NCBI GenBank assembly: GCA_017520425.1
Contig: JAFXFO010000022.1
Location: 124,001 to 188,000, forward strand
Direction of reading: 5' to 3'
Source: Lachnospiraceae bacterium
GTDB lineage: Bacteria > Bacillota > Clostridia > Lachnospirales > Lachnospiraceae
DNA: 64,000 nt
Position 1 is the stretch's first letter; every line of letters begins with the position of its first letter. Both the position numbers and the translations under genes were made by a program. Shown here piece by piece: positions 1-64,000 of the stretch. The notes beneath the pieces are model-generated. The model saw nothing but the letters and a program-made list of their open reading frames with translations, was not told the DNA's origin and searched no databases.

Positions 1-1310
1 ATAAAGTGAAGCGGAGTACCCTTGAAGCCAAAAGTATCTCGAATTTGATTCTCAATATATCGGGTATAAGAGAAATGCATCAATTCCTTATCATTTACAA
101 AGATTACAAATGTAGGAGGTTTTACCGCCACCTGGGTAATATAATACAGACGCAGTCTCTTACCCTTATCAGAAGGAGGCTGCTGCATAGCCACTGCTTC
201 CGCCATAATCTCATTCAACACACCCGTTGCCACTCTCATTGCATGGTTTTCGCTTACCATATCAATGGTTTCATAAAGCTTGGGCAGACGCTGTCCGGTC
301 TTTGCAGAGATAAACAGCATTTCAGCATAAGGCATATAGGATAAGGTATTGCGTACCTTCTCTGTAAAGCGATAAATGGTCTTATCATCCTTTTCAATGG
401 CATCCCATTTATTTACGGCAATAATCACCGCTTTACCTCTGTCATGTGCAATACCGGCAATCTTTGCATCCTGCTCAGTTACACCCTCGGAAGCATCGAT
501 GACCATTACCACCACATCCGCACGCTCTACCGCACTTACGGTACGCACAATCATGAAATGCTCCAGCTCTTCCTTGATTTTGTTCTTTCTGCGAAGACCT
601 GCCGTATCGATGAATACATATTCTTTGCCGTTATAGGTAATCTCCGTATCCACCGCATCTCTGGTAGTACCTGCAATATCGGATACAATCAGACGGTTTT
701 CACCTAATAATTTATTGATGATAGAGGACTTTCCTACATTGGGCTTTCCTACGATAGCCACACGAATCCTGTCATCCTCTTCCTCTTCTTCGTCCGTCTC
801 AGGGAAATACTGACTCACTTCATCCAGCATATCACCTATACCAAGACGGTTAGCTGCTGAAATAGGATGAGGGTCACCAATACCCAGATTGTAAAATTCA
901 TACACATCCGCCATATATTTCTCAAAGCTGTCCACTTTATTTACCACCAATACCACAGGCTTATGACAACGACGAAGCATATCTGCCACCTTGGCATCCG
1001 CATCCTGAAGGCCCTGTTTCACATCTACCAAAAAGATAATCACATCTGCGGTCTCCATGGCAATCTCTGCCTGCTCACGCATCTGCGAAAGGATAATATC
1101 CTTGCTGTCCGGCTCAATACCACCGGTATCAATCAGGGTAAAGGATTTGTCCAACCAGGTAATATCCGCATAAATACGGTCTCTGGTAATACCGGGAGTA
1201 TCTTTTACGATAGATATATTTTCACCTGCCAACACATTAAACAGTGTGGACTTACCCACATTGGGACGTCCCACCACCGCTACAATGGGCTTGGATTTTC
1301 TCTTACTCAT
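1..1310 (-). CDS. der: Ribosome-associated GTPase Der (EngA), 3' end cut by window
   Basis: Double-GTPase essential for 50S ribosome maturation. I translated the minus strand from the ATG at 1310 (protein begins [10 protein letters not shown]). Two Era-like G domains are visible: G1 GRPNVGKS near residue 14, DTGG and NKVD in the first; [12 protein letters not shown] and NKWD in the second; then the KH-like C-terminal domain. A GGAGGATGAAAT stretch gives the ribosome binding site. The frame is open to the left edge, about 436 codons, so only a few C-terminal residues and the stop are missing. The upstream neighbour is the DUF512 radical-SAM gene, a pairing common in Clostridia. Confidence 0.97.
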
Positions 1311-1344
1311 TTCATCCTCCTTGTGCCCGTCCTAAGAACAAACA

Positions 1345-2676
1345 CTATTCTATTCCTAACACTGTGTTTACAAAGTCATATCCGCTTGATTTTACAATAT
1401 AAATAGGGACTTGTAAAGACTTTTCCAAATCAGATTTGGTAAAATCATCTAAAAAAACTTCCTCGCCGCTTCGAAGTACATTCTGAGGCAATAATAGTCC
1501 GGTTCCTAATTCTTTTCCCTTAAGCTGCTTTTCAATATCCTGCCCGGTAAGCAATCCGGAAACCGTAATATGCTCTCCGAAGAAATCATTTACAATCGGA
1601 TAAACATGCACCTTCAAGTTCGGAAAGCTGTCTTCCATCTCATTAATCATTCTTTGAATATAAGGATATGCCAGAAGGCCGGTTGCCAGCGAAACTTCTC
1701 TCTTTATGCTGTCATCCGGTAATATTCTCTCCTCAGCCAGCTTATTCATGCGGTCTGCAAATTCTTCCAATAAAAGTCTGGTCATACCCACACCATTTTC
1801 CAGCTGCAGATATCCGTCATATCTCTCTTCCTCCGGCAATTCTCTTTCCGCCAGAATATACCACTCATCACTGGCATGGATAAAATGCAAACCATGCTCC
1901 GGGTACAATTTCTTCTGCCAGCTTTCAATGGTATCAATTACCTTGTAGGCATCCTCTTTGGTAAAAGGCTCCAAAGGATACAGACCTTCCCGATACTTTG
2001 ACAATCCTACCGGCACTACGGATACACTTTCCAGATGGGGCAAATACTTGGTCAGTTCACGGATGCTGTATTCCAGCTCATCCCCGTCGTTTACGCCCTT
2101 ACATAATACAATCTGACCATTCATGGTGATGCCTGCTTTATAAAGAGTATCCACCTTCTTTAACGCTTCTCCTGCGAAACGGTTGTTCAGCATCATACAA
2201 CGAAGTTTAGGATTCATGGTCTGGAAAGAAATATTGATCGGCGACAAATGATATCTGGTAATCCGGTCAATATCATGGTCTGACATATTGGTCAAGGTTA
2301 CATAATTGCCCTGCAAAAAGGACAATCTGGAATCATCATCCTTGAAATACAGTGTCTCTCGCATTCCCTTGGGCATCTGGTCGATAAAGCAAAAGATACA
2401 TTTATTATGGCAATGTCTGTATTCGTCCATAAGACCGTTTTCAAATTCGATGCCTAAATCTTCATCAAACTCTTTATCAATCTCTAAAAGCCATTCTTCA
2501 CCGTCCGGTTTTTGAATCAGCACCTCAATATAGGTATCCTGCACCAGAAACTGGTAATCAAAAATATCTTCTATCTCTGTATTATCAATGGCTAGTAAAA
2601 TATCGCCTGCTTCTATTTCCAATTCCTCCGCGATACTGCCGGGCAGTACTCGGTTAATGATGTGTTGTTTTTTCAT
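1345..2676 (-). CDS. DUF512 family PDZ/radical-SAM protein
   Basis: 443 aa, the usual length for the family. An N-terminal PDZ-like segment (about residues 1-65) precedes a radical-SAM-type cluster CHNKCIFCF (CX3CX2C, near residue 90) followed by IDQMPKGMR. The C-terminal part is the DUF512 region with the conserved ATG-LAYP-like and TVSGLLTGQD stretches. The family very often sits next to der in Firmicutes, as here with a 34-bp gap, which suggests a ribosome or translation link, but no reaction is established. The start is the ATG at 2676 with an AAGGA about 11 nt upstream. Confidence 0.88.
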   Translation of the reverse strand: MKKQHIINRVLPGSIAEELEIEAGDILLAIDNTEIEDIFDYQFLVQDTYIEVLIQKPDGEEWLLEIDKEFDEDLGIEFENGLMDEYRHCHNKCIFCFIDQMPKGMRETLYFKDDDSRLSFLQGNYVTLTNMSDHDIDRITRYHLSPINISFQTMNPKLRCMMLNNRFAGEALKKVDTLYKAGITMNGQIVLCKGVNDGDELEYSIRELTKYLPHLESVSVVPVGLSKYREGLYPLEPFTKEDAYKVIDTIESWQKKLYPEHGLHFIHASDEWYILAERELPEEERYDGYLQLENGVGMTRLLLEEFADRMNKLAEERILPDDSIKREVSLATGLLAYPYIQRMINEMEDSFPNLKVHVYPIVNDFFGEHITVSGLLTGQDIEKQLKGKELGTGLLLPQNVLRSGEEVFLDDFTKSDLEKSLQVPIYIVKSSGYDFVNTVLGIE

Positions 2677-2697
2677 GGTATAAAAATCCTTCTCCTA

Positions 2698-2752
2698 CAG
2701 ACTCGCAAGGACGCACTTGCGTGCTCATTCGTGCTATCGCACTGCCTTGCTC
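2698..2752. repeat. Structured repeat, module A, copy 1
   Basis: 55-bp unit repeated exactly at 2777-2831. It folds as a three-way junction: outer stem GCAAGG (2705-2710) with CCTTGC (2745-2750); arm 1 ACGC/GCGT (2711-2714, 2719-2722); linker CTCATT; arm 2 GTGC/GCAC (2731-2734, 2739-2742). It lies about 22 nt upstream of the DUF512 start on the minus strand. Related elements with different stem sequences lie at 10443 and 52973. Confidence 0.85.
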
Positions 2753-2776
2753 TTATCTTCTGCCTGTCGGTTCAGG

Positions 2777-2831
2777 CAGACTCGCAAGGACGCACTTGCG
2801 TGCTCATTCGTGCTATCGCACTGCCTTGCTC
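2777..2831. repeat. Structured repeat, module A, copy 2 (exact tandem duplicate)
   Basis: Identical to 2698-2752 over 55 bp, at an offset of 79 bp, with a 24-bp spacer. It has the same three-way-junction fold and runs directly into the module B hairpin through CTTGCTCGTTA, exactly as the element at 10443-10555 does. Confidence 0.85.
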
Positions 2832-2833
2832 GT

Positions 2834-2893
2834 TAAACATGTGTTGAAAATTAAATGTCGCTTCGCGCCGCTTAATTTTCCTCCACATGTTTA
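2834..2893. repeat. Structured repeat, module B: long interrupted hairpin
   Basis: Outer stem TAAACATGTG (2834-2843) pairs perfectly with CACATGTTTA (2884-2893). Inner stem GAAAATTAA (2846-2854) pairs with TTAATTTTC (2872-2880). A small apical hairpin CGC-TTC-GCG sits in between, flanked by ATG and CGC. The same layout with different stem bases follows module A at 10501-10555. There is no U-tract, so this is not a simple terminator. Confidence 0.8.
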
Positions 2894-2909
2894 TCATACA
2901 AGAAAAACC

Positions 2910-2938
2910 TTGACGTGTCACTATCAGAATGATATAAA
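2910..2938 (+). promoter_or_regulatory. Sigma-A promoter of prs
   Basis: -35 TTGACG (2910-2915), 17-bp spacer, -10 TATAAA (2933-2938), about 60 nt before the prs start on the plus strand. Together with the repeats at 2698-2893 this accounts for the 327-bp gap between the divergent DUF512 and prs genes. Confidence 0.8.
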
Positions 2939-3003
2939 ATAATTATTGTTCTATGAAATATTGATAAAATTAATACAAAAGAGTAATACATTTGGAGGTT
3001 CTC

Positions 3004-4191
3004 ATGGCGAACTTAAAAGAACTGGAAAACACCATGCCTGTAGCACCCTTGAAAATCATTCCCCTCTCTTCTATGGCGGAGATGGGCAAGCGAATCAATG
3101 ATTTAATGGTTGTTTACCGTGACTACATCAATAATGACCCAGTTAAGAATGACCCGGCTTTCCATGGCTATCTGGAAGAAAGCTATCTGGTGGATGTGGA
3201 ATGTCCCCGATTCGGTACCGGTGAAGGCAAAGCCGTATTCCACGAATCCGTAAGAGGTAAGGATTTATTTATTTTGGTGGATGTGACCAATCACAGCATC
3301 ACCTACAGGGCTAACGGTTATATCAACCACATGTCACCTGACGACCACTATCAGGATTTAAAACGCGTAATCGCTGCCTGTCACGGTAAGGCAAGACGTA
3401 TCAATGTCATCATGCCCTTCCTTTATGAAGGTCGACAGCACAAGCGTTCCGGCCGTGAATCCTTGGACTGTGCCTACGCATTAACCGAATTACAAAACAT
3501 GGGGGTAAGCAATATTATTACCTTTGATGCTCACGACCCCAGAGTACAAAATTCTATTCCCTTAAGCGGTTTTGATAATATTACTACCCCTTATCAGTTT
3601 ATCAAAGCATTACTGAACACCGAGGATGATTTGATTGTGGACAAGGACCATTTACTTGTTATCAGTCCCGACGAAGGTGCTTTGGACCGTGCCATTTATT
3701 TTGCTACGGTTTTAGGCGTGGATACCGGTATGTTTTACAAGCGTCGTGATTATTCTGTGATTATAAATGGCAAGAACCCAATTGTGGCTCATGAATTTTT
3801 GGGAGATAATATAGAAGGCAAAGACATCATCATCATGGATGATATGATTTCCTCCGGCGGAAGTATGTTGGATACTGCTAAGCAGCTTAAAGAAATGAAG
3901 GCCCGCCGAGTATATATCTGCTGTACCTTCGGTCTGTTTACGGAAGGCTTTGATGCATTTGATGCAGCTTATGAAAGAGGTCACTTTGACAAGGTTATCA
4001 CCACCAACCTGACCTATCTTCCTCCGGAAATCTACAAAAAGCCTTATTTCATCGAAGCCGATATGAGTAAGCTGATTACTTCCATCATCGACTTTATGAA
4101 TCACGATGTTTCACTGGCTTGTGTAAATGATGTAACCGAGAAGATTCATCATTTTGTGAATGAGTATAATAGTCGGACGAAAACGTTATAG
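3004..4191 (+). CDS. prs: Ribose-phosphate pyrophosphokinase, long form
   Basis: Makes PRPP from ribose 5-phosphate and ATP for nucleotide, His and Trp synthesis; cytosolic. 395 aa from the ATG at 3004, which has a TTGGAGG site seven bases upstream; an in-frame TTG at 2992 lies inside that site and is not the start. Visible motifs: YEGRQHKR, FDAHDPRVQN, the loop YKRRDYS and the PRPP-binding loop DDMISSGGSM. It is about 80 residues longer than the classical 310-320-residue enzyme, and its PRPP loop differs from the classical DDMIDTAGT. It has its own promoter and a strong terminator. Confidence 0.9.
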   Translation: MANLKELENTMPVAPLKIIPLSSMAEMGKRINDLMVVYRDYINNDPVKNDPAFHGYLEESYLVDVECPRFGTGEGKAVFHESVRGKDLFILVDVTNHSITYRANGYINHMSPDDHYQDLKRVIAACHGKARRINVIMPFLYEGRQHKRSGRESLDCAYALTELQNMGVSNIITFDAHDPRVQNSIPLSGFDNITTPYQFIKALLNTEDDLIVDKDHLLVISPDEGALDRAIYFATVLGVDTGMFYKRRDYSVIINGKNPIVAHEFLGDNIEGKDIIIMDDMISSGGSMLDTAKQLKEMKARRVYICCTFGLFTEGFDAFDAAYERGHFDKVITTNLTYLPPEIYKKPYFIEADMSKLITSIIDFMNHDVSLACVNDVTEKIHHFVNEYNSRTKTL

Positions 4192-4198
4192 AATGTTA

Positions 4199-4236
4199 AA
4201 ACACCCTGCAAACATATGATTGCAGGGTGTTTCTAT
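4199..4236 (+). terminator. Intrinsic terminator of prs
   Basis: Perfect 13-bp stem AAACACCCTGCAA (4199-4211) / TTGCAGGGTGTTT (4220-4232), 8-nt loop, then TTCTATT. The A-rich side also allows minus-strand use, so it may serve the convergent pgeF transcript. Confidence 0.85.
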
Positions 4237-4364
4237 TAAATTACAAAATTCATAAAATCCACATACGGATAATCCTTATTGATTTCCTCCACCAGCCCTC
4301 CAAGGTTATGATGGTATTAAATCCGTCAATGTTCACTACACATCCCTGAGGAATATTTTTCACT
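4236..4364 (-). pseudogene. Possible decayed coding fragment after pgeF
   Basis: Directly after the pgeF stop, minus strand, one frame reads KVKNIPQGCVVNIDGFNTII and a second, one base shifted, continues LVEEINKDYPYVDFMNFVI before a TAA at 4238-4236. Both stretches look protein-like and meet near 4295, as expected of a short gene or gene tail broken by a one-base indel. There is no convincing start or ribosome binding site and I do not recognise the family. Confidence 0.35.
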
Positions 4365-5282
4365 TTATTTCATCACCAAAAACGCCCCCAGATTTCCTCT
4401 CTTGCCGCCACTGGCTCTGTGAGAGAATAAATATTCCGGGTTACAATTGGTACAGATATCCGTCACATCAAGATTTTTAAGCAATATTCCGGCACTTCGA
4501 AGCACCACCACATTGGCCAGCCACAAATCCAGCTGGTATTTGCCTGCTTCTTTACCGGGTAACAATAATTTACCTGTAGGATGCAGTCCTGCTTCATAAG
4601 CTTCCCTGCAATATTCTTCAATCTTCTCAGCACTCCAGAAGCCCTGCATAAACAATTCCGCTACTTCTTCGCTGATTTCATAGCAGTCCTGGCAGATGGA
4701 AGGTCCGATTGCTGCGATGATATCCGCCGGTTCGCAACCAAACTCCTGTGACATCCTCTCAACCATCCTTGCTCCCATGCCGGCCACAGTTCCGCGCCAT
4801 CCGGAATGTGCCACGCCGATGACTTCCTTCACCGGATCTACGAAGTATACCGGCACGCAATCCGCCGTAAAGCAGGACAAAACAAGACCTTTTTCCGCAG
4901 TAATCAGGCCATCAATATCCGTATAATCCCTGTTACAGGTCACACCCTTGCCTGCATCCTCTTTCGTAACCACTCTGATATTTTTGGTATGGGTCTGGTC
5001 CGTTGTCACAAAAGCGCCCTTTTCCACACCCAGTACTTCTCCCATGCGGTCATAGTTTTCCAGCACCGCTGACCGGTCATCCCCTCTTGTGAAACTGAAA
5101 TTCAAGGTGGCACAATCCCCCTTGCTGACACCGCCCAGTCTGGTGGTAAACAAATGCTCAATTCCTTCTATGGCTGATAGCTTGGGAAAGGTTAAATATT
5201 CTACCCAGTCTCCGCAAGCCAGCCTTTTCTCTTTCTGTACCAATGTTTCTGTTCTATTCTTAGCACGAATTACCGGATACAT
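4365..5282 (-). CDS. pgeF: Peptidoglycan editing factor PgeF / laccase-domain (DUF152, YlmD) protein
   Basis: 305 aa. Members hydrolyse wrongly incorporated residues in cell-wall precursors or act as purine nucleoside phosphorylases. Family signatures: FTTRLGGVS near the N-terminus, TDQTHTKNI, CFTADCVPV with the metal-ligand Cys, AHSGWRGTV with the metal-ligand His, and IGPSICQDCYE. The start is the ATG at 5282, with GAGGAG seven bases upstream; the in-frame ATG at 5318 lacks such a site and would overlap yraN. yraN lies 13 bp upstream. Confidence 0.9.
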   Translation of the reverse strand: MYPVIRAKNRTETLVQKEKRLACGDWVEYLTFPKLSAIEGIEHLFTTRLGGVSKGDCATLNFSFTRGDDRSAVLENYDRMGEVLGVEKGAFVTTDQTHTKNIRVVTKEDAGKGVTCNRDYTDIDGLITAEKGLVLSCFTADCVPVYFVDPVKEVIGVAHSGWRGTVAGMGARMVERMSQEFGCEPADIIAAIGPSICQDCYEISEEVAELFMQGFWSAEKIEEYCREAYEAGLHPTGKLLLPGKEAGKYQLDLWLANVVVLRSAGILLKNLDVTDICTNCNPEYLFSHRASGGKRGNLGAFLVMK

Positions 5283-5295
5283 CCTAATCTCCTCA

Positions 5296-5649
5296 TCATC
5301 CAATATGCTCAAAGGCATTCTGATACCAGCGGATTTCGCTCCCCTCTATGGCCACCACATCGTAACGTATGGGCATATTCCAAGATACTTTGTGGTAACA
5401 CCGATAAAAGGCCGCCACCTGACAGATTTGCCATTGCTTATAAAAACCAACAGCAGACTCAGGGCTACCGCTTCGTCCGCTGTTTCTATACTTTACTTCA
5501 AAAAACACCAAATAGCCGTTATGGTAACCGATAATATCGATTTCCCCATGACGGTTTCTGAAATTTCTCTCTACGATTCGAACGCCTTTCTCCGACAAAT
5601 ATGCGACAGCCCGTGATTCTGCCGCAGTACCTGTTTTTCGTTTGTTCAA
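5296..5649 (-). CDS. yraN: UPF0102 (YraN) family endonuclease-like protein
   Basis: 117 aa, the typical length. It carries the restriction-endonuclease-like core GEIDIIG and FFEVKYR (residues about 35-55), with the Asp and Glu-Val-Lys expected of the active site. Its role in the cell is not settled. The gene follows flhX by 13 bp and sits in the rnhB-ylqG-flhX-yraN order typical of Firmicutes. Confidence 0.92.
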   Translation of the reverse strand: MNKRKTGTAAESRAVAYLSEKGVRIVERNFRNRHGEIDIIGYHNGYLVFFEVKYRNSGRSGSPESAVGFYKQWQICQVAAFYRCYHKVSWNMPIRYDVVAIEGSEIRWYQNAFEHIG

Positions 5650-5662
5650 ATCATTTTCTCCT

Positions 5663-5953
5663 TTATTTGTTAATCTTGCCCTTTAGCTTATCCATAGCAT
5701 CCACAAACACCAGAATCTCCGCCACCACCTCATAAAGCTCCGGCGGTATCATATCCCCGATTTCCAATCGGGACAGAGTATCTGCCAACTTATCATCCCT
5801 ATGAACGGGCACATCATACTCGTTTGCCTTTTCTATGATTCGTTCTGCCAAAAGCCCCCTTCCGCTGGCTATGACTTTGGGCGCATCCTCAGCCGGGTCG
5901 TAGCTTAATGCGATGGCCTGTTTGGGCTTCTCCTTTTTTAATCTGCTATCCAT
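5663..5953 (-). CDS. flhX: FlhB C-terminal-domain-like protein (FlhX/YlqH)
   Basis: 96 aa. Matches the cytosolic C-terminal domain of FlhB/EscU: IALSYDPAEDAPKVIASG, AERIIEKANEYDVPVHRDD, LADTLSRLEIGDMIPPELYE, VAEILVFV. The autocleavage NPTH motif of true FlhB is replaced here (ALSYDP), as is usual in this stand-alone family. GGGGAAAAG precedes the ATG. It is paired with a FliK-like gene upstream, although the window has no other flagellar gene. Confidence 0.9.
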   Translation of the reverse strand: MDSRLKKEKPKQAIALSYDPAEDAPKVIASGRGLLAERIIEKANEYDVPVHRDDKLADTLSRLEIGDMIPPELYEVVAEILVFVDAMDKLKGKINK

Positions 5954-5968
5954 CTTTTCCCCTTATTA

Positions 5969-7558
5969 TTAACATCTGACATCAAAGGAATAATTCACCA
6001 ATGCCGGTCGATTGGAATTCTCCTGCAACAATTCACCAAAGGTGGTGTTTTCTCCCCCTTGTTGCTCCCCTTTGACCGTCAACTGATAGGACATATGATA
6101 TCCCCTTTTCTCCAAACGTGCGGTCAGCATATCCATATGCTCATACAAAAAGTCTAACATTTCATCATCCGCTATATAGAAGTTAGTACTGACATTACTT
6201 TCCTTCATGCGCACATATACGTCCACCGGTCCCAGATGCTCCATATCCAGATGAAGCAGGGCCGTCACCTCTCCATCATCCCCTGCCAGATGCTTTTTAT
6301 TGGAATACACATACAGTTCTCCGTGTGCATTGTTCTCCGACAGCTTTAACGGCAGTTGGATGTAAGCATACATCTGATTCATCTGATGTAAAAACTGAAT
6401 GTTTTGATTCAAATTTTGGACGGTCTTCGCCAAACCGCTTTGTTCCTGACCTACATTCTGCAGGTTTTCCGTCAATTGATTCAATTGTTTGTTCAATCGA
6501 TGATATAACTCCTGCACATCATCCTTTTCGGAGCTTTCAGGCTGTAATAAAAGCTGCTTTTGTAAAAACTCTTTTACTCCGTCTTGAAACACATCCTTTT
6601 GCAGCAAAGCCGCCAATGCCTTATCATCTCCCTTGCACTGTTCCAACAAAGAAACTAACTCTCTTGCCAAGGCCTCACCGCTCATGCTCTTAAGAGTGGC
6701 TGTATCCGGCAAATCCGGCATACCATTTGTCACTTGGGTACCCACAGAACCGGTTTCAGTAGCTTCTCCTTGCACATTGCCTGCTTCTGCCATTATGGCA
6801 GTCTCCGTCACAACCGCTTTATAGGCCGATTCCGCCACGTTCCCGCTCTGGGGCATTGTTTCTGCATCTCCCTGCAAAACAACCCTTAAAAGGGCTTCTG
6901 CGGACTTTCCCTGCCCATTTGTCGTCATATCCCGCAAAACATCCAACAATTCCTGCCCCATTTGCTCCACTCCACCCACCAATTGGTGAGTCATGGCCTT
7001 ATAGGAATGAATCTGATTCAGGTTCTCCGTATTCACAGGCAGCTTCAACTTATGCAAATCAATAATATCCATCAGCTCAGCATCCGCATTGGATACCATC
7101 TGATGATAGATTTCCTGCAAGGTATTTTTATCAATGGAGATGCCTTCCTTCATCAGCTGTGCTGTCATCCCCATGGTGGTTTCATTGACGGGCAAAGATG
7201 CGGTTTCCAACGCCTTAGCCGCATTCTGTTCCATCCCCATATTTTCAAACAAAGGACTTAAAGACAAGGTAGAACCATTGTTTTTCACCTGAAACAACAG
7301 ACTTCTTCCCACGTTCAGCATCAGACTTTGCTCTAATCGGGCCTGTAACGGAATGTTTTCGCCATCCATATTTACCAGAAGCTTTACGGTATCTCCCAGA
7401 TTTTCCAGCACCTCACCCTGCAAAATCTGACCCGGTGACAAAGTCCTGATTTGTGCCGCAATCTGCCCGGGCAGCTGTTGAATCTGCACCGAACCATTGG
7501 CTTTCGCGGATGCACTGTTTTGATTAATGTAATTGTGAAGCATTTCGTTCAGTCGCAT
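5969..7558 (-). CDS. ylqG: YlqG-like protein with FliK-type hook-length-control C-terminal domain
   Basis: 529 aa. The N-terminal third contains the YlqG-type small domain (GQILQGEVLENLGDTVKLL, about residues 43-62). A low-complexity middle (about 120-340) is rich in Gln, Asn, Ala and Thr. The C-terminal hook-control-like domain (about 410-500) has LHLDMEHLGPVDVYVRM and LTARLEKRGYHM. GGAGGAACACGG precedes the ATG. Pairing with flhX mirrors the FliK-FlhB partnership, but the function outside flagella is unknown. Confidence 0.82.
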   Translation of the reverse strand: MRLNEMLHNYINQNSASAKANGSVQIQQLPGQIAAQIRTLSPGQILQGEVLENLGDTVKLLVNMDGENIPLQARLEQSLMLNVGRSLLFQVKNNGSTLSLSPLFENMGMEQNAAKALETASLPVNETTMGMTAQLMKEGISIDKNTLQEIYHQMVSNADAELMDIIDLHKLKLPVNTENLNQIHSYKAMTHQLVGGVEQMGQELLDVLRDMTTNGQGKSAEALLRVVLQGDAETMPQSGNVAESAYKAVVTETAIMAEAGNVQGEATETGSVGTQVTNGMPDLPDTATLKSMSGEALARELVSLLEQCKGDDKALAALLQKDVFQDGVKEFLQKQLLLQPESSEKDDVQELYHRLNKQLNQLTENLQNVGQEQSGLAKTVQNLNQNIQFLHQMNQMYAYIQLPLKLSENNAHGELYVYSNKKHLAGDDGEVTALLHLDMEHLGPVDVYVRMKESNVSTNFYIADDEMLDFLYEHMDMLTARLEKRGYHMSYQLTVKGEQQGGENTTFGELLQENSNRPALVNYSFDVRC

Positions 7559-7570
7559 CCGTGTTCCTCC

Positions 7571-8347
7571 TTAAATAAAGTTTTTGATGAAACTTTTCCT
7601 ATGTATCGGTGTAGCACCCAACTTTTTCAGTGCCTCTATATGGGCTGCACTTCCGTAGCCTTTATTTCCCGCAAAATCATATCCCGGGAACACCTTATCG
7701 TATTCTACCATCAAACGGTCCCTGGTCACTTTCGCAATGATGCTGGCCGCACCGATGGATATACTCTTGGCGTCTCCCTTAATAATCGGCACCTGCAATA
7801 TCCCCTTATCCACTCCGGGTATGGTAACCGCATCATTTAACAGCACCTGAGGTACCACTCCCAAATCTGCAATGGCCAATCTCATAGCTTCATAAGTTGC
7901 TTGCAAAATATTGATTTCATCGATTCTCTCCGGTGATGCATAGCCGATACCGCAGGCTATAGCCTTTTCCATAATGATATCATAAAGCTCTTCTCTCTTT
8001 TTTTCGGACAGTTTCTTGGAATCATTAATATATAAGATATCACAATCCTTGGGCAAAATAACCGCACCTGCCACTACCGGTCCCGCCAGTGGGCCTCTTC
8101 CCACCTCATCAATACCGCAGATAAATTCATATTCGCCGTACTTTCGTTCATATTCCTTTAGGGCATGGATTCTGGCCTTTTCCTTTTCTAAATCCTGCAA
8201 CTGCTTATTGGCTGACTGTATCAGTTTTTGCACTCCGGCACGTTCATCAGCCTTATAGGCTTCTATAAATTCAGGCAGCTCATCCACTGACGCTGCCTGA
8301 TATTGTGCCTTAATATCTCCCATATTCTTACAAATGATAAAACTCAT
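7571..8347 (-). CDS. rnhB: Ribonuclease HII
   Basis: 258 aa. Removes ribonucleotides from DNA and RNA of RNA:DNA hybrids. The catalytic signature GIDEVGRGPLAGPVV begins near residue 79, followed by INDSKKLS and the later NDAV and GDAKSISIGAASIIAKVTRD stretches. An extra N-terminal region of about 75 residues with a coiled-coil look (QSANKQLQDLEKEKARIHAL) matches the longer Firmicute RnhB form. AGGAG lies upstream of the ATG, and lepB lies 18 bp further upstream. Confidence 0.97.
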   Translation of the reverse strand: MSFIICKNMGDIKAQYQAASVDELPEFIEAYKADERAGVQKLIQSANKQLQDLEKEKARIHALKEYERKYGEYEFICGIDEVGRGPLAGPVVAGAVILPKDCDILYINDSKKLSEKKREELYDIIMEKAIACGIGYASPERIDEINILQATYEAMRLAIADLGVVPQVLLNDAVTIPGVDKGILQVPIIKGDAKSISIGAASIIAKVTRDRLMVEYDKVFPGYDFAGNKGYGSAAHIEALKKLGATPIHRKSFIKNFI

Positions 8348-8365
8348 ATCCTTTGTCTCCTACTC

Positions 8366-8911
8366 TTATTTGTGGCGAATCATTTCCATATCCTTAAAGG
8401 GCCAGACCCTCATCCACGCACGGCCGATGATTTGGTCCCTCTTAATGTTACCCACCTCTGCCACACGGCTGTCTGAGCTATTGTTACGGTTATCTCCCAT
8501 GACAAAATACTCATCCTCGCCTAAGGTAATGGGATCCTTGGCTCTGCCCCGAAGGTTCTCTTTGATAATCTCCATACCGTAAGATTCCTCAAGCAGTTCC
8601 CCGTTGATATATATACTTCCGTCTTCCATAATCTGTATGGTTTCTCCGGGTAAACCGATGATTCTCTTGATATAGTAGGTACTCTCCTTATACACAAAGG
8701 GGAATACAATGATATCAAAACGTTCCGGGTCCCGTAAGCGATAGGATAATTTGTCCACAATCAGATTATCCTTATCATTTAAGGTGGGTTGCATACTGTT
8801 TCCGATTACCTCGGTTCTCTGTCCCACAAAGGTAATCAGCAAAAATGTAATGATTAGTACCGCCAGCAAGTACAAACCGGTACTTAATATCTCTTTTAAT
8901 ACCTTGTTCAT
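8366..8911 (-). CDS. lepB: Signal peptidase I (first copy)
   Basis: 181 aa, membrane bound, active site outside. One N-terminal membrane segment (about residues 9-30) is followed by the nucleophile box GNSMQPTL, the general-base box YYIKRIIGLPG and GDNRNNSSDSR. The start is taken as the ATG at 8911; an upstream in-frame TTG at 8932 has no ribosome binding site. It lies in the same block as a second signal peptidase (9830-10420), with rbgA between them; the two are clearly diverged paralogues. Confidence 0.95.
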   Translation of the reverse strand: MNKVLKEILSTGLYLLAVLIITFLLITFVGQRTEVIGNSMQPTLNDKDNLIVDKLSYRLRDPERFDIIVFPFVYKESTYYIKRIIGLPGETIQIMEDGSIYINGELLEESYGMEIIKENLRGRAKDPITLGEDEYFVMGDNRNNSSDSRVAEVGNIKRDQIIGRAWMRVWPFKDMEMIRHK

Positions 8912-8941
8912 ATTTCTCTTTTCGTCCCTCAAACTTATTTC

Positions 8942-9781
8942 TTATGGTCTTTCCATGGTAATTCTTCCCAGCTTTCCGCTTCTGAAATCATCCACCAGTA
9001 AGTTAGACGCCTTCAGCAAATCCAATTCTTCGCCCTTGGCGTAACACTTTCGGTTTTCTGCGATAGCCTTTAATATCTCCAAGGGTTCCTGCAATTCCTC
9101 TAATCCAAAACGTTCCTGCAGTGCCTTAGGATACAGCTCCGTCAATTCTTTCAGCAAATCACATGCCAGTTCTTCCATTATGATGACTTCATCATTCATG
9201 GAACCGATAAATGCCAAATGCTTACCAACCTCCTGGTCTTCGAACTTAGGCCATAAAATACCGGGAGTGTCTAAAAGCTCCAATCCTTTATTCAGTTTAA
9301 TCCATTGTTTTCCCTTGGTCACTCCGGGCTTATTACCGGTTTTGGCACAAGCCTTTCCTGCAAAAGAATTGATAAAGGTGGATTTACCTACATTGGGAAT
9401 CCCTACCACCATGGCACGTACCGGACGATTCACAATCCCACGTCTTCTGTCTCTTTCAATCTTTTCCTTACAAGCCTCCTGCACCAGTCCCTGGATGGAT
9501 TTCACCCCGGCACCGGATTTGGAATTGATTTCCAAAGCATGAGCACCCTTTTCCTGAAAATAATTCATCCACTGCTTATTATAGTAAGGATCCGCCAAAT
9601 CCGACTTGTTCAGCAAAACAATCCTGGATTTATTCTGCGCAAGCTCGTCAATATCCGGATTGCGGCTGCTTAAGGGGATTCTGGCATCCACCAGTTCAAT
9701 CACCAAATCGATTAATTTTATATTTTCCTGCATCATACGCTTTGCTTTCGTCATATGACCGGGATACCATTGATAATTCAT
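8942..9781 (-). CDS. rbgA: Ribosome biogenesis GTPase RbgA (YlqF)
   Basis: 279 aa. Circularly permuted GTPase that matures the 50S subunit. G4 (NKSDLADP, near residue 60) comes before G1 (GIPNVGKST, near 130) and G3 (DTPGILWPKF), which identifies the family. The N-terminal YPGHMTKAKRMM stretch is also diagnostic. The start at 9781 has GGAGG seven bases upstream; the open frame extends 11 codons further but without a site. Confidence 0.96.
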   Translation of the reverse strand: MNYQWYPGHMTKAKRMMQENIKLIDLVIELVDARIPLSSRNPDIDELAQNKSRIVLLNKSDLADPYYNKQWMNYFQEKGAHALEINSKSGAGVKSIQGLVQEACKEKIERDRRRGIVNRPVRAMVVGIPNVGKSTFINSFAGKACAKTGNKPGVTKGKQWIKLNKGLELLDTPGILWPKFEDQEVGKHLAFIGSMNDEVIIMEELACDLLKELTELYPKALQERFGLEELQEPLEILKAIAENRKCYAKGEELDLLKASNLLVDDFRSGKLGRITMERP

Positions 9782-9829
9782 CACTACCTCCAAAATTTGT
9801 ATGGTTAAAACCATACATTATACGTTTAT

Positions 9830-10420
9830 TTACTTAATAAAGCCGATTTTGTCCGTCTCACTTTCTCCGTGAAGCCAGGCTTTTCCTACGATATCTTTAA
9901 TCTTCACCGGCCCTACATTGGCAGAACGGCTGTCTTCGCTGTTGTTTACATTGTCGCCCATGCAGAAAAACTCTCCACTCTCTAAAGTAAACTCTACCTC
10001 CGCGATACCGGCTTCCTTTATCTTTTCTGTCACATATTCACTCTTCTTGCCGTTTACATAGCAAATTCCGTCCTCTATGAGTACCGTATCCTTAGGACCT
10101 GCAATCACTCTTTTCACATAAAAATGGGTGTTCTGATTGCCTTTTGGCAAAAACACCACCACGTCTCCGGGCTTCGGATTACTTAGGGTGTATGCAAATC
10201 GGTTCATATAAATGGTCTGTCCGTTACTTAATGTGGGTTCCATAGAAACACCAATTACACTGGTGGACATACCAAAGGTATAGGTCAGGATACCTGCCAG
10301 AAAAACCGCAAATACAGCAATAAAGAAATAGGAAAACACTTCCTTCACGACAGACATATTTATTTTTTTCTTTCTCTGATAAAAGGTCAGGCCTTTATAT
10401 TTTCGTTTTCTTCTAGCCAT
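9830..10420 (-). CDS. lepB: Signal peptidase I (second copy)
   Basis: 196 aa. A very basic N-terminus (MARRKRKYKG) and one membrane segment (about residues 27-50) precede the nucleophile box GVSMEPTL, the base box FYVKRVIAGP and GDNVNNSEDSR. GAGGAAAACA precedes the ATG. Its leader carries the structured repeat at 10443-10555, after the rplS terminator. That separates it transcriptionally from rplS even though gene order is conserved. Confidence 0.95.
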   Translation of the reverse strand: MARRKRKYKGLTFYQRKKKINMSVVKEVFSYFFIAVFAVFLAGILTYTFGMSTSVIGVSMEPTLSNGQTIYMNRFAYTLSNPKPGDVVVFLPKGNQNTHFYVKRVIAGPKDTVLIEDGICYVNGKKSEYVTEKIKEAGIAEVEFTLESGEFFCMGDNVNNSEDSRSANVGPVKIKDIVGKAWLHGESETDKIGFIK

Positions 10421-10442
10421 TGTTTTCCTCTATCCTTCAAAT

Positions 10443-10555
10443 ACTCGCAAGCACGCGCTAACGCGCTTATTGCCCGCTTCGCGGGCTGCTTGCTCGTTAT
10501 CACGGCACAAAAACAAATGCCGGCTATGCCGTCGCTTGTTTTTGTGCTCGTGTAC
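10443..10555. repeat. Structured repeat, modules A+B, second locus
   Basis: Same architecture as 2777-2893. Module A has outer stem GCAAGCA (10447-10453) / TGCTTGC (10487-10493), arm 1 CGCG-CTAA-CGCG (10454-10465), linker CTTATT, and arm 2 GCCCGC-TTC-GCGGGC (10472-10486). CTTGCTCGTTA is followed by module B, a long stem with GCACAAAAACAA against TTGTTTTTGTGC and an apical GGC-TAT-GCC hairpin flanked by ATG and CGC. It starts 23 nt upstream of the lepB start. Stem bases differ from the first locus but pairing is kept. Confidence 0.85.
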
Positions 10556-10580
10556 ATTCTACCACACTTTTCACAAATAG

Positions 10581-10611
10581 AAAAGGACAACTACCAAAAA
10601 GTAATTGTCCT
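10581..10611 (-). terminator. Intrinsic terminator of rplS
   Basis: On the minus strand AGGACAATTAC pairs with the AGGACAACTAC side (10584-10594 / 10601-10611), with one G-U or mismatch position, followed by TTTTC. It lies 13 bp after the rplS stop. Confidence 0.75.
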
Positions 10612-10623
10612 CTTTTAGTAAAA

Positions 10624-10971
10624 TTATTTTACCAACTCTTTTACCTTTGCCTTCTTACCTACGCGGTCTCTTAAGTAGTTCAATTTAGCACGTCTTACTT
10701 TACCTTTTCTAACTACTTCGATCTTCTCTACGTTAGGAGAATGTAAAGGCCAGGTCTTCTCAACGCCTACACCGTTAGAGCTCTTTCTAACAGTAAAGGT
10801 TTCTCTGTTGCTTCCGCCCTGTCTCTTCAATACAACGCCTTCGAAAACCTGAATTCTTTCACGGTTTCCTTCCTTGATCTTACCGTAAACCTTAACGGTA
10901 TCACCAACGTTGAATTCAGCGATGTCAGATTTTAACTGTTCTGCTTCGATTTCCTTGATAATATTGCTCAT
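10624..10971 (-). CDS. rplS: 50S ribosomal protein L19
   Basis: 115 aa, full length. Conserved core: [15 protein letters not shown]-like start (here [10 protein letters not shown]), [35 protein letters not shown] and [21 protein letters not shown]19 sits at the 30S-50S interface. AAGGAGG lies upstream of the ATG. It is a monocistronic unit here, with promoter at 11048-11076 and terminator at 10581-10611. Confidence 0.98.
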
Positions 10972-11047
10972 TTTAAGCCTCCTTATAAAACCGGATGTTC
11001 TTAATACACTTCGTAACAGAGGACCATCTCATTTTCACAACATTCAG

Positions 11048-11076
11048 AGTTTACCACATGTTGCCGAATAATGCAA
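11048..11076 (-). promoter_or_regulatory. Sigma-A promoter of rplS
   Basis: Minus strand -35 TTGCAT (11071-11076), 17-bp spacer, -10 TAAACT (11048-11053). This implies a leader of about 70 nt before rplS, a place where Firmicutes often carry an L19 autoregulatory leader; I could not recognise its fold with confidence. Confidence 0.6.
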
Positions 11077-11084
11077 GTACTTTT

Positions 11085-11576
11085 TTACAGAATATCACCA
11101 TTTCCCATGATTGCCTTACATGCATCTGCAAATTCGGATTCATCCAGTTCCACTTCATCATAAAATGGCTCACCAGTCTTAATACCATATGCCAACTTGG
11201 TTGGTCCGTCCAAATAGTAACCCTTCCATTCAAAATCGCTTGCTTCAGCTGCCTTTATGTACTTCACCAGCTCAATGGATGCATTCTTACTTGCCTCATC
11301 CTGCTCTCCAATAATAGCCGGACCCGATGCCCCGCTATAAGCCAGCAAATAAAGCGTATCTCCATTATCATCTGTAGCCGCAATACAATATGCATATTCA
11401 TCCTCACAATTGCATGTTTCATAAACCGGCTCACCAAATAAAGTTCTTAACTTTCCATATGTATAAGCTATTTGTTCTTCATAATCTTCCGGGAAACCTT
11501 CAATTATATTACAAATCAATGATCCGTTTACCTTATTTAAATCCGAGATTGCTTTAAAAACATATTTTTGCTTCAT
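11085..11576 (-). CDS. Hypothetical cytosolic protein, family not recognised
   Basis: 163 aa, acidic, no signal peptide or membrane segment. It contains an evenly mixed alpha/beta pattern with CNCEDEYAYCIAATDDNGD and AYSGASGPAIIG stretches. The size, acidity and domain look recall small immunity-type proteins, but no named family is claimed. The start is the ATG at 11576 after GGATAGGAATT. It lies just beyond the rplS promoter and is divergent from the DUF3892 gene on the plus strand. Confidence 0.7.
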   Translation of the reverse strand: MKQKYVFKAISDLNKVNGSLICNIIEGFPEDYEEQIAYTYGKLRTLFGEPVYETCNCEDEYAYCIAATDDNGDTLYLLAYSGASGPAIIGEQDEASKNASIELVKYIKAAEASDFEWKGYYLDGPTKLAYGIKTGEPFYDEVELDESEFADACKAIMGNGDIL

Positions 11577-11722
11577 AATTCCTATCCTTTTAAACATGGT
11601 ATTCTGTATATCTCTTATAATATATCATAACTAATACAAAAATTGCCATACCAAAATGAATATATTCATCTCTCTTACAAATAATATAATCGATACTTTC
11701 AAATAACTAAGGAGAGACTATT

Positions 11723-12022
11723 ATGAACAATGATAAACAAAACAGAGGCGCAGACTTAGCTTATGCTGCTTTGGACGAAGTACCACAGCCCAAAGCAGAT
11801 GCCAGGGAAATCACAGGCCTTTTAAAAACCGGCGGTAAAATCACAGGTTATCAGCTTTCCGATGGAGCTACCATTTCCAAAGAAGAAGGTGTTGCCATGG
11901 CTAAAGCCGGTGAAATCCGTGGTGTGGGCGTCGCTCACCGTAAGGATACAGAATATCTGAAATCCCTGCCGGATGCAAGCGAAAACAACAATTTAAGTAG
12001 TCTGCCAACCGTACGTGGGTGA
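11723..12022 (+). CDS. DUF3892 domain protein
   Basis: 99 aa. The DUF3892 core is clear: ITGYQLSDGATISKEEGVAM, then GVGVAHRKDTEYLKSLPD. Function is unknown; the family is small, soluble and common in Clostridia. AAGGAGAGACTATT precedes the ATG. It is one of only two plus-strand genes in the window and has its own terminator, whose stem includes its stop codon. Confidence 0.88.
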   Translation: MNNDKQNRGADLAYAALDEVPQPKADAREITGLLKTGGKITGYQLSDGATISKEEGVAMAKAGEIRGVGVAHRKDTEYLKSLPDASENNNLSSLPTVRG

Positions 12023-12044
12023 GGAATTTCCTCATCCACTTTTA
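12015..12044 (+). terminator. Bidirectional terminator overlapping the DUF3892 stop codon
   Basis: 12-bp stem GTGGGTGAGGAA (12015-12026) / TTCCTCATCCAC (12028-12039), one G-U pair, then TTTTA. The TGA stop (12020-12022) is inside the left arm, and the convergent minus-strand gene's stop (12042-12044) is at the end of the T run. Confidence 0.75.
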
Positions 12045-12866
12045 CTTTGCCAAATAATTTCTAATTTGACTAAACTGGTCATTCAGCATATCCAGATCCA
12101 CCACTCCTGTTTCACCAAAAGCCGTGGCCTCTACCGTAAAGGTATCATCATAACCAATCTCGTGAATATAATCAAAAAAACGTTCGAAATCAATATGACC
12201 TTTCCCTATGGGCAGGGTGCGTAAATTCGCCCAATCCATATGGCCTCCGCCGTAATCATTCACATGGTAATGTCTGATATGACCATCCTTCCAAAGCCAT
12301 GCATATTCCGGATCGTACAGTTTATCCAGCTGGCTATGAAAGGCTGCCATCTTAGTATCGAATATATAATGAATATCCGGATATTCTTGCGCCAGCTCTA
12401 CCATATGGGTCAAAGGGTCCTGCTGATTACAAACCACATTTTCCACCAGTAAATCCAGTCCGTATCTTTCGGCAATCCCTCTAAGTACCGGATATGCTTT
12501 TACATTATTTTCAAACTGCTTGTCTGAGGGTAAGCCGTCCCACAAATGAATGACCAGCTTGGCAGCACCGATTTCACTTGCCAGCTTGCAATTTATTTCA
12601 AATAATCTGTAAGCTTCTTCGAAATTCTCCGGACCGCCGATACTGATTTTCTCGCCGATCCCCTTCTGTACATGTACTACGGGAATATACAGCTTAAGGC
12701 TTTTGAGATACTCTGTCAGCTCCTCTACTTCCTCATACCAGGTGCTGTACATCATAAACTCAAAACCGTCACATTGCAGCTGAGGGGCATATTTCTCTAT
12801 TAATCTATAATCTCTTCCATTGGGGCGACCAATCATGGTACCTGTGGAACATAATATTTTTGCCAT
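12042..12866 (-). CDS. Sugar phosphate isomerase/epimerase (AP-endonuclease-2-like TIM barrel)
   Basis: 274 aa, single xylose-isomerase-like TIM barrel. Metal-ligand-type positions are visible in DLLVENVVCNQQDP (Glu), YIFDTKMAAFH (Asp, His), IRHYHVNDYGGGHMDWANL (His) and FTVEATAFGE (Glu). The substrate cannot be told from sequence. GGAG lies upstream of the ATG. It follows the ABC exporter pair by 19 bp and may share its transcript. Confidence 0.8.
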   Translation of the reverse strand: MAKILCSTGTMIGRPNGRDYRLIEKYAPQLQCDGFEFMMYSTWYEEVEELTEYLKSLKLYIPVVHVQKGIGEKISIGGPENFEEAYRLFEINCKLASEIGAAKLVIHLWDGLPSDKQFENNVKAYPVLRGIAERYGLDLLVENVVCNQQDPLTHMVELAQEYPDIHYIFDTKMAAFHSQLDKLYDPEYAWLWKDGHIRHYHVNDYGGGHMDWANLRTLPIGKGHIDFERFFDYIHEIGYDDTFTVEATAFGETGVVDLDMLNDQFSQIRNYLAK

Positions 12867-12885
12867 AACTTCATCTCCGTTCCTT

Positions 12886-14712
12886 CTAAACCGCTATATA
12901 CGCTCCTGCCTGTACCTTCCACATCTGTGCATACTTGCCATCCTGTCCAAGCAGCTCCTCATGGGTACCCTGCTCCACGATTTGTCCGTTTTCCAGCATA
13001 ATAATACGGTCTGCAATTCTGGTTGTGGACAATCTATGGGAAATAAATATCACCGTCTTATCCTTGGTGGCAGAAAGCATGGCGTGATTCAGCTGATATT
13101 CTGCGATGGGGTCTAAAGCACTGGAAGGTTCATCCAATATCATAAGACCGGCATCCTTGTAGAATACTCTGGCAATAGCCAGCTTCTGACTTTCACCGCC
13201 GGAGAGGTTGATACCATCCTGGGAAAACTCTGTGGTAAGCTCGGTATCCAATCCTGCGGGCATACTGTCCACTCTCTTCATCAGTCCGCTGTCCCTAAGG
13301 GCCTGCGTAATCCGTGCTTCATCACAATCCGTATCCACATTCAAAAGTACGTTTTCCTTCACATTACCGCCGAATATCTTAAAGTCCTGGAATACCGTAC
13401 CGATGGTACTACGATACCCGGTTACATCGTATTTGCGAATATCCGTGCCATCTGCCAATATGGCACCGCTGTCTACATCATACAATCGCATGAGTAGCTT
13501 CACAAGGGTGGTTTTGCCGGCTCCGTTATAGCCTACCAATGCTATCTTTTCACCGGGCTTGATATGTAAATCAATATCCTTCAATAAGTTATCCGTCTTT
13601 TTGCCATACGCAAAGGATACCTTCTGAAGTTCTATTTCCTTAGCTTCTTTGGTAGGAATCAGACCTTCCTCGGAAACAATCTCCGGCTTGTAAGCCAAAA
13701 ACTTACGAATCTTATTCACATACAAGCTGGTTTCACAGGCAAAGGGATATACATCCGTAAAGATACGCAAACCATTTTTCATTCTTCCGAAGGATGCGTA
13801 CAATATAGCCACGGTACTAAAGGACAAGGTACCACGCACCGCCGCCATGTAAACCAGATAAGTAATATATAATACATCACTAAACATGGCATTACTTACG
13901 TATCTGCTCATAAAAGCTAAGAAGAATTTACGTTTGGTATACTTTTTCTCCACCTCATAGACTTCATCGTTAGCTTCTTCAAAATTACGAATCAGGATAT
14001 CGGATACATCCGGATTCAAACGAATTTCCTTGGCATAATCACTTAAATAATAAATACGCTTGGTATAATCTCTCTTTCGTGTAAAAGGATTGCCCTCTAC
14101 TCTTACCAGATAATTCATTTTGTTGTACATCTGATTAAAAACAAATGCCATCACAACAGAAACTACTGCAAAAAGGATGGATACCTTATCCTTCATAAAG
14201 AAATAAATACCCGTAGACACAAACACGGTAATGCCGGACAGAGTATTCTGGACAAATTGAATCCCACGGTCAATCTGCCGGTCCACCTCTGAAATAGCAA
14301 GCACTTGCTCGTTATAAAACTCCGGATTATCATAGCAGCTAAGGTCCATATCCTTGGCCTTTTCATACAGCATCATTTTGATTTTTTCACGGATTTTGGG
14401 TCTTTCCTTTTCTCCCAGATAATCCCCCACAAATACGGTAAAGACCATACCCAGGGTGATGGCTCCCGCAAGGATTAAAATTACGGTTGCCACTTTTTTG
14501 AAAGGATAGTTAAACTCTGCCGCCTCCAACACATAACCGATACCTACGGTATGCTCAAAGAAAATGGACAGCTGTCCTCTGATAGCCTCCAAAGCCATGA
14601 AAATCACATATACCGGCGATGCTGTAAACATTAACTTCAAGAGAAACCAGTTATTACCAAAGACTTCCCGGACGGACTGCTTTGTTTTTTCTTTTTCGTT
14701 CTTCTTTGTCAC
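12886..14712 (-). CDS. ABC exporter half-transporter, subunit 2 (fused permease-ATPase)
   Basis: 608 aa. The N-terminal six-helix permease domain (about residues 20-340) is followed by a nucleotide-binding domain with Walker A GYNGAGKTT, Q-loop VFQDFKIFG, signature NLSGGESQK, Walker B LMILDEPSSALDP and switch His in ISHRLSTTR. It starts with GTG at 14712, overlapping the stop of the upstream half-transporter (GTGA), so the two are translationally coupled and probably form a heterodimer. Substrate unknown. Confidence 0.92.
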   Translation of the reverse strand: MTKKNEKEKTKQSVREVFGNNWFLLKLMFTASPVYVIFMALEAIRGQLSIFFEHTVGIGYVLEAAEFNYPFKKVATVILILAGAITLGMVFTVFVGDYLGEKERPKIREKIKMMLYEKAKDMDLSCYDNPEFYNEQVLAISEVDRQIDRGIQFVQNTLSGITVFVSTGIYFFMKDKVSILFAVVSVVMAFVFNQMYNKMNYLVRVEGNPFTRKRDYTKRIYYLSDYAKEIRLNPDVSDILIRNFEEANDEVYEVEKKYTKRKFFLAFMSRYVSNAMFSDVLYITYLVYMAAVRGTLSFSTVAILYASFGRMKNGLRIFTDVYPFACETSLYVNKIRKFLAYKPEIVSEEGLIPTKEAKEIELQKVSFAYGKKTDNLLKDIDLHIKPGEKIALVGYNGAGKTTLVKLLMRLYDVDSGAILADGTDIRKYDVTGYRSTIGTVFQDFKIFGGNVKENVLLNVDTDCDEARITQALRDSGLMKRVDSMPAGLDTELTTEFSQDGINLSGGESQKLAIARVFYKDAGLMILDEPSSALDPIAEYQLNHAMLSATKDKTVIFISHRLSTTRIADRIIMLENGQIVEQGTHEELLGQDGKYAQMWKVQAGAYIAV

Positions 14713-16544
14713 AGTACCACCTCCTCTTCATTTTCAATGGCAAGATAATTCATGGCCTGCTTCTTGTACATCTGCGCATAGCTGCCATTGTCGGCAATCA
14801 GCTGTGCGTGGGTGCCTTCTTCAATTAATCGGCCCTTTTCCAGCATGAATACCTTGTCACAATTCTTGACAGAGGATAATCTATGGGAAATAAACAGCAT
14901 GGTGTGGTCACTTCCCTCACTCATAATATTTTTGAAAAGTTCATACTCTGCAATGGGGTCCAAAGCACTGGATGGCTCGTCGAAAATCTTCATGGGTGCA
15001 TCCTTTACGAAAGTTCTGGCCACTGCCAGTTTCTGGCTTTCCCCACCGGAAAGCACTGCCCCTTCTTCGTCAAATTCCTTGGTCATGATGGTTTCCAAAC
15101 CATCCTTTAAGGTCATAATCTTATCATACACACCTGCTTTTTTCAAAGCATCCTCTACCAAAGCATCCTCATTGTCATAATGACGACCCATGAGTACATT
15201 TTCCTTCACTGTCATACCAAAAAGCTGAAAATCCTGGAAGGTAGTAGCAAAAAGCTCACGATACGCCTTTAAATTATACTCTCTGATATCTTTGCCATTA
15301 TAGTAAATAGTACCCGCAGAGGGGTCATAAAGTCTAAGAAGCAGCTTGATAATGGTGGTCTTTCCCGCACCATTATGTCCCACCAGGGCTGCCGTCTGTC
15401 CCTTAGTAATCACAAAGGACAAATCCTTAATGGTTTCCTCATCCTTGTAGGAAAAAGAAACATTCTTAAATTCCAGACTACCAAACTCTCTGTCCGGCAT
15501 CTCACCGTCCTGGTCCTCCGGAATCTCCTCTTCATAATCCAAGAAGCTTCGAAGGTTATTGACAAACATACCATGCTTCAATATCTCCATGATATTTTCA
15601 AACACACGAATAAGTATCCATGTCATAGCCACCATTAAGCTGGTCATAATGGTCAGCTGTGCCAGCGAAATGGTACCGGTCACCTGATTCCGATAAATAG
15701 CATAGATTAACACACCTTCAAAAATAACCGTAAAAGTGAAGGTGATTCGCCAGAAATTATAATTTGCGATGGTAAAGGCATATTTCTTCGCCACCTTAAT
15801 GTTATTCTCTGTGGCCTCATGATATTGCTTCTTAAATAAGTTAAACACATTGGAAAGCCTGATTTCCTTTGCCCCATCCGGCAAATACATCATACGGCTC
15901 ACGTAGTTGAGCACCTTTTCATTGGGTGCCTGTTCCTGATAACGTTTAAAGGTATACTTGTTCATCAAATTACCAAAGAGAAAGTTACCAAGGAGGGGCG
16001 ATATAATAAACAAAATCGCATAATGATCGATTTCATACATAAACCAGAATACCACGCCTGCACTGACGGAACCGATTACCGTACCCAACACACCGCGGAT
16101 AATGGCTGTAATCTTCTCCTCTGCCCCATCCATGGCCATAGTGTAACGATTATAGAAGTCAGAGTCCTCATAACATTTTAGTTCCACATTCTTAGCTTTT
16201 TCATACAACTTCCTGTAAATTCCGCCAAAGAGACGAGTGGTCTCCAGAGGATACACTACATTCTCCACATATTCGGCATACATATTACTACAGAAGAAGA
16301 ATATTCCGCTTATAATAATAAAACGGAATATGGGCTGAAATCCAGCACCTGCATCCAGTCCCTCCACAATCCTCCTCATAAATATACCGTCAAAAAACAC
16401 CCATTCTGCGTAACCTGTAAGCCACAAAAAGAAGGAATGTATGACAATGCTTCTACTGATGGATGACCCGAAGGTCACCGCAAACCAAGCATTTTTAATT
16501 GTCTGTCCAAGAGACAATTTATCTTTATCTTTTGTTTTTTTCAA
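14709..16544 (-). CDS. ABC exporter half-transporter, subunit 1 (fused permease-ATPase)
   Basis: 611 aa. Permease domain (about 30-350), then nucleotide-binding domain with GHNGAGKTT, TFQDFQLFG, VLSGGESQK and MKIFDEPSSALDP; switch His in ISHRLSSVK. The preferred start is TTG at 16544, five bases after GAGGTGA; the GTG at 16553 lies inside that site. It pairs with the overlapping downstream subunit. A DUF4261 gene lies 26 bp upstream. Confidence 0.92.
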   Translation of the reverse strand: MKKTKDKDKLSLGQTIKNAWFAVTFGSSISRSIVIHSFFLWLTGYAEWVFFDGIFMRRIVEGLDAGAGFQPIFRFIIISGIFFFCSNMYAEYVENVVYPLETTRLFGGIYRKLYEKAKNVELKCYEDSDFYNRYTMAMDGAEEKITAIIRGVLGTVIGSVSAGVVFWFMYEIDHYAILFIISPLLGNFLFGNLMNKYTFKRYQEQAPNEKVLNYVSRMMYLPDGAKEIRLSNVFNLFKKQYHEATENNIKVAKKYAFTIANYNFWRITFTFTVIFEGVLIYAIYRNQVTGTISLAQLTIMTSLMVAMTWILIRVFENIMEILKHGMFVNNLRSFLDYEEEIPEDQDGEMPDREFGSLEFKNVSFSYKDEETIKDLSFVITKGQTAALVGHNGAGKTTIIKLLLRLYDPSAGTIYYNGKDIREYNLKAYRELFATTFQDFQLFGMTVKENVLMGRHYDNEDALVEDALKKAGVYDKIMTLKDGLETIMTKEFDEEGAVLSGGESQKLAVARTFVKDAPMKIFDEPSSALDPIAEYELFKNIMSEGSDHTMLFISHRLSSVKNCDKVFMLEKGRLIEEGTHAQLIADNGSYAQMYKKQAMNYLAIENEEEVVL

Positions 16545-16570
16545 ATATCTCACCTCAAATACTTACATCA

Positions 16571-17662
16571 CTAAAATGTAATCTTCAAGCTCTCCCCATC
16601 CACAGCAACTCCCTTGCTTCTGCTGATGGGAAGCTTCTGTTCCGGCGTGAAACCAATGGTCTCGCCATTCTTTAGGATTACATTTTCTGTTACTACATAG
16701 CTACAAATATTCAACAGGAAGTCCACTACTTCTCCCATGGATGCTTTGGAATCCAAAATCTCGATTTCATCATATCCCAAGCTATCCATACCACAGGTAT
16801 AGGCACTGACTCCACCATTTTTACCGCCATACAGGGAGAACCATACCAGATTCATCAGAGGGAACATATCATCCTTCATCATCTGAGCACAGGCTTCATA
16901 AAACTCCGGCTGGTAAACCGTCTCGTTGGCATAGATACCCAATACGCCCTCCTGCTTGCAACAGGTAGCCACCATCTTTACCAACAGCTTAGCTGCCTCC
17001 TGTGTGTCCACTGCTCTTCCCAGTACGGAAACCATTAACTGGGCTGTGTGCTTCTTAGTTGTTTCCACAGCCTCACGCCAACGATAATTATTCTGTGCAT
17101 GATACTCTGCCTCGCCATTGGGAACCGGTCCCGGCATCACAGAAAGTGCACACATCGCGCCTTTATATGAAAAAACATAAATATCCGACTTCTCTTCTGC
17201 TCTTTCATCCTCGGGTGTCTCATCCGCAATTCCCCAGTCGTCCTGTAAAAGCTTGATAAACTCTGCCTTGTTCCATTTTGCTTCCTTCAGCAAAACAAAA
17301 TTTACGAAAGTACCCGGATTTTGTTTCCTTTCCTCTGCACTCTTTGCCTGCTCCATAATAAACGAACGTACATGCTCCACTAAGGAGATGGCATCTTTTT
17401 GAGCACTTGCCTCATTATATTCCTGCATTTCACTGAAGGTATGTCCGCAGTTTTCCAATTCTTCTCCTTCATAACCACCGGCCACACCCAGAAGCCACTT
17501 ACCAAACAGACCTTTCTTATACTTGAAAATATAATAGTGCATATCATATAAATCAAACTCTCCGGTGCACTCAATCTTAGACGGTGCCTTTCCCAGTTCC
17601 GCAGGATGTGATAACCATCCTATCATTTCTCTTTTTGCTGCATTCATTTGTTCCTGGTTCAT
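16571..17662 (-). CDS. DUF4261 domain protein
   Basis: 363 aa, cytosolic. The second half resembles the DUF4261 family: QLMVSVLG near residue 210, a central Cys/Gly-rich stretch, and DSLGYDEIEILDSKASMGEV near residue 300. The N-terminal part (GLFGKWLLGVAGGYEGEE, WNKAEFIKLLQDDWGI) may be a second alpha/beta domain. Function unknown; the family is frequent in bacterial accessory loci. The start at 17662 has GGAGG eight bases upstream. Confidence 0.7.
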   Translation of the reverse strand: MNQEQMNAAKREMIGWLSHPAELGKAPSKIECTGEFDLYDMHYYIFKYKKGLFGKWLLGVAGGYEGEELENCGHTFSEMQEYNEASAQKDAISLVEHVRSFIMEQAKSAEERKQNPGTFVNFVLLKEAKWNKAEFIKLLQDDWGIADETPEDERAEEKSDIYVFSYKGAMCALSVMPGPVPNGEAEYHAQNNYRWREAVETTKKHTAQLMVSVLGRAVDTQEAAKLLVKMVATCCKQEGVLGIYANETVYQPEFYEACAQMMKDDMFPLMNLVWFSLYGGKNGGVSAYTCGMDSLGYDEIEILDSKASMGEVVDFLLNICSYVVTENVILKNGETIGFTPEQKLPISRSKGVAVDGESLKITF

Positions 17663-17718
17663 CTTTCGTTCCTCCATTCATAAGAAATACACCCTCCCCT
17701 TAGGGAAGGGTCAAGTGT

Positions 17719-19089
17719 TTATTTCCAAACCCACCACAAAGGGGTATCTGATAAGTATAATCCCAATTTCTCCTGTAAAGCCAGGGATTCCTCATTGCCC
17801 TCAATAATATGGCAATAAGGCGTAAAACCATTACTGATTTGCAGATTGATTAAATAACTCTCTAAAGAAGCGCCAACTCCTTTGTGACGGTAATCTTCCT
17901 CTACAAACAGCATACCCATACTGCCTTCATTATGTACACCAACAAAGCCAATAATTCTGTCCCCATCAAAGGCACCGTACATAGCGCTTGCATTCAGACG
18001 TTCCTTAATATTTTCCGGATTGGCCAGATTGTAATGCTCCATTACATAATCAAAGTAACTACCGTCCAAAACACGGATATCCTTATATTTCATCGGCAGT
18101 GCTTCCTTTCGGGTACAAAGTGCCTGGGTACATTTACAGAAGCCGGTTTTGTCATATACATTTTCCAGCATGTCCCGTACAAACGCCTGAGTTGTGATAA
18201 TCATGGCATCTTTCGGAATCTGCATAAACATTTTCCCCGCACTCAGAACATCCACTGCATGTATCATATATAGATTCTCAAACTTTAATAAGATATCCAT
18301 ACCCTTATCATAGACCACTTCACCCAAGCCTCTGTGAAGCAGCTCCATCATATGTATATTCTGACGTTTCTTTTTCGCCAGACGCTTGATAATCTCCTGC
18401 TTCTGCTGATACTTGGCATAAAGGTCCGGCCGACGTTCCTTGGTCTTTTGGATTGACTGTTCCAGTCGCCACTCGTTTACCTTCTTGGTATTGCCGGAAA
18501 GCAGTACTTCAGGTACCTTCTTGCCATTCCACACCTCCGGTCGGCTGTACTGGGGATATTCCAGCAAATCATTGTGGAAGGTCTCCGTTTCTGCAGACAC
18601 ATCATTGTGCAGCACTCCGGGAATCAATCTGGCGATGGCATCTATCATAACCATCACAGGCAGTTCTCCACCTGTCAGCACATAATCTCCGATGGAAACA
18701 TAATCCGTGACGATTTCCTCCAGCACACGCTCATCAATTCCCTCATAATGACCGCAGACAAAGACCAGTTCCTTCTCCTTGGCCAGTTCTGTGGCCATTT
18801 TTTGGTCAAATTGACGTCCTTGAGGGGTTAGGTATATTGTTCTGGGCTTTTGTGTTAAATCCCCTGTAATCGCCTGATAGGCATCATAAACAGGCTGTGC
18901 CTGTATCAACATCCCTGCACCGCCACCATATGGGTAATCATCCACCTTACCATGCTTGTCTAAAGTATAATCCCTGATATTTACAGCCTCATAGGAAATC
19001 ACGCCTTTTTGGGCCGCCTTTCCTAAGATACTGGTTCCCAGACCATTCTCAATCATCTCCGGGAAAAGTGTCATCACATGAAACTTCAT
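17719..19089 (-). CDS. trmD: tRNA (guanine37-N1)-methyltransferase TrmD fused to a GNAT acetyltransferase
   Basis: 456 aa from the ATG at 19089, which follows GGAGGATTAGGC. Residues 1 to about 246 are complete TrmD: MTLFPEM, DYPYGGGAGML, GHYEGIDERV, SIGDYVLTGGELP and WRLEQS. It makes m1G37 in tRNA from S-adenosylmethionine using a knotted fold. With no stop, residues about 247-456 form an FR47-like GNAT domain: YRHKGVGASLE is the acetyl-CoA loop and HIIEGNEESLALQEKLG the family tail. The normal TrmD is about 240-250 aa. The stop of rimM lies two bases upstream of the start. Confidence 0.93.
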   Translation of the reverse strand: MKFHVMTLFPEMIENGLGTSILGKAAQKGVISYEAVNIRDYTLDKHGKVDDYPYGGGAGMLIQAQPVYDAYQAITGDLTQKPRTIYLTPQGRQFDQKMATELAKEKELVFVCGHYEGIDERVLEEIVTDYVSIGDYVLTGGELPVMVMIDAIARLIPGVLHNDVSAETETFHNDLLEYPQYSRPEVWNGKKVPEVLLSGNTKKVNEWRLEQSIQKTKERRPDLYAKYQQKQEIIKRLAKKKRQNIHMMELLHRGLGEVVYDKGMDILLKFENLYMIHAVDVLSAGKMFMQIPKDAMIITTQAFVRDMLENVYDKTGFCKCTQALCTRKEALPMKYKDIRVLDGSYFDYVMEHYNLANPENIKERLNASAMYGAFDGDRIIGFVGVHNEGSMGMLFVEEDYRHKGVGASLESYLINLQISNGFTPYCHIIEGNEESLALQEKLGLYLSDTPLWWVWK

Positions 19090-19091
19090 GC

Positions 19092-19604
19092 CTAATCCTC
19101 CAAAAGTCCCTCCAGTACATGTACCTTCATACGTCCTTCCGGTACATCCACCTCTAAAACACATTGCTTGATAGCCGGCAAAAGAAGCTCCCTGCCATCC
19201 GTCATCTTTATCACATAAACATCATTGGCGCCGGTGACCATCACATCCTCCAGCACACCTAATTCCTTATCTTCCTCGTCATATACCTTAATACCGATTA
19301 AATCTGCGATGAAATACTCATCCTTACGCAGTCTCACCGCATTGGCTCTGGTCACATAGAGACTCTTTTGACGGAATTTTTCTACGTCATTCATATTGTC
19401 CAGTCCTTTGAACTTCAGTATGACCATTTGCTTAAAGAACTTTACCCCTTCGATTTCCAGTGACATCTTCTCTTTTCCGGTATCCAATATAATATCCTTC
19501 AACTTCTTAAAACGCTTTACATCATCCGTAGTCGGATATACCTTTACCTCACCGTGTACGCCGTGTGTGGAGGTAATGATACCCACCTGCAATAATTCGT
19601 CCAT
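19092..19604 (-). CDS. rimM: 16S rRNA-processing/30S maturation protein RimM
   Basis: 170 aa. N-terminal RimM domain (VGIITSTHGVHGEVKVYPTT) and C-terminal PRC-barrel (YFIADLIGIKVYDEE, LLPAIKQCVLEVD). It helps assemble the 30S head. It is followed immediately by trmD, the conserved pairing. A terminator-like hairpin separates it from khpA upstream. Confidence 0.96.
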   Translation of the reverse strand: MDELLQVGIITSTHGVHGEVKVYPTTDDVKRFKKLKDIILDTGKEKMSLEIEGVKFFKQMVILKFKGLDNMNDVEKFRQKSLYVTRANAVRLRKDEYFIADLIGIKVYDEEDKELGVLEDVMVTGANDVYVIKMTDGRELLLPAIKQCVLEVDVPEGRMKVHVLEGLLED

Positions 19605-19623
19605 TCTTTACCTTCCTCGTTTG

Positions 19624-19661
19624 AAAAAATGAAGGCGAAACACACCACCGCATGCTTCGCC
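19624..19661 (-). terminator. Terminator/attenuator between khpA and rimM
   Basis: Minus strand GGCGAA (19656-19661) pairs with TTCGCC (19634-19639), with flanking pairs around a 16-nt loop, followed by T6 at 19629-19624. It sits 7 bp after the khpA stop and 20 bp before rimM, so it probably lowers rimM-trmD output relative to rpsP. Confidence 0.7.
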
Positions 19662-19667
19662 TCATGA

Positions 19668-19895
19668 TTAGATAATTTCTACATCTACAATTGTATTGTC
19701 CTTGGAAGAAGCTGCCTTAACAACGGAACGAATTGCTTTTGCAATTCTTCCCTGCTTTCCAATGACCTTACCCATATCGGACTGAGCTACATGAAGTTCC
19801 ACAACGATATTCTTGCCTTCGGTCTTCTCTGTCACTACTACCTCATCCGGGTTATCTACAAGTGCTTTTGCAATCACTTCTACTAAATCCTTCAT
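19668..19895 (-). CDS. khpA: KH-domain RNA-binding protein KhpA
   Basis: 75 aa. Single KH domain with the GKQG loop (VIGKQGRIAKAIRSVV). RNA chaperone-like partner of KhpB/Jag in Firmicutes. The start is the ATG at 19895 after GGAGG; one in-frame TTG codon earlier is not needed. It sits between rpsP and rimM, its usual place. Confidence 0.95.
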   Translation of the reverse strand: MKDLVEVIAKALVDNPDEVVVTEKTEGKNIVVELHVAQSDMGKVIGKQGRIAKAIRSVVKAASSKDNTIVDVEII

Positions 19896-19922
19896 CAATA
19901 CACCTCCTATGATGAGTCAGTG

Positions 19923-20168
19923 TTATTTTACGATACCAGCTACCTTGAAAAGCTTGTTAACTACTTCAGTAGGCTGAGCTCCGTTAGCCAACCACTTCTT
20001 AGCTTCTTCCTCATTAATCTTGAAAGTGCTGGGATCGGTATTAGGATCATAAGTACCGATTTCTGCGATAAATCTTCCGTCTCTGGGGGAACGAGAATCT
20101 GCAACGATAATTCTATAGAAAGGTGCTTTCTTCTGTCCCATTCTTCTTAATCTGATTTTAACTGCCAT
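19923..20168 (-). CDS. rpsP: 30S ribosomal protein S16
   Basis: 81 aa. Typical S16: [44 protein letters not shown] lies upstream of the ATG. It follows ffh in the conserved ylxM-ffh-rpsP operon. Confidence 0.98.
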
Positions 20169-20237
20169 TTTCTTTACCTCCGTATAATACGTTTAATTGT
20201 TATCTATGATAAGAACTTTTTGTTCCTTATCTGCTAC

Positions 20238-21611
20238 TTAAAAGGGGAATCCTCCGCGTCCCATGCCGCCCATACCCGGGAAGCCACCAAAACGCTTCTT
20301 CTTTCCGCCACCGCCAAACTGCTTCATCAGCTTCTGGCTTTGTTCAAACTGTTTGATAAAGCGGTTTACTTCGCTGATATCCACACCGGCCCCCTTTGCA
20401 ATACGATGCTTCCTCCTGGGATTTAACAACTTCGGATCGCGTCTCTCCTTGGGTGTCATGGACAGTACGATTGCTTCCATGTGTGATAACTGTTTCTCAT
20501 CAATCATACCTTCCAGGTCAGCGCCCTTCATACCCATACCGGGTAGCATACCTAAGATACTTGCCAGACCGCCCATCTTACGCATCTGCTTCATGCTTTC
20601 CAGGTAATCTTCAAAGTCAAATTTACCCTTCTTCATACGGCCCATCATATCTTTGCTCTTATCTTCATCGATATCGATGTTTTCCTGAGCCTTTTCAATC
20701 AGAGTAAGGACATCACCCATACCCAGGATACGATTTGCCATTCTGTCCGGATAGAACTGTTCCATATCGGAAAGTTTCTCACCCATACCTACATAGAGAA
20801 TAGGTTTTCCGGTCACTGCCTTGATGGATAATGCAGCACCGCCTCGTGTATCGCCGTCCAGCTTGGTAAGCACCACGCCGTCGATACCGATTTGTTCATC
20901 GAACTGCTTTGCTACATTTACCGCATCCTGACCGGTCATGGCATCCACGACCAAAATGGTCTGGTGCACAGTCACCTGCTCCTTCACCTCTTGGAGCTCC
21001 TTCATCATGTCCTCATCCACATGAAGACGTCCGGCGGTATCCAGGATAACCACATTGTGACCGTTCTTTTCCGCATGAGCGATTGCGTTCTTAGCAATCT
21101 CAGCAGGCTTGTGGTCAGTACCCATGGAGAATACTTCTACCTCCATCTTCTGACCGTTTATCTGTAACTGCTCTATCGCCGCAGGACGGTAGATATCGCA
21201 GGCTACCAGCAAGGATTTCTTACCCTTGGTTTTCAGCTTTCCGGCAATCTTTGCAGTTGCAGTGGTTTTACCTGCACCCTGCAGACCGGCCATCATCACT
21301 ACGGTGATTGACTTACCCGGCTGAAACTGAATCTCCGTGGTTTCACTACCCATCAAAGCAACCAGTTCGTCATTTACGATTTTAATCACCATCTGTCCGG
21401 GATTCAAACCGTTCATAACATCCTGACCAATGGCCTGTTCCTCCACAGACTTCACAAACTGCTTTACTACTCGGAAGTTTACGTCCGCTTCCAAAAGAGC
21501 CATCTTTACCTCTTTCAGTGCAGCCTTAACATCTTCCTCGGTTAATCGGCCTTTGCTTCTCAGGTTCTTAAATACATTTTGTAATTTATCGGTTAAGCTT
21601 TCAAATGCCAT
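20238..21611 (-). CDS. ffh: Signal recognition particle protein Ffh (SRP54)
   Basis: 457 aa. N domain, GTPase G domain (GLQGAGKTT near residue 110, DTAGRLHVDE, TKLDGDTRGG) and Met-rich M domain (about 300-440) with a glycine/lysine-rich tail GGGGKKKRFGG. Binds SRP RNA and signal peptides, and docks on FtsY (25264-26232 in this window). Preceded by ylxM by 15 bp. Confidence 0.98.
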   Translation of the reverse strand: MAFESLTDKLQNVFKNLRSKGRLTEEDVKAALKEVKMALLEADVNFRVVKQFVKSVEEQAIGQDVMNGLNPGQMVIKIVNDELVALMGSETTEIQFQPGKSITVVMMAGLQGAGKTTATAKIAGKLKTKGKKSLLVACDIYRPAAIEQLQINGQKMEVEVFSMGTDHKPAEIAKNAIAHAEKNGHNVVILDTAGRLHVDEDMMKELQEVKEQVTVHQTILVVDAMTGQDAVNVAKQFDEQIGIDGVVLTKLDGDTRGGAALSIKAVTGKPILYVGMGEKLSDMEQFYPDRMANRILGMGDVLTLIEKAQENIDIDEDKSKDMMGRMKKGKFDFEDYLESMKQMRKMGGLASILGMLPGMGMKGADLEGMIDEKQLSHMEAIVLSMTPKERRDPKLLNPRRKHRIAKGAGVDISEVNRFIKQFEQSQKLMKQFGGGGKKKRFGGFPGMGGMGRGGFPF

Positions 21612-21626
21612 CTGCTAATCCTCTTA

Positions 21627-21983
21627 CTAAAACTCATTCATCAAATCTGTGGAAATCTGTCTAATGTTTACTACTTTTTCTCTGGCTGACTGCTCCAACT
21701 CTGTTTCTTCCAAATCCTTGGTCAGCTCCACCAACCGGGCTATCTTTTCCTTGGCTCCTGCAAACTTTTCCACCAAATGCAGCTTTTCTTCATAGCCAAG
21801 CAAAATCTTGTCACAGCGCTTAATCAAATCATGTACGCCTTGTCTGCTGATGCCATACTCCTCTGCAATCTCGCTTAAGGACATATCATTGTACACCGCA
21901 TCCTCGTACACATTCCTCTGATGCTCCGTCAACAGCTCTCCGTAGAAATCATATAAAAGTACCTGTTGAAATATCTTTTCCAT
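21627..21983 (-). CDS. ylxM: YlxM-like helix-turn-helix protein of the SRP operon
   Basis: 118 aa. Sigma-70 region-4-like HTH (YNDMSLSEIAEEYGISRQGV near residues 35-55) followed by a coiled-coil tail. First gene of the ylxM-ffh operon, its conserved position; thought to modulate SRP assembly or expression. The ATG at 21983 is the conservative start; in-frame GTG codons at 22007 and 21998 exist, and no site is strong. Confidence 0.9.
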   Translation of the reverse strand: MEKIFQQVLLYDFYGELLTEHQRNVYEDAVYNDMSLSEIAEEYGISRQGVHDLIKRCDKILLGYEEKLHLVEKFAGAKEKIARLVELTKDLEETELEQSAREKVVNIRQISTDLMNEF

Positions 21984-22019
21984 GTCGTTTACGCCCACTT
22001 TTTCCACATATTACAACGA

Positions 22020-22059
22020 ACACCTTTGCCATCATACAACATAACAGCAAAGGTGTCAA
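22020..22059 (-). promoter_or_regulatory. ylxM-ffh operon promoter with overlapping perfect dyad
   Basis: Minus strand -35 TTGACA (22054-22059), 17-bp spacer, -10 TATGAT (22031-22036). A perfect 10-bp inverted repeat, ACACCTTTGC / GCAAAGGTGT (22047-22056 and 22020-22029 in + coordinates), brackets the -10 and reaches the -35 and the likely start point near 22024. No T run follows on the minus strand, so an operator reading is favoured over a terminator. Confidence 0.7.
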
Positions 22060-22095
22060 GTATTTTTTCTTTACAGTTTTATTTTTTTCTTCAAA

Positions 22096-22980
22096 CTACT
22101 TATAATCATCCTCGTCCCAGTCCTCATCCATGGAATATTCCAGATACTGCATAAATACCTCATCATCCTCTGTTGTCTCGTAACGAACCAGGGTATAGGA
22201 TTCGATTTTACCATCTTCTAATTTTTCTCCTGCATCGTGCATGGCGAAATTGGTCAATATCACATTCTTCAGCGGCATCCCCGTATCTTCACAATAATCC
22301 TTTAACTCACTATAACTTCTTCTTGACTTATACATATCAGACCAAATGCGGCTGGACAAATGATAATACTGGCGATTGGGCAAATACTCTTCCATGGCTT
22401 CCCCAAAACCATTTTCATCTACATAATCCTTCCACTCTTCAAATTCATCCTCATATTTTTCTAAATCAACGATTTTACCATCCACATAAAGTGCTCCATA
22501 GGTGGTTTGCTTATAATTAAACAGAATATCCATTTTTGAATAACCCTTTAAGTCTTTCAAATCATCACTATCAGAATCATATTCAATTCCTGAAGCCGTT
22601 ATATATTCTGCTCCTCCGTAAAATACATAAGACTTTATTACCAAGTCTTCAACATCCACATCCACTGCGCTGTATCGATATTTTGATACGGGTGCATAAT
22701 CCGCATATAAAAAAATGTCCTCACGCCCCTCAGACTTTACCAGCTTACAATCTTCATCAAAAACATACGGCTTTGATATGGAATTGCCCCAACGAGTAAA
22801 ACTGCAAACCTGCACGTCATTCTCATTCAATGCTTTTACCACCTCTTCAAAATCCTGAGATAAATTATACTTTTCTCCTTCAATGGTAATGTTGGCAAAT
22901 TTGTGTCCGTTATTTCCGCATGCGCTCAATCCTGCTACCATGCAAATTGTCAATAGTACTGTCAATAATCTTTTCTTCAT
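22096..22980 (-). CDS. Secreted lipoprotein, family not recognised
   Basis: 294 aa. Signal peptide with lipobox LSAC (Cys21), so anchored outside the membrane. The mature part is rich in Asp, Glu and Tyr with no recognised domain, and the C-terminus is very acidic (DEDWDEDDYK). It is monocistronic between the YitT gene and the ylxM promoter. Confidence 0.85.
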   Translation of the reverse strand: MKKRLLTVLLTICMVAGLSACGNNGHKFANITIEGEKYNLSQDFEEVVKALNENDVQVCSFTRWGNSISKPYVFDEDCKLVKSEGREDIFLYADYAPVSKYRYSAVDVDVEDLVIKSYVFYGGAEYITASGIEYDSDSDDLKDLKGYSKMDILFNYKQTTYGALYVDGKIVDLEKYEDEFEEWKDYVDENGFGEAMEEYLPNRQYYHLSSRIWSDMYKSRRSYSELKDYCEDTGMPLKNVILTNFAMHDAGEKLEDGKIESYTLVRYETTEDDEVFMQYLEYSMDEDWDEDDYK

Positions 22981-23065
22981 TTTTCTCCCCTTTTCATATA
23001 ACCATATGGCTATATCAGTATTTTATAATAATACACATGACTAAAACATTAAGTTTCACCCTGCA

Positions 23066-23932
23066 TTATATTTTCTCGCTAAACAAATTTTTATAGCCTT
23101 CCCCGTAAATCTCCATAGCACTGCTGACAATCATAAAGGCCATGGGGTCCTCTTCCTTGATGATATCCTCCACCTTAGGAGATATCTGCTTCTTCACCAC
23201 ACACATGATTACCTTCTTTTCCTTACCGCTGTAAGCACCTTCTCCACGCACATAGGTTACACCGATTTCCAAGTCATCCAGAAGTCGCTTGGTAATCTCT
23301 TCAGATTTGTCGCTGATGATATGAATCAGTTTCGCTTCATCCTTACCGTAAAGCACGATATCCATAACGAAAGAAGTAACCACCACTGTCATACCGGCAT
23401 ACAAAGCTTTATCAATATCTTTGAATACCAATGCCGAACAGGTCACCACCACGGCATCCATCAGCAAAAACAAATTGTTGGTCTTTAAATGTGGCTTCTT
23501 GGTACGGATAATCTTTACAATGATATCAATACCACCGGTAGTAGCTTTTGCACGAAATACGGTGCCCATACCCACTGCCAACAAGGCACCTCCTGCCAAA
23601 CCTGCCAAGAAAGGGTCCTCTGTCAAAGCCCCATACTGTGATGTAAAAAAATTGGTCATTGGTGAAATAATCATAATACAGTAGATGGTAGATACGATAA
23701 ACTTAAATCCAAACTTCCATGTGCCCAGCAAAAGTATGGGTATATTAAACAGCAAAATCAAAGTACCGGTTTCAACAGGAATCAATCGACTGACAATAAT
23801 GGAGATACCGGTTACACCGCCCGGTGCCAGGGAATTGGGATCCAAAAACATACCGATTGCCGCGGCATACAGAACGGCTCCTATGGTCATCATAAAGAAA
23901 CGCTTCACTTTTTGTTGCATGGCTTGGCTCAT
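23066..23932 (-). CDS. YitT family membrane protein (DUF161-DUF2179)
   Basis: 288 aa. Five or so hydrophobic helices (about residues 15-190) with LDPNSLAPGGVTGISII and GMGTVFRAKATTGGIDII, both typical of the family, and a cytosolic DUF2179 domain at the C-terminus (GVTYVRGEGAYSGKEKKVIM). Transport role unproven. The start is the ATG at 23932, five bases after GGAGG; a GTG six bases upstream is less likely. Confidence 0.92.
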   Translation of the reverse strand: MSQAMQQKVKRFFMMTIGAVLYAAAIGMFLDPNSLAPGGVTGISIIVSRLIPVETGTLILLFNIPILLLGTWKFGFKFIVSTIYCIMIISPMTNFFTSQYGALTEDPFLAGLAGGALLAVGMGTVFRAKATTGGIDIIVKIIRTKKPHLKTNNLFLLMDAVVVTCSALVFKDIDKALYAGMTVVVTSFVMDIVLYGKDEAKLIHIISDKSEEITKRLLDDLEIGVTYVRGEGAYSGKEKKVIMCVVKKQISPKVEDIIKEEDPMAFMIVSSAMEIYGEGYKNLFSEKI

Positions 23933-23970
23933 ACACACCTCCGGCTTACAAACACTTGCTTAGTATTATT

Positions 23971-24008
23971 ATAAAGGAAAGCCCGTATATTTTACAATAC
24001 AGGCTTTC
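23971..24008 (-). terminator. Intrinsic terminator of ilvA
   Basis: Stem GAAAGCC-GTAT against ATAC-GGCTTTC with one mismatch (23977-23988 / 23997-24008), followed on the minus strand by CTTTATAAT. It lies 20 bp after the ilvA stop. Confidence 0.75.
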
Positions 24009-24028
24009 TTAGTATATGCTATATTTTT

Positions 24029-25240
24029 CTAAATATTTGTACGCACTAATTTGGGCATATAGCCTTCTTTCTCCAAGGCCTCCATAATCTGATGCTTGTG
24101 CTCGGTACCGAAAGCCTCCAGAGTAATCCGAAGTTCCACTGCCGCACTACGGTTGGTGCTGACAAACTGGTTATGCTCCAGCTTAATTACATTACCGTTT
24201 TCTCTTGCCACCACTCCGGATACTCTGCACAGCTCGCCCGGCTTGTCGGGAAGAAGTACGGAAACGGTAAAGATTCTGTCACGGAAGATGAGTCCCTGCT
24301 GTACCACAGAGGACATAGTAATGACATCCATATTTCCGCCGCTTAAGATGGACACCACTCTCTTTTCCTTCACATCCAGCTGTTTTAATGCTGCCACGGT
24401 CAAAAGGCCTGAGTTCTCTACCACCATTTTATGATTTTCCACCATATCCAGGAATGCTACGATTAAATCCTGGTCTTCTACGGTTATAATATCATCTAAG
24501 TTTTCTTTTAAATAAGGGAACAGTTTTGCTCCCGGCGTCTTCACTGCAGTACCATCTGCGATAGTACTTACTTTAGGCAGCGTCACCACTTCACCGGCCT
24601 TTATGGATTCCTGCAGACAATTGGCTCCCGCCGGCTCCACACCGATTACTTTAATTTTAGGATTCAGCATTTTGGCCAAAGTAGAAACTCCGGTTGCCAA
24701 TCCGCCGCCACCAATGGGTACCAAAATATAGTCCACCAAAGGAAGCTCCTTAAAAATCTCCATGGCAATGGTTCCCTGACCGGTAGCCACGCTCAAATCA
24801 TCAAAGGGATGTATAAAGGTATATCCATGCTCCGCTGCCAGCTCATAAGCCTTTTCACAGGCCTCATCATACACATCCCCGAAAAGAATTACTTCCGCAC
24901 CATACCCTTTGGTACGGTTTACCTTCATTAGAGGTGTGGTAGTAGGCATAACGATGGTAGCCTTTACCCCATAGCTCTTTGCCGCATATGCCACACCCTG
25001 GGCGTGATTGCCTGCGGATGCAGTGATCACACCTTTTGCACGTTCCTCATCACTTAGGGTACTCATGGCATAATAAGCGCCGCGAAGCTTATAGGCTCCC
25101 GTAAACTGCATATTCTCCGGCTTCAAAAACACTCTGTTACCGGTTTGTTTGCTCAAATAGTCACTATATACCAGCTTGGTTTCCAGCGTCACCTTCTTTA
25201 CTACCTCTGACGCCTCTTCAAACCTTTCCAATGTCAACAT
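24029..25240 (-). CDS. ilvA: Threonine ammonia-lyase (PLP)
   Basis: 403 aa. Deaminates threonine to 2-oxobutanoate for isoleucine synthesis or catabolism. PLP lysine in GAYKLRGA (near residue 51), phosphate cradle IGGGGLATG, and one C-terminal ACT domain (about residues 325-403). One ACT domain and 400 aa match the shorter TdcB/IlvA-like class found in Firmicutes rather than the two-ACT, 500-aa biosynthetic enzyme. Sits 23 bp downstream of ftsY. Confidence 0.93.
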   Translation of the reverse strand: MLTLERFEEASEVVKKVTLETKLVYSDYLSKQTGNRVFLKPENMQFTGAYKLRGAYYAMSTLSDEERAKGVITASAGNHAQGVAYAAKSYGVKATIVMPTTTPLMKVNRTKGYGAEVILFGDVYDEACEKAYELAAEHGYTFIHPFDDLSVATGQGTIAMEIFKELPLVDYILVPIGGGGLATGVSTLAKMLNPKIKVIGVEPAGANCLQESIKAGEVVTLPKVSTIADGTAVKTPGAKLFPYLKENLDDIITVEDQDLIVAFLDMVENHKMVVENSGLLTVAALKQLDVKEKRVVSILSGGNMDVITMSSVVQQGLIFRDRIFTVSVLLPDKPGELCRVSGVVARENGNVIKLEHNQFVSTNRSAAVELRITLEAFGTEHKHQIMEALEKEGYMPKLVRTNI

Positions 25241-25263
25241 AAGTCTTACTCCTTACTTACGAC

Positions 25264-26232
25264 TTAAACTTCTTCCTCTTCGTCCTCATCCTTCTCAGGA
25301 TTTACTTCGAACAAAGCGTTTACAAACTCATCGGAATCAAACTTCTGCAAATCATCAATGGATTCGCCCACACCGATGAACTTCACCGGCACATTCAGCT
25401 CTGACTGGATTGCTACTGCAATACCGCCCTTGGCAGTACCGTCCATTTTGGTCAAAATGATACCTGTCAGCTGTGCCACATCACCGAATTCTCTGGCCTG
25501 TACCATGGCATTCTGTCCTGTGGTTCCATCCAGTACGATAAGATTCTCTCTATGGGCATCCGGAAACTCTCTATCGATAATACGATTCATCTTCCGAAGC
25601 TCTTCCATCAGGTTCTTTTTGTTGTGGAGACGTCCAGCCGTATCAATCAAAAGCACATCCGTTTTTCTTGCCTTAGCTGCATTTACCGCGTCAAATACCA
25701 CACTGGCAGGGTCTGAACCTTCTTTGCCGCCTACCATGGGCACATCCGCTCTGCGGGCCCATTCTGCCAACTGCTCCCCTGCAGCCGCACGGAAGGTATC
25801 TGCAGCAGCAATGAGTACCTTGCGGTTCTTATCCTTTAACTTCCCTGCCAACTTACCTACGGAAGTGGTTTTACCTACACCGTTGACACCGATTACCATG
25901 ATAACAGACTGCTTATCTTCAAAATCATAAGCGGTTTCGTCCACATGCATCTGTTCCTTGATACTGTCTATCAGCAACTGCTTACACTCGGAAGGTTGCT
26001 TAATATGCTGTTCCTTCACCTGTATTTTTAATCGGTTGATGATATCCGTAGTGGCATTGACACCGATATCTCCCATAATCAGAATTTCTTCCAACTCTTC
26101 ATAAAAATCCTCATCAATGGCAGAAAATCCGCTAAATACCGAGTCAATTCCTCTTACAATATTCTCTCTGGTCTTTGAAAGGCCTGCCTTTAATCGGCGA
26201 AAAAAGCCTTTCTTTTCTTTTTCATCACTCAT
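25264..26232 (-). CDS. ftsY: SRP receptor FtsY
   Basis: 322 aa, the short NG-domain form without the acidic A domain. GVNGVGKTTS (near residue 117), DTAGRLHNK, TKMDGTAKGG and IGVGESIDDL. Ends in an acidic tail. Membrane-associated partner of Ffh. Lies 10 bp after smc, in the conserved rnc-smc-ftsY order. Confidence 0.97.
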   Translation of the reverse strand: MSDEKEKKGFFRRLKAGLSKTRENIVRGIDSVFSGFSAIDEDFYEELEEILIMGDIGVNATTDIINRLKIQVKEQHIKQPSECKQLLIDSIKEQMHVDETAYDFEDKQSVIMVIGVNGVGKTTSVGKLAGKLKDKNRKVLIAAADTFRAAAGEQLAEWARRADVPMVGGKEGSDPASVVFDAVNAAKARKTDVLLIDTAGRLHNKKNLMEELRKMNRIIDREFPDAHRENLIVLDGTTGQNAMVQAREFGDVAQLTGIILTKMDGTAKGGIAVAIQSELNVPVKFIGVGESIDDLQKFDSDEFVNALFEVNPEKDEDEEEEV

Positions 26233-26242
26233 AGATCCCCCT

Positions 26243-29200
26243 CTAGTTTTCTAAATCTTTATCAATCAAATTCACACTTACCAGGGTGGATACACCCTTC
26301 TCCTGCATGGTGATACCGTACAATCTGTCCGCACTTTCCATGGTTCCTCTTCGGTGTGTAATGACAATAAACTGTGTATGCTTAGTCAGCTTATGCAGAT
26401 ATTTCGCATATCTTCCCACATTGGATTCATCCAATGCCGCCTCGATTTCGTCCAAAAGACAGAAGGGTGAAGGTTTCAGGTTCTGAATCGCAAACAATAA
26501 AGCAATGGCCGTCAAGGCCTTCTCACCACCGGATAGCTGCATCATATTCTGCAGTTTCTTTCCCGGAGGCTGCGCAATAATACGGATACCTGCTTCTAAC
26601 AGGTCTTCCTCTTCCATCAACTCCAAAGTACCCTTACCGCCGCCAAACAGCTCCTTAAATACCTTGTCAAACTCCTTGGCAATCTCTGCAAACTTCTCCG
26701 TAAACTGCTTTCTCATAGCAGCATCCAGCTCGGCAATGATGCCTTCCAAGGTCTTCTCTGCCTCTACCAAATCATCATGCTGGGTCTTTAAGAAGGTATA
26801 ACGCTCCATCAGGCTCTTGTACTCTTCGATGGCATTGACATTGACATTACCCAGCTTCTTAATATCATCCTTAATACCACTGATGGCCTTCTTCATAGCA
26901 GGCAAATCGGTCATGCTTTCATCACGGATGGAAGCTGCATCCTTCAAGGTAATCTCATACTCTTCCCACATATAATTAATCTGGGATTCGATGGATTCCT
27001 CCAGACGCTCCTTCTGGGCTGTCAATCGGTATACTTCCTTATCCAACGCATTCATACGCTCGGACAATTCTTCTCTGGTTTGGAAGAAGGATTTCTGCTT
27101 GCCGCCAAGTAATTCCTTACGTTCCATATCCTCTTTCAGCTTTATCTGGGAATTAGCTTCCGCATCATAAGAGGCTTCAATGGTTTCCCTAATCTGCTGA
27201 ATATTAGCTTCCTTGCTCTCCACATCCAGAACATTCTGTGCCAAAGCTTCTTCGATTTCTTCCAGTTCCTTCACATAACGTTCTTTTTCGCCTTCAATAC
27301 GGTCTACATTGGACTGGTGGAATTTCTGGGTCTGCATCATACGCTCCAGCTTCAATTCCCACTCTGTCACACGACCTGCAACCGTGGATTCTTCTTTACG
27401 CTTCTCTTCCAACTGCTTCTGGAACTCTGTTATCTGTATCTGGGTATTCTTTTCCAGTTCTTCACTGCTGTTCAATTCTGCCAAAATGGCTTCTTTACCC
27501 TTATGATTCTCCAGAATCTGTGCCTCGATTTCCTTCTGCTCCTGCTTCATGGATTCAAAGCTTTGCTCTTCTTCCGCCAGACGTTCTTTCACCTGGGAAA
27601 TACTGATTCTTGCGGTATTCTGCTCTATGGATTTGCGCTGAATATCCATCTTCAGACGTTCCAATTCCATACGCAGTTTATTTCTTTCGCTCTTGGTATC
27701 CTCGATTTCCTGATTGAGGGATGTAATAGCCGCTTCCAGCTTCTTAATATTTTTCTCCAGCTCCTCAATCTCTCGACGACGTCCCAAAAGATTACTGTTA
27801 TTCTTAAAAGCACCACCACTGATGGCACCGCCGGGTACCAAAAGTTCTCCTTCAATGGTAACCATACGGATACCGTAATCAAACTTACGGGCAATCTTTA
27901 CGGCATTATCCACATTGTCAACCACCATAATACGTCCCAGCATAGCCTTGGCAACATTACGGTACTTCTTGTCGGTATGTACCAGTTCATCTGCCATACC
28001 AATGGCTCCGGGCTCCTTCAGGGCTTCCGGATTCTTAAATTCCTGGGGCTTGGTAATACTGGTCAAAGGAAGGAAGGTTGCACGGCCTGCCTTGTTGTCC
28101 TTCAGGAAACGAATCATCTTTTTGGCTGTTTCTTCATCATCCGTTACGATATTCTGAATATTGCCGCCCAATGCGGTTTCAATGGCCGTCTCATATTTTT
28201 CTTCCACGGTAATAATATCCGCTACAACACCAACGATTCCCTTCACATTAGCTTTTTGCTCCATGACCTTCTTAACACTGCCGCCATAACCGTCATATCG
28301 CTCAGCAATATTGGTCAACGCATCCAGCTTTGATTTTTCCTGATGGAAGCTTGTTTGGGTATCGCGAAGCTTCTGATCTGTTTGAGCCAGTTTCTCACGC
28401 TTTTTGCCCACTTCCAGCTCTATTTCTGCTTCTTTTTCGGTCATGGCACGGATTTCTTCACAAATGGACGCAAAATCATCCTCCAGCTGTTTAATGCTTT
28501 CGGAACGCTCTGCCTCATCCGTCTTTGCACGCAAAATACGGGAATTCAACTCTGCCTTACGGATATTGATATTTTCCAGCATGGAGTCAAAGCGTCCCAT
28601 TTTAGACTTAATGGTCGCTCTCTGGTTCAATTCACCGATAATGGTATTCTTACCTGTTTCAATGCTGTTATTCAGTTCTTCTATTTGATTCTGTACCTCT
28701 TCCAGTCTCTGCTTGATTTCATCTCTGGAACGGGTGATATCCTGTACTTGTTTATCGATATCATCCTTATCCGCCAGAATTCCTTCTTTATCCTTATTCT
28801 TTCCTTCGATTTCATCCAATACGCTTTTTTTACGATTCTGTAAATGCTCTGCATTGGAATGGGCAGAGTTAATCTGCTCCTTTAATACGTTGATTTCACC
28901 TTCCAGACGCTCACGAAGCACACCTGTATTACTTAAGGTATCACGGGCTGCATTAATGGATTCTTCCAAGGCCTCTATCTCTGCCTGAATCTGCTCATAT
29001 TCTTCTTTTATATGGTTGTAATGCTCTGTGGTATGCTCCAAATCATCGGATGCAATGCGATACTTTTCGTCCACGCTGTCCAACTGTTCGCGGATACGTA
29101 CATTTTCCAGCAGGAACACATTTACATCCAGAGTTTTTAACTCTTCCTTTTTCTTCAGGTAAATCTTAGCCACCTCGGACTGTTTCTCCAAAGGACCTAC

Positions 29201-29803
29201 CTGCTTCTCCAATTCGGACAAAATATCATTCACACGGATCAGGTTCTGCTTTTCGTTCTCCAGCTTGGCCTGTGCTGCGTTCTTACGACGTTTAAACTTT
29301 ACAATACCTGCCGCCTCGTCGAAAAGTTCACGACGTTCTTCCGGCTTACCGCTCAAAATCTTATCAATCTGTCCCTGACCGATGATGGAATAGCCTTCCT
29401 TACCGATACCGGTATCATAAAAGAGCTCGTTTACATCACGCAAACGACAAATAGCACCGTTAATCAAATACTCGCTTTCACCGCTGCGGTAAATACGTCT
29501 GGCCACAGTCACCTCATCATAGTCAATAGCCAGCTGATGATCCGAATTATCCAGAGTAATCGCCACATAAGCATAGCTTAAGGGCTTACGAAGCTCTGTT
29601 CCGGAGAAAATAACATCCTGCATGCTGGCACCACGAAGCTGCTTAATACGCTGCTCACCAAGCACCCAACGCACTGCGTCCGCAACATTACTCTTTCCAC
29701 TGCCGTTCGGACCTACAATACCTGTAATACCGTTGTGAAATTGAAACACTATTTTATTTGCAAAGGATTTAAATCCATGTACCTCAATGCTTTTTAAATA
29801 CAT
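26243..29803 (-). CDS. smc: Chromosome partition protein Smc
   Basis: 1186 aa, full length. Walker [10 protein letters not shown] (near residue 32), two long coiled coils (about 170-500 and 680-1020), a hinge (about 515-670, YGGSVKKVM and [11 protein letters not shown]), then the signature [16 protein letters not shown] and Walker [16 protein letters not shown]-driven condensin core for chromosome organisation. Confidence 0.98.
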
Positions 29804-29821
29804 CTTCTTCCCCGCTTTCGC

Positions 29822-30523
29822 TTATTTACGTATTCCTCGTTCCCGCAGCAACAGGAGTGCTTCGTATGCCGCTTCCTGTTCCGCCGCCTTTTTGGTTCTT
29901 CCCTGACCTTTACCTATGACTTCATCTTCCATAACAATTTCCACAAAAAAGACTTTATCGTGTTCCGGTCCGGTTTCTTCCACCAAAACGTAATGAAATT
30001 CTTTCTTAAGCTTACCCTGTATTAATTCCTGCAGATTAGTCTTACTGTCGTAAAACAGTTGCTTTTCTTCCAAATCAGACAAAATAAACCGATAGATAAA
30101 CTCTTTTGCCTTCTCCATGCCACCATCCAGATAAATGGCACCGATAACAGCTTCCATGGCATCTGACGTGATGGAATCCCTCTTTCTGCCTCCGGTATTC
30201 TCTTCTCCCTTTCCCAAAAGCAAAAACTCTCCCAATTCCAAATCCCTTGCACAAAAGGCCAGGGAAGGTTCACATACCATGGAAGCCCTCATCTTAGTCA
30301 ATTCGCCTTCCCGTTTTCCCTCATACTGGCGGAATAAAAACTCACTGCTTACAAGCTCCAGTACTGCATCTCCCAAAAATTCCAGTCGCTCATAATCCTT
30401 CATCTTATTGATTTTCTGTTCATTGGTGAAGGAACTGTGAGTAATGGCCTGCTTTAACAGGGAAATATCCTGAAAACGATAACCGATTCTTTCTTCCAAT
30501 AACTCTAATTCATACTTCTGCAT
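29822..30523 (-). CDS. rnc: Ribonuclease III
   Basis: 233 aa. RNase III domain with signature YERLEFLGDAVLELV (near residue 40) and a second acidic cluster DAMEAVIGAIYLDGG, then a dsRNA-binding domain (GKGQGRTKKAAEQEAAYEAL). Cleaves rRNA precursors and structured RNA. The start at 30523 follows AAAGGACAGAT; its ribosome binding site abuts the T run of the upstream terminator. Confidence 0.97.
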   Translation of the reverse strand: MQKYELELLEERIGYRFQDISLLKQAITHSSFTNEQKINKMKDYERLEFLGDAVLELVSSEFLFRQYEGKREGELTKMRASMVCEPSLAFCARDLELGEFLLLGKGEENTGGRKRDSITSDAMEAVIGAIYLDGGMEKAKEFIYRFILSDLEEKQLFYDSKTNLQELIQGKLKKEFHYVLVEETGPEHDKVFFVEIVMEDEVIGKGQGRTKKAAEQEAAYEALLLLRERGIRK

Positions 30524-30536
30524 ATCTGTCCTTTCC

Positions 30537-30580
30537 AAAAAATCAAGCGTTCCGTAGCTCAATAGAGTATCCGGAACGCT
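30537..30580 (-). terminator. Terminator between acpP and rnc
   Basis: 9-bp stem AGCGTTCCG (30546-30554) / CGGAACGCT (30572-30580) with T6 at 30542-30537 on the minus strand. Only 13 bp separate the T run from the rnc start, so rnc-smc-ftsY either depends on read-through or has a promoter I did not see. Confidence 0.85.
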
Positions 30581-30611
30581 CTTTCTTCGAAATACTGTTT
30601 CAGCTTACCGA

Positions 30612-30842
30612 TTAATTGATAGCATTCTTAATCATTTCAATTGCTTCTTCTACAGTACTGATATTCTCAGCAAGATCAGCGGGAACTTCGATATCAAATT
30701 CCTGCTCGATTCCCATGATAATCTGATATACATCCAATGAGTCAGCTCCCAAATCATCGGTAAATGTTGTATCCATGGTGATTTCATCCGGATCAACGCT
30801 TAATACATCCACAATAATTGCTTTCAACTTTTCAAATTCCAT
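30612..30842 (-). CDS. acpP: Acyl carrier protein
   Basis: 76 aa. Phosphopantetheine attachment motif LGADSLDVY with Ser near residue 36. Carries growing acyl chains in fatty acid synthesis. 16 bp after plsX. Confidence 0.97.
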   Translation of the reverse strand: MEFEKLKAIIVDVLSVDPDEITMDTTFTDDLGADSLDVYQIIMGIEQEFDIEVPADLAENISTVEEAIEMIKNAIN

Positions 30843-30858
30843 AGTTTAAATTCCTTCC

Positions 30859-31860
30859 TTAATCCTCTAATACTATTTTTTCTTTGATTTTTTCATTTAT
30901 ATTCTGCTCCTTAAATGTAATACATTGAAGGATTGAATTCTTAATTTCTGCAGCCTTGCTGCTTCCGTGAGACTTCACTACCAGTCCCCTTAATCCCAAC
31001 ATAGGGGCTCCGCCGTATTCATCCGTGCTGAATGCCTTTAAAGTCTTCTTCAATGCGGGCTTTACTAAAACAGCGCCGATTTTACTGCGTAAAGATGACA
31101 TCATACCTTCCTTAACCTTCTTAATCAAAGAAGCTCCGACACCTTCATACATCTTTAATACCACATTACCAACAAAAGCTTCGCAAACCACTACATCAGC
31201 CACTCCCGTAGGAATGTCTCTGGCTTCCACACTGCCGATAAAATTAATCTCCGGACAGTTCTTCAAAAGAGGAAATGTCTCCTTCACCAGTGCATTGCCT
31301 TTTTCTTCCTCGGCACCGATATTGATGATACCTACCTTAGGGTTTTTTACACCCATTACGCTTTCCATATATACGGAACCCATCTTTGCGAACTGCACCA
31401 GATGAGATGGTCTGGCATCCACATTTGCTCCGCAATCCACCAAAAGACTGACACCCTTCTCTGTAGGAATAAGCGGCGCCAAAGGCGGTCTCTCCACTCC
31501 CTTAATACGTCCTACAATCACCTGTCCGCCTACCAGTACGGCTCCGGTACTGCCTGCTGAAACAAGTGCATCACAGGTACCGTCTTTTACCATATACATA
31601 GCCTTGACAATAGAAGAATCCTTCTTCTTACGAATGGCCATAACCGGGGGTTCTGCTGTTTCAATCACTTCGGTTGCATGAACCACTTCCAGTTGTTCTG
31701 CCTTATATGTATATTTCATCAATTCATTCTTGATGACTTCTTCGCGACCAACCAGAAAAACCTTTACATTACTGTTCTCCTGAATCGCTTCCACCGCACC
31801 CATGATTATTTCCACAGGGGCGTTGTCACCACCCATAGCATCAACTGCTACATTTACCAT
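30859..31860 (-). CDS. plsX: Phosphate acyltransferase PlsX
   Basis: 333 aa. Converts acyl-ACP to acyl phosphate, the first step of glycerolipid synthesis with PlsY. VAVDAMGGDNAP at the N-terminus, ALVSAGSTGAVL, LVDCGANVDARP and FSTDEYGGAPMLGLRG. The start at 31860 has GGAGG eight bases upstream; the in-frame TTG at 31875 lies in that site. Confidence 0.97.
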   Translation of the reverse strand: MVNVAVDAMGGDNAPVEIIMGAVEAIQENSNVKVFLVGREEVIKNELMKYTYKAEQLEVVHATEVIETAEPPVMAIRKKKDSSIVKAMYMVKDGTCDALVSAGSTGAVLVGGQVIVGRIKGVERPPLAPLIPTEKGVSLLVDCGANVDARPSHLVQFAKMGSVYMESVMGVKNPKVGIINIGAEEEKGNALVKETFPLLKNCPEINFIGSVEARDIPTGVADVVVCEAFVGNVVLKMYEGVGASLIKKVKEGMMSSLRSKIGAVLVKPALKKTLKAFSTDEYGGAPMLGLRGLVVKSHGSSKAAEIKNSILQCITFKEQNINEKIKEKIVLED

Positions 31861-31976
31861 CGTATTTCCCTCCAAAACGATAAAACTAATTCCTAGAAAA
31901 CACCTTATTTTACTATACTAAAGGCTTGTATAAAAATCAAGTATATTTTCAATCATAATTGCTAAAAAAATTCACC

Positions 31977-32008
31977 AAAAAAGGCTCTTCCTTTCGGAAA
32001 AGCCCTTG
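31977..32008 (-). terminator. Intrinsic terminator between rpmF and plsX
   Basis: Minus strand GGCTTTTCC (31996-32004) pairs with GGAAGAGCC (31983-31991) around a GAAA loop, followed by T6. It splits yceD-rpmF from plsX-acpP. Confidence 0.85.
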
Positions 32009-32026
32009 GTTTTGTTGATTATAGAA

Positions 32027-32206
32027 TTAGTCAACGCTAACAACCTGCTTCTTGTTATAAGAACCGCAAGCCTTACAAACTCTGTGAGGCATCATAAGTG
32101 CACCACACTTGCTGCACTTTACCAAAGTAGGAGCGCTCATTTTCCAGTTTGCTCTTCTCTTATCTCTTCTACTCTTGGAAGATTTATTCTTAGGACAAAT
32201 AGACAT
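32027..32206 (-). CDS. rpmF: 50S ribosomal protein L32
   Basis: 59 aa, translated by hand from ATG 32206 (MSICPKNKSSKSRRDKRRAN). It keeps the zinc ribbon CSKCG near residue 31 and CKACG near residue 44, so it is the zinc-binding (C+) form. AAGGAGG lies within the last codons and stop of yceD; the two genes are two bases apart. Confidence 0.97.
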   Translation of the reverse strand: MSICPKNKSSKSRRDKRRANWKMSAPTLVKCSKCGALMMPHRVCKACGSYNKKQVVSVD

Positions 32207-32208
32207 CG

Positions 32209-32751
32209 TTACACCTCCTTATTCGCGTTGAAGATATCTTGTATTGCCGCAAATCTCGGATCCGGCACAAATGTATCACATTCACAGGCTTCGAGATTCA
32301 GATTCTTGCCGCAGACCTTGCAAATTCCTTTGCAGTCATCCTTGCACAAAATCTTCATGGGCCAATTCAATAAAATTTCGTTGTACACAAAAGTCTCTAC
32401 ATTAAGCTGATAACCTTCCATGAAGTCGATTGCATCGTCCTCACCATCACCATCGTCTATAGAACTATCTGTTGTGGTATCCGGCGAAGCAACTTCCCTC
32501 TCAAATTCCAAGGTTAATATTGTAGGTACTTCTGCCAGGCATCTGTCACAGCTTGTCTTAAATGTCAACTCCACATGACCTTCCATTCTTGCTTTTCCTT
32601 CACCGATATTGGTTAAACTCAAATCAACCGGTGTTTTTTCGGTAATCAAGAATCTACCCAATCTGCTTTTGAAGCTGTCCATCTCTAACGGAACTGCTTT
32701 TGCCACCTTCAATCCTTCAGATGAAAATACATCAGATAAATTCACTAACAT
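32209..32751 (-). CDS. yceD: YceD (DUF177) family protein
   Basis: 180 aa. DUF177 protein, usually upstream of rpmF, linked to 23S rRNA processing in other bacteria. Visible features: CDRCLAEV in the middle and a second Cys cluster CKDDCKGICKVCGKNLN near residue 140, a likely zinc site. Acidic linker DSSIDDGDGEDD. Confidence 0.93.
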   Translation of the reverse strand: MLVNLSDVFSSEGLKVAKAVPLEMDSFKSRLGRFLITEKTPVDLSLTNIGEGKARMEGHVELTFKTSCDRCLAEVPTILTLEFEREVASPDTTTDSSIDDGDGEDDAIDFMEGYQLNVETFVYNEILLNWPMKILCKDDCKGICKVCGKNLNLEACECDTFVPDPRFAAIQDIFNANKEV

Positions 32752-32800
32752 AGTTGACTCCTATGTAAAGAGTAAAACTCTTTGTTTTCACACTTGGTTA

Positions 32801-32829
32801 ATTATACATATCTAATCGCCTTTTGTCAA
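32801..32829 (-). promoter_or_regulatory. Consensus sigma-A promoter of yceD-rpmF
   Basis: Minus strand -35 TTGACA (32824-32829), 17-bp spacer, -10 TATAAT (32801-32806): both hexamers are full consensus. A small hairpin AAAGAGT/ACTCTTT (32767-32783) sits in the leader just before AGGAG. Confidence 0.88.
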
Positions 32830-32871
32830 TAATATTTTTAAGATATTTTCAGATATCTCATACATTTGTAC

Positions 32872-33696
32872 TTATTCCACCTTATATTCCTTTTCATTTA
32901 GATATTTATTGATATAAGCCCCCACAAAAACTATATAAATACAAATATACAACCAAACCATGGTTATTACAATAATACTCAGACTTCCGTATATATTGAA
33001 AGGTTTGCCGTAGCTTACATAAATAGAAAAGCCCCAGGAAAAAACACTCCAGATAGCCGCACCCAAGGCTGCACCCGACAACTGGGAGCCAAAGGATTGC
33101 TTCCTGTCAGGCAAATAGGCATAAAAGGCCGCCAGAATAATCGTAAGTACAAACCAAACAAGCAGGAATCGGAAATTCATCAGCACGGAAAACAAAGCTC
33201 TGAGTCCGGGCAGTTGAACTAAAATCATCTCTACCAATACATTACCGAAAACCAAAATAATCATGGATACTAAAATCATGAACAAAAAGACCATGGTATA
33301 GAAGGAAGATACCAGTCTGATTACAAAGTAATTCCGATGCTCTTCCACGTCATTCATGGCATTCAGTCCCGTCCGCACAGCCAAAATACCTTTTCCTGCC
33401 GACCATAAGGTCACCAAAACTGCCACCGACAACACACCGGCAGAACGCTGATATACATCATCTACAATGCCTGTCATAATAGCATCCACCTTTGCCGGAA
33501 ATATCTCCAAAATCAGGCTTAAAACACTTTCTTTCGTAAGCGGAGTATATGGTATCACCGTACATATTACAATCAATATGGGTACCAACGACAAAAAGAT
33601 AAAAAAAGCCCCGCTGGATGCATAAGTACTTATATTCTCTTTTTTCATATCTTTAAAGAATCCGCTGATTTTATGATATGTTTTCCACATTTTCAC
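32872..33696 (-). CDS. YihY/BrkB family inner-membrane protein
   Basis: 274 aa with about six membrane helices. Family hallmarks: STYASSGAFFIFLSLVP near the N-terminus, a WSAGKGILAVRTGLNAMNDV stretch, and GAALGAAIWSVFSWGFSIYV. No biochemical role is established. Follows the SpoIID-like gene by 10 bp, so likely cotranscribed. Confidence 0.92.
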   Translation of the reverse strand: MKMWKTYHKISGFFKDMKKENISTYASSGAFFIFLSLVPILIVICTVIPYTPLTKESVLSLILEIFPAKVDAIMTGIVDDVYQRSAGVLSVAVLVTLWSAGKGILAVRTGLNAMNDVEEHRNYFVIRLVSSFYTMVFLFMILVSMIILVFGNVLVEMILVQLPGLRALFSVLMNFRFLLVWFVLTIILAAFYAYLPDRKQSFGSQLSGAALGAAIWSVFSWGFSIYVSYGKPFNIYGSLSIIVITMVWLYICIYIVFVGAYINKYLNEKEYKVE

Positions 33697-33706
33697 TCTC
33701 TTCCCC

Positions 33707-35083
33707 TTATTTATCCTCTATCGTACAATCTTCAAAAAAGAAGTTTAATATCTCCTGTGCCGTCATGCCCTCTAAGGCCATATGCTTGGCTCCGTTCTGA
33801 CTCATACCGGCTCCATGACCGTATCCACCGCCCCATATGGTGTATCCGGTCACTTTTCCCTTTTCTTCTTTCGTCTCCAAACAAATAAATGCACTGGGAA
33901 TCAGACTGTTCATACTCACAAGACTTCCGTCCTGACGCTTCACCTTTGTGCTTCCATCATTTAATATATATCGAATATTCAATTCTGTCACCACTTTATA
34001 CACATTTTTATCCGTAGTAATCAAAAGTTCATCCGCCACTCCTCCGGCTTCTCTTCTGACGATTTCCAAATCCAATATCCGCCCAAATTCTTTTATGGGT
34101 TGACTCACATAGTCACCCTTCTTTTTTGTCAAAATCAGCTTAGGATTGGCTTCGTATCGCTGCTTCAACACCTCATATATATGCTGCTCATCCAATTTTT
34201 TCACTTCATAGGTCCATCGATACCACTCTTCCTCAGCCTCATAATCATCCTCTCTGCAACTTTTGATAAATTCTTCAAAGACTTCCTCTGTCAAATCTTC
34301 TGAAGCAGTTTTATTACGGTTGATAGCCTTAGATATTATGTACGGATAGCTGTCCGAATACTTGGTACGCCATACATGTGCATCACTACCATATCCGCAG
34401 GAGGTACTGTAATAATAGGTTTGTGCCAGGGCATCACCGGCAGGATTCAACAAAACCATACCTTCCGTTTCCTGTACCGCCCGATTGGTACTTTCCTGCT
34501 CTGCCACCGAGTGATACACCTGAAAGGCAGTGGTATCATCCACATGTGCATTCCACTGCGGATATGCAGGGCTCAACACATGCAAATAGGCATAAGTTCT
34601 GGCACATATGGCCTGTGCCTTCAAGGCCTCCATGGGATAGGATGCGGGCATTTCACTGGGCACTACGCTGTACAAATATTCCTCCAAGGGCAATTCATTG
34701 ATAACCACAAAGCCCTCTTCTTCCTCTATCAGCTCCAAAGTCCCTCTGTAATCTGTCCTGCCCTGCCATTCTTCTGCATCCTTGTGATAAATGTCACCGG
34801 TCTCCTTATTGGTTATAACCACCCGAATGGTATCAATATTGGTCAGCACAAAAGGAGTGGGCGTGGGTTCCGGAACTTTTACTTCCGTCCCAGTTTGCTC
34901 ACGGAAAGCTTCCTGTACATCTTGGGACGGCCCCGCCTGATAGATTTCCGCCTCCTGCTTTGGCTTGAAAATCAGCTGAACCAGTGTCCAAATCAATAAT
35001 ACCAGAAAAATTTCCAAGATGACTAATAAAATTTTTAATTGTATGATCTGTATTTTCTTATCCAAATTACGTTCCTCATACAT
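33707..35083 (-). CDS. SpoIID/LytB-type cell-wall lytic protein
   Basis: 458 aa. N-terminal membrane anchor (about residues 18-40), then a SpoIID domain: ELPLEEYLYSVVPSEMP, EALKAQAICARTYAYLH, ending in GYGHGAGMSQNGAKHMALEG. SpoIID cleaves glycan strands lacking stem peptides during spore engulfment; non-sporulating relatives use similar proteins as amidase enhancers. An in-frame TTG at 35068 after GAGGAACGTAAT is an alternative start. It begins only 10 nt after the terminator of the 6S-like RNA. Confidence 0.88.
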   Translation of the reverse strand: MYEERNLDKKIQIIQLKILLVILEIFLVLLIWTLVQLIFKPKQEAEIYQAGPSQDVQEAFREQTGTEVKVPEPTPTPFVLTNIDTIRVVITNKETGDIYHKDAEEWQGRTDYRGTLELIEEEEGFVVINELPLEEYLYSVVPSEMPASYPMEALKAQAICARTYAYLHVLSPAYPQWNAHVDDTTAFQVYHSVAEQESTNRAVQETEGMVLLNPAGDALAQTYYYSTSCGYGSDAHVWRTKYSDSYPYIISKAINRNKTASEDLTEEVFEEFIKSCREDDYEAEEEWYRWTYEVKKLDEQHIYEVLKQRYEANPKLILTKKKGDYVSQPIKEFGRILDLEIVRREAGGVADELLITTDKNVYKVVTELNIRYILNDGSTKVKRQDGSLVSMNSLIPSAFICLETKEEKGKVTGYTIWGGGYGHGAGMSQNGAKHMALEGMTAQEILNFFFEDCTIEDK

Positions 35084-35092
35084 TCTGCAATT

Positions 35093-35125
35093 CTAAAAAA
35101 TAAAGAGAGTTGTTGCCAACTCTCT
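35093..35125 (-). terminator. Terminator of the 6S-like RNA
   Basis: Minus strand AGAGAGTTG-GCAA-CAACTCTCT followed by TTATTTTTT. The stem matches the terminator at 37144-37170 almost base for base. Confidence 0.85.
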
Positions 35126-35131
35126 CTTCAT

Positions 35132-35328
35132 CCTTTGTAGCCCCAAAATGTCGGCTCTTGCCTTTTGACTCCTAGCTATGCTAGGTGGGTGACCGCAACC
35201 TCGCTTTTGCCTTCCCCTGGCGTCTTCTTACGAAGGGGGGCTTGACAGCCACGCGGCGATATAGGAATCCCGTTTAAAGTAAATGTAGGTTCAAAACTAA
35301 CAAGAGTTATCGAACACTTCAGGTTACC
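35132..35328 (-). ncRNA. ssrS: Probable 6S RNA
   Basis: About 195 nt with its own strong promoter and terminator and no open frame. The ends pair: 5' GTAACC...TGTTCG with 3' CGACA...GGGGCTAC, then CTCTTG with CAAGAG, giving a long irregular rod. The middle includes GTTTTGAACCTAC and an apical CCCCCTTCGTAAGAAG segment. Length, rod shape with a large central bubble, and isolated transcription fit Firmicute 6S RNA, which binds sigma-A holoenzyme. The assignment is by structure and recollection of clostridial sequences, not a covariance search. Confidence 0.7.
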
Positions 35329-35331
35329 TTT

Positions 35332-35360
35332 ATTATATCTGATTTTGCTATATTTTACAA
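35332..35360 (-). promoter_or_regulatory. Promoter of the 6S-like RNA
   Basis: Minus strand -35 TTGTAA (35355-35360), 17-bp spacer, -10 TATAAT (35332-35337); start expected near 35325. Confidence 0.85.
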
Positions 35361-35383
35361 CTGTAAATTTTGGTATTTATTTA

Positions 35384-35408
35384 ACAACCCCGGGAAAACT
35401 TCCCGGGG
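35384..35408 (-). terminator. Terminator of sigma/anti-sigma unit 1
   Basis: CCCCGGGAA (35388-35396) / TTCCCGGGG (35400-35408), followed on the minus strand by TTGTT. Lies 20 bp after the anti-sigma stop. Confidence 0.75.
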
Positions 35409-35428
35409 TATGTGCTTTTATCATATAC

Positions 35429-36493
35429 TTACTTAACCGCATCCTCTACGTAGAACACCTTACCATCCACCGTAAAGGAAACCACATCTTTCAAATCAAT
35501 GACACTTGCGAAATTCCTCCAAATACCGGTTTCCTTTTTGGTAGAGTAGAACCAATCGATGGTCTTCTGTGCTTCACTTTGCACCACATAGGTACTTCCA
35601 TCCTTCATCTGAACAGAGATTTCCTTCAGGATAATATCACCGGATACAGCGCTTTTCGGTGCATCTATAAGCCAGAAATCTACGCCGGTTAATACCAGTG
35701 CTGTTTCTCCATCTTCGTTGAACCATGTATAATGAGGCAGACTCTCACCCTTGGGTACATCCAGCTTCATAATCTGTGTCCAATTCAGTTTTTCATCCAC
35801 CAGGTCAGACTCCTTCACTGCCAGCTTCAATGTCTTGTCTGCCATGTTACTTTTCTTCATATCATTGAAACACAAATAACATTCATAGGTCTGTGCATCC
35901 GTCTGCTTCATATAACAACGATTATTCTGCCATGATAAACCCTCTACCTGAAACAACAGTCTTCCATCCCCCACACCGGCAAATATTTCTGTCGTGTCCC
36001 ATACTTTCCAGTCACTATAATGCTCATCCCATGTGGCCACCTCGTACCAGGACTCATCCTCTGCATTTTTATCCGTAAGGGTAAACTGCACAATACCATA
36101 ATCCGTAGCTTCACTGTATACAAAGCGATCCACTGCTACGGTATAGTCATCTGTTTCCATTCTATATACAGCACTTTCATCCTTTCTTTCTGTATCTACA
36201 GCTTCCACATATTGCTCAATGGGTGTCGTATCCTTATCTCCAAACAATCCGTCAAACACCCCCAGCTTACCTGCTGCATAAACGCCGGTAGGTGCCGCAA
36301 TCCCTAACACCACAATGGCTGCCGCCACCCTTTTCATCATCTTACCATTGTTCTTATTTCTACTCTTCATTTGATACTCCTCCTGTTTCATTTGCAGTAA
36401 CACCTTTTCTTTCAACACTTCCACTTCACTATCTTTCACATCCTCTGCTACCGGCAATACTTCCGTTTCTGTGATTTTCATAAAGTTACTCAT
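35429..36493 (-). CDS. Putative membrane-anchored anti-sigma factor, unit 1
   Basis: 354 aa. Short cytosolic N-terminus (about 1-55), one membrane helix (VAAAIVVLGIAAPTGVYAA), then a large outside domain of about 280 aa rich in Trp, Tyr and Asp with an immunoglobulin-like beta pattern. Its ATG (36493) overlaps the stop of the ECF sigma gene, the typical arrangement for a cognate anti-sigma factor. The layout parallels unit 2 at 45826-46902. Binding to the sigma factor is inferred from context only. Confidence 0.75.
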   Translation of the reverse strand: MSNFMKITETEVLPVAEDVKDSEVEVLKEKVLLQMKQEEYQMKSRNKNNGKMMKRVAAAIVVLGIAAPTGVYAAGKLGVFDGLFGDKDTTPIEQYVEAVDTERKDESAVYRMETDDYTVAVDRFVYSEATDYGIVQFTLTDKNAEDESWYEVATWDEHYSDWKVWDTTEIFAGVGDGRLLFQVEGLSWQNNRCYMKQTDAQTYECYLCFNDMKKSNMADKTLKLAVKESDLVDEKLNWTQIMKLDVPKGESLPHYTWFNEDGETALVLTGVDFWLIDAPKSAVSGDIILKEISVQMKDGSTYVVQSEAQKTIDWFYSTKKETGIWRNFASVIDLKDVVSFTVDGKVFYVEDAVK

Positions 36494-37061
36494 AATCAAA
36501 CACACCTCTTTCCGCCAATGCTTTTCTTAGTTTTTCTCTTCCGCGTCTTTCTCTGCTCTGTACCATTGCTTCCTTCATTTGCAGGGATTCTGCAATCTCC
36601 CGGATGGTAAAGTTGTAAAAATACTTTAGTAGGAAGATGGTTTTATCCGGTTCTTCCATTTCCTTCAACACTTCCCTGACCTGTCGGTAAGCTTCCTCCC
36701 GTATCCAGTCCGATTCCAAATCCACTCCCGAACGAACTAAAAGCGTCTCCACAAAGATACCTTCTTCCTCCGGTCCGTAAAGCACATCCCTTCCCGTCTT
36801 TTTAAGCATGGTCAAGGATGTATTTCTGGCAATCTGATGGATAAAAGGCTTCAGACTTGTCCTAATCTCCTTACCGTCTCTCACATATTTCCACAACTTG
36901 ATAAAGGTTTCCTGAGCCGCATCCTGAGCCAGATGTTCTTCTCTCAAAATATGTCTGCAGATGCTGAGCACTGCTTTTCCCTGCATATCCATAATTTGAG
37001 TCATACCTGTATCCGGTGCTTTTTTCAAGAGTTTGATTATCCTTTTCTCCTGGCTGTCCAT
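36486..37061 (-). CDS. ECF-type RNA polymerase sigma factor, unit 1
   Basis: 191 aa. Region 2 (AAQETFIKLWKYVRDG, near residue 48) and region 4 helix-turn-helix (FTIREIAESLQMKEAMVQSR, near residue 150). No region 3, as expected of group 4 sigma factors. GGAGG lies upstream of the ATG. Confidence 0.93.
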   Translation of the reverse strand: MDSQEKRIIKLLKKAPDTGMTQIMDMQGKAVLSICRHILREEHLAQDAAQETFIKLWKYVRDGKEIRTSLKPFIHQIARNTSLTMLKKTGRDVLYGPEEEGIFVETLLVRSGVDLESDWIREEAYRQVREVLKEMEEPDKTIFLLKYFYNFTIREIAESLQMKEAMVQSRERRGREKLRKALAERGVFDYE

Positions 37062-37143
37062 TTCAACCTCCGTAATGTCATTGAAAAACGTCTTTCATAT
37101 AATAAGACAATGGTTTTTAATATCTTCTGTCAGAAAATGATAC

Positions 37144-37170
37144 AAAAAAAGAGAGTTGTTTCCAACTCTC
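37144..37170 (-). terminator. Terminator of the TEAP-repeat lipoprotein gene
   Basis: Minus strand GAGAGTTG-GAAA-CAACTCTC then T7. The stem matches that of the 6S terminator 2 kb away. Confidence 0.88.
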
Positions 37171-37190
37171 TTTCGTTTTCGTATGAGGAA

Positions 37191-38324
37191 TTAATTTTCT
37201 ACAAGTTCTGCATTTAACGCCGCATCAGGCATAGCAGGGATTTCTACATCACCATAGCTTAAAAAGTCATAGCTTATAGCACACTTACGAACCTCAAGCT
37301 TCATATCCATTTCTGCCATATCTTCGCCACCTTCTGCCATAGCAAGTGCCATAATGTCATCAAACAATTTGTCCAAACCAAGCAGAGTCATATCCACTTT
37401 TATGATTCTGTAATTCTCAACATCTACATAATATGCACACTCAGCACTAATTACAGACATATCGATGCCCATAGATTCAATTTCTTCCATAGCTGTATCA
37501 AGTTCTTCTATATTGCCACCCATATCTGCAATCAAATCCACAAAGTTCTGACCGGTAATCAGCACATTAATTTTGTAAACTTCCTTATCATTTACAACCT
37601 GTGTTGCAGCTTCTAATTCAAACTGCTCATCCGGAATACTCTCAAATGCACCAAAATTATTCTGTTCGGTGGAAAGCACATCTTCCAACTTCATACCGGT
37701 AGCTGTTTTATACCAACCGGTCTCACTGGTACCGGTGTAGGTATAAATTTCTCCATCCTCTTCCACGGTATAGGTGGTGGTCTTAATAGCCTGTTCTTCG
37801 CCCATCATATTAAGCTTCATATCCATATCTGCATATACCATATACGGATCCTCGGTGTTCATGGTAACACCATCCATAGTCAATAACAAATCCATAGTCA
37901 TACCCTGCATTGACAAAGCTGCCTCTACATCCATAATCATCTTAGCAGAAATATCTACCGCATCCTTTTCCTGCATCAGCATTTCCTTTGCAGTCATTGC
38001 ACCGGCTACCACTTCCTTGGCAGGTTCTTCGGTAGCTTCCGGTTCTTCTGTTGCCTTAGGAGCCTCTGTTGCTTCCGGCTCAGCAGTTGCTACGGGATCT
38101 GCTTTTCCGATAGTTTCGGTGTCTTCAGTGATTTTCTCATCTTCCTTGGATTCTTCTTTGGAATCCTCTTTCACTTCGTCCTTGTCATCCTCTTCCTGTA
38201 CGGACTCGGTACGCTTATCATCGTCCTTGTCCTCATCCGCATCCTTCTCTTCACCGCAAGCAGTCAAAGAGAACACCAATGCCAGCATCAACAGCCACAT
38301 TACCAGTTTCTTTGTTTTTTTCAT
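37191..38324 (-). CDS. Lipoprotein with acidic/TEAP-rich linker (LppX/DUF6612-like)
   Basis: 377 aa. Signal peptide with lipobox LTAC; then about 100 residues of low complexity: first Asp/Glu/Lys-rich, then TEAP/TEEP repeats, which look like a wall-spanning spacer. The folded part (about 120-377) has repeated MDM/MKL strands, consistent with the lipid-binding-like LppX fold. It shares sequence with the next gene (WYKTATG with WYKYDTG; VDVENYRIIKVD with VDSENCMVMELE). The start at 38324 follows AAGGAG. Confidence 0.82.
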   Translation of the reverse strand: MKKTKKLVMWLLMLALVFSLTACGEEKDADEDKDDDKRTESVQEEDDKDEVKEDSKEESKEDEKITEDTETIGKADPVATAEPEATEAPKATEEPEATEEPAKEVVAGAMTAKEMLMQEKDAVDISAKMIMDVEAALSMQGMTMDLLLTMDGVTMNTEDPYMVYADMDMKLNMMGEEQAIKTTTYTVEEDGEIYTYTGTSETGWYKTATGMKLEDVLSTEQNNFGAFESIPDEQFELEAATQVVNDKEVYKINVLITGQNFVDLIADMGGNIEELDTAMEEIESMGIDMSVISAECAYYVDVENYRIIKVDMTLLGLDKLFDDIMALAMAEGGEDMAEMDMKLEVRKCAISYDFLSYGDVEIPAMPDAALNAELVEN

Positions 38325-38511
38325 CTTTCTTTCTCCTTTTCTTTCTTTCGTAGTATTCGACATAGCAAGCCTTAGAAAAGTCGTTGTCCAATACTATCTC
38401 CTTTTTGTTCCCCTCACGAAACGTTTATAGTATAACACGATATATTACAAATAAGCAATCCCTAAAAAGCCATAATGCTTCATAATGATATTACATAATA
38501 ACAGCTTTCTT

Positions 38512-39801
38512 TTAAAATTCTATTGCTTTTAGTTTTACTTTCTCTAATATTTCTGATATTAAGACATCATTATTATCGCCCGAGTAATCCTCGATGATTA
38601 TTTCAAGCATAGACTGATTCACGGCAGTAGTTGCAGCAATAATCCTACCCTTCGTTGTCATAATCTCATATGTATCTAAATCACCTATTTTAGGACCTTT
38701 TTTATCCGCTATATATGTTCCGTTTACTTTATGGGATTCACTCAAATCACCCAGGCTTTTTTCTAAATCTTCATAGTTATAAGGCATATGTAATCTATAT
38801 GAAATAAACATCTTACCGTCACACTTTATAAGTATCAACTGATTCGTGTCCTTCTCATATATATACCATCTTCGCGGACATACAAGCTCTGCCTCCGCAT
38901 CCATTGACTTTAGATTATATATAGAATCCTTCTGGTATACTAAAAAGCTACTTTTCTTATCCTCAAAACTCAGCATAGGAACTCTTATATCTTCGTAACT
39001 TATATTACTATAAAACACTTTACCATTCTTAACTTTTGCTTCCTTAAATTCCTCTTCCACCATAGAATTATTAGTGAAGCGGGTGTATTCACGCAAGAAG
39101 TTCTCCATACCATCCAACTGTACTTCCAATTCCATAACCATACAATTTTCCGAGTCCACAAAATAATCTATCCGAACATTTACATCACTTAAATCAATGG
39201 AATTATATTCCCTCCCATAGAAAAGTGCTTTAAAACCGGATTCAAACAACAATTCACGAATCGAAGCATCCTTTAATCGCACGCTTAATTTATGTGTGCT
39301 TTTTTCATTGACTTTTTTATAATCCTTCTTGAAATCCAGAATTTCTGCATTTTCAAGATTCATATCACTAACGAAGTTCCTGCTCATATCAGCTTTCAGG
39401 AAGCCGGTATCATACTTATACCAAACGTCTTGGTCGTATTTTGTATAGATGTAAAAAACACCTTGCTCCTCACTCATATGGAATCTAAGATTAACAGGCT
39501 TTCCATCTTTATACGCTATAATTTCCGAATCAGTTCTACCCGATTCCTTGTCGTATTCATTATGAGCTTCAAATTGAAATTTGTAATTCTCCACTTGTTG
39601 GGAATTGTATATTAACTCTGCTTCCAATTCTGTTATACAATCCACACGGGATACCACAGCCCCATCTGCCGCTGTAATCATTTTTGTAATGAATTCACTG
39701 GCTTCCACTTCCTTTTCTTTACTGATTTTGCCACAACCTGCCAGTAATATTGCCAAACATAACACAAGTAAGCTGACAATGTATCTTTTCTCTCTTCTCA
39801 T
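38512..39801 (-). CDS. Lipoprotein paralogous to its downstream neighbour
   Basis: 429 aa. Signal peptide with lipobox LAGC (Cys23). Residues about 35-270 align with the folded part of the 37191-38324 lipoprotein; an extra C-terminal domain of about 150 aa (from SSFLVYQKDS) is unique to it. It lacks the acidic spacer. AT-rich codons and many Asn/Lys codons set it apart slightly from its neighbours. Function unknown. Confidence 0.82.
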   Translation of the reverse strand: MRREKRYIVSLLVLCLAILLAGCGKISKEKEVEASEFITKMITAADGAVVSRVDCITELEAELIYNSQQVENYKFQFEAHNEYDKESGRTDSEIIAYKDGKPVNLRFHMSEEQGVFYIYTKYDQDVWYKYDTGFLKADMSRNFVSDMNLENAEILDFKKDYKKVNEKSTHKLSVRLKDASIRELLFESGFKALFYGREYNSIDLSDVNVRIDYFVDSENCMVMELEVQLDGMENFLREYTRFTNNSMVEEEFKEAKVKNGKVFYSNISYEDIRVPMLSFEDKKSSFLVYQKDSIYNLKSMDAEAELVCPRRWYIYEKDTNQLILIKCDGKMFISYRLHMPYNYEDLEKSLGDLSESHKVNGTYIADKKGPKIGDLDTYEIMTTKGRIIAATTAVNQSMLEIIIEDYSGDNNDVLISEILEKVKLKAIEF

Positions 39802-39862
39802 ACACTACCTCCTTGCTTCCCCTCATAAAGCAAACTTGATAAATACACTTATTTTAAGCAAA

Positions 39863-39895
39863 ATCCCCCCTAAGAAGCAATATCTTGGGGGGGAT
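39863..39895 (-). terminator. Intrinsic terminator of pckA
   Basis: ATCCCCCC-AAGA against TCTT-GGGGGGAT (39863-39875 / 39883-39895) with a 7-nt loop and TTTTG after it on the minus strand. Confidence 0.75.
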
Positions 39896-39919
39896 TATTA
39901 TTCTTTATTAAACTACTCC

Positions 39920-41632
39920 TTACAGAGTATCTGCCTCAGCAACGATCTTCTTCAATGCTGCAAGTGCTTCGTCAGGAAGCTTATCGTAACCTTCCTTCTT
40001 GGTTGCGAAATCTTCAACAGCCTTTACACGAGTCTGCATAGAGCTCTTTAATGCTGCAACATAGTCTGCATCCTTCAAGTCAGGAGTAAAGTCGCCGGTC
40101 TTGCCGTCCCATTCATTCATAATCTGAATGTCAGTGAAAGGTCCCCACTGCTCGAACTTATCCTTACCTTCAACGATGGTTTCTAAGATACCAAGGGTAT
40201 CTGCAGGCTTAACCTTAGCGCCCATGAAATCACCGGTGTTAACGATATAGCAGTCTACGTTCTTCTCTTCTACTAACTTCTTGAACTTCTCATAGTCGTT
40301 AACCAGAGGATAGGTTCTGAAGGGGTTAGCATAAGGTACAATACGGATAGCATTTAAGTCGGTACCAGCTGCAACACGCTCTGCTGAAGAGGTCTTGGTA
40401 GCAAGAGTAGCACCCATTACAGATGCAAGTGCTGAACCTGAAAGCTTAACAACGGGTGGAAGAACAGGATCCTTCATAATCCAGAAGATAGCGTTTACAG
40501 GAGCTTCAATCTTATCTACACGGTTAGGAGACCATAATTTAGACTTAATAGCACGTCCGTTACCATTTCTGATATCTTCGGTTACTAACTGAATCTTGCC
40601 TTCGCTGTCCATAGTACATGAGCAGTTCTGAGCAGATAATAAGTAAGCGTTATCAGCACATCCGGTAGGATAGTCTGCGGTCTTATCGAAGTATGTAGGC
40701 TCTAAAGCTACAGAAGAACAGGTATCTGTGTTGATGATGAAAGCGTCATCATGAAGAACCTTGATTTCATACTTGCCGTTATGCTTAGCATGAGTCAAAG
40801 TAGACTTACCTGATCCTGACAAACCATAAACAGATGCAACGTACTTAGAACCATCAGCAAGGATGTATTCCTTCTGTCCGCCGTGGCAAGAAGCATAACC
40901 GTTTCTGTTAGCGATTGCCCAAGCCATGGTTAAGGTACCCTTCTTGTGCTCACCAAAGTACTTCATACCAAGGATTGCTGCACAGTTCTGGTTGGTATCG
41001 AAATAGCAAAGAGTCAAAGGATCGCTTAAGCAGCTGTAATCAACGTCAGGTCTGTTGCCGGGAACCCACTGAGGATCAGAGAAGATATAAATATCAGCTT
41101 CGTTACCGTTACCAACAGGCTGAGAGTTCTTGTACATCTTTACATATTCATCAGACATATACTGGAAGTTGATCATCCAGTTGTAAAGCAAGTTCTCTTC
41201 TCCTTCCGGAATCAGAAGGTGAGCCTTTACCATAAATTCAGGATCAAGACCTACGAAACACTCTGCATGATACATAGTTTTCCATCTGGTCTCATAGATA
41301 GCGTCCATAACTACCTTATCAAGCTTCTTCTCGTCTACACCGGGTTCACCCTTGATACGACGAGCGGTAGCGTAACGACCGGTTACAGCACCATCGTTGA
41401 ATAATAATACCTTAGCATCTTTCTCAAGACCGAACTCCTCGCCTCTTAAAACAGGCATATCGGTAACTACGGTACCGGGAGAGTTCTTAGCTAACTCATA
41501 CGCTTCCTTTAAGGTGTTAACCTTAACTACGTTGTTTCCGTAGAAAGCAGCTTCAATGATAGAACGGGTAGTACTGAAGCCTACTTTGCCAGCGCCAATC
41601 TCATTAATAGGATAATAAGCTTTTGTTGACAT
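39920..41632 (-). CDS. pckA: Phosphoenolpyruvate carboxykinase (ATP type)
   Basis: 570 aa. Interconverts oxaloacetate + ATP and PEP + CO2 + ADP; in gut anaerobes often run toward oxaloacetate. P-loop YGLSGSGKST near residue 265, the metal site HDDAFII, and RIVPYANPFRTYPL near residue 440. Slightly longer than the 540-aa E. coli enzyme. AAGGAGG lies eight to ten bases before the ATG. Strong codon bias toward preferred codons suggests high expression. Confidence 0.96.
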   Translation of the reverse strand: MSTKAYYPINEIGAGKVGFSTTRSIIEAAFYGNNVVKVNTLKEAYELAKNSPGTVVTDMPVLRGEEFGLEKDAKVLLFNDGAVTGRYATARRIKGEPGVDEKKLDKVVMDAIYETRWKTMYHAECFVGLDPEFMVKAHLLIPEGEENLLYNWMINFQYMSDEYVKMYKNSQPVGNGNEADIYIFSDPQWVPGNRPDVDYSCLSDPLTLCYFDTNQNCAAILGMKYFGEHKKGTLTMAWAIANRNGYASCHGGQKEYILADGSKYVASVYGLSGSGKSTLTHAKHNGKYEIKVLHDDAFIINTDTCSSVALEPTYFDKTADYPTGCADNAYLLSAQNCSCTMDSEGKIQLVTEDIRNGNGRAIKSKLWSPNRVDKIEAPVNAIFWIMKDPVLPPVVKLSGSALASVMGATLATKTSSAERVAAGTDLNAIRIVPYANPFRTYPLVNDYEKFKKLVEEKNVDCYIVNTGDFMGAKVKPADTLGILETIVEGKDKFEQWGPFTDIQIMNEWDGKTGDFTPDLKDADYVAALKSSMQTRVKAVEDFATKKEGYDKLPDEALAALKKIVAEADTL

Positions 41633-41661
41633 ATTAAATTGTCCTCCTTAAATATAGTGTA

Positions 41662-41681
41662 TTTCATCGATTTTCATCGAT
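41662..41681 (-). promoter_or_regulatory. Tandem 10-bp repeat in the pckA leader
   Basis: ATCGATGAAA occurs twice head to tail on the minus strand (41681-41672, 41671-41662), exactly one helical turn apart, about 30 nt before the pckA start. Upstream in the leader is an imperfect hairpin AAGG-TTAT / ATAA-CCTT. Could be a regulator site or RNA element. Confidence 0.45.
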
Positions 41682-41735
41682 TATTTTGATTTTGCGCAAA
41701 GGTTATTTTGATATAACCCCTTGTATCGCTAGTAT

Positions 41736-41764
41736 ATTATCGCAAAGAATAGAAGAAAAGTCAA
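41736..41764 (-). promoter_or_regulatory. Sigma-A promoter of pckA
   Basis: Minus strand -35 TTGACT (41759-41764), 17-bp spacer, -10 GATAAT (41736-41741). Predicts a leader of roughly 97 nt. Confidence 0.7.
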
Positions 41765-41807
41765 TAAATCCCTTGGGAAATTTATGGTTTTTTTCTATTT
41801 TTTTATA

Positions 41808-43616
41808 TTACAGTTCTCTTGTCTGCTCTTCCAACCACTCCAGCTCCTCTTTTGAGAGATAAGGGGAGAGGGTTTCATATACCTTCTTCTGATAAGCATT
41901 ATAGTATTTTCTTTGTACTTCTGTCAGCAGGGATACCTGTACTGCCTCCGGATCCAATGGCACGTATGTCAATGTATCAAAACACAGAAACTGTCCGTAT
42001 TCATTCTTTTCCGCCTTCTTCACCACCAGCACATTTTCGATGCGGATGCCGTAACTTCCGGGGATGTATACGCCCGGTTCATTGGTTACGTCCATGCCCT
42101 CTTCCAGCACAGCTTCCGCCATACCTTCCGTAAAACGCCAACGAAGATTCTGGGGGCCTTCATGGACATTCAGAATATATCCCACTCCATGACCGGTACC
42201 GCATTGATAATCCATGCCTATTTCCCACAGGGGCTGACGGGCCAGTATATCAAGATTGCGCCCGGTACAACCATACAGCCATTTGGCATGAGTCATCTGC
42301 AACATTCCGGCTGCGGTCAGGGTATAATGCTTCTTTATTTCCTCCGAAACAGGTCCCAATACAATGGTTCGGGTCACATCCGTGGTACCGCCCATATATT
42401 GACCGCCCGAGTCTACCAGGAGAATCCCCTCCGGCTTTAAGACCGCATAACTTTCCGTTGTAGCTTCATAATGCATCATGGCTGCATTTTCATTATATGC
42501 GGAGATGGTAGGAAAAGACAAATCTAAAAACTCAGGAATTTCCCTTCGTAGCTTCTCCAAATAATCCGCCGCCGTAATTTCTGTAATCTCCTGCTTACCG
42601 ATATTACTCTTCAGCCAATAAATAAACTTTGTCACAGCAAGACTGTCTTTCAGATAAATGTCCTTCATATTCGAAAGCTCAACCGGATTTTTGACAGCCT
42701 TCAAAAGCTCTGTGGGGTTCTTTGCCTCTACTATCTTACAAGCCTTCTGAAGCACCTTATAAAAGGCATAGCTACAATAACGCTTATCCAATACAACGGC
42801 TCGTGTTTGAGGCATTTTCTTCAAATACGCCAACACCTCAGAATATTCTTCCACATAAATAAGGTTCGCTTCCAGGTGTTTTTTTACCACTTCACTCAAG
42901 GCTTTCGATTGCACAAAGAGTACGGTTCTTTCCTCGGATACCAAAAGATAACTAAGTGCCACCGGATTACATTCCACATCACAGCCTCTGATATTCAAAA
43001 GCCACATAATATCATCCAGTTTGCTTAGGAAAAAGCTGTCAGCCCCATTCTTCTCCATGGTAGCCTTCACCTTGGAAAGCTTTGATTCCACAGATTCACC
43101 GGCCACCGTTTGCGGCACCACCCAGATTTCACCTGCCGGAAGTGCCGGTCTGTCCTTCCATATTTTCCCGGCAAAATCATAGGTATAGTCAATCATTATA
43201 CCTTTGGAGTTCAAAGTTTTTTCCAACTGCAGGCCGGTTTCCGTCGGCATCACTCTGCCGTCAAAGCCCAATTTCTGACCTTCCTTCATTTCCCGCTCCA
43301 GAAATTCCTTTATGGTAGGCACACCCTCCTGAAGCATCCTGAAAAGCTCTATTCCGGTACCTTCCAGCTCTCTTTCCGCTTGAGTGAAATATCTGCCGTC
43401 AGTCCAAAGTCCGGCACCCTCCTGCCACACTACCAAGGTTCCGTTACTGCCTGAAAAACCACTAAAATATTCTCTTGCCTTAAAAAAGGCATGCACATAT
43501 TCGGAATTGTGAAAATCTGCGGTGGGGAGCAGATAATAATCCACTCCCACCCTTTTCATTTCTTCTCGAATCTGTACAAGCCTATTCTTGATTACTGCAT
43601 TTTCCATATGAATCAC
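41808..43616 (-). CDS. X-Pro aminopeptidase, M24 family, long form
   Basis: 602 aa with two creatinase-N-like domains (about 1-300) and a C-terminal M24 pita-bread domain. Metal ligands: two Asp in VDSGGQYMGGTTDVTRT, His in GHGVGYILNVHEGP, Glu in NEPGVY and IRIENVL. Removes N-terminal residues before proline. The GTG start at 43616 overlaps the deoC stop (TAGTG) five bases after AAAGGA, so translation is likely coupled; an ATG three codons later is the alternative. Confidence 0.93.
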   Translation of the reverse strand: MIHMENAVIKNRLVQIREEMKRVGVDYYLLPTADFHNSEYVHAFFKAREYFSGFSGSNGTLVVWQEGAGLWTDGRYFTQAERELEGTGIELFRMLQEGVPTIKEFLEREMKEGQKLGFDGRVMPTETGLQLEKTLNSKGIMIDYTYDFAGKIWKDRPALPAGEIWVVPQTVAGESVESKLSKVKATMEKNGADSFFLSKLDDIMWLLNIRGCDVECNPVALSYLLVSEERTVLFVQSKALSEVVKKHLEANLIYVEEYSEVLAYLKKMPQTRAVVLDKRYCSYAFYKVLQKACKIVEAKNPTELLKAVKNPVELSNMKDIYLKDSLAVTKFIYWLKSNIGKQEITEITAADYLEKLRREIPEFLDLSFPTISAYNENAAMMHYEATTESYAVLKPEGILLVDSGGQYMGGTTDVTRTIVLGPVSEEIKKHYTLTAAGMLQMTHAKWLYGCTGRNLDILARQPLWEIGMDYQCGTGHGVGYILNVHEGPQNLRWRFTEGMAEAVLEEGMDVTNEPGVYIPGSYGIRIENVLVVKKAEKNEYGQFLCFDTLTYVPLDPEAVQVSLLTEVQRKYYNAYQKKVYETLSPYLSKEELEWLEEQTREL

Positions 43617-44281
43617 TAATATCCTTTTGTCAATTCACCCTTACAAAGTCCTACAGCTCTGGAGGTACCGATACGGTCACATCCCAGATTTAAGAAAGCT
43701 TCCAAATCATGCAATGTAGACACACCGCCGGCAGCCTTAATCTTTACATTCGGTCCGATATGCTCCTTAAAAAGCTTCACATCCTCCAAGGTCGCACCTC
43801 CGGTACCAAAACCGGTAGAGGTCTTGATATAGTCTGCGCCTGCATTGGTGACTGCTTTACACATGGCAATCTTTTCTTCCTCTGTCAGGTAACAAGTCTC
43901 AATAATAACCTTCAGTATGTGGTCACCGCAGGCCTTCTTCACCGCGCGAATTTCCTCTTCCACCTTGCCGTACAGGCCATTCTTTACATCAGTGATATTT
44001 ACCACCATATCGATTTCATTACAGCCCTGTTTCAAGGCTTCTTCTACCTCAGCCACCTTAGCTGAAGTCACCTGATATCCCAAAGGAAATCCGATTACGG
44101 TACAAATATTCAGCTTGTCACCAAAGTTCTTATTCACCATCTTTACGTAAGAAGGCGGGATGCAAACAGAAGCGGTTTCAAATTCTATCGCTTCCTTACA
44201 AAGCTTTTCAATATCCTCCCAGGTACAAAATGCCTGGAGCTGTGTATGATCCACATGTTTTAACATTTCCTTTACGTCCAT
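43616..44281 (-). CDS. deoC: Deoxyribose-phosphate aldolase
   Basis: 221 aa. Splits deoxyribose 5-phosphate into glyceraldehyde 3-phosphate and acetaldehyde. DHTQLQAF at the N-terminus, VVNITDVKNG, and the Schiff-base Lys in DYIKTSTGFG, then IKAAGGV. The start at 44281 follows AAAGGAAAAATC. Confidence 0.96.
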   Translation of the reverse strand: MDVKEMLKHVDHTQLQAFCTWEDIEKLCKEAIEFETASVCIPPSYVKMVNKNFGDKLNICTVIGFPLGYQVTSAKVAEVEEALKQGCNEIDMVVNITDVKNGLYGKVEEEIRAVKKACGDHILKVIIETCYLTEEEKIAMCKAVTNAGADYIKTSTGFGTGGATLEDVKLFKEHIGPNVKIKAAGGVSTLHDLEAFLNLGCDRIGTSRAVGLCKGELTKGY

Positions 44282-44302
44282 GATTTTTCCTTTCACCGTT
44301 TC

Positions 44303-45667
44303 TTAGCGGTCCTCAATATTTACATAAGCTCTTTCTTCACCGATGGGCTTGTATGCCGGTCGGATAATCTTACCATTGTTTGCCAGCTCTTCCAGACGAT
44401 GGGCACTCCATCCGGAAATACGCGCAATGGCAAAAATCGGTGTATAAAGCTCTAAAGGCAAGCCCAACATATCATATACAAATCCGGAATAGAAGTCCAC
44501 GTTGATGCTAACACCCTTGTACATCTTACGCTCACCCGCAATAATCTGAGGTGCCAGTCTCTCTACCATGGAATACAATGCAAATTCCTTCTCCAATCCC
44601 TTCTCCACGGAAAGCTTCTCTACATAGCTTTTCAGCACTTCAGCTCTGGGGTCGGACTTGGAATAAATCGCATGTCCCACACCATAAATCAAACCGGTAT
44701 GGTCAAACTCCTCCTTGTGCAGAAGCTTACGTAGGTAATCCCCCACTTCTTCTTCACTGGTCCAATCCTTCACTGCTCTCTTCATATCAGCAAACATCTT
44801 CACCACCTTGATATTTGCACCACCATGTCTGGGACCCTTCAAGGAACCGATAGCAGCTGCTATGGTAGAATAGGTGTCTGTCAATGATGATGTCACCACA
44901 TGAGTGGTAAAGGACGAGTTATTGCCACCGCCATGCTCTGCATGAAGCACCAGTGCAATATCCAAAAGCTTCGCTTCCAGTGGGGTAAATTTACTATCCG
45001 GACGAAGTAAATGCAGAATATTTTCTGCTGTAGAATACTCCGGCTTGGGCTTGTGTATAAAAAAGCTGTTGCCGTCATGATAATAACTGTATGCCTGATA
45101 ACCATAGATAGCCAGCATGGGGAAAATACTAATCAACTGTAAGCACTGACGAAGTACATTGGGCATGGAGGTATCATCCGCCCTATCATCGTAGGAATAC
45201 AGGGTCAATACGCTTCGTGCCAGTGTATTCATCATATCCTTGCTGGGTGCCTTCATGATAATATCACGTACAAAATGAGTGGGCAGATTCCGATAATCCG
45301 CCAACATCTCGTTAAATTCCGTTAATTCCTCACGGGTAGGTAATTCCCCAAACATTAACAAATAGGATGTTTCTTCAAATCCAAAATGATTTGCTTCCGA
45401 AAAGCCCTTTACCAAATCCTTTACATTATATCCACGATAAAACAGATTACCCTCTGTAGGAACAGACTCACCATCTACAATCTTCGTAGCCCTGACATCA
45501 GAAATATGGGTAAGTCCTGCCAATACGCCCTTACCATTTAAATCACGCAGACCGCGCTTTACATCATACTTGGTAAATAATTCCTGCTCGATGTAACCAG
45601 CTTCCTCCGTCATCTTCGCCAATTCCAATATCCTTGGTGTAAGATCCGAATAACTCTTTTGACCCAT
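44303..45667 (-). CDS. gltA: Citrate synthase
   Basis: 454 aa, type found in Clostridia. Condenses oxaloacetate and acetyl-CoA for the oxidative arm to 2-oxoglutarate and glutamate. Catalytic His in HAEHGGGNNSSF, GPRHGGANIKVV, second His in YGVGHAIYSKSDPRA, Asp in VDFYSGFVYDMLG. The start at 45667 has GGAGGA six bases upstream. A palindrome overlaps its promoter. Confidence 0.93.
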   Translation of the reverse strand: MGQKSYSDLTPRILELAKMTEEAGYIEQELFTKYDVKRGLRDLNGKGVLAGLTHISDVRATKIVDGESVPTEGNLFYRGYNVKDLVKGFSEANHFGFEETSYLLMFGELPTREELTEFNEMLADYRNLPTHFVRDIIMKAPSKDMMNTLARSVLTLYSYDDRADDTSMPNVLRQCLQLISIFPMLAIYGYQAYSYYHDGNSFFIHKPKPEYSTAENILHLLRPDSKFTPLEAKLLDIALVLHAEHGGGNNSSFTTHVVTSSLTDTYSTIAAAIGSLKGPRHGGANIKVVKMFADMKRAVKDWTSEEEVGDYLRKLLHKEEFDHTGLIYGVGHAIYSKSDPRAEVLKSYVEKLSVEKGLEKEFALYSMVERLAPQIIAGERKMYKGVSINVDFYSGFVYDMLGLPLELYTPIFAIARISGWSAHRLEELANNGKIIRPAYKPIGEERAYVNIEDR

Positions 45668-45705
45668 TCCATCTCCTCCTTCTCTCATTCTGCGACTCTG
45701 TTACT

Positions 45706-45735
45706 ATATTACCATGTTGTGGTAAAGTGCCGCAA
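45706..45735 (-). promoter_or_regulatory. Citrate synthase promoter with overlapping palindrome
   Basis: Minus strand -35 TTGCGG (45730-45735), 18-bp spacer, -10 TAATAT (45706-45711). The palindrome TTACCA-TGTTG-TGGTAA (45709-45725) covers the -10 edge and spacer, as a repressor operator would. Confidence 0.6.
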
Positions 45736-45770
45736 TATTTTTATAAATATATTTTCTTAAAAGAATATTA

Positions 45771-45804
45771 AAAACATCCCACAAATACCTTTACGGGATG
45801 TTTT
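45771..45804 (-). terminator. Terminator of sigma/anti-sigma unit 2
   Basis: AAAACATCCC (45771-45780) / GGGATGTTTT (45795-45804) with A and T runs on both sides, so active in either direction; 22 bp after the anti-sigma stop. Confidence 0.85.
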
Positions 45805-45825
45805 TATATTTTTAATCATACTGTT

Positions 45826-46902
45826 TTATTTGATTTTTATCTCTTTACCACCAATTACCAGACTTTCCACTTTTTTAGGGTCGATGGTTTCTCCCAGTTC
45901 CCTGGCACCTATATAGGAATGTGCATACATCCCATTATACATGCCACTTCCGCCGGCATCTTCCACTTTTAAGATTCTTCCATCCGTAAAACGAATCTCT
46001 TGAAGCCACATATCAGAATGTGCTCTATCCCGATCCCGATTCGACCGATAGGCCTCTAATCGGATGGATATGGGTGAAATCTCCACTTTCGTAAGCTTAT
46101 AGGTACACCCATCCGCCTCAAAAGGCTTATTCAGGAAACGTTTTATCTTGGTATTGGACTTGTAATGATACTTCCACTTCAGTTGCCACTCCCCTTGACA
46201 CAAGAGTTCCTTAGGCTTTGTCGCCTCATCTTCCTTCGCATTCAAATCATGATACCAATACAAATCCTTCATAAATAAGGCAATCTCCGCCTTATTAACA
46301 TCTTTACAGTTAGAAATCTCAAATAAAAATCCCAACTTATTATCCTCCACAAAGGAAGTAAACTGTGCTCCATATCCGGTATTTGGATGTATCCCTATTT
46401 TAAAATCATCCGGCAAAATATAGTCTGTCTTTTCATTAAACCCATCCGGCATCTCATAATCGGTCTCTATCCTTACATACACCTCATTCTTATCTCCGAC
46501 AGAAGAAACAGCCATCATGGTTACCTCTTTAGCCTCCCCGCTCTCCACCTTTTGATAATCCGTACATAGAACGGTTTGTGCCTGATTGATTTCTACCATA
46601 CCGCTATCCAATTGCAGGGTATTGGCATCACTGAGGCCCATGAAGTTTATCAGGGCGATGTCCCACTCCCGTTCACCGGCAGCCATTACCGTTAGGCCTA
46701 AAGCCAGTGTCAAAACAGCAGCAAGTCCCCAAATATATAATTTCTTTAGAGGTTTTCTTTTTCTCTGAGGCCCTTCCTTGGCTTGTACTCTTTGTAACAC
46801 CAAATCCTCTATCCTCTTTCTGCTTTCACTGCTTAATTCTTCCTCCAACTCCACTACTTCGTGTACTTGTATATCATGAATCAAATCATCGACACGATTC
46901 AT
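45826..46902 (-). CDS. Putative anti-sigma factor, unit 2 (DUF4179-like)
   Basis: 358 aa. Cytosolic N-terminus of about 55 residues, one membrane helix (LYIWGLAAVLTLALGLTVMAA), and an outside domain of about 280 aa resembling DUF4179 family proteins, which accompany ECF sigma genes. The ATG at 46902 overlaps the sigma gene by 17 bp, after AAAGGGGTG. The cognate relationship is inferred from overlap and topology. Confidence 0.75.
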   Translation of the reverse strand: MNRVDDLIHDIQVHEVVELEEELSSESRKRIEDLVLQRVQAKEGPQRKRKPLKKLYIWGLAAVLTLALGLTVMAAGEREWDIALINFMGLSDANTLQLDSGMVEINQAQTVLCTDYQKVESGEAKEVTMMAVSSVGDKNEVYVRIETDYEMPDGFNEKTDYILPDDFKIGIHPNTGYGAQFTSFVEDNKLGFLFEISNCKDVNKAEIALFMKDLYWYHDLNAKEDEATKPKELLCQGEWQLKWKYHYKSNTKIKRFLNKPFEADGCTYKLTKVEISPISIRLEAYRSNRDRDRAHSDMWLQEIRFTDGRILKVEDAGGSGMYNGMYAHSYIGARELGETIDPKKVESLVIGGKEIKIK

Positions 46903-47455
46903 AGCAAACACCCCTTTCTATCAAATCCATACGTAGTTTTTCTTTTCCCCGATATAAAATATTTTCAACCTGCTTTGCCGTCAAAGACAACTTGGCCGCA
47001 ATGGTACGCACCGGATAACCATAAAAATACCGATAAAGAAAAACGCTCTTATCCGGCTCCCTCATCTGTTCCAAACAGGTATGCAATATGGCTTCATATT
47101 CTTTACGCTGTATTTCTTCTTCCAAATCATATCCTGCCGGCAAATCCAGTTGCAATTCCTCTAAAGAAAAAATATCCGCTTTTCTTTCCTTCCTGCGCCT
47201 GTCCCTGGCCGCATTTCTGGCAATGGCATATATATAACTCTTCAAGGAATATTTGGCATCCAATTGAAACTGCTCCCTATTCTCCCAAAAACGGATAAAT
47301 GTATCCGCAATGGTTTCCTCTATATCACTTTCCGGAAAATCATACAGAAAATTTTTGCAGATTGTAGCGACTGCACCACCGTATCGATTCATCAATTCCC
47401 GAAGCCCCCGTTCCGGACTTCTGTTCAAAATCTCTAATAATTCCTCATCTTTCAT
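46886..47455 (-). CDS. ECF-type RNA polymerase sigma factor, unit 2
   Basis: 189 aa. Region 2 (ETIADTFIRFWENREQF) and region 4 (YPVRTIAAKLSLTAKQVENI). Ends in ERGVCYESCR, echoing ERGVFDYE at the end of unit 1, and pairs with an overlapping anti-sigma gene, so the two units look like ancient duplicates. Confidence 0.93.
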   Translation of the reverse strand: MKDEELLEILNRSPERGLRELMNRYGGAVATICKNFLYDFPESDIEETIADTFIRFWENREQFQLDAKYSLKSYIYAIARNAARDRRRKERKADIFSLEELQLDLPAGYDLEEEIQRKEYEAILHTCLEQMREPDKSVFLYRYFYGYPVRTIAAKLSLTAKQVENILYRGKEKLRMDLIERGVCYESCR

Positions 47456-47514
47456 CCCTACATTTCTCCTTCCACCTTACTATACGATTGTAAAACAAAA
47501 ATCACTCAAAGAAA

Positions 47515-47569
47515 ATAAAAAAAATGTACCAAATCATGACCAGCACGTCACAATCTCAGTACATTTTTT
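47515..47569 (-). terminator. Terminator of the NADAR gene
   Basis: AAAAATGTAC against GTACATTTTT (47520-47529 / 47559-47568) with a 29-nt loop that contains a further TGAC/GTCA stem; T-rich on both strands. The rest of 47456-47645 shows no gene. Confidence 0.7.
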
Positions 47570-47645
47570 CTTAATGTTCTATTCTATAGTTTATAAGTAT
47601 CCTATATGGAAAAATCTCAATTTTAGTATCCCTTTACCTCTATAT

Positions 47646-48518
47646 CTACTCTGCCTTCTCACAAAGCTCTGCATTCTCCCACACTCTACGAATCTCATCC
47701 CTTACCTCCATAAGTGCAAATCCTAATAAATTTTGACCCTGCCATTTCATGGGATTTTGTGCGTTCTCATTGTTTGCAGACATTCGAATCCCCCAAATCG
47801 CATCATAGGGGCTGGCCTCCACTAGTATATTTTCTCCTGTCGAAAGTAGAAATTCCCTAAGCTTAGGATTCTGAGTAAACTTTCTGAAGTTCCCATTGAG
47901 CACGATAGAATACTTCACTTTATTCCAAACAGATTCGTCAAACCCTCGTACCTTACGGCCCAATGCTTTTATCTCCTTGGGGTCCCTGCAATTCATAATC
48001 TCTTCTCTGATTTCCGCATCGTCAAAAACTTCCGCTTTCTGTGCCATCATGAATTGCTCCATACAACAATAAATATCATTTTCGTACTGAAAATCTTCCA
48101 TCCACCACTGACTCAGACAACTTTGATTCATACTACCATCTGCTGACGGTTGATGTCCCCAAAACATATTGTAATCAAGTTTTTTGCCGGCATTATGCAT
48201 TCCTCTGATTGACTCTACAGAATACTTATATGCCCCTTTTTCACGCCAAAATTGTAAGTAATACTCATCTTTTATATAATATATTCCGTTATCCTCATCT
48301 TCCCAATATCCATTCCAGGTAACCGGTTCCGGGAAAAACGTTTGATACTCATTTTTTTCCTTACTATCAAGCGTATCATACCAAGTGCCCCACTCGCCAA
48401 TATATCCTTCTCCGTACCCCATACGCCAACCGATGGAATAACGTTCTATTTCCGGATATGCTATCCATGGTGGAGGTAAAAACTTTTTATCTTTTAGTTT
48501 ATTTAACTTATGTTCCAT
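47646..48518 (-). CDS. NADAR-domain protein (YbiA-like) with N-terminal extension
   Basis: 290 aa. The NADAR domain (about residues 115-285) shows the family landmarks FWGHQP, LSQWWMEDF, EQFMMAQKAEVFDD, LGRKVRGFD, GNFRKFTQN, LVEASPYDAIWGI and GQNLLGFALM. NADAR proteins act on ADP-ribose linkages; some reverse DNA-guanine ADP-ribosylation by DarT-type toxins or process NAD-derived metabolites. The first 110 residues (GWRMGYGEGYIGEWGTWYD) are a separate Trp/Tyr-rich module. No DarT-like gene is in the window. Confidence 0.85.
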   Translation of the reverse strand: MEHKLNKLKDKKFLPPPWIAYPEIERYSIGWRMGYGEGYIGEWGTWYDTLDSKEKNEYQTFFPEPVTWNGYWEDEDNGIYYIKDEYYLQFWREKGAYKYSVESIRGMHNAGKKLDYNMFWGHQPSADGSMNQSCLSQWWMEDFQYENDIYCCMEQFMMAQKAEVFDDAEIREEIMNCRDPKEIKALGRKVRGFDESVWNKVKYSIVLNGNFRKFTQNPKLREFLLSTGENILVEASPYDAIWGIRMSANNENAQNPMKWQGQNLLGFALMEVRDEIRRVWENAELCEKAE

Positions 48519-48626
48519 TTATTTTTCTTGTCTCCTTTTATCTTGTTCTCTTCTGCAATTTCTAACTAGCTGCATTTATAGTTCTGCCTATTCAATAGTC
48601 TACGTTTTGCGATTTGTATCAAATCA

Positions 48627-48977
48627 TTAACTTGGCCATTCGTCACCTTCGCATCTGCATACAAAATCATAATGCATGCTTTCAAATTCATCAAACGGAA
48701 ACACTTCTCCATTCTGACTCAGTACCAATCCATCACCGTCCATCTTTTCATTCATATATGCCAACGTATCATGAATTCCGCCTATCCTTGCATCTTGAAC
48801 AAGTTTTGCCAAAACTTCTCTCTGTTCTGAAGAAAGCGAATTCACCAATTCATTAATTTCTCTATTTTCTTCGTTATCAGGATATCCGTTTTCGCGAATC
48901 CATTTGCCGAGAACTCCATTTTTTCTCTTTACCAAACCATCAATAAAATCCTTATAATATTCTAATCCCGCATTCAC
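48627..48977 (-). CDS. Small acidic protein, possibly DUF6547, immunity-like
   Basis: 116 aa. Mostly helical N-terminal half (YKDFIDGLVKRKNGVLGKWI, LSSEQREVLAKLVQDARIGG) and an acidic end. It resembles a small unnamed family I associate with DUF6547 but cannot confirm. The start is GTG at 48977, eight bases after GGAGG. It sits between SUKH and NADAR genes, the company usual for immunity proteins. Confidence 0.6.
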   Translation of the reverse strand: MNAGLEYYKDFIDGLVKRKNGVLGKWIRENGYPDNEENREINELVNSLSSEQREVLAKLVQDARIGGIHDTLAYMNEKMDGDGLVLSQNGEVFPFDEFESMHYDFVCRCEGDEWPS

Positions 48978-49001
48978 CTTTAACACCTCCTAGTTATTTC
49001 T

Positions 49002-49730
49002 CTACCTGATTTCATAGTACTTTATAAACTCTTGTATGTAAAATTGTCTGTCTTCTTCAGACATATTTCCTTTTAACGCTTCTATCCAAGTTCCATCAAT
49101 CATACAACCAACATCAAAATTGATATTATATTTCGCTCGTTCAATCAACAAGGCGTCTTCATAATTTCCTATACAAAACAAATACCCACAAAGAGCTCTT
49201 ATATATTCAGAACTTCCTTCTTGATAATTTTCAATTTCCCTTTCTATCAAATCTCTGATTTCGCTCTTCGAAATCTTAGTAAAATCAAATCCGTATTTCT
49301 TAACTAGTTTTTCTGCTCTCTTCTCATTAGATAATGTGTTTTGTGCCGCGTCAGTATTTATATCCCAAAACTTAGCTAGTGACTCTGCGAAATACTTCTC
49401 TTCTCCGTCTATAGCATCAAACAAATAAATAGATTCATCGTCTTTCATAACAAACACATTTCCGGCACCATCATCTGAAAAAATATAACCACTTATCCCA
49501 TATTCCGCCACGTAAAATTCTGTATTATTTTTTATCATTTCATAAGAATACAAAATCCAGCCTATGGATTCTTTTCTATCCCCAACACTGATAACTTCTT
49601 CAATACCATCACTCACACTTAAGATTTCTAATAGTGCCACAGGCATACCGGAATCAATATTTTGTAACGGTGTGTGCAATCTAATGTTGTTATTATACAT
49701 TTCATTTATTAAGCAAATATACTTATTCAT
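49002..49730 (-). CDS. SMI1/KNR4 (SUKH) superfamily protein
   Basis: 242 aa. The N-terminal half shows the SUKH pattern: ALLEILSVSDGI, IGWILYSYEMI, YGISGYIFSDDGAGNVFVMK, ESIYLFDAIDGEE, FAESLAKFW. SUKH proteins are the commonest immunity proteins of contact-dependent and Rhs toxins. The C-terminal half (about 130-242) is a helical module. No toxin gene is adjacent, so it may be an orphan. AT-rich codons. The start is uncertain between ATG 49730 and GTG 49739. Confidence 0.72.
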   Translation of the reverse strand: MNKYICLINEMYNNNIRLHTPLQNIDSGMPVALLEILSVSDGIEEVISVGDRKESIGWILYSYEMIKNNTEFYVAEYGISGYIFSDDGAGNVFVMKDDESIYLFDAIDGEEKYFAESLAKFWDINTDAAQNTLSNEKRAEKLVKKYGFDFTKISKSEIRDLIEREIENYQEGSSEYIRALCGYLFCIGNYEDALLIERAKYNINFDVGCMIDGTWIEALKGNMSEEDRQFYIQEFIKYYEIR

Positions 49731-49777
49731 CTTTTTCACATCTTTCGTGGAAAATCAATCTTTTACTTCCAAAACCC

Positions 49778-49806
49778 AAAAAGACAACCACTTACGTGAT
49801 TGCCTT
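49778..49806 (-). terminator. Terminator of ssrA
   Basis: 11-bp stem AAGGCAATCAC (49806-49796) / GTGGTTGTCTT (49791-49781), two G-U pairs, GTAA loop, then TTTGGG on the minus strand; 8 bp after the tmRNA end. Confidence 0.8.
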
Positions 49807-49813
49807 CCCTAGA

Positions 49814-50150
49814 TGGAGTAGACGGGAGTCGAACCCGTGTCCAAAAGCCCATTCCCTGTACTTCTACGAGTGTAGTTAATCCTTTGACATTCCCTCTACG
49901 CCCCGGGGATTAACACCCTGACCGCTTCAGTAGCTTCATGATACGCCCATAGGCTCAAAGCTTTGCCCATGTCGTTTCCTACATAGTCGAAGCCCGGGTC
50001 CTAATGTGTAGGTGCACTAGGTCGGACTACTGCCATTAGGCAGCGATTGCTAAATTATCTTCAGCGTTTAATTTTAATTTTGCCATTTGACGCATTGCAT
50101 GCGACTCGCTTCTCCAGCTGCAAGACCCCTGTCGAAACCTTTACTACCCC
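49814..50150 (-). ncRNA. ssrA: Transfer-messenger RNA
   Basis: About 337 nt on the minus strand. The acceptor stem 5' GGGGTAG pairs with CTACTCC (one G-U) and the T arm GGGTTCGACTCCC is present. The encoded tag reads AKLKLNAEDNLAIAA then TAA, with the degradation-type hydrophobic end. The terminal CCA is not fully encoded. Rescues stalled ribosomes together with SmpB, encoded just upstream on the same strand. Confidence 0.96.
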
Positions 50151-50198
50151 TAATTGAATAAGGACTGTAAAGTGCTTGCTGCTTTCTTTAGCAACTTT

Positions 50199-50227
50199 AT
50201 ATTATCATAAACAGACCTTTTCTTCAA
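50199..50227 (-). promoter_or_regulatory. Promoter of ssrA
   Basis: Minus strand -35 TTGAAG (50222-50227), 17-bp spacer, -10 TAATAT (50199-50204). Start expected near 50192, giving a pre-tmRNA 5' leader of about 42 nt to be removed by RNase P. Confidence 0.75.
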
Positions 50228-50268
50228 GTAATCTGCATTCAACTTATAGTTAAATTTTTATAAAGAAA

Positions 50269-50736
50269 TTATGATAAATTCCTTACTTTGAATTCCTTCT
50301 CAGCCTCACGCTTCATATCCTTCTTTGCGATATCCGCACGCTTATCGTAAAGCTTTTTACCGCGGGCCAGGCCGATTTCCACCTTAGCCTTACCGTTTTT
50401 GAAATACACCTGCAAAGGCACTAAGGTAAAGCCCTTTTCCTTGATTTTACCAAGCAGCTTATTGATTTCATAGCGGTGCATTAACAGCTTCTTTACACGC
50501 ATAGGATCCTTATTGAAGATGTTGCCTTTTTCATAAGGACTTACGTGCATACCATATACAAACACTTCCCCATTCTCGATGCGGATGAAAGCCTCCTTGA
50601 TGGAGCACTTGCCCATACGCAGGGACTTAACTTCCGTACCATGCAAAGCAATGCCTGCTTCGTAGGTTTCATCGATAAAGAAGTCGTGATATGCTTTTTT
50701 ATTATTTGCCACTAATTTCTGTACTTCTTTTGCCAT
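50269..50736 (-). CDS. smpB: SsrA-binding protein SmpB
   Basis: 155 aa. [24 protein letters not shown] at the start of the OB fold, [20 protein letters not shown], and a basic tail [19 protein letters not shown]. Delivers tmRNA to stalled ribosomes. GGGGAG lies upstream of the ATG. Confidence 0.98.
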
Positions 50737-50758
50737 ACTTATATCTCCCCTGACATGC

Positions 50759-50777
50759 CTCGGGCTACAAGCCCGAG
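50759..50777 (-). other. Hairpin between rnr and smpB
   Basis: CTCGGGCT (50759-50766) / AGCCCGAG (50770-50777) with a 3-nt loop and no T run. Probably an mRNA-stabilising or processing stem, not a terminator; it leaves rnr and smpB linked. Confidence 0.55.
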
Positions 50778-50790
50778 ACTTCTGTCGTTA

Positions 50791-52962
50791 TTACTCTTCT
50801 TCCTCTTCTACTATAACAAAATCTATGGTTCTGGTCAATTTATCGGTTGCAACTGCCGCCACCTTTACCTTCATGCCCAGCTTATAGGTTCTGCCTGTGG
50901 ACTCGCCTACCATTTCATAAGTCTCTTCACGGTAGTAATAATAATCCCCGGGCAGCTTAGCCACATGGACCAAACCTTCCACCGTGTTGGGAAGCTCCAC
51001 ATAGATGCCCCAGGCGGTAATACCGGATACCACGCCCTCGAATACTTCCCCAAGATGGGCTTCCATATATTCTGCTTTCTTCAGCTTATCCGTCTCTCTT
51101 TCAGCCTCTTCCGCTCTACGCTCCGTCTGTGAAGAATGCTTCGCCACCTCCGGCAGTATAGCCTTATAATGCTCCACCCGTTCGCCCTGGAGACGACCTC
51201 TTAACTGCTCCTTGATAATCCGGTGAATCTGCAAATCCGGATATCTTCGGATGGGCGAGGTAAAGTGACAGTAAAACTGTGCTGCCAAACCGAAATGTGC
51301 CGCGTTTTCCACGGTATACTTAGCCTGCTTCATGCTACGGAGGGTCAGACGGCTGATCATAGCCTCCTCAGGGGTACCGGCAATACGGTCCAAAAGCTTC
51401 TGGATTTCCTTAGGATGCACTTCTTCTCCGGACACCTTACCGTTCTGGCTGCCCACACTCTTTAAGGAATAGCCGAAATTGTTAATAAAGGTCACCAGCT
51501 TCTGAATCTTCTCTGCATCCGGAGTATCGTGGGTACGATACACAAAGGGCAGCTCCATCCAGTAAAAATGCTGGGCTACGGTTTCATTGGCCGCCAGCAT
51601 GAAATCCTCTATAATCATGGTAGCTACGTTGCGCTCGTAAGGCTTTATCTCCAATGGAGTGCCTTCCCTGTCCAGAATAATCTTGGACTCCGGGAAGTCA
51701 AAGTCGATGGCACCGCGCTTTCTGCGCTTCGCACGTAAGCTGCCCGACAACTCCTCCATCATTTTGAACATGGAATCCAGCTCCCGATACTCTTCGTATT
51801 CGGGATGATTATCATAGACATTATCCTCTGTCAAAATAGCCTTTACGGCTGTATAACTCATTCTTTTATCTACACGGATTACGGATTCACAAATCTCATA
51901 ATCTATGATATCGCCTTTTTTGTCAATGGTCATAAGACAACTCAGAGCCAGTCTGTCTACACCGGCATTCAGAGAGCAGATACCGTTGGATAAAATATGA
52001 GGCAGCATGGGAATCACCCGGTCCACCAGATACACACTGGTACCACGCTTCAAGGCTTCACGGTCCAGAGCAGAGTTTTCCTGTACATAATTGGTTACAT
52101 CTGCAATGTGGACACCCAGATGATACTTCTCCCCGTCAAAGGATACACTGACTGCATCATCCAAATCCTTGGCATCCTCCCCGTCAATAGTAACCATGCA
52201 CAAATTACGCAAATCCTTACGACCTGCCATATCCGCCTCAGATACATCCTTGGACACTCTTTCTGCCTGATTCAGCACCTTCTCGCCAAATTCCATGGGC
52301 AACTCATAGCCTCTTACGATAGCCATAATATCCACTCCCGGGTCATTAATATGACCAAGGATTTCTACCACCTTGCCCTCGGGACTTCTGCGGGCTGAGC
52401 CATATTCGGTGATCTCTACCACTACCTTATGACCGCTTACCGCTCCCTTAGAACGCTCCTTGGGTACGAAGATATCCTGGCTGACCTTACCATTGTCCGG
52501 TACCACAAAGCCGAAATTTTTACTCTTTTCATAGGTACCCACAATCTGCGTCATCCCTCTGGAGATAATCTTCACCACCTGGGCTTCCTGACGCTTGCCG
52601 TTCTTGGCTCCAAGCAAGGCAATCTGCACGGTATCCTTATGAAAGGCACCGTTTACCTTATCTTCCGGGATATAATAATCCTCTTCACGGCCCTCCACTT
52701 CTACGAAGCCGAAGCCCTTGGAATTGCTGATAAAGGTACCTACCAAAGCCTTTCCATTGGACTTCATATATTTCCCCTTGGAAGTTAAGGACAACTTGCC
52801 CTCTGCCAGAAGTTCTTCCAATATTCTTTTAAACTCGTCCTTCTCTGCCTTTGGTACCTGCAGGAAAACTGCCAGCTCCTTTTCCTTCATGGGCACATAC
52901 AGTTCATCCGCCACCAAATCACAGATTACTTTTTTTCTTTTATCTTTAATTTCTTTGCTCAT
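50791..52962 (-). CDS. rnr: Ribonuclease R
   Basis: 723 aa. N-terminal winged-helix segment, two cold-shock-like domains (GFGFVEVEGREEDYYIP; NFGFVVPDNG), the RNB catalytic domain with TIDGEDAKDLDDAVS holding the Asp cluster (near residue 265), and a C-terminal S1 domain (GVVSGITAWGIYVELPNTVEG). 3'-5' exonuclease that works with tmRNA-SmpB in degrading defective mRNA. Its leader contains the third structured repeat. Confidence 0.97.
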   Translation of the reverse strand: MSKEIKDKRKKVICDLVADELYVPMKEKELAVFLQVPKAEKDEFKRILEELLAEGKLSLTSKGKYMKSNGKALVGTFISNSKGFGFVEVEGREEDYYIPEDKVNGAFHKDTVQIALLGAKNGKRQEAQVVKIISRGMTQIVGTYEKSKNFGFVVPDNGKVSQDIFVPKERSKGAVSGHKVVVEITEYGSARRSPEGKVVEILGHINDPGVDIMAIVRGYELPMEFGEKVLNQAERVSKDVSEADMAGRKDLRNLCMVTIDGEDAKDLDDAVSVSFDGEKYHLGVHIADVTNYVQENSALDREALKRGTSVYLVDRVIPMLPHILSNGICSLNAGVDRLALSCLMTIDKKGDIIDYEICESVIRVDKRMSYTAVKAILTEDNVYDNHPEYEEYRELDSMFKMMEELSGSLRAKRRKRGAIDFDFPESKIILDREGTPLEIKPYERNVATMIIEDFMLAANETVAQHFYWMELPFVYRTHDTPDAEKIQKLVTFINNFGYSLKSVGSQNGKVSGEEVHPKEIQKLLDRIAGTPEEAMISRLTLRSMKQAKYTVENAAHFGLAAQFYCHFTSPIRRYPDLQIHRIIKEQLRGRLQGERVEHYKAILPEVAKHSSQTERRAEEAERETDKLKKAEYMEAHLGEVFEGVVSGITAWGIYVELPNTVEGLVHVAKLPGDYYYYREETYEMVGESTGRTYKLGMKVKVAAVATDKLTRTIDFVIVEEEEE

Positions 52963-52972
52963 TTTAATCTCC

Positions 52973-53012
52973 CAGACTCGCAGCGCGGCTGCTCATTGAT
53001 GCGATATTCGCC
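52973..53012. repeat. Structured repeat, reduced third copy
   Basis: Begins CAGACTCGCA like the 2698 copy. Arm 1 GCAGC-GCG-GCTGC (52980-52992), the shared linker CTCATT, and arm 2 GCGA-TAT-TCGC (53001-53011) are present, but the outer GCAAG stem and module B are missing. It starts 11 nt upstream of the rnr start. Confidence 0.65.
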
Positions 53013-53018
53013 AAACGC

Positions 53019-53050
53019 ACAAAAGGCACCCTTATTGCTAAGAGTGCCTT
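53019..53050 (-). terminator. Intrinsic terminator of secG
   Basis: Minus strand AAGGCACTCTTA (53050-53039) / TAAGGGTGCCTT (53034-53023), GCAA loop, then TTGTG; 13 bp after the secG stop. Confidence 0.75.
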
Positions 53051-53062
53051 ACGTGTCATTCT

Positions 53063-53302
53063 TTAGAATACATTCAGATTCAGTACAATAGCCAAAACCA
53101 TGAATAATACACCGAAAATCTTGGTAAGCTTCACCAGCATGCCCTGCATGGTACGTGCCTTATTCTTACCCCAGTAGCTCTCTGCAGCGCCGCTCAATGC
53201 GCCAAGTCCTGCAGACTTGCCTTCCTGTAATAACACTAACACTATGATAGCGATACAAACGATAATAAAAAGAATTGTCAAAATAACTCTGAGTGCTGCC
53301 AT
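53063..53302 (-). CDS. secG: Protein translocase subunit SecG
   Basis: 79 aa with two membrane helices (about 4-26 and 55-76) and the family loop VLLQEGKSAGLGALSGAAES. Part of SecYEG. The start at 53302 follows AGGAGGTGTGAC; the open frame runs 16 codons further up without a site. First gene of the conserved secG-rnr-smpB-ssrA cluster. Confidence 0.96.
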   Translation of the reverse strand: MAALRVILTILFIIVCIAIIVLVLLQEGKSAGLGALSGAAESYWGKNKARTMQGMLVKLTKIFGVLFMVLAIVLNLNVF

Positions 53303-53379
53303 GTCACACCTCCTACTACTTGCATTTCTATTTGAAATTTGCAGATACAAATTTATTCATTCGGAATCATACAAATGGT

Positions 53380-53408
53380 ATCATAACACAGAAGCCTTAG
53401 AATTTCAA
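53380..53408 (-). promoter_or_regulatory. Promoter of secG
   Basis: Minus strand -35 TTGAAA (53403-53408), 17-bp spacer, -10 TATGAT (53380-53385). Confidence 0.75.
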
Positions 53409-53424
53409 CTGTTTTTTTCACGCA

Positions 53425-54747
53425 CTACTTAAGTGCCCAGGGGCTTTCCTTTTCCGGGCTGATTCCGCCTTCTTCTATTTCCTCACTGATTCGCAGCAAA
53501 CGATTGTATTTCGCTACCCGGTCACTTCTGCAAGGTGCACCTGTCTTTATCTGCCCCGCATTACATGCAACAGCCAAATCCGCAATGGTAGTATCCTCTG
53601 TCTCACCGGAACGATGGGATATGATGGTTCCGAAGCCATGCTTTTTCGCCATAGCCACTGCGTTGAGACTCTCTGTCAGCGTACCGATTTGATTTACTTT
53701 TACCAGGATAGCATTGCCTGCGTGAAGCTTAATGCCGGCTCCCAATCTCTTTACATTGGTGACAAACAAGTCATCTCCCACCAGCTGCACCTTATCACCG
53801 ATGCGCTTCGTCATCTCCTGCCAACCGTCCCAATCCTCTTCGGACAAGCCGTCCTCAATGGATACGATGGGGAATTTCTGAATCAGCTTCTCGTAATAGC
53901 CAATCATTTCTTCGGTGGTGCGGGTGATTTCTTCTCCCTTCAGCTTGCTTTCGCCCTCAAATACATATAGTCCTCTCTCTTCATCGTAAAGCTCACTGGC
54001 TGCCACATCCAGGGCAATCTGAATGTCCCGGCCCGGCTGGTGACCGCTCTTTTCAATGGCCTTCACCATAAATCCAAGTACACATTCCGCATCCGGTAAA
54101 TCCGGCGCGAAACCGCCTTCATCCCCCACGCCGGTGGACAAACCTCTGGACTGTAGTAACTTCTTTAAGTTGTGATACACCTCTGCACACATACGAAGAC
54201 CTTCCGAAAAACAGCATGCACCGGTTGGCATAATCATAAATTCCTGAAAATCCACCGTATTGGCTGCATGCTTACCACCGTTCAAAATATTCATCATGGG
54301 CATGGGCAGTTCGTTGCCGTTGATGCCTCCCAGATAACGGTATAAAGGTATATGCAACCCCTTTGCCGCCGCTTTTGCCACAGCCAAAGAAACTGCCAAT
54401 GTGGCATTGGCACCCAGATTGCCTTTGTTATCCGTACCATCCGTCTGTATCAGTAAGGTATCAATTCGAGCCTGGTTCAAGGCGTTCTTCCCCAAAAGCA
54501 CGGGTGCAATCTTTTCATGGATATTGCGTACAGCATGCTTTACTCCCAAGCCGAAGTATCTTTCCTCACCATCTCTTAGCTCCACCGCCTCAAACCGACC
54601 CGTACTGGCTCCGGAAGGCACTGCTGCACGTCCCTTGTATTTTCTGCCGGTTTCCTCGTTGCAGACTGTCACCTCTGCTTCCACCGTGGGATTTCCCCTG
54701 GAATCCAAAATCTCTCTACCTACAATCTCAACAATATTAAGTATCAT
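53425..54747 (-). CDS. eno: Enolase
   Basis: 440 aa. Interconverts 2-phosphoglycerate and [27 protein letters not shown], the magnesium ligands in [12 protein letters not shown] and [10 protein letters not shown], the catalytic Lys in [11 protein letters not shown] and [23 protein letters not shown] lies upstream of the ATG at 54747. Works with gpmI (57577-59118) and pckA in lower glycolysis. Confidence 0.97.
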
Positions 54748-54815
54748 AATAAAAGCCTCCTTGGGTTACTATGTTTCATAGTATGCCCAAAAGGAGACTC
54801 TTTATAAGCTCTTTG

Positions 54816-55679
54816 TTAATTTTTTCCTACCAGATATAAGGATACTGTTAAGGTGCCGGTAGCATTATCGGCAATTGCTTCAATCTGCATGTTCCTGTCA
54901 TAGATATTTACAAACTTCAAATCCTTATAGCCCTGTGCAATGGCAGACTCCAAATGACGGGGTACATAATCCACCGGTAAAGAGTGGGGATATCTTTCCG
55001 TCGCAGGAAGTCCTGCACCTACCATGGCTGCGTAAAGAGTGGATGCTGTCTGGCAGATACCACCGCCGATTCCCATCACAATCTTACCACCGTAAATCTG
55101 CTCACCCATGCCGAAACCATTGTACCGGGTTCTGGGCAGTACTGCATTGCTAAAGGAGAATTCCTGTCCCGGTGCTAATACAATACCGTGAATACGCTCT
55201 GCCGCAGTTGTTACATTTATGGTTCTTTCCAGGCTTGGGTCATACACTGTAGTATAGGTACCTAAAAGAGTTTTGTCGGATGCTATGGTTATTTCCACCT
55301 TCTCTTTTGCGTTTCTCCCTTCTGCCTTACCATACTTCTCGTAATGGTCACAGTACAAAAGGTAATCACCGCCAAAGGCCAAACGCAAATCTCCGTAATT
55401 GTTCATATAGGTCACACAGTTGAACTCTTCACTGCCGAAACGGCCTTCCTTAATACCGTAATTCATATAATGCCGATACAATGCTTCCGGATCCATGCCG
55501 AATGCAGCCTGCAAATCCGGATAGGTATTATAATAAAATTCTGCATCAAAGGTCACTTTGCTAAAGGTATAAACATTATTTGCTTTTGCTGCCTCCGCAT
55601 TCATACTGCTGCTCCAAAACAGACATACACACAACACTGCCGCTAATACACTCTTAAATCCAATATATTTCTTCATCAT
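54816..55679 (-). CDS. VanW-family exported protein
   Basis: 287 aa. Signal peptide (about 1-30, ending NAEA), an N-terminal module of two similar stretches (FYYNTYPDLQAAFGMDPEAL and MNNYGDLRLAFGGDYLLY, about 45-115), then the VanW domain (about 140-260: APGQEFSFSN, GGKIVMGIGGGICQTASTLY, RYPHSLPVDYVP). VanW occurs in some vancomycin resistance clusters but is common in Clostridia without resistance; no other van gene is near. Confidence 0.85.
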   Translation of the reverse strand: MMKKYIGFKSVLAAVLCVCLFWSSSMNAEAAKANNVYTFSKVTFDAEFYYNTYPDLQAAFGMDPEALYRHYMNYGIKEGRFGSEEFNCVTYMNNYGDLRLAFGGDYLLYCDHYEKYGKAEGRNAKEKVEITIASDKTLLGTYTTVYDPSLERTINVTTAAERIHGIVLAPGQEFSFSNAVLPRTRYNGFGMGEQIYGGKIVMGIGGGICQTASTLYAAMVGAGLPATERYPHSLPVDYVPRHLESAIAQGYKDLKFVNIYDRNMQIEAIADNATGTLTVSLYLVGKN

Positions 55680-55702
55680 CTTTTCTATTCCTTATCTGTA
55701 AC

Positions 55703-56725
55703 TTATATCTTTTTTCCTGCCAGGATTTCCTTGTAATCCTGCAAATTCTTCTGTAATAATGCAGGGGTATCCAAGCCGTAAGGACATTTTACCTTACATT
55801 GTCCGCATTGTAAACACTTTTCAATCAACATCATCTTCCTCTGCCACTCTTCTGTCAACTGTGCTGCCTGTGGTGCACGACGAATCATCAGACTCATTCT
55901 GGCACTGTTGTTGATTTCAATGCCTACGGGGCAGGGCATACAATAGCCGCAACCTCTGCAAAATTCACCCAAAAGCTCCGTACGGTCCTTTTCGATTACC
56001 GCTTTCAGCTCTTCTGTCATAGCAGGCGGATTGTCAATATAGCTTAAGAATTCATCCAGCTCCGATTCCCTCTGCACGCCCCAGATAGGCAATACATGGT
56101 CATACTGTGCAAGATAAGCATAAGCTGCCGCCGAATTGGTAATCAAGCCACCGGACAGTGCCTTCATGGCGATAAAACCCATATCTGCCGCCTTACAGGC
56201 TTCTACGATTTCCAAATCCTTTTCCGTGGCCAAGTAACAGAAGGGGAACTGTAAGGTTTCATACAGTCCGCTTTCGATAGCTTCTTTCGCAACATGCAAA
56301 CGATGGTTGGTGATACCGATATGGCGCACCATGCCCTTGTCCCTGGCTTCCAGCATAGCTTCATACAGCCCGGTACCGTCTCCCGGCTTAGGACAAAAGC
56401 TTGGATTGTGAAACTGATAAATATCAATATAGTCGGTCTGTAAATTGTTCAAAGAGGTATGTAAATCCTTCCAAAAGCCTTCCGCCGTGGTAGCTCCTGT
56501 TTTGGTGGCTATATACACCTTTTCTCGCATACCTTTGAAGGCTTCACCCACCTTTTCCTCGCTGTCCGTATAAAAACGGGCAGTATCAAAAAAAGTTACG
56601 CCATGATCATAAGCCTTACGCAACAGCTTTACTGCTTCTTCTTTGCTGATTCTTTGTATAGGCAATGCACCAAAGGAATTTTTCTCCACGGTGATGCCTG
56701 TTTTTCCTAATGTTACTTGTACCAT
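55703..56725 (-). CDS. Aldo/keto reductase with C-terminal ferredoxin domain
   Basis: 340 aa. AKR barrel (about 1-250) with FDTARFYTDSEE (catalytic Tyr), IATKTG (Lys), and YQFHNPS (His). The C-terminus has two 4Fe-4S motifs, CRGCGYCMPCP and CLQCGQCKVKCP, so it likely passes electrons between iron-sulfur clusters and the barrel. Substrate unknown. Confidence 0.93.
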   Translation of the reverse strand: MVQVTLGKTGITVEKNSFGALPIQRISKEEAVKLLRKAYDHGVTFFDTARFYTDSEEKVGEAFKGMREKVYIATKTGATTAEGFWKDLHTSLNNLQTDYIDIYQFHNPSFCPKPGDGTGLYEAMLEARDKGMVRHIGITNHRLHVAKEAIESGLYETLQFPFCYLATEKDLEIVEACKAADMGFIAMKALSGGLITNSAAAYAYLAQYDHVLPIWGVQRESELDEFLSYIDNPPAMTEELKAVIEKDRTELLGEFCRGCGYCMPCPVGIEINNSARMSLMIRRAPQAAQLTEEWQRKMMLIEKCLQCGQCKVKCPYGLDTPALLQKNLQDYKEILAGKKI

Positions 56726-56735
56726 AATCTTCTCC

Positions 56736-57503
56736 TTAGTAATCTAAAACAATGGCAACCTGTTCCTTTTCGGCGAAGCAAACTGCCTGCCACAGAATGG
56801 AAAAGGCAAATTTCGCCAAGGATTCTGTAGAATAAATATTTCTCTTAGGCAGATATCGAAGCAAGCCTGTTCCGGTAATCTGTCCTTCTACCGGATAACC
56901 TTCTGTATTTATCCAATCCAATATGGTAGCTTCATCCGCCTGCCAGCAGGCCTCGTTAATCTTTTCCAGCTCATATTTCAGGCAGGCCACCGTACTCAGC
57001 ATACTTTCACGTCCATCCGGTAAGGGATACTTAAACACCAGCCTGTCCGCAATGGGCACATAGTGGCACACATTATTAAAGAGGGACCACTGACGATAGG
57101 AGGTACCATAAATCCCCATCACCTTTAATACGGCATGATAATCCGTATTTTTTTTATAATCCTTGGGAGAACGTACCTTTAACAGCTTTCCTGTTGCATA
57201 CAAAAGAAGTGCTCCGTACGCATCCCAGTCCGGCTTATGGGTATAATAAGGCTTGGTATCCCAATCATCCTGCCATTCTTTTGCGGATTCTGCTCCTGCG
57301 CTTTTCAGGGCATTCACCATCTGTTCCTGCCACAGCTTAACTACTTCCTCCGTTTCCGATGCGGAACCTTCATTTTCTTCCTGACCCGTAGGATGTATCT
57401 GCGTATACTGCATCCCGTTGGCTTCACAAAACTGCTGGGTAATCGTCTTCCAATTCCTCATATAGTACCTGCTAAGGGTACCTGCATAGATATCCAGTCC
57501 CAT
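56736..57503 (-). CDS. Hypothetical protein, family not recognised
   Basis: 255 aa, cytosolic. Begins MGLDIYAGTLSRYY and is rich in Trp and Tyr, with an acidic insert (ENEGSASETEEVV) near residue 50. The start at 57503 follows GGAGGGAAAG. Ends 10 bp before the aldo/keto reductase start and may share its transcript. I cannot name the fold. Confidence 0.75.
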   Translation of the reverse strand: MGLDIYAGTLSRYYMRNWKTITQQFCEANGMQYTQIHPTGQEENEGSASETEEVVKLWQEQMVNALKSAGAESAKEWQDDWDTKPYYTHKPDWDAYGALLLYATGKLLKVRSPKDYKKNTDYHAVLKVMGIYGTSYRQWSLFNNVCHYVPIADRLVFKYPLPDGRESMLSTVACLKYELEKINEACWQADEATILDWINTEGYPVEGQITGTGLLRYLPKRNIYSTESLAKFAFSILWQAVCFAEKEQVAIVLDY

Positions 57504-57530
57504 CTTTCCCTCCATCAAACAGTGCTTTAT

Positions 57531-57558
57531 ATAACAAAACCATCGGCACTACCGATGG
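57531..57558 (-). terminator. Intrinsic terminator of gpmI
   Basis: CCATCGG (57540-57546) / CCGATGG (57552-57558), then TTTTGTTAT on the minus strand. Confidence 0.75.
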
Positions 57559-57576
57559 CTTTGTATCGTTATCATC

Positions 57577-59118
57577 TTATTTCTTAATCAACAATGACTT
57601 ACCGGTCATTTCTACAGGCTGCTCCTTGCCCATGATTTCAATCAAGGTAGGAACGATATCAGCCAGACAACCATCTTCCTTCAGGGTGTATGCTTCATCA
57701 TAGTTTACCAAGATGAAAGGTACCTGATTGGTGGTATGTGCGGTAAAAGGTGCACCGGTTTCATAATCCAGCAACTGCTCTGCATTACCGTGGTCAGCAC
57801 AGATAAACATTACGCCGCCTACTTCTTTGATTGCATCTACAGCCTTGCCTACACACTCATCAACAGCTTCAACAGCCTTGATTGCAGCAGCTTCTACGCC
57901 GGTATGACCTACCATGTCAGGATTTGCAAAGTTGATGATGATTACATCATACTTATCTGCCTTGATAGCATCGGTTAATTTATCACAAACTTCGTAAGCA
58001 CTCATTTCAGGCTTCAAGTCATAGGTTGCTACATCCTTAGGAGAGTTTACAAGTACTCTGTCTTCGCCGGCATTAGGAGTTTCCACACCACCGTTGAAGA
58101 AGAAGGTTACATGCGCATACTTCTCGGTCTCAGCGATTCTCGCCTGGGTCATGTTATTTGCTGCCAACCACTCACCGAAGGTATTGGTTACGGAAACCTT
58201 GTGGAAAGCAACGTCCTTGTTCGGAATGGTAGGATCATAATCAGAGAAGCAAACAAAGGTAATATCCTTACGAACTCTGTCAAATCCCTTGAAATCATCA
58301 TCACAGAAGGCTCTGGTGATTTCTCTTGCACGGTCAGGACGGAAGTTAAAGAAGATTACGGAATCCTTATCTTCCACTACTGCTACCGGCTTGCCGTTTT
58401 CAACAGCACAGGTAGGCTTTACGAATTCATCGGTTTCATCCTTGTCGTAAGAAGCCTGGATACCGCAGATACCGCAAGCTGCAGTTAAGCCTTCGCCCTT
58501 GGTCATGGCATCATAAGCCAGCTTCACTCTGTCATAGTTGTTATCTCTGTCCATTGCGTAGTAACGACCCATAACGGATGCAATCTTACCTACGCCGATT
58601 TCTTCCATCTTATCAGCTAACTGGATTGCGAAATCCTTGCCGGATGCAGGAGGCGTGTCACGACCGTCTAAGAAGCAGTGAACATATACCTTCTCCAGAC
58701 CGTTTCTCTTTGCCAGCTCCAATAAACCATATAAATGGGTATTGTGGCTATGTACACCACCGTCTGATAAAAGACCCATTAAGTGCAATGCACTGTTGTT
58801 TGCCTTACAGTTCTCCACTGCCTTTAATAATGCAGGATTCTCAAAGAAGGTACCATCCATGATTTCCTTGGTGATACGGGTCAGCTCCTGGTATACAATA
58901 CGTCCTGCACCCATATTTAAGTGTCCTACTTCTGAGTTGCCCATCTGTCCGTCAGGAAGACCTACTGCCATACCGCTGGCATTACCTCTTACGAAAGGGC
59001 ACTCCTTCATCAATTTATCCATAACCGGGGTCTTACCCTGTGCTACAGCATTAGCCTCGGTCTTTTCATTCAAACCGTAACCGTCTAAAATCATCAAAAC
59101 TACAGGTTTCTTACTCAT
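57577..59118 (-). CDS. gpmI: Phosphoglycerate mutase, cofactor-independent
   Basis: 513 aa. Interconverts 3- and 2-phosphoglycerate using manganese. MILDGYG with the first metal Asp, catalytic Ser in MGNSEVGHLNMGAGR (near residue 62), VHCFLDGRDTPP, and the C-terminal metal sites IINFANPDMVGHTG and CADHGNAEQ. Own promoter and terminator. Confidence 0.97.
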   Translation of the reverse strand: MSKKPVVLMILDGYGLNEKTEANAVAQGKTPVMDKLMKECPFVRGNASGMAVGLPDGQMGNSEVGHLNMGAGRIVYQELTRITKEIMDGTFFENPALLKAVENCKANNSALHLMGLLSDGGVHSHNTHLYGLLELAKRNGLEKVYVHCFLDGRDTPPASGKDFAIQLADKMEEIGVGKIASVMGRYYAMDRDNNYDRVKLAYDAMTKGEGLTAACGICGIQASYDKDETDEFVKPTCAVENGKPVAVVEDKDSVIFFNFRPDRAREITRAFCDDDFKGFDRVRKDITFVCFSDYDPTIPNKDVAFHKVSVTNTFGEWLAANNMTQARIAETEKYAHVTFFFNGGVETPNAGEDRVLVNSPKDVATYDLKPEMSAYEVCDKLTDAIKADKYDVIIINFANPDMVGHTGVEAAAIKAVEAVDECVGKAVDAIKEVGGVMFICADHGNAEQLLDYETGAPFTAHTTNQVPFILVNYDEAYTLKEDGCLADIVPTLIEIMGKEQPVEMTGKSLLIKK

Positions 59119-59173
59119 AATTCCTCCATCCTTCTGCCATTGGCGAACTTTATTTTAACAATAAACCAAATGC

Positions 59174-59202
59174 ATTATACACTTTATTTTCTCAAGGTGC
59201 AA
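59174..59202 (-). promoter_or_regulatory. Promoter of gpmI
   Basis: Minus strand -35 TTGCAC (59197-59202), 17-bp spacer, -10 TATAAT (59174-59179). Confidence 0.75.
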
Positions 59203-59239
59203 CTGAAAAATATAGAATATGATAATTTTTTCACAACTA

Positions 59240-61657
59240 CTAATCAATCTTCAAAATCAGTCCCAACACTCTCTTGGCAGATATGAGCAATTCTTCTCTG
59301 GTAAGCACACCCATTTCCATGGCTTTCTTCACACGCTCCGGATATCCGTTTGCCATCTTCAAATCATTGCCGGCTTTGATTTCCTTATACTGCTCGCCTC
59401 TGGTCCACCAGTCCGTTGTCACCATACCGTCAAAGCCCCACTCATCACGCAAAATATCTTCTAACAGTTCGCGGCATTCGGATGCACGATGACCGTTAAT
59501 CATATTGTAAGAAGACATAATCGCCCAAGGTCCCGCTTCCTTTACAGCGATTTCAAAGCCCTTCAGATAGATTTCACGCAAAGCTCTCTCGGATGCTCTG
59601 GAATCACTATGTTTACGGTTAGTCTCTTTGTTATTGGCTGCTAAATGCTTGATGGTAGCCGCCATATTCTGAGACTGAATACCGCGCACCATGGCTGCAC
59701 CTATTTTACCGGTAAGGAAGGGATCCTCAGAATAATATTCAAAATTACGTCCGCACAAAGGATTTCTGTGGATGTTCATAGCCGGGGTCAGCCATACGGA
59801 CAAATTATTCTCCTTTAACTCCTTACTTCCTGCAGTACCAACTTTTTCCACCAGTTCCTCATTCCAGGTACATGCCAGTAAAGTGGCACAGGGCCATGCA
59901 GTAGTATAAATATCGAAGCCCTCATTAATACGCACGCCCGCAGGACCATCCGCGGTCATAAGATTGGGCACACCATACTCCGGCAAATTACCGATACCAA
60001 AGGTATTGGCCACACCCAGATTAGGCTGTCCTCCCAGTAAATGGATTAAATCCTCATCGGACAGTTGCTCCACAAATTCATCCAGGGTGATTTTGCCCTC
60101 AGCTACCTCTATCAGGAAATGACTTCCCTTTTTATAGGCATCCAGCATAAAGCAACCGGCACGTCCACGTACAGCCGGCAAAATTCCTTCATCCGTACCG
60201 GGTATCATTTTTTCAAAGATGCAGGCATTAGGGTCATTGGGTTCGCCTAATGGAAGTTCTTCATAGGTACCGTCTGCCAGAATACGCTTCTTAAGCTGTG
60301 TCGGTACTAATTTCGCAGAAAGCTGCTCTACCACTTGATTTTCTGATACAATGTAACTCCAATCTGCCTTCACCACGTCACGCACACTGGTCCCCACATA
60401 AATACCATATTCTCCGGCTTCCAGCACATAAGCAGACTTAGCCACCTTGCCCAAATCGTCATAGGAAGCCAGGGAAGCCTTTGTGAAGCGAAGCTCCAGT
60501 TCCTGTGCTTCTCCCGGCTGTAGCAGCTTGGTCTTTGCAAAGGCCTTTAACTCCTTTGCCGGCTTCTGCAAAAGGCCCTGAGGCGCGCTTGTATACACCT
60601 GCACTACCTCTTTACCCGCATTGGAACCGGTATTGGTCACCTTTAAGGAAACCTTAATGCATTCACCACCTTCGCTGGCCTTGATATTTTCCAAAGCAAA
60701 ATCCGTATATGAAAGACCATAACCGAAGGGATAACATACCTTCTCTTTCGCCTCTGCAAAGGTCTCAAAATAACGGTATCCCACATACACATCATCCGTA
60801 TAATCCACATAATCAAATGATTCGTGGAAATTCTCCGTAGACAAATAATCCTCTATGGAAGCCGCTAAGGTATCGGAAAGCTTACCGCTGGGAGACACCT
60901 TACCCATCAATATTTCAGCTGTAGCGAGGCCGCCTTCCATACCGCCCTGCCATGCCACCAAAGCAGCTGCCAGCTTATCATCGCGCTGAATCCAGGAGGT
61001 ATCCATCATACCACCTACATTTAATACCACCACGATATCAGCAAAAGCTTCCTCCACCCGGGCAATCATCTCTTCCTCTTCCTTGGTAAGATAGAAATCC
61101 CCTTTAGGGAAAATGCGACCACTTATGGCAGGCATACTTTCTGCATCGGATTTCCAGGGATTGTATTCTTCCTCACATTCTATGTCGGAACGGTCCCAGC
61201 CCTCTCCGGAAAAACGGCTGATTACCACAATGGCAGTATCTGCAAAGGCTCTTGCATCCTGCACCTGCTGTTCTGTAATGGCCGGTTCCACAGTCATACC
61301 CGGCACTGCGCCCTCCGCATACTGCTTTTCCACATTTGTCCGATAATACTCTGCCAAAGGTTCGAATATCTCTACTTCCTTCAGCTCCTTTAACCCCTCA
61401 TAGAGATTGCGTACATAAGCGGAATGTACATCGCCGCTTCCGCCGCCGCCTTTCACATAGTCAAAGGTACCCTTACCAAACAATGCCACCTTCGCCCCAC
61501 TCTTTAAAGGAAGTCTGTTGTTCTCATTCTTCAGAAGCACCATACCTTCTGTTGCTGCTTCCTTCGACAATAAAACATGTTCCTTACATGCCGTTACATA
61601 CTTGCCATTCTCCAATGGTAAATTGGGTTGATGATTTGCTCTTGCCCATCTTTTCAT
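59240..61657 (-). CDS. GH3 beta-glucosidase with reversed domain order
   Basis: 805 aa, no signal peptide, so likely cytosolic. The order is inverted from standard GH3: the alpha/beta sandwich comes first (EGMVLLKNENNRLPL, AIVVISRFSGEG, about 30-300), then a fibronectin-III-like part (YPFGYGLSYTDF, about 310-430), and the TIM barrel last (about 530-800: LMTADGPAGVR, RNPLCGRNFEYYSEDP, IKHLAANNKE). The nucleophile is the Asp of VTTDWW near residue 749. This permuted form is known for beta-glucosidases of Butyrivibrio and Ruminococcus. Confidence 0.93.
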   Translation of the reverse strand: MKRWARANHQPNLPLENGKYVTACKEHVLLSKEAATEGMVLLKNENNRLPLKSGAKVALFGKGTFDYVKGGGGSGDVHSAYVRNLYEGLKELKEVEIFEPLAEYYRTNVEKQYAEGAVPGMTVEPAITEQQVQDARAFADTAIVVISRFSGEGWDRSDIECEEEYNPWKSDAESMPAISGRIFPKGDFYLTKEEEEMIARVEEAFADIVVVLNVGGMMDTSWIQRDDKLAAALVAWQGGMEGGLATAEILMGKVSPSGKLSDTLAASIEDYLSTENFHESFDYVDYTDDVYVGYRYFETFAEAKEKVCYPFGYGLSYTDFALENIKASEGGECIKVSLKVTNTGSNAGKEVVQVYTSAPQGLLQKPAKELKAFAKTKLLQPGEAQELELRFTKASLASYDDLGKVAKSAYVLEAGEYGIYVGTSVRDVVKADWSYIVSENQVVEQLSAKLVPTQLKKRILADGTYEELPLGEPNDPNACIFEKMIPGTDEGILPAVRGRAGCFMLDAYKKGSHFLIEVAEGKITLDEFVEQLSDEDLIHLLGGQPNLGVANTFGIGNLPEYGVPNLMTADGPAGVRINEGFDIYTTAWPCATLLACTWNEELVEKVGTAGSKELKENNLSVWLTPAMNIHRNPLCGRNFEYYSEDPFLTGKIGAAMVRGIQSQNMAATIKHLAANNKETNRKHSDSRASERALREIYLKGFEIAVKEAGPWAIMSSYNMINGHRASECRELLEDILRDEWGFDGMVTTDWWTRGEQYKEIKAGNDLKMANGYPERVKKAMEMGVLTREELLISAKRVLGLILKID

Positions 61658-61737
61658 AATGTTTTGGTATAATCCTTATTAAGGGCGGATTACTTTTCCT
61701 TTCCTTGTTTTATGTTTTGTAATTGGTCGCTCCAATA

Positions 61738-62109
61738 TTATTCTTCTATAAGTTCCTCAAATGCCTTCATACTATCAGCCTTTGCAGCCAACTTGTGCCA
61801 CTTGGATAATACTTCTGTTTGATTCTCCCCTAAAATCCTATCCTTTAATTCTTCCGAAACTTCTCCCAACTCATCTAATAGTTCCAAAATAGACATGGCC
61901 TTTCCTTGAGTTATTCCATACTCCAATCCCTCTTCATATCCTTCCCTTCGCAGGTTCGCCAGATGCAATTCTTCATTGTACTCAAATATACTCATTTCAA
62001 AAGCCTCCGCACGGTTCTTCTTTAAGAAATCCGCTAAAATATCCTCTTTGATACATTCGGTAATCGCCTGCTCTACAGCCTCCTCTATGGGCATCTGTAA
62101 AGCTTTCAT
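61738..62109 (-). pseudogene. C-terminal remnant of an Rpn-type recombination-promoting nuclease
   Basis: About 123 aa. MPIEEAVEQAITECIKEDIL, FLKKNRAEAFEMSIFEYNEE and YEEGLEYGITQGKAMSILE match the tail of Lachnospiraceae Rpn/PD-(D/E)XK transposase-like proteins (usually near 300 aa). The whole nuclease domain is absent. A GGAGGGTACAAG site before ATG 62109 means a short protein could still be made. Confidence 0.65.
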
Positions 62110-62230
62110 CTTGTACCCTCCTATGGCAGGAGCATACCCTTTCAGAAACCTCCTGCTTTTACTTATAATGTGAATTAAAAGCATGAATTTTCTGAAACAT
62201 AATAGAACATGAGATCCTTAAGAATAAAAG

Positions 62231-62268
62231 AAAATATGCTTTGCATTCAGTATAACGCAAAGCATATG
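62231..62268 (-). terminator. Terminator after the Rhs fragment
   Basis: Perfect 11-bp stem ATATGCTTTGC (62235-62245) / GCAAAGCATAT (62258-62268) with TTTTCTTTTATT following on the minus strand. Confidence 0.8.
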
Positions 62269-62285
62269 GTGGTGCAAGTAAATTT

Positions 62286-62765
62286 CTATTCAATTATTGT
62301 AGATTTTTTATCCATTATATTACTGCTCTGGTCTGCAGTCACTGCCCTGCGGCCGGTGATACTGTGATACATGTTGTAGGTGATGTGTGTCTGGGTACCG
62401 TTTCTGTCTGTCATGCTTACCAGACGTTTTTCCCTGTCGTAGCCGAAGCTTTCACGGGCTCCCAGCTGGTCTATGCGGGATATCATGTTACCATTTAAGT
62501 CATAGCCGTATAGGACTGCATGGCCTTCCCCGTCCTCAGCTCGCAGGATATTGCCCATGTAGTCGTATGCATACTTCTCCATGGTTCCATCCGGCTTTTT
62601 CACGCCCGTAATCCTGCCCCAGCTGTCCAGCATAAAGCCTGTGGTATTGGACATTCCGTCTGTCAGTCCTATGATATTGCCCATGGCATCATAGCGGTAG
62701 CTCTGAGAACTGCCACCCATGGTCAGGGCATGGATTCTACGGCCTGCCAGGTCGTAGAAATTCTT
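62286..62765 (-). pseudogene. Orphan Rhs/YD-repeat core fragment
   Basis: About 159 codons open from just after the previous stop (KNFYDLAGRRIHALTMGGSS) with at least four YD repeats: YRYDAMGNIIGL, DSWGRITGV, YDYMGNILRA, YGYDLNGNMISRID, YDREKRLVSM. No start of its own; the first ATG is at 62720. It loses the Rhs pattern in the last 30 residues. Same reading frame as the gene upstream, separated only by its TAA. Confidence 0.85.
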
Positions 62766-63131
62766 TTAATCGTACGCTTCTACAGAAAAATATGTTTTTT
62801 TCGAAACATACTTTCCTTTTTCTTTTATTACTTTTTTCGTTTCTCTTGCCAGTTTCTTTAATTGTGCATATCTATTACTACTTCCGAATGCCTTCAAATA
62901 CTCTAATATCATTGGCTTTAGCCTTTCATCGTGTACAGTAAATGAATAATAATCATCCCTAAAGTTATCAGTATTTTTATCACATACTGTCACTCGTACT
63001 CCCAAGTCAATAAATTCACCATCATCAAACAGGTTAACCAACACTTCGAATATTTTATCATCCGGATATTCCATTATTTTTTCACAAAAAGTATCAACAC
63101 TTTCCAAAATAGCTTGCAATATGCCTTCCAC
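62766..63131 (-). CDS. Small protein, candidate second immunity gene
   Basis: 121 aa, no recognised family. Starts at GTG 63131, overlapping the TAG stop of the upstream gene (TAGTG) with GGAGG ten bases before it. Acidic first half (LFDDGEFIDLGVRVTVCDKN) and a basic helical end. Position in the toxin locus suggests immunity or a displaced piece of it. Confidence 0.6.
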   Translation of the reverse strand: MEGILQAILESVDTFCEKIMEYPDDKIFEVLVNLFDDGEFIDLGVRVTVCDKNTDNFRDDYYSFTVHDERLKPMILEYLKAFGSSNRYAQLKKLARETKKVIKEKGKYVSKKTYFSVEAYD

Positions 63132-63661
63132 TAATTCTCTGCCTCCGAATCCCATACAAGTTCAAAATTCACACCTTGCATTCCCAATTCATTTATTAGA
63201 GAAACAAACTTTTCTGTATAAAATAAAGGCGACAAAACACCATGATTCATTTCTGCCTTAATAACAAGCCTGTTATCAATCCCACATGCACTAAGCTCAT
63301 CTTCATTAAATACATAATGCATTTCTATTCCTTTTTGCAAATTACATGTTAATTTATCTGCTTTGATTCCATGTACAAGATAAAATAATTTTTTCCCTTT
63401 TTTAGCTGGTAACAATTCTATTTCATCAAAATTTATTTGTTCCTTTATCCTTTCCACTGAATCTTCACTCATTAATAAATGACTCATAGGAAGCCAACAA
63501 AATGCTAAATCTGCATCTTTATTCTTATATGTTTCAGTCATTTTCTTTGTTTCCCATTTGTCCGCTAATTGCTTAACTTCCTTACACTCTTCATGTTCAT
63601 CATATCCCTTCATTGAATATGAAGTGAAATTATCATTAACTCTAATTCTGTAAAGTTTCAT
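63131..63661 (-). CDS. Candidate immunity protein for the AHH toxin (DUF1629/Imm11-like)
   Basis: 176 aa, soluble. Pattern MKLYRIRVN at the start, IDNRLVIKAEMNHG, and a terminal KFVSLINELGMQGVNFELVW that resembles the DUF1629-type immunity fold. 15 bp downstream of the toxin stop with AGGAG before the ATG, the standard place for an immunity gene. The family assignment is tentative. Confidence 0.65.
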   Translation of the reverse strand: MKLYRIRVNDNFTSYSMKGYDEHEECKEVKQLADKWETKKMTETYKNKDADLAFCWLPMSHLLMSEDSVERIKEQINFDEIELLPAKKGKKLFYLVHGIKADKLTCNLQKGIEMHYVFNEDELSACGIDNRLVIKAEMNHGVLSPLFYTEKFVSLINELGMQGVNFELVWDSEAEN

Positions 63662-63676
63662 TTTATTTTTCTCCTA

Positions 63677-64000
63677 TTAATTTAGTGATAATGTACCATC
63701 TAATAATTGATTTCTCAAATCATCAATTAATGCGTATACTTCTGTTGTCGTTGCTTTTCTGCCTTCAATAGCTTCTATATTTGCAATATGTTCACTTAAA
63801 TACTCATATACTTTATTATGATAAGAACCTTTGTGTGAACCAATATGAAGCGTAGAACCTTTAGGATTAAAGAGAGGATCTGTTGGTAAAAAGACTCCAT
63901 TCATAGCAGAATTTAACTCTTTATCTCCTATGCCATACTTTTTCAGCAAATCTCTTGTTGCTTTTGCTGCCTTAGCATGTATTCCTACTATATGGTGTGC
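63677..64000 (-). CDS. Polymorphic toxin C-terminus, AHH-type HNH/endonuclease VII nuclease (partial)
   Basis: Open from the right edge, 107 codons visible. The first residues in the window are AHHIVGIHAKAAKATRDLL, carrying the AHH motif, followed by NGVFLPTDP and HIGSHKGSYHNKVYEYL, the complete signature of the AHH nuclease tips of Rhs and related toxins. Trafficking and core domains would lie beyond 64000. The ATG at 63949 is internal, not a start. Confidence 0.85.
   Translation of the reverse strand, partial: AHHIVGIHAKAAKATRDLLKKYGIGDKELNSAMNGVFLPTDPLFNPKGSTLHIGSHKGSYHNKVYEYLSEHIANIEAIEGRKATTTEVYALIDDLRNQLLDGTLSLN

What the first reader, a model, noticed from the sequence alone, without database searches (positions are those of the whole stretch)
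10443..10555. Second locus keeps the fold while every stem changes sequence
Seen: compared with 2777-2893, outer stem, both arms, linker (CTTATT vs CTCATT), the CTTGCTCGTTA hinge and the ATG/CGC-flanked apical hairpin of module B are all in the same order, yet stem bases differ on both sides together. Compensatory change over several helices indicates selected structure in DNA or RNA. Both loci sit about 22 nt 5' of a minus-strand start codon, so a role in mRNA leaders, or a mobile element that targets them, is possible.
Basis: partly seen in the sequence, partly recalled or inferred. Interest (0 to 1): 0.8.

Follow-up and report, generated by a model that had tools for sequence, protein, structure and literature searches.

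The report
Mobile structured repeat in gene leaders
The stretch is one copy of a repeated, folded genetic element found in many places in a group of related bacteria; it nearly always points towards the gene that follows it and keeps its fold while its sequence changes.

Summary
10443-10555 and 2777-2893 are two copies of one element, read on the minus strand: a long hairpin (B), then a three-way junction (A) whose basal stem carries a tandem G.A motif. In 76 distinct aligned matches 94.8% of stem cells pair and 35 of 40 pairs change on both sides; no shuffle reaches this. It is not a fixed leader: of 30 genomes of the genus examined, own included, 2 have it between rplS and lepB. Genes behind it share no theme. 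In tandem gene contexts it points with transcription 61 to 1; 81 of 128 copies begin at a -10-like box; partial self-copies lie 3' of elements (44 of 123), not 5' of single ones. Module A also occurs inside a ~164-bp miniature transposon with 8-bp target duplications. No transposase was identified; Y1_Tnp, the RAYT-type family, shows no association. Nothing in Rfam passes its cut-off in the window here. Best reading: a MITE-like, transcribed repeat, structured in mRNA leaders and intercistronic spacers. Its effect on expression is untested.

The parts
10443..10497 (-). module A of the copy at hand: three-way junction, CGAG/CGAG tandem G.A in the basal stem, arms 10472-10486 and 10456-10465
10501..10552 (-). 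module B: long hairpin with conserved AAGC/ATTT segment
10556..10561 (-). -10-like box TAGAAT directly 5' of module B; a promoter-like box stands at this place in most relatives without the element (by eye)
10427..10434 (-). Shine-Dalgarno-like stretch between element and lepB
   Evidence: by sequence
9830..10420 (-). lepB-like gene (signal peptidase I; name recalled from the sequence) behind the element
10581..10611 (-). terminator-like hairpin behind rplS (gene name recalled), upstream of the element
2835..2892 (-). module B of the second window copy
2780..2833 (-). module A of the second window copy
2760..2779 (-). short hairpin between the two A modules
2701..2753 (-). second, tandem copy of module A
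2893..2898 (-). -10-like box TATGAT at the 5' edge of the second copy
1345..2676 (-). gene behind the second copy (DUF512-type, recalled)

Best explanation
A lineage-specific, non-autonomous, MITE-like mobile repeat of two modules that is transcribed in the sense direction as part of mRNA leaders and intercistronic spacers. It sits mostly flush against a -10 box, less often against a stop codon or a T run. Its fold is kept by selection on the transcribed strand, most clearly in module A. I infer that as RNA it gives the mRNA a structured 5' end or spacer that affects decay or processing, as reported for NEMIS and ERIC repeats, and that it moves by a transposase supplied in trans. Shown: repeat family, covariation, empty sites, orientation, edge position, and mobility of module A in one relative. 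Inferred: transcription itself, RNA as the selected form, effect on mRNA, trans mobilisation of the B-A form.
For: Covariation; matches in 28 of 61 genomes, 26 of 37 in the genus (some of these are module A in another carrier); 28 of 30 rplS-lepB sites without it; ++ 61, -- 1, -+ 20, +- 3, unclear 48 of 133; -10-like box at 81 of 128 element edges against 135 of 1266 control windows, exact TATAAT 54 against 13; module A basal helix 10 G.U, 0 A.C, all A helices 24 against 9 in a fitted alignment (my sum); tandem G.A closed by standard pairs on both sides in 101 of 108 parsed; module A in a MITE with 8-bp duplications, 4 of 8 distinct copies exact; diverse genes behind it, 120 reading frames listed.
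Against: No conserved terminal repeat and no clean target duplication seen for the B-A form itself. No transposase identified: Y1_Tnp patchy, none of 7 IS66-type loci carries the MITE ends; other transposase families were not searched. In 31 of 128 copies the outer B stem overlaps the last four bases of an exact TATAAT, so a transcript from that promoter would lack part of the 5' arm; that stem cannot be selected only as leader RNA. G.U pairs are very few, unusual for RNA (recalled). On the reverse strand 64 of 128 edges also hold a loose -10-like box, but only 4 an exact one. No expression data. 20 of 128 copies sit at none of the three edge types.
Confidence: 0.55

Rival explanations
1. Single-stranded DNA or cruciform element: the fold matters in DNA, as the substrate of an enzyme that recognises hairpins (in the manner of IS200/IS605 or REP/RAYT), and position next to a fixed oligonucleotide reflects target choice.
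For: Outer B stem overlaps the -10 box and is almost perfectly Watson-Crick (1906 of 1953 cells, G.U 13, A.C 9; the parse rewards such pairs); insertion next to TATAAT-like sequence.
Against: Y1_Tnp shows no association with the element; orientation follows transcription 61 to 1, more than leading-strand gene bias alone should give (recalled); module A mismatches favour the sense strand.
Confidence: 0.2
2. A cis-regulatory leader RNA (riboswitch-like or protein-binding) controlling a regulon, copied to many genes because it is useful.
For: Nearly always upstream and in sense; two structured domains with conserved non-canonical motifs.
Against: Genes behind it have no common theme; elements also lie between ribosomal protein genes and right after stop codons or T runs; many tandem and broken copies.
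Confidence: 0.12
3. The compensatory changes come from copying, not selection: hairpins are perfected or renewed by template switching or gene conversion, so covariation is a mutational product.
For: Few G.U intermediates; frequent near-identical local partial copies (44 of 123); orthologous loci L163 and L170 share module B and differ in module A.
Against: The AAGC/ATTT segment, with its facing G.U and C.A, is kept in 126 of 128 parsed B stems (the parse itself requires AAG and TTT), and the tandem G.A in 101 of 108 parsed A modules; a perfecting process should remove such mismatches.
Confidence: 0.13

Closest known systems
Clostridiales-1 RNA (Rfam RF01699)
   Same: Multi-copy in the same genus (38 matches in G006, which is all 38 candidates scored), a TGAG/CGAA tandem G.A in a helix, a -10-like box at the 5' edge in 22 of 40 copies against 44 of 390 control windows (exact TATAAT 6 against 4), partial self-copies downstream 10 of 37, upstream 0.
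   Different: Different architecture (four-way junction with a GUGCUUGCAC hairpin); our element scores below its cut-off (best seen 28.4 against 48 bits); its orientation bias is weak (++ 11, -- 5).
MITE with ends GTAACAGTTCAGCC in G023, G035 and G006
   Same: Carries a recognisable module A with tandem G.A; G029 holds related copies without the GTAA ends.
   Different: Has terminal repeats, 8-bp target duplications and no module B; ends and duplication length recall IS66-type elements (recalled, not tested).
NEMIS/Correia and ERIC repeats
   Same: Small mobile repeats whose transcribed hairpins are reported to act on neighbouring mRNA (passages of PMC2229807).
   Different: Conserved terminal repeats, other hosts, stem-loops formed by pairing of the two ends (same passages); no two-module fold of this kind.
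REP/BIME with RAYT
   Same: Intergenic palindromic repeats in many copies (recalled).
   Different: No association with Y1 transposase genes; two different modules, not inverse pairs of one hairpin.

Membership tests
Clostridiales-1 (RF01699) | score at or above the gathering cut-off of 48 bits | tested here: not met
   no match in window; among the loci scanned L112 28.4 bits, L108 23.3 bits
Clostridiales-1 (RF01699) | four-way junction closed by a terminal stem | tested here: not met
   B-A folds as hairpin plus three-way junction, unlike
MITE | conserved terminal inverted repeats | tested here: not met
   outer B stem varies between copies; TA at both ends in 66 of 128
MITE | target site duplication | tested here: inconclusive
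   none evident for B-A; seen for the relative that carries module A, 4 of 8 exact
MITE | filled and empty orthologous sites | tested here: met
   rplS-lepB 2 of 30 filled, proS 3' end 2 of 30 with full element
MITE | autonomous partner with the same ends | tested here: inconclusive
   PF03050 in 3 of 12 genomes, 7 places, no MITE ends in those loci; other transposase families not searched
REP/RAYT | REP-associated Y1 transposase in genomes that carry the repeat | tested here: not met
   one Y1_Tnp in the own genome without element near it, but patchy in the genus and absent from G018 and G022
cis-regulatory leader RNA | consistent sense position 5' of genes | tested here: met
cis-regulatory leader RNA | shared function of regulated genes | tested here: not met
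   list of 120 downstream reading frames, names recalled
cis-regulatory leader RNA | change of expression with a signal | not testable with these tools
   no expression data

The most novel reading that the evidence does not exclude
The outer stem is made with the insertion site. The 5' arm belongs to the target (a -10 region or the last codons of a gene) and the 3' arm is its inverted complement, either copied from the target on insertion or used as a base-pairing guide to choose it. Such an element would move through a sense-strand folded intermediate, which would also fit the one-sided 3' partial copies. At the 3' end of proS (name recalled) the 5' arm of the stem in G007 and G008 is coding sequence for a C-terminus of the type KKMVYWGRAY that all 30 genomes read share; 26 of these show no element there by eye, and an Ala third-position difference between the two goes with a matching difference on the 3' arm. 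Several Clostridiales-1 copies likewise start on a stop codon with a matching 3' arm (by eye). Against it: stems of the TAATGAGCGC type recur at unrelated promoters (7 of 31), so there the element seems to bring its own arm.
Probability: 0.15. Interest if true: 0.88.

Novelty: new variant of a known kind. Interest (0 to 1): 0.6.

Why it matters
It shows that a structured module with strong covariation, of the kind usually filed as a candidate regulatory RNA, is shared by different mobile carriers; Clostridiales-1, an Rfam sRNA family, behaves alike and in one genome has transposon-like ends. That changes how such motifs should be read. It also offers a testable case of a repeat that sits at transcription-unit edges in one orientation and leaves copies on one side only, habits I do not recall for known bacterial MITEs.

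Tried and rejected
RAYT link: rejected. IS66 partner: none with the ends among 7 loci. Known Rfam family: none at cut-off in the window; weak Clostridiales-1 similarity only. Spread by plasmids or phages: no plasmid match, no viral contig with the core pattern, three unannotated faecal 'Bacteriophage sp.' records at 75-76.5% identity, one looked at. Variable-length target duplication as the general explanation of the flanking copies: rejected, because many of the copies run into the element's own core. A first stem parse overran the stems and was replaced by a stricter one; the numbers are not used. An earlier, cruder gene-direction count over 67 copies gave downstream 55 with and 7 against, upstream 48 with and 19 against; one search replaced it. 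The order-wide scan scored only 12 candidates per genome, so its 6 of 295 is a lower bound.

Rows dropped before counts: 67 of 78 matches were used, 67 of 84 (weak, one-sided, overlapping or doubly held ones left out by hand); 1 near-identical copy removed, leaving 133. One search parsed 128 of 133; one search used 123 of 128; one search parsed module A in 108 of 128. For Clostridiales-1 I fetched 40 places from the listed matches, mostly the best. The rplS and proS comparisons use the 30 loci given, of 37 and 40 genomes with a match; the rpsK loci were fetched but not compared.

Papers: listings; passages only of PMC2864571 and PMC2229807. No description of this element was noticed in those listings, which cover open-licence papers only.

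Full report
What was checked. The two window stretches were read and folded. On the minus strand each is module B, a long hairpin, followed by module A, a three-way junction. Module B carries a segment AAGC/ATTT in which a G.U and a C.A face each other; it is present in 126 of 128 parsed copies (the parse requires AAG and TTT, so only the last letters are free). Module A has a basal stem with NGAN on both sides, that is a tandem G.A, closed by standard pairs on both sides in 101 of 108 parsed copies. The copy at hand lies between the rplS terminator and a lepB-like gene; the other lies in front of a DUF512-type gene, with a second A module in tandem (gene names recalled).

Family. A covariance model built from four own-genome copies finds 20 places in the own genome at E <= 1, 13 of them at E <= 0.001, tandem neighbours included. 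It finds matches at E <= 0.01 in 28 of 61 related genomes, 26 of 37 in the genus, and in 6 of 295 genomes of the order under a much reduced search. Some matches in G023, G029 and G035 are module A in another carrier.

Structure. Over 76 distinct rows the model structure pairs 94.8% of cells and 35 of 40 pairs show changes on both sides; neither shuffles nor slid partners come near. Orthologous pairs show the same: for example L087/L088 differ by paired changes in the B stem, the B apex and an arm of A (by eye; that output was cut, so not all 27 pairs were seen). G.U pairs are rare. In a parse that treats G.T and A.C alike, the basal helix of module A has 10 G.U and 0 A.C, module B 13 and 9. 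In the fitted alignment the A helices give 24 and 9 and the well-aligned B helices, without the fixed G.U, 15 and 11 (my sums). This favours the sense strand for A and says nothing for B. The numbers are small and the copies related.

Place. Gene directions could be called on both sides for 85 of 133 copies: ++ 61, -- 1, -+ 20, +- 3. For 40 Clostridiales-1 copies the same test gives ++ 11, -- 5, -+ 7, +- 4, 13 unclear, so the bias is not a property of every repeat in these genomes. A -10-like box ends within 10 nt of the first stem base in 81 of 128 copies, against 135 of 1266 upstream control windows; exact TATAAT 54 against 13. The same window on the reverse strand gives 64 of 128 for the loose box but 4 of 128 for exact TATAAT, so the exact count is the better one. 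Of the other 47, 17 begin near a stop codon of a long upstream frame (control points: 48 of 600) and 10 at a T run; 20 fit none.

Mobility. Between rplS and lepB 2 of 30 genomes carry the element (own and G003); the other 28 do not, by eye and by the model over the fetched loci, and a promoter-like box is recognisable in most of them. At the 3' end of proS 2 of 30 carry it (G007, G008) and two more show remnants by eye (own L383, G032 L401), of which the model sees only L401; it also sees a B core in L382, away from that site. Module A lies in a ~164-bp element with ends GTAACAGTTCAGCC: 8 distinct copies held, exact 8-bp duplication in 4, 7 of 8 in two, 6 of 8 in one, 1 of 8 in one (whose 13 rows count both strands). 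Clostridiales-1 copies of G006 that carry the end TGATGCC have matching ends and exact 5-bp duplications in 5 of the 7 that the script could delimit. For the B-A form itself I found neither conserved ends nor a clean duplication.

One-sided copies. Of 123 elements 44 have a >= 95% identical copy of >= 15 nt of themselves within 150 nt downstream; 3 have one upstream, and these three are later members of tandem arrays. Family likeness alone gives matches between unrelated loci at the looser threshold (86 of 381, against 70 of 127 for the element's own downstream side). Clostridiales-1: 10 of 37 downstream, 0 upstream. I cannot explain the polarity.

Function. The genes behind the element include lepB, gyrB, rpsK, rpsD, thrC and a CYTH protein (names recalled from the sequences). 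I see no regulon. By analogy with NEMIS and ERIC (passages of PMC2229807) I take an effect on mRNA decay or processing as the most likely consequence, and selfish spread as the reason for its number. The overlap of the outer B stem with the -10 box in 31 copies means that this part cannot be explained by the leader RNA from that promoter; DNA-level recognition or read-through transcription must be allowed for.

Novelty. The Rfam family nearest to it is Clostridiales-1, listed in 2010 as probably an RNA and probably not cis-regulatory (passage of PMC2864571). The present element is not a member by score or architecture but shares some of its habits. I rate it a new variant of a known kind: a MITE-like structured repeat with unusual orientation, placement and one-sided copies.

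Noticed in passing
L337, L339, L340, L342, L343 (G006): Clostridiales-1 (RF01699) copies are part of a ~196-bp element with inverted ends TGATGYCRGGGTCAAAAG; exact 5-bp target duplications in 5 of 7 copies delimited.
   Followed up: partly
L348-L351, L354, L355 (G006): Clostridiales-1 copies that start on the stop codon of the upstream gene, with the last codons pairing with a locus-specific 3' arm (by eye).
   Followed up: partly
L417-L422 (G023), L052 (G035), L041 (G006): Miniature transposon with ends GTAACAGTTCAGCC that carries module A; exact 8-bp duplications in 4 of 8 copies.
   Followed up: partly
L110:594-759 -: TwoAYGGAY RNA, 97.5 bits, near a related element.
   Followed up: no
window 49811-50150 - and 35136-35328 -: tmRNA and 6S RNA.
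   Followed up: no
MT835743.1 16011-16128: A copy at 76% identity in an unannotated faecal 'Bacteriophage sp.' record; could be host sequence.
   Followed up: no
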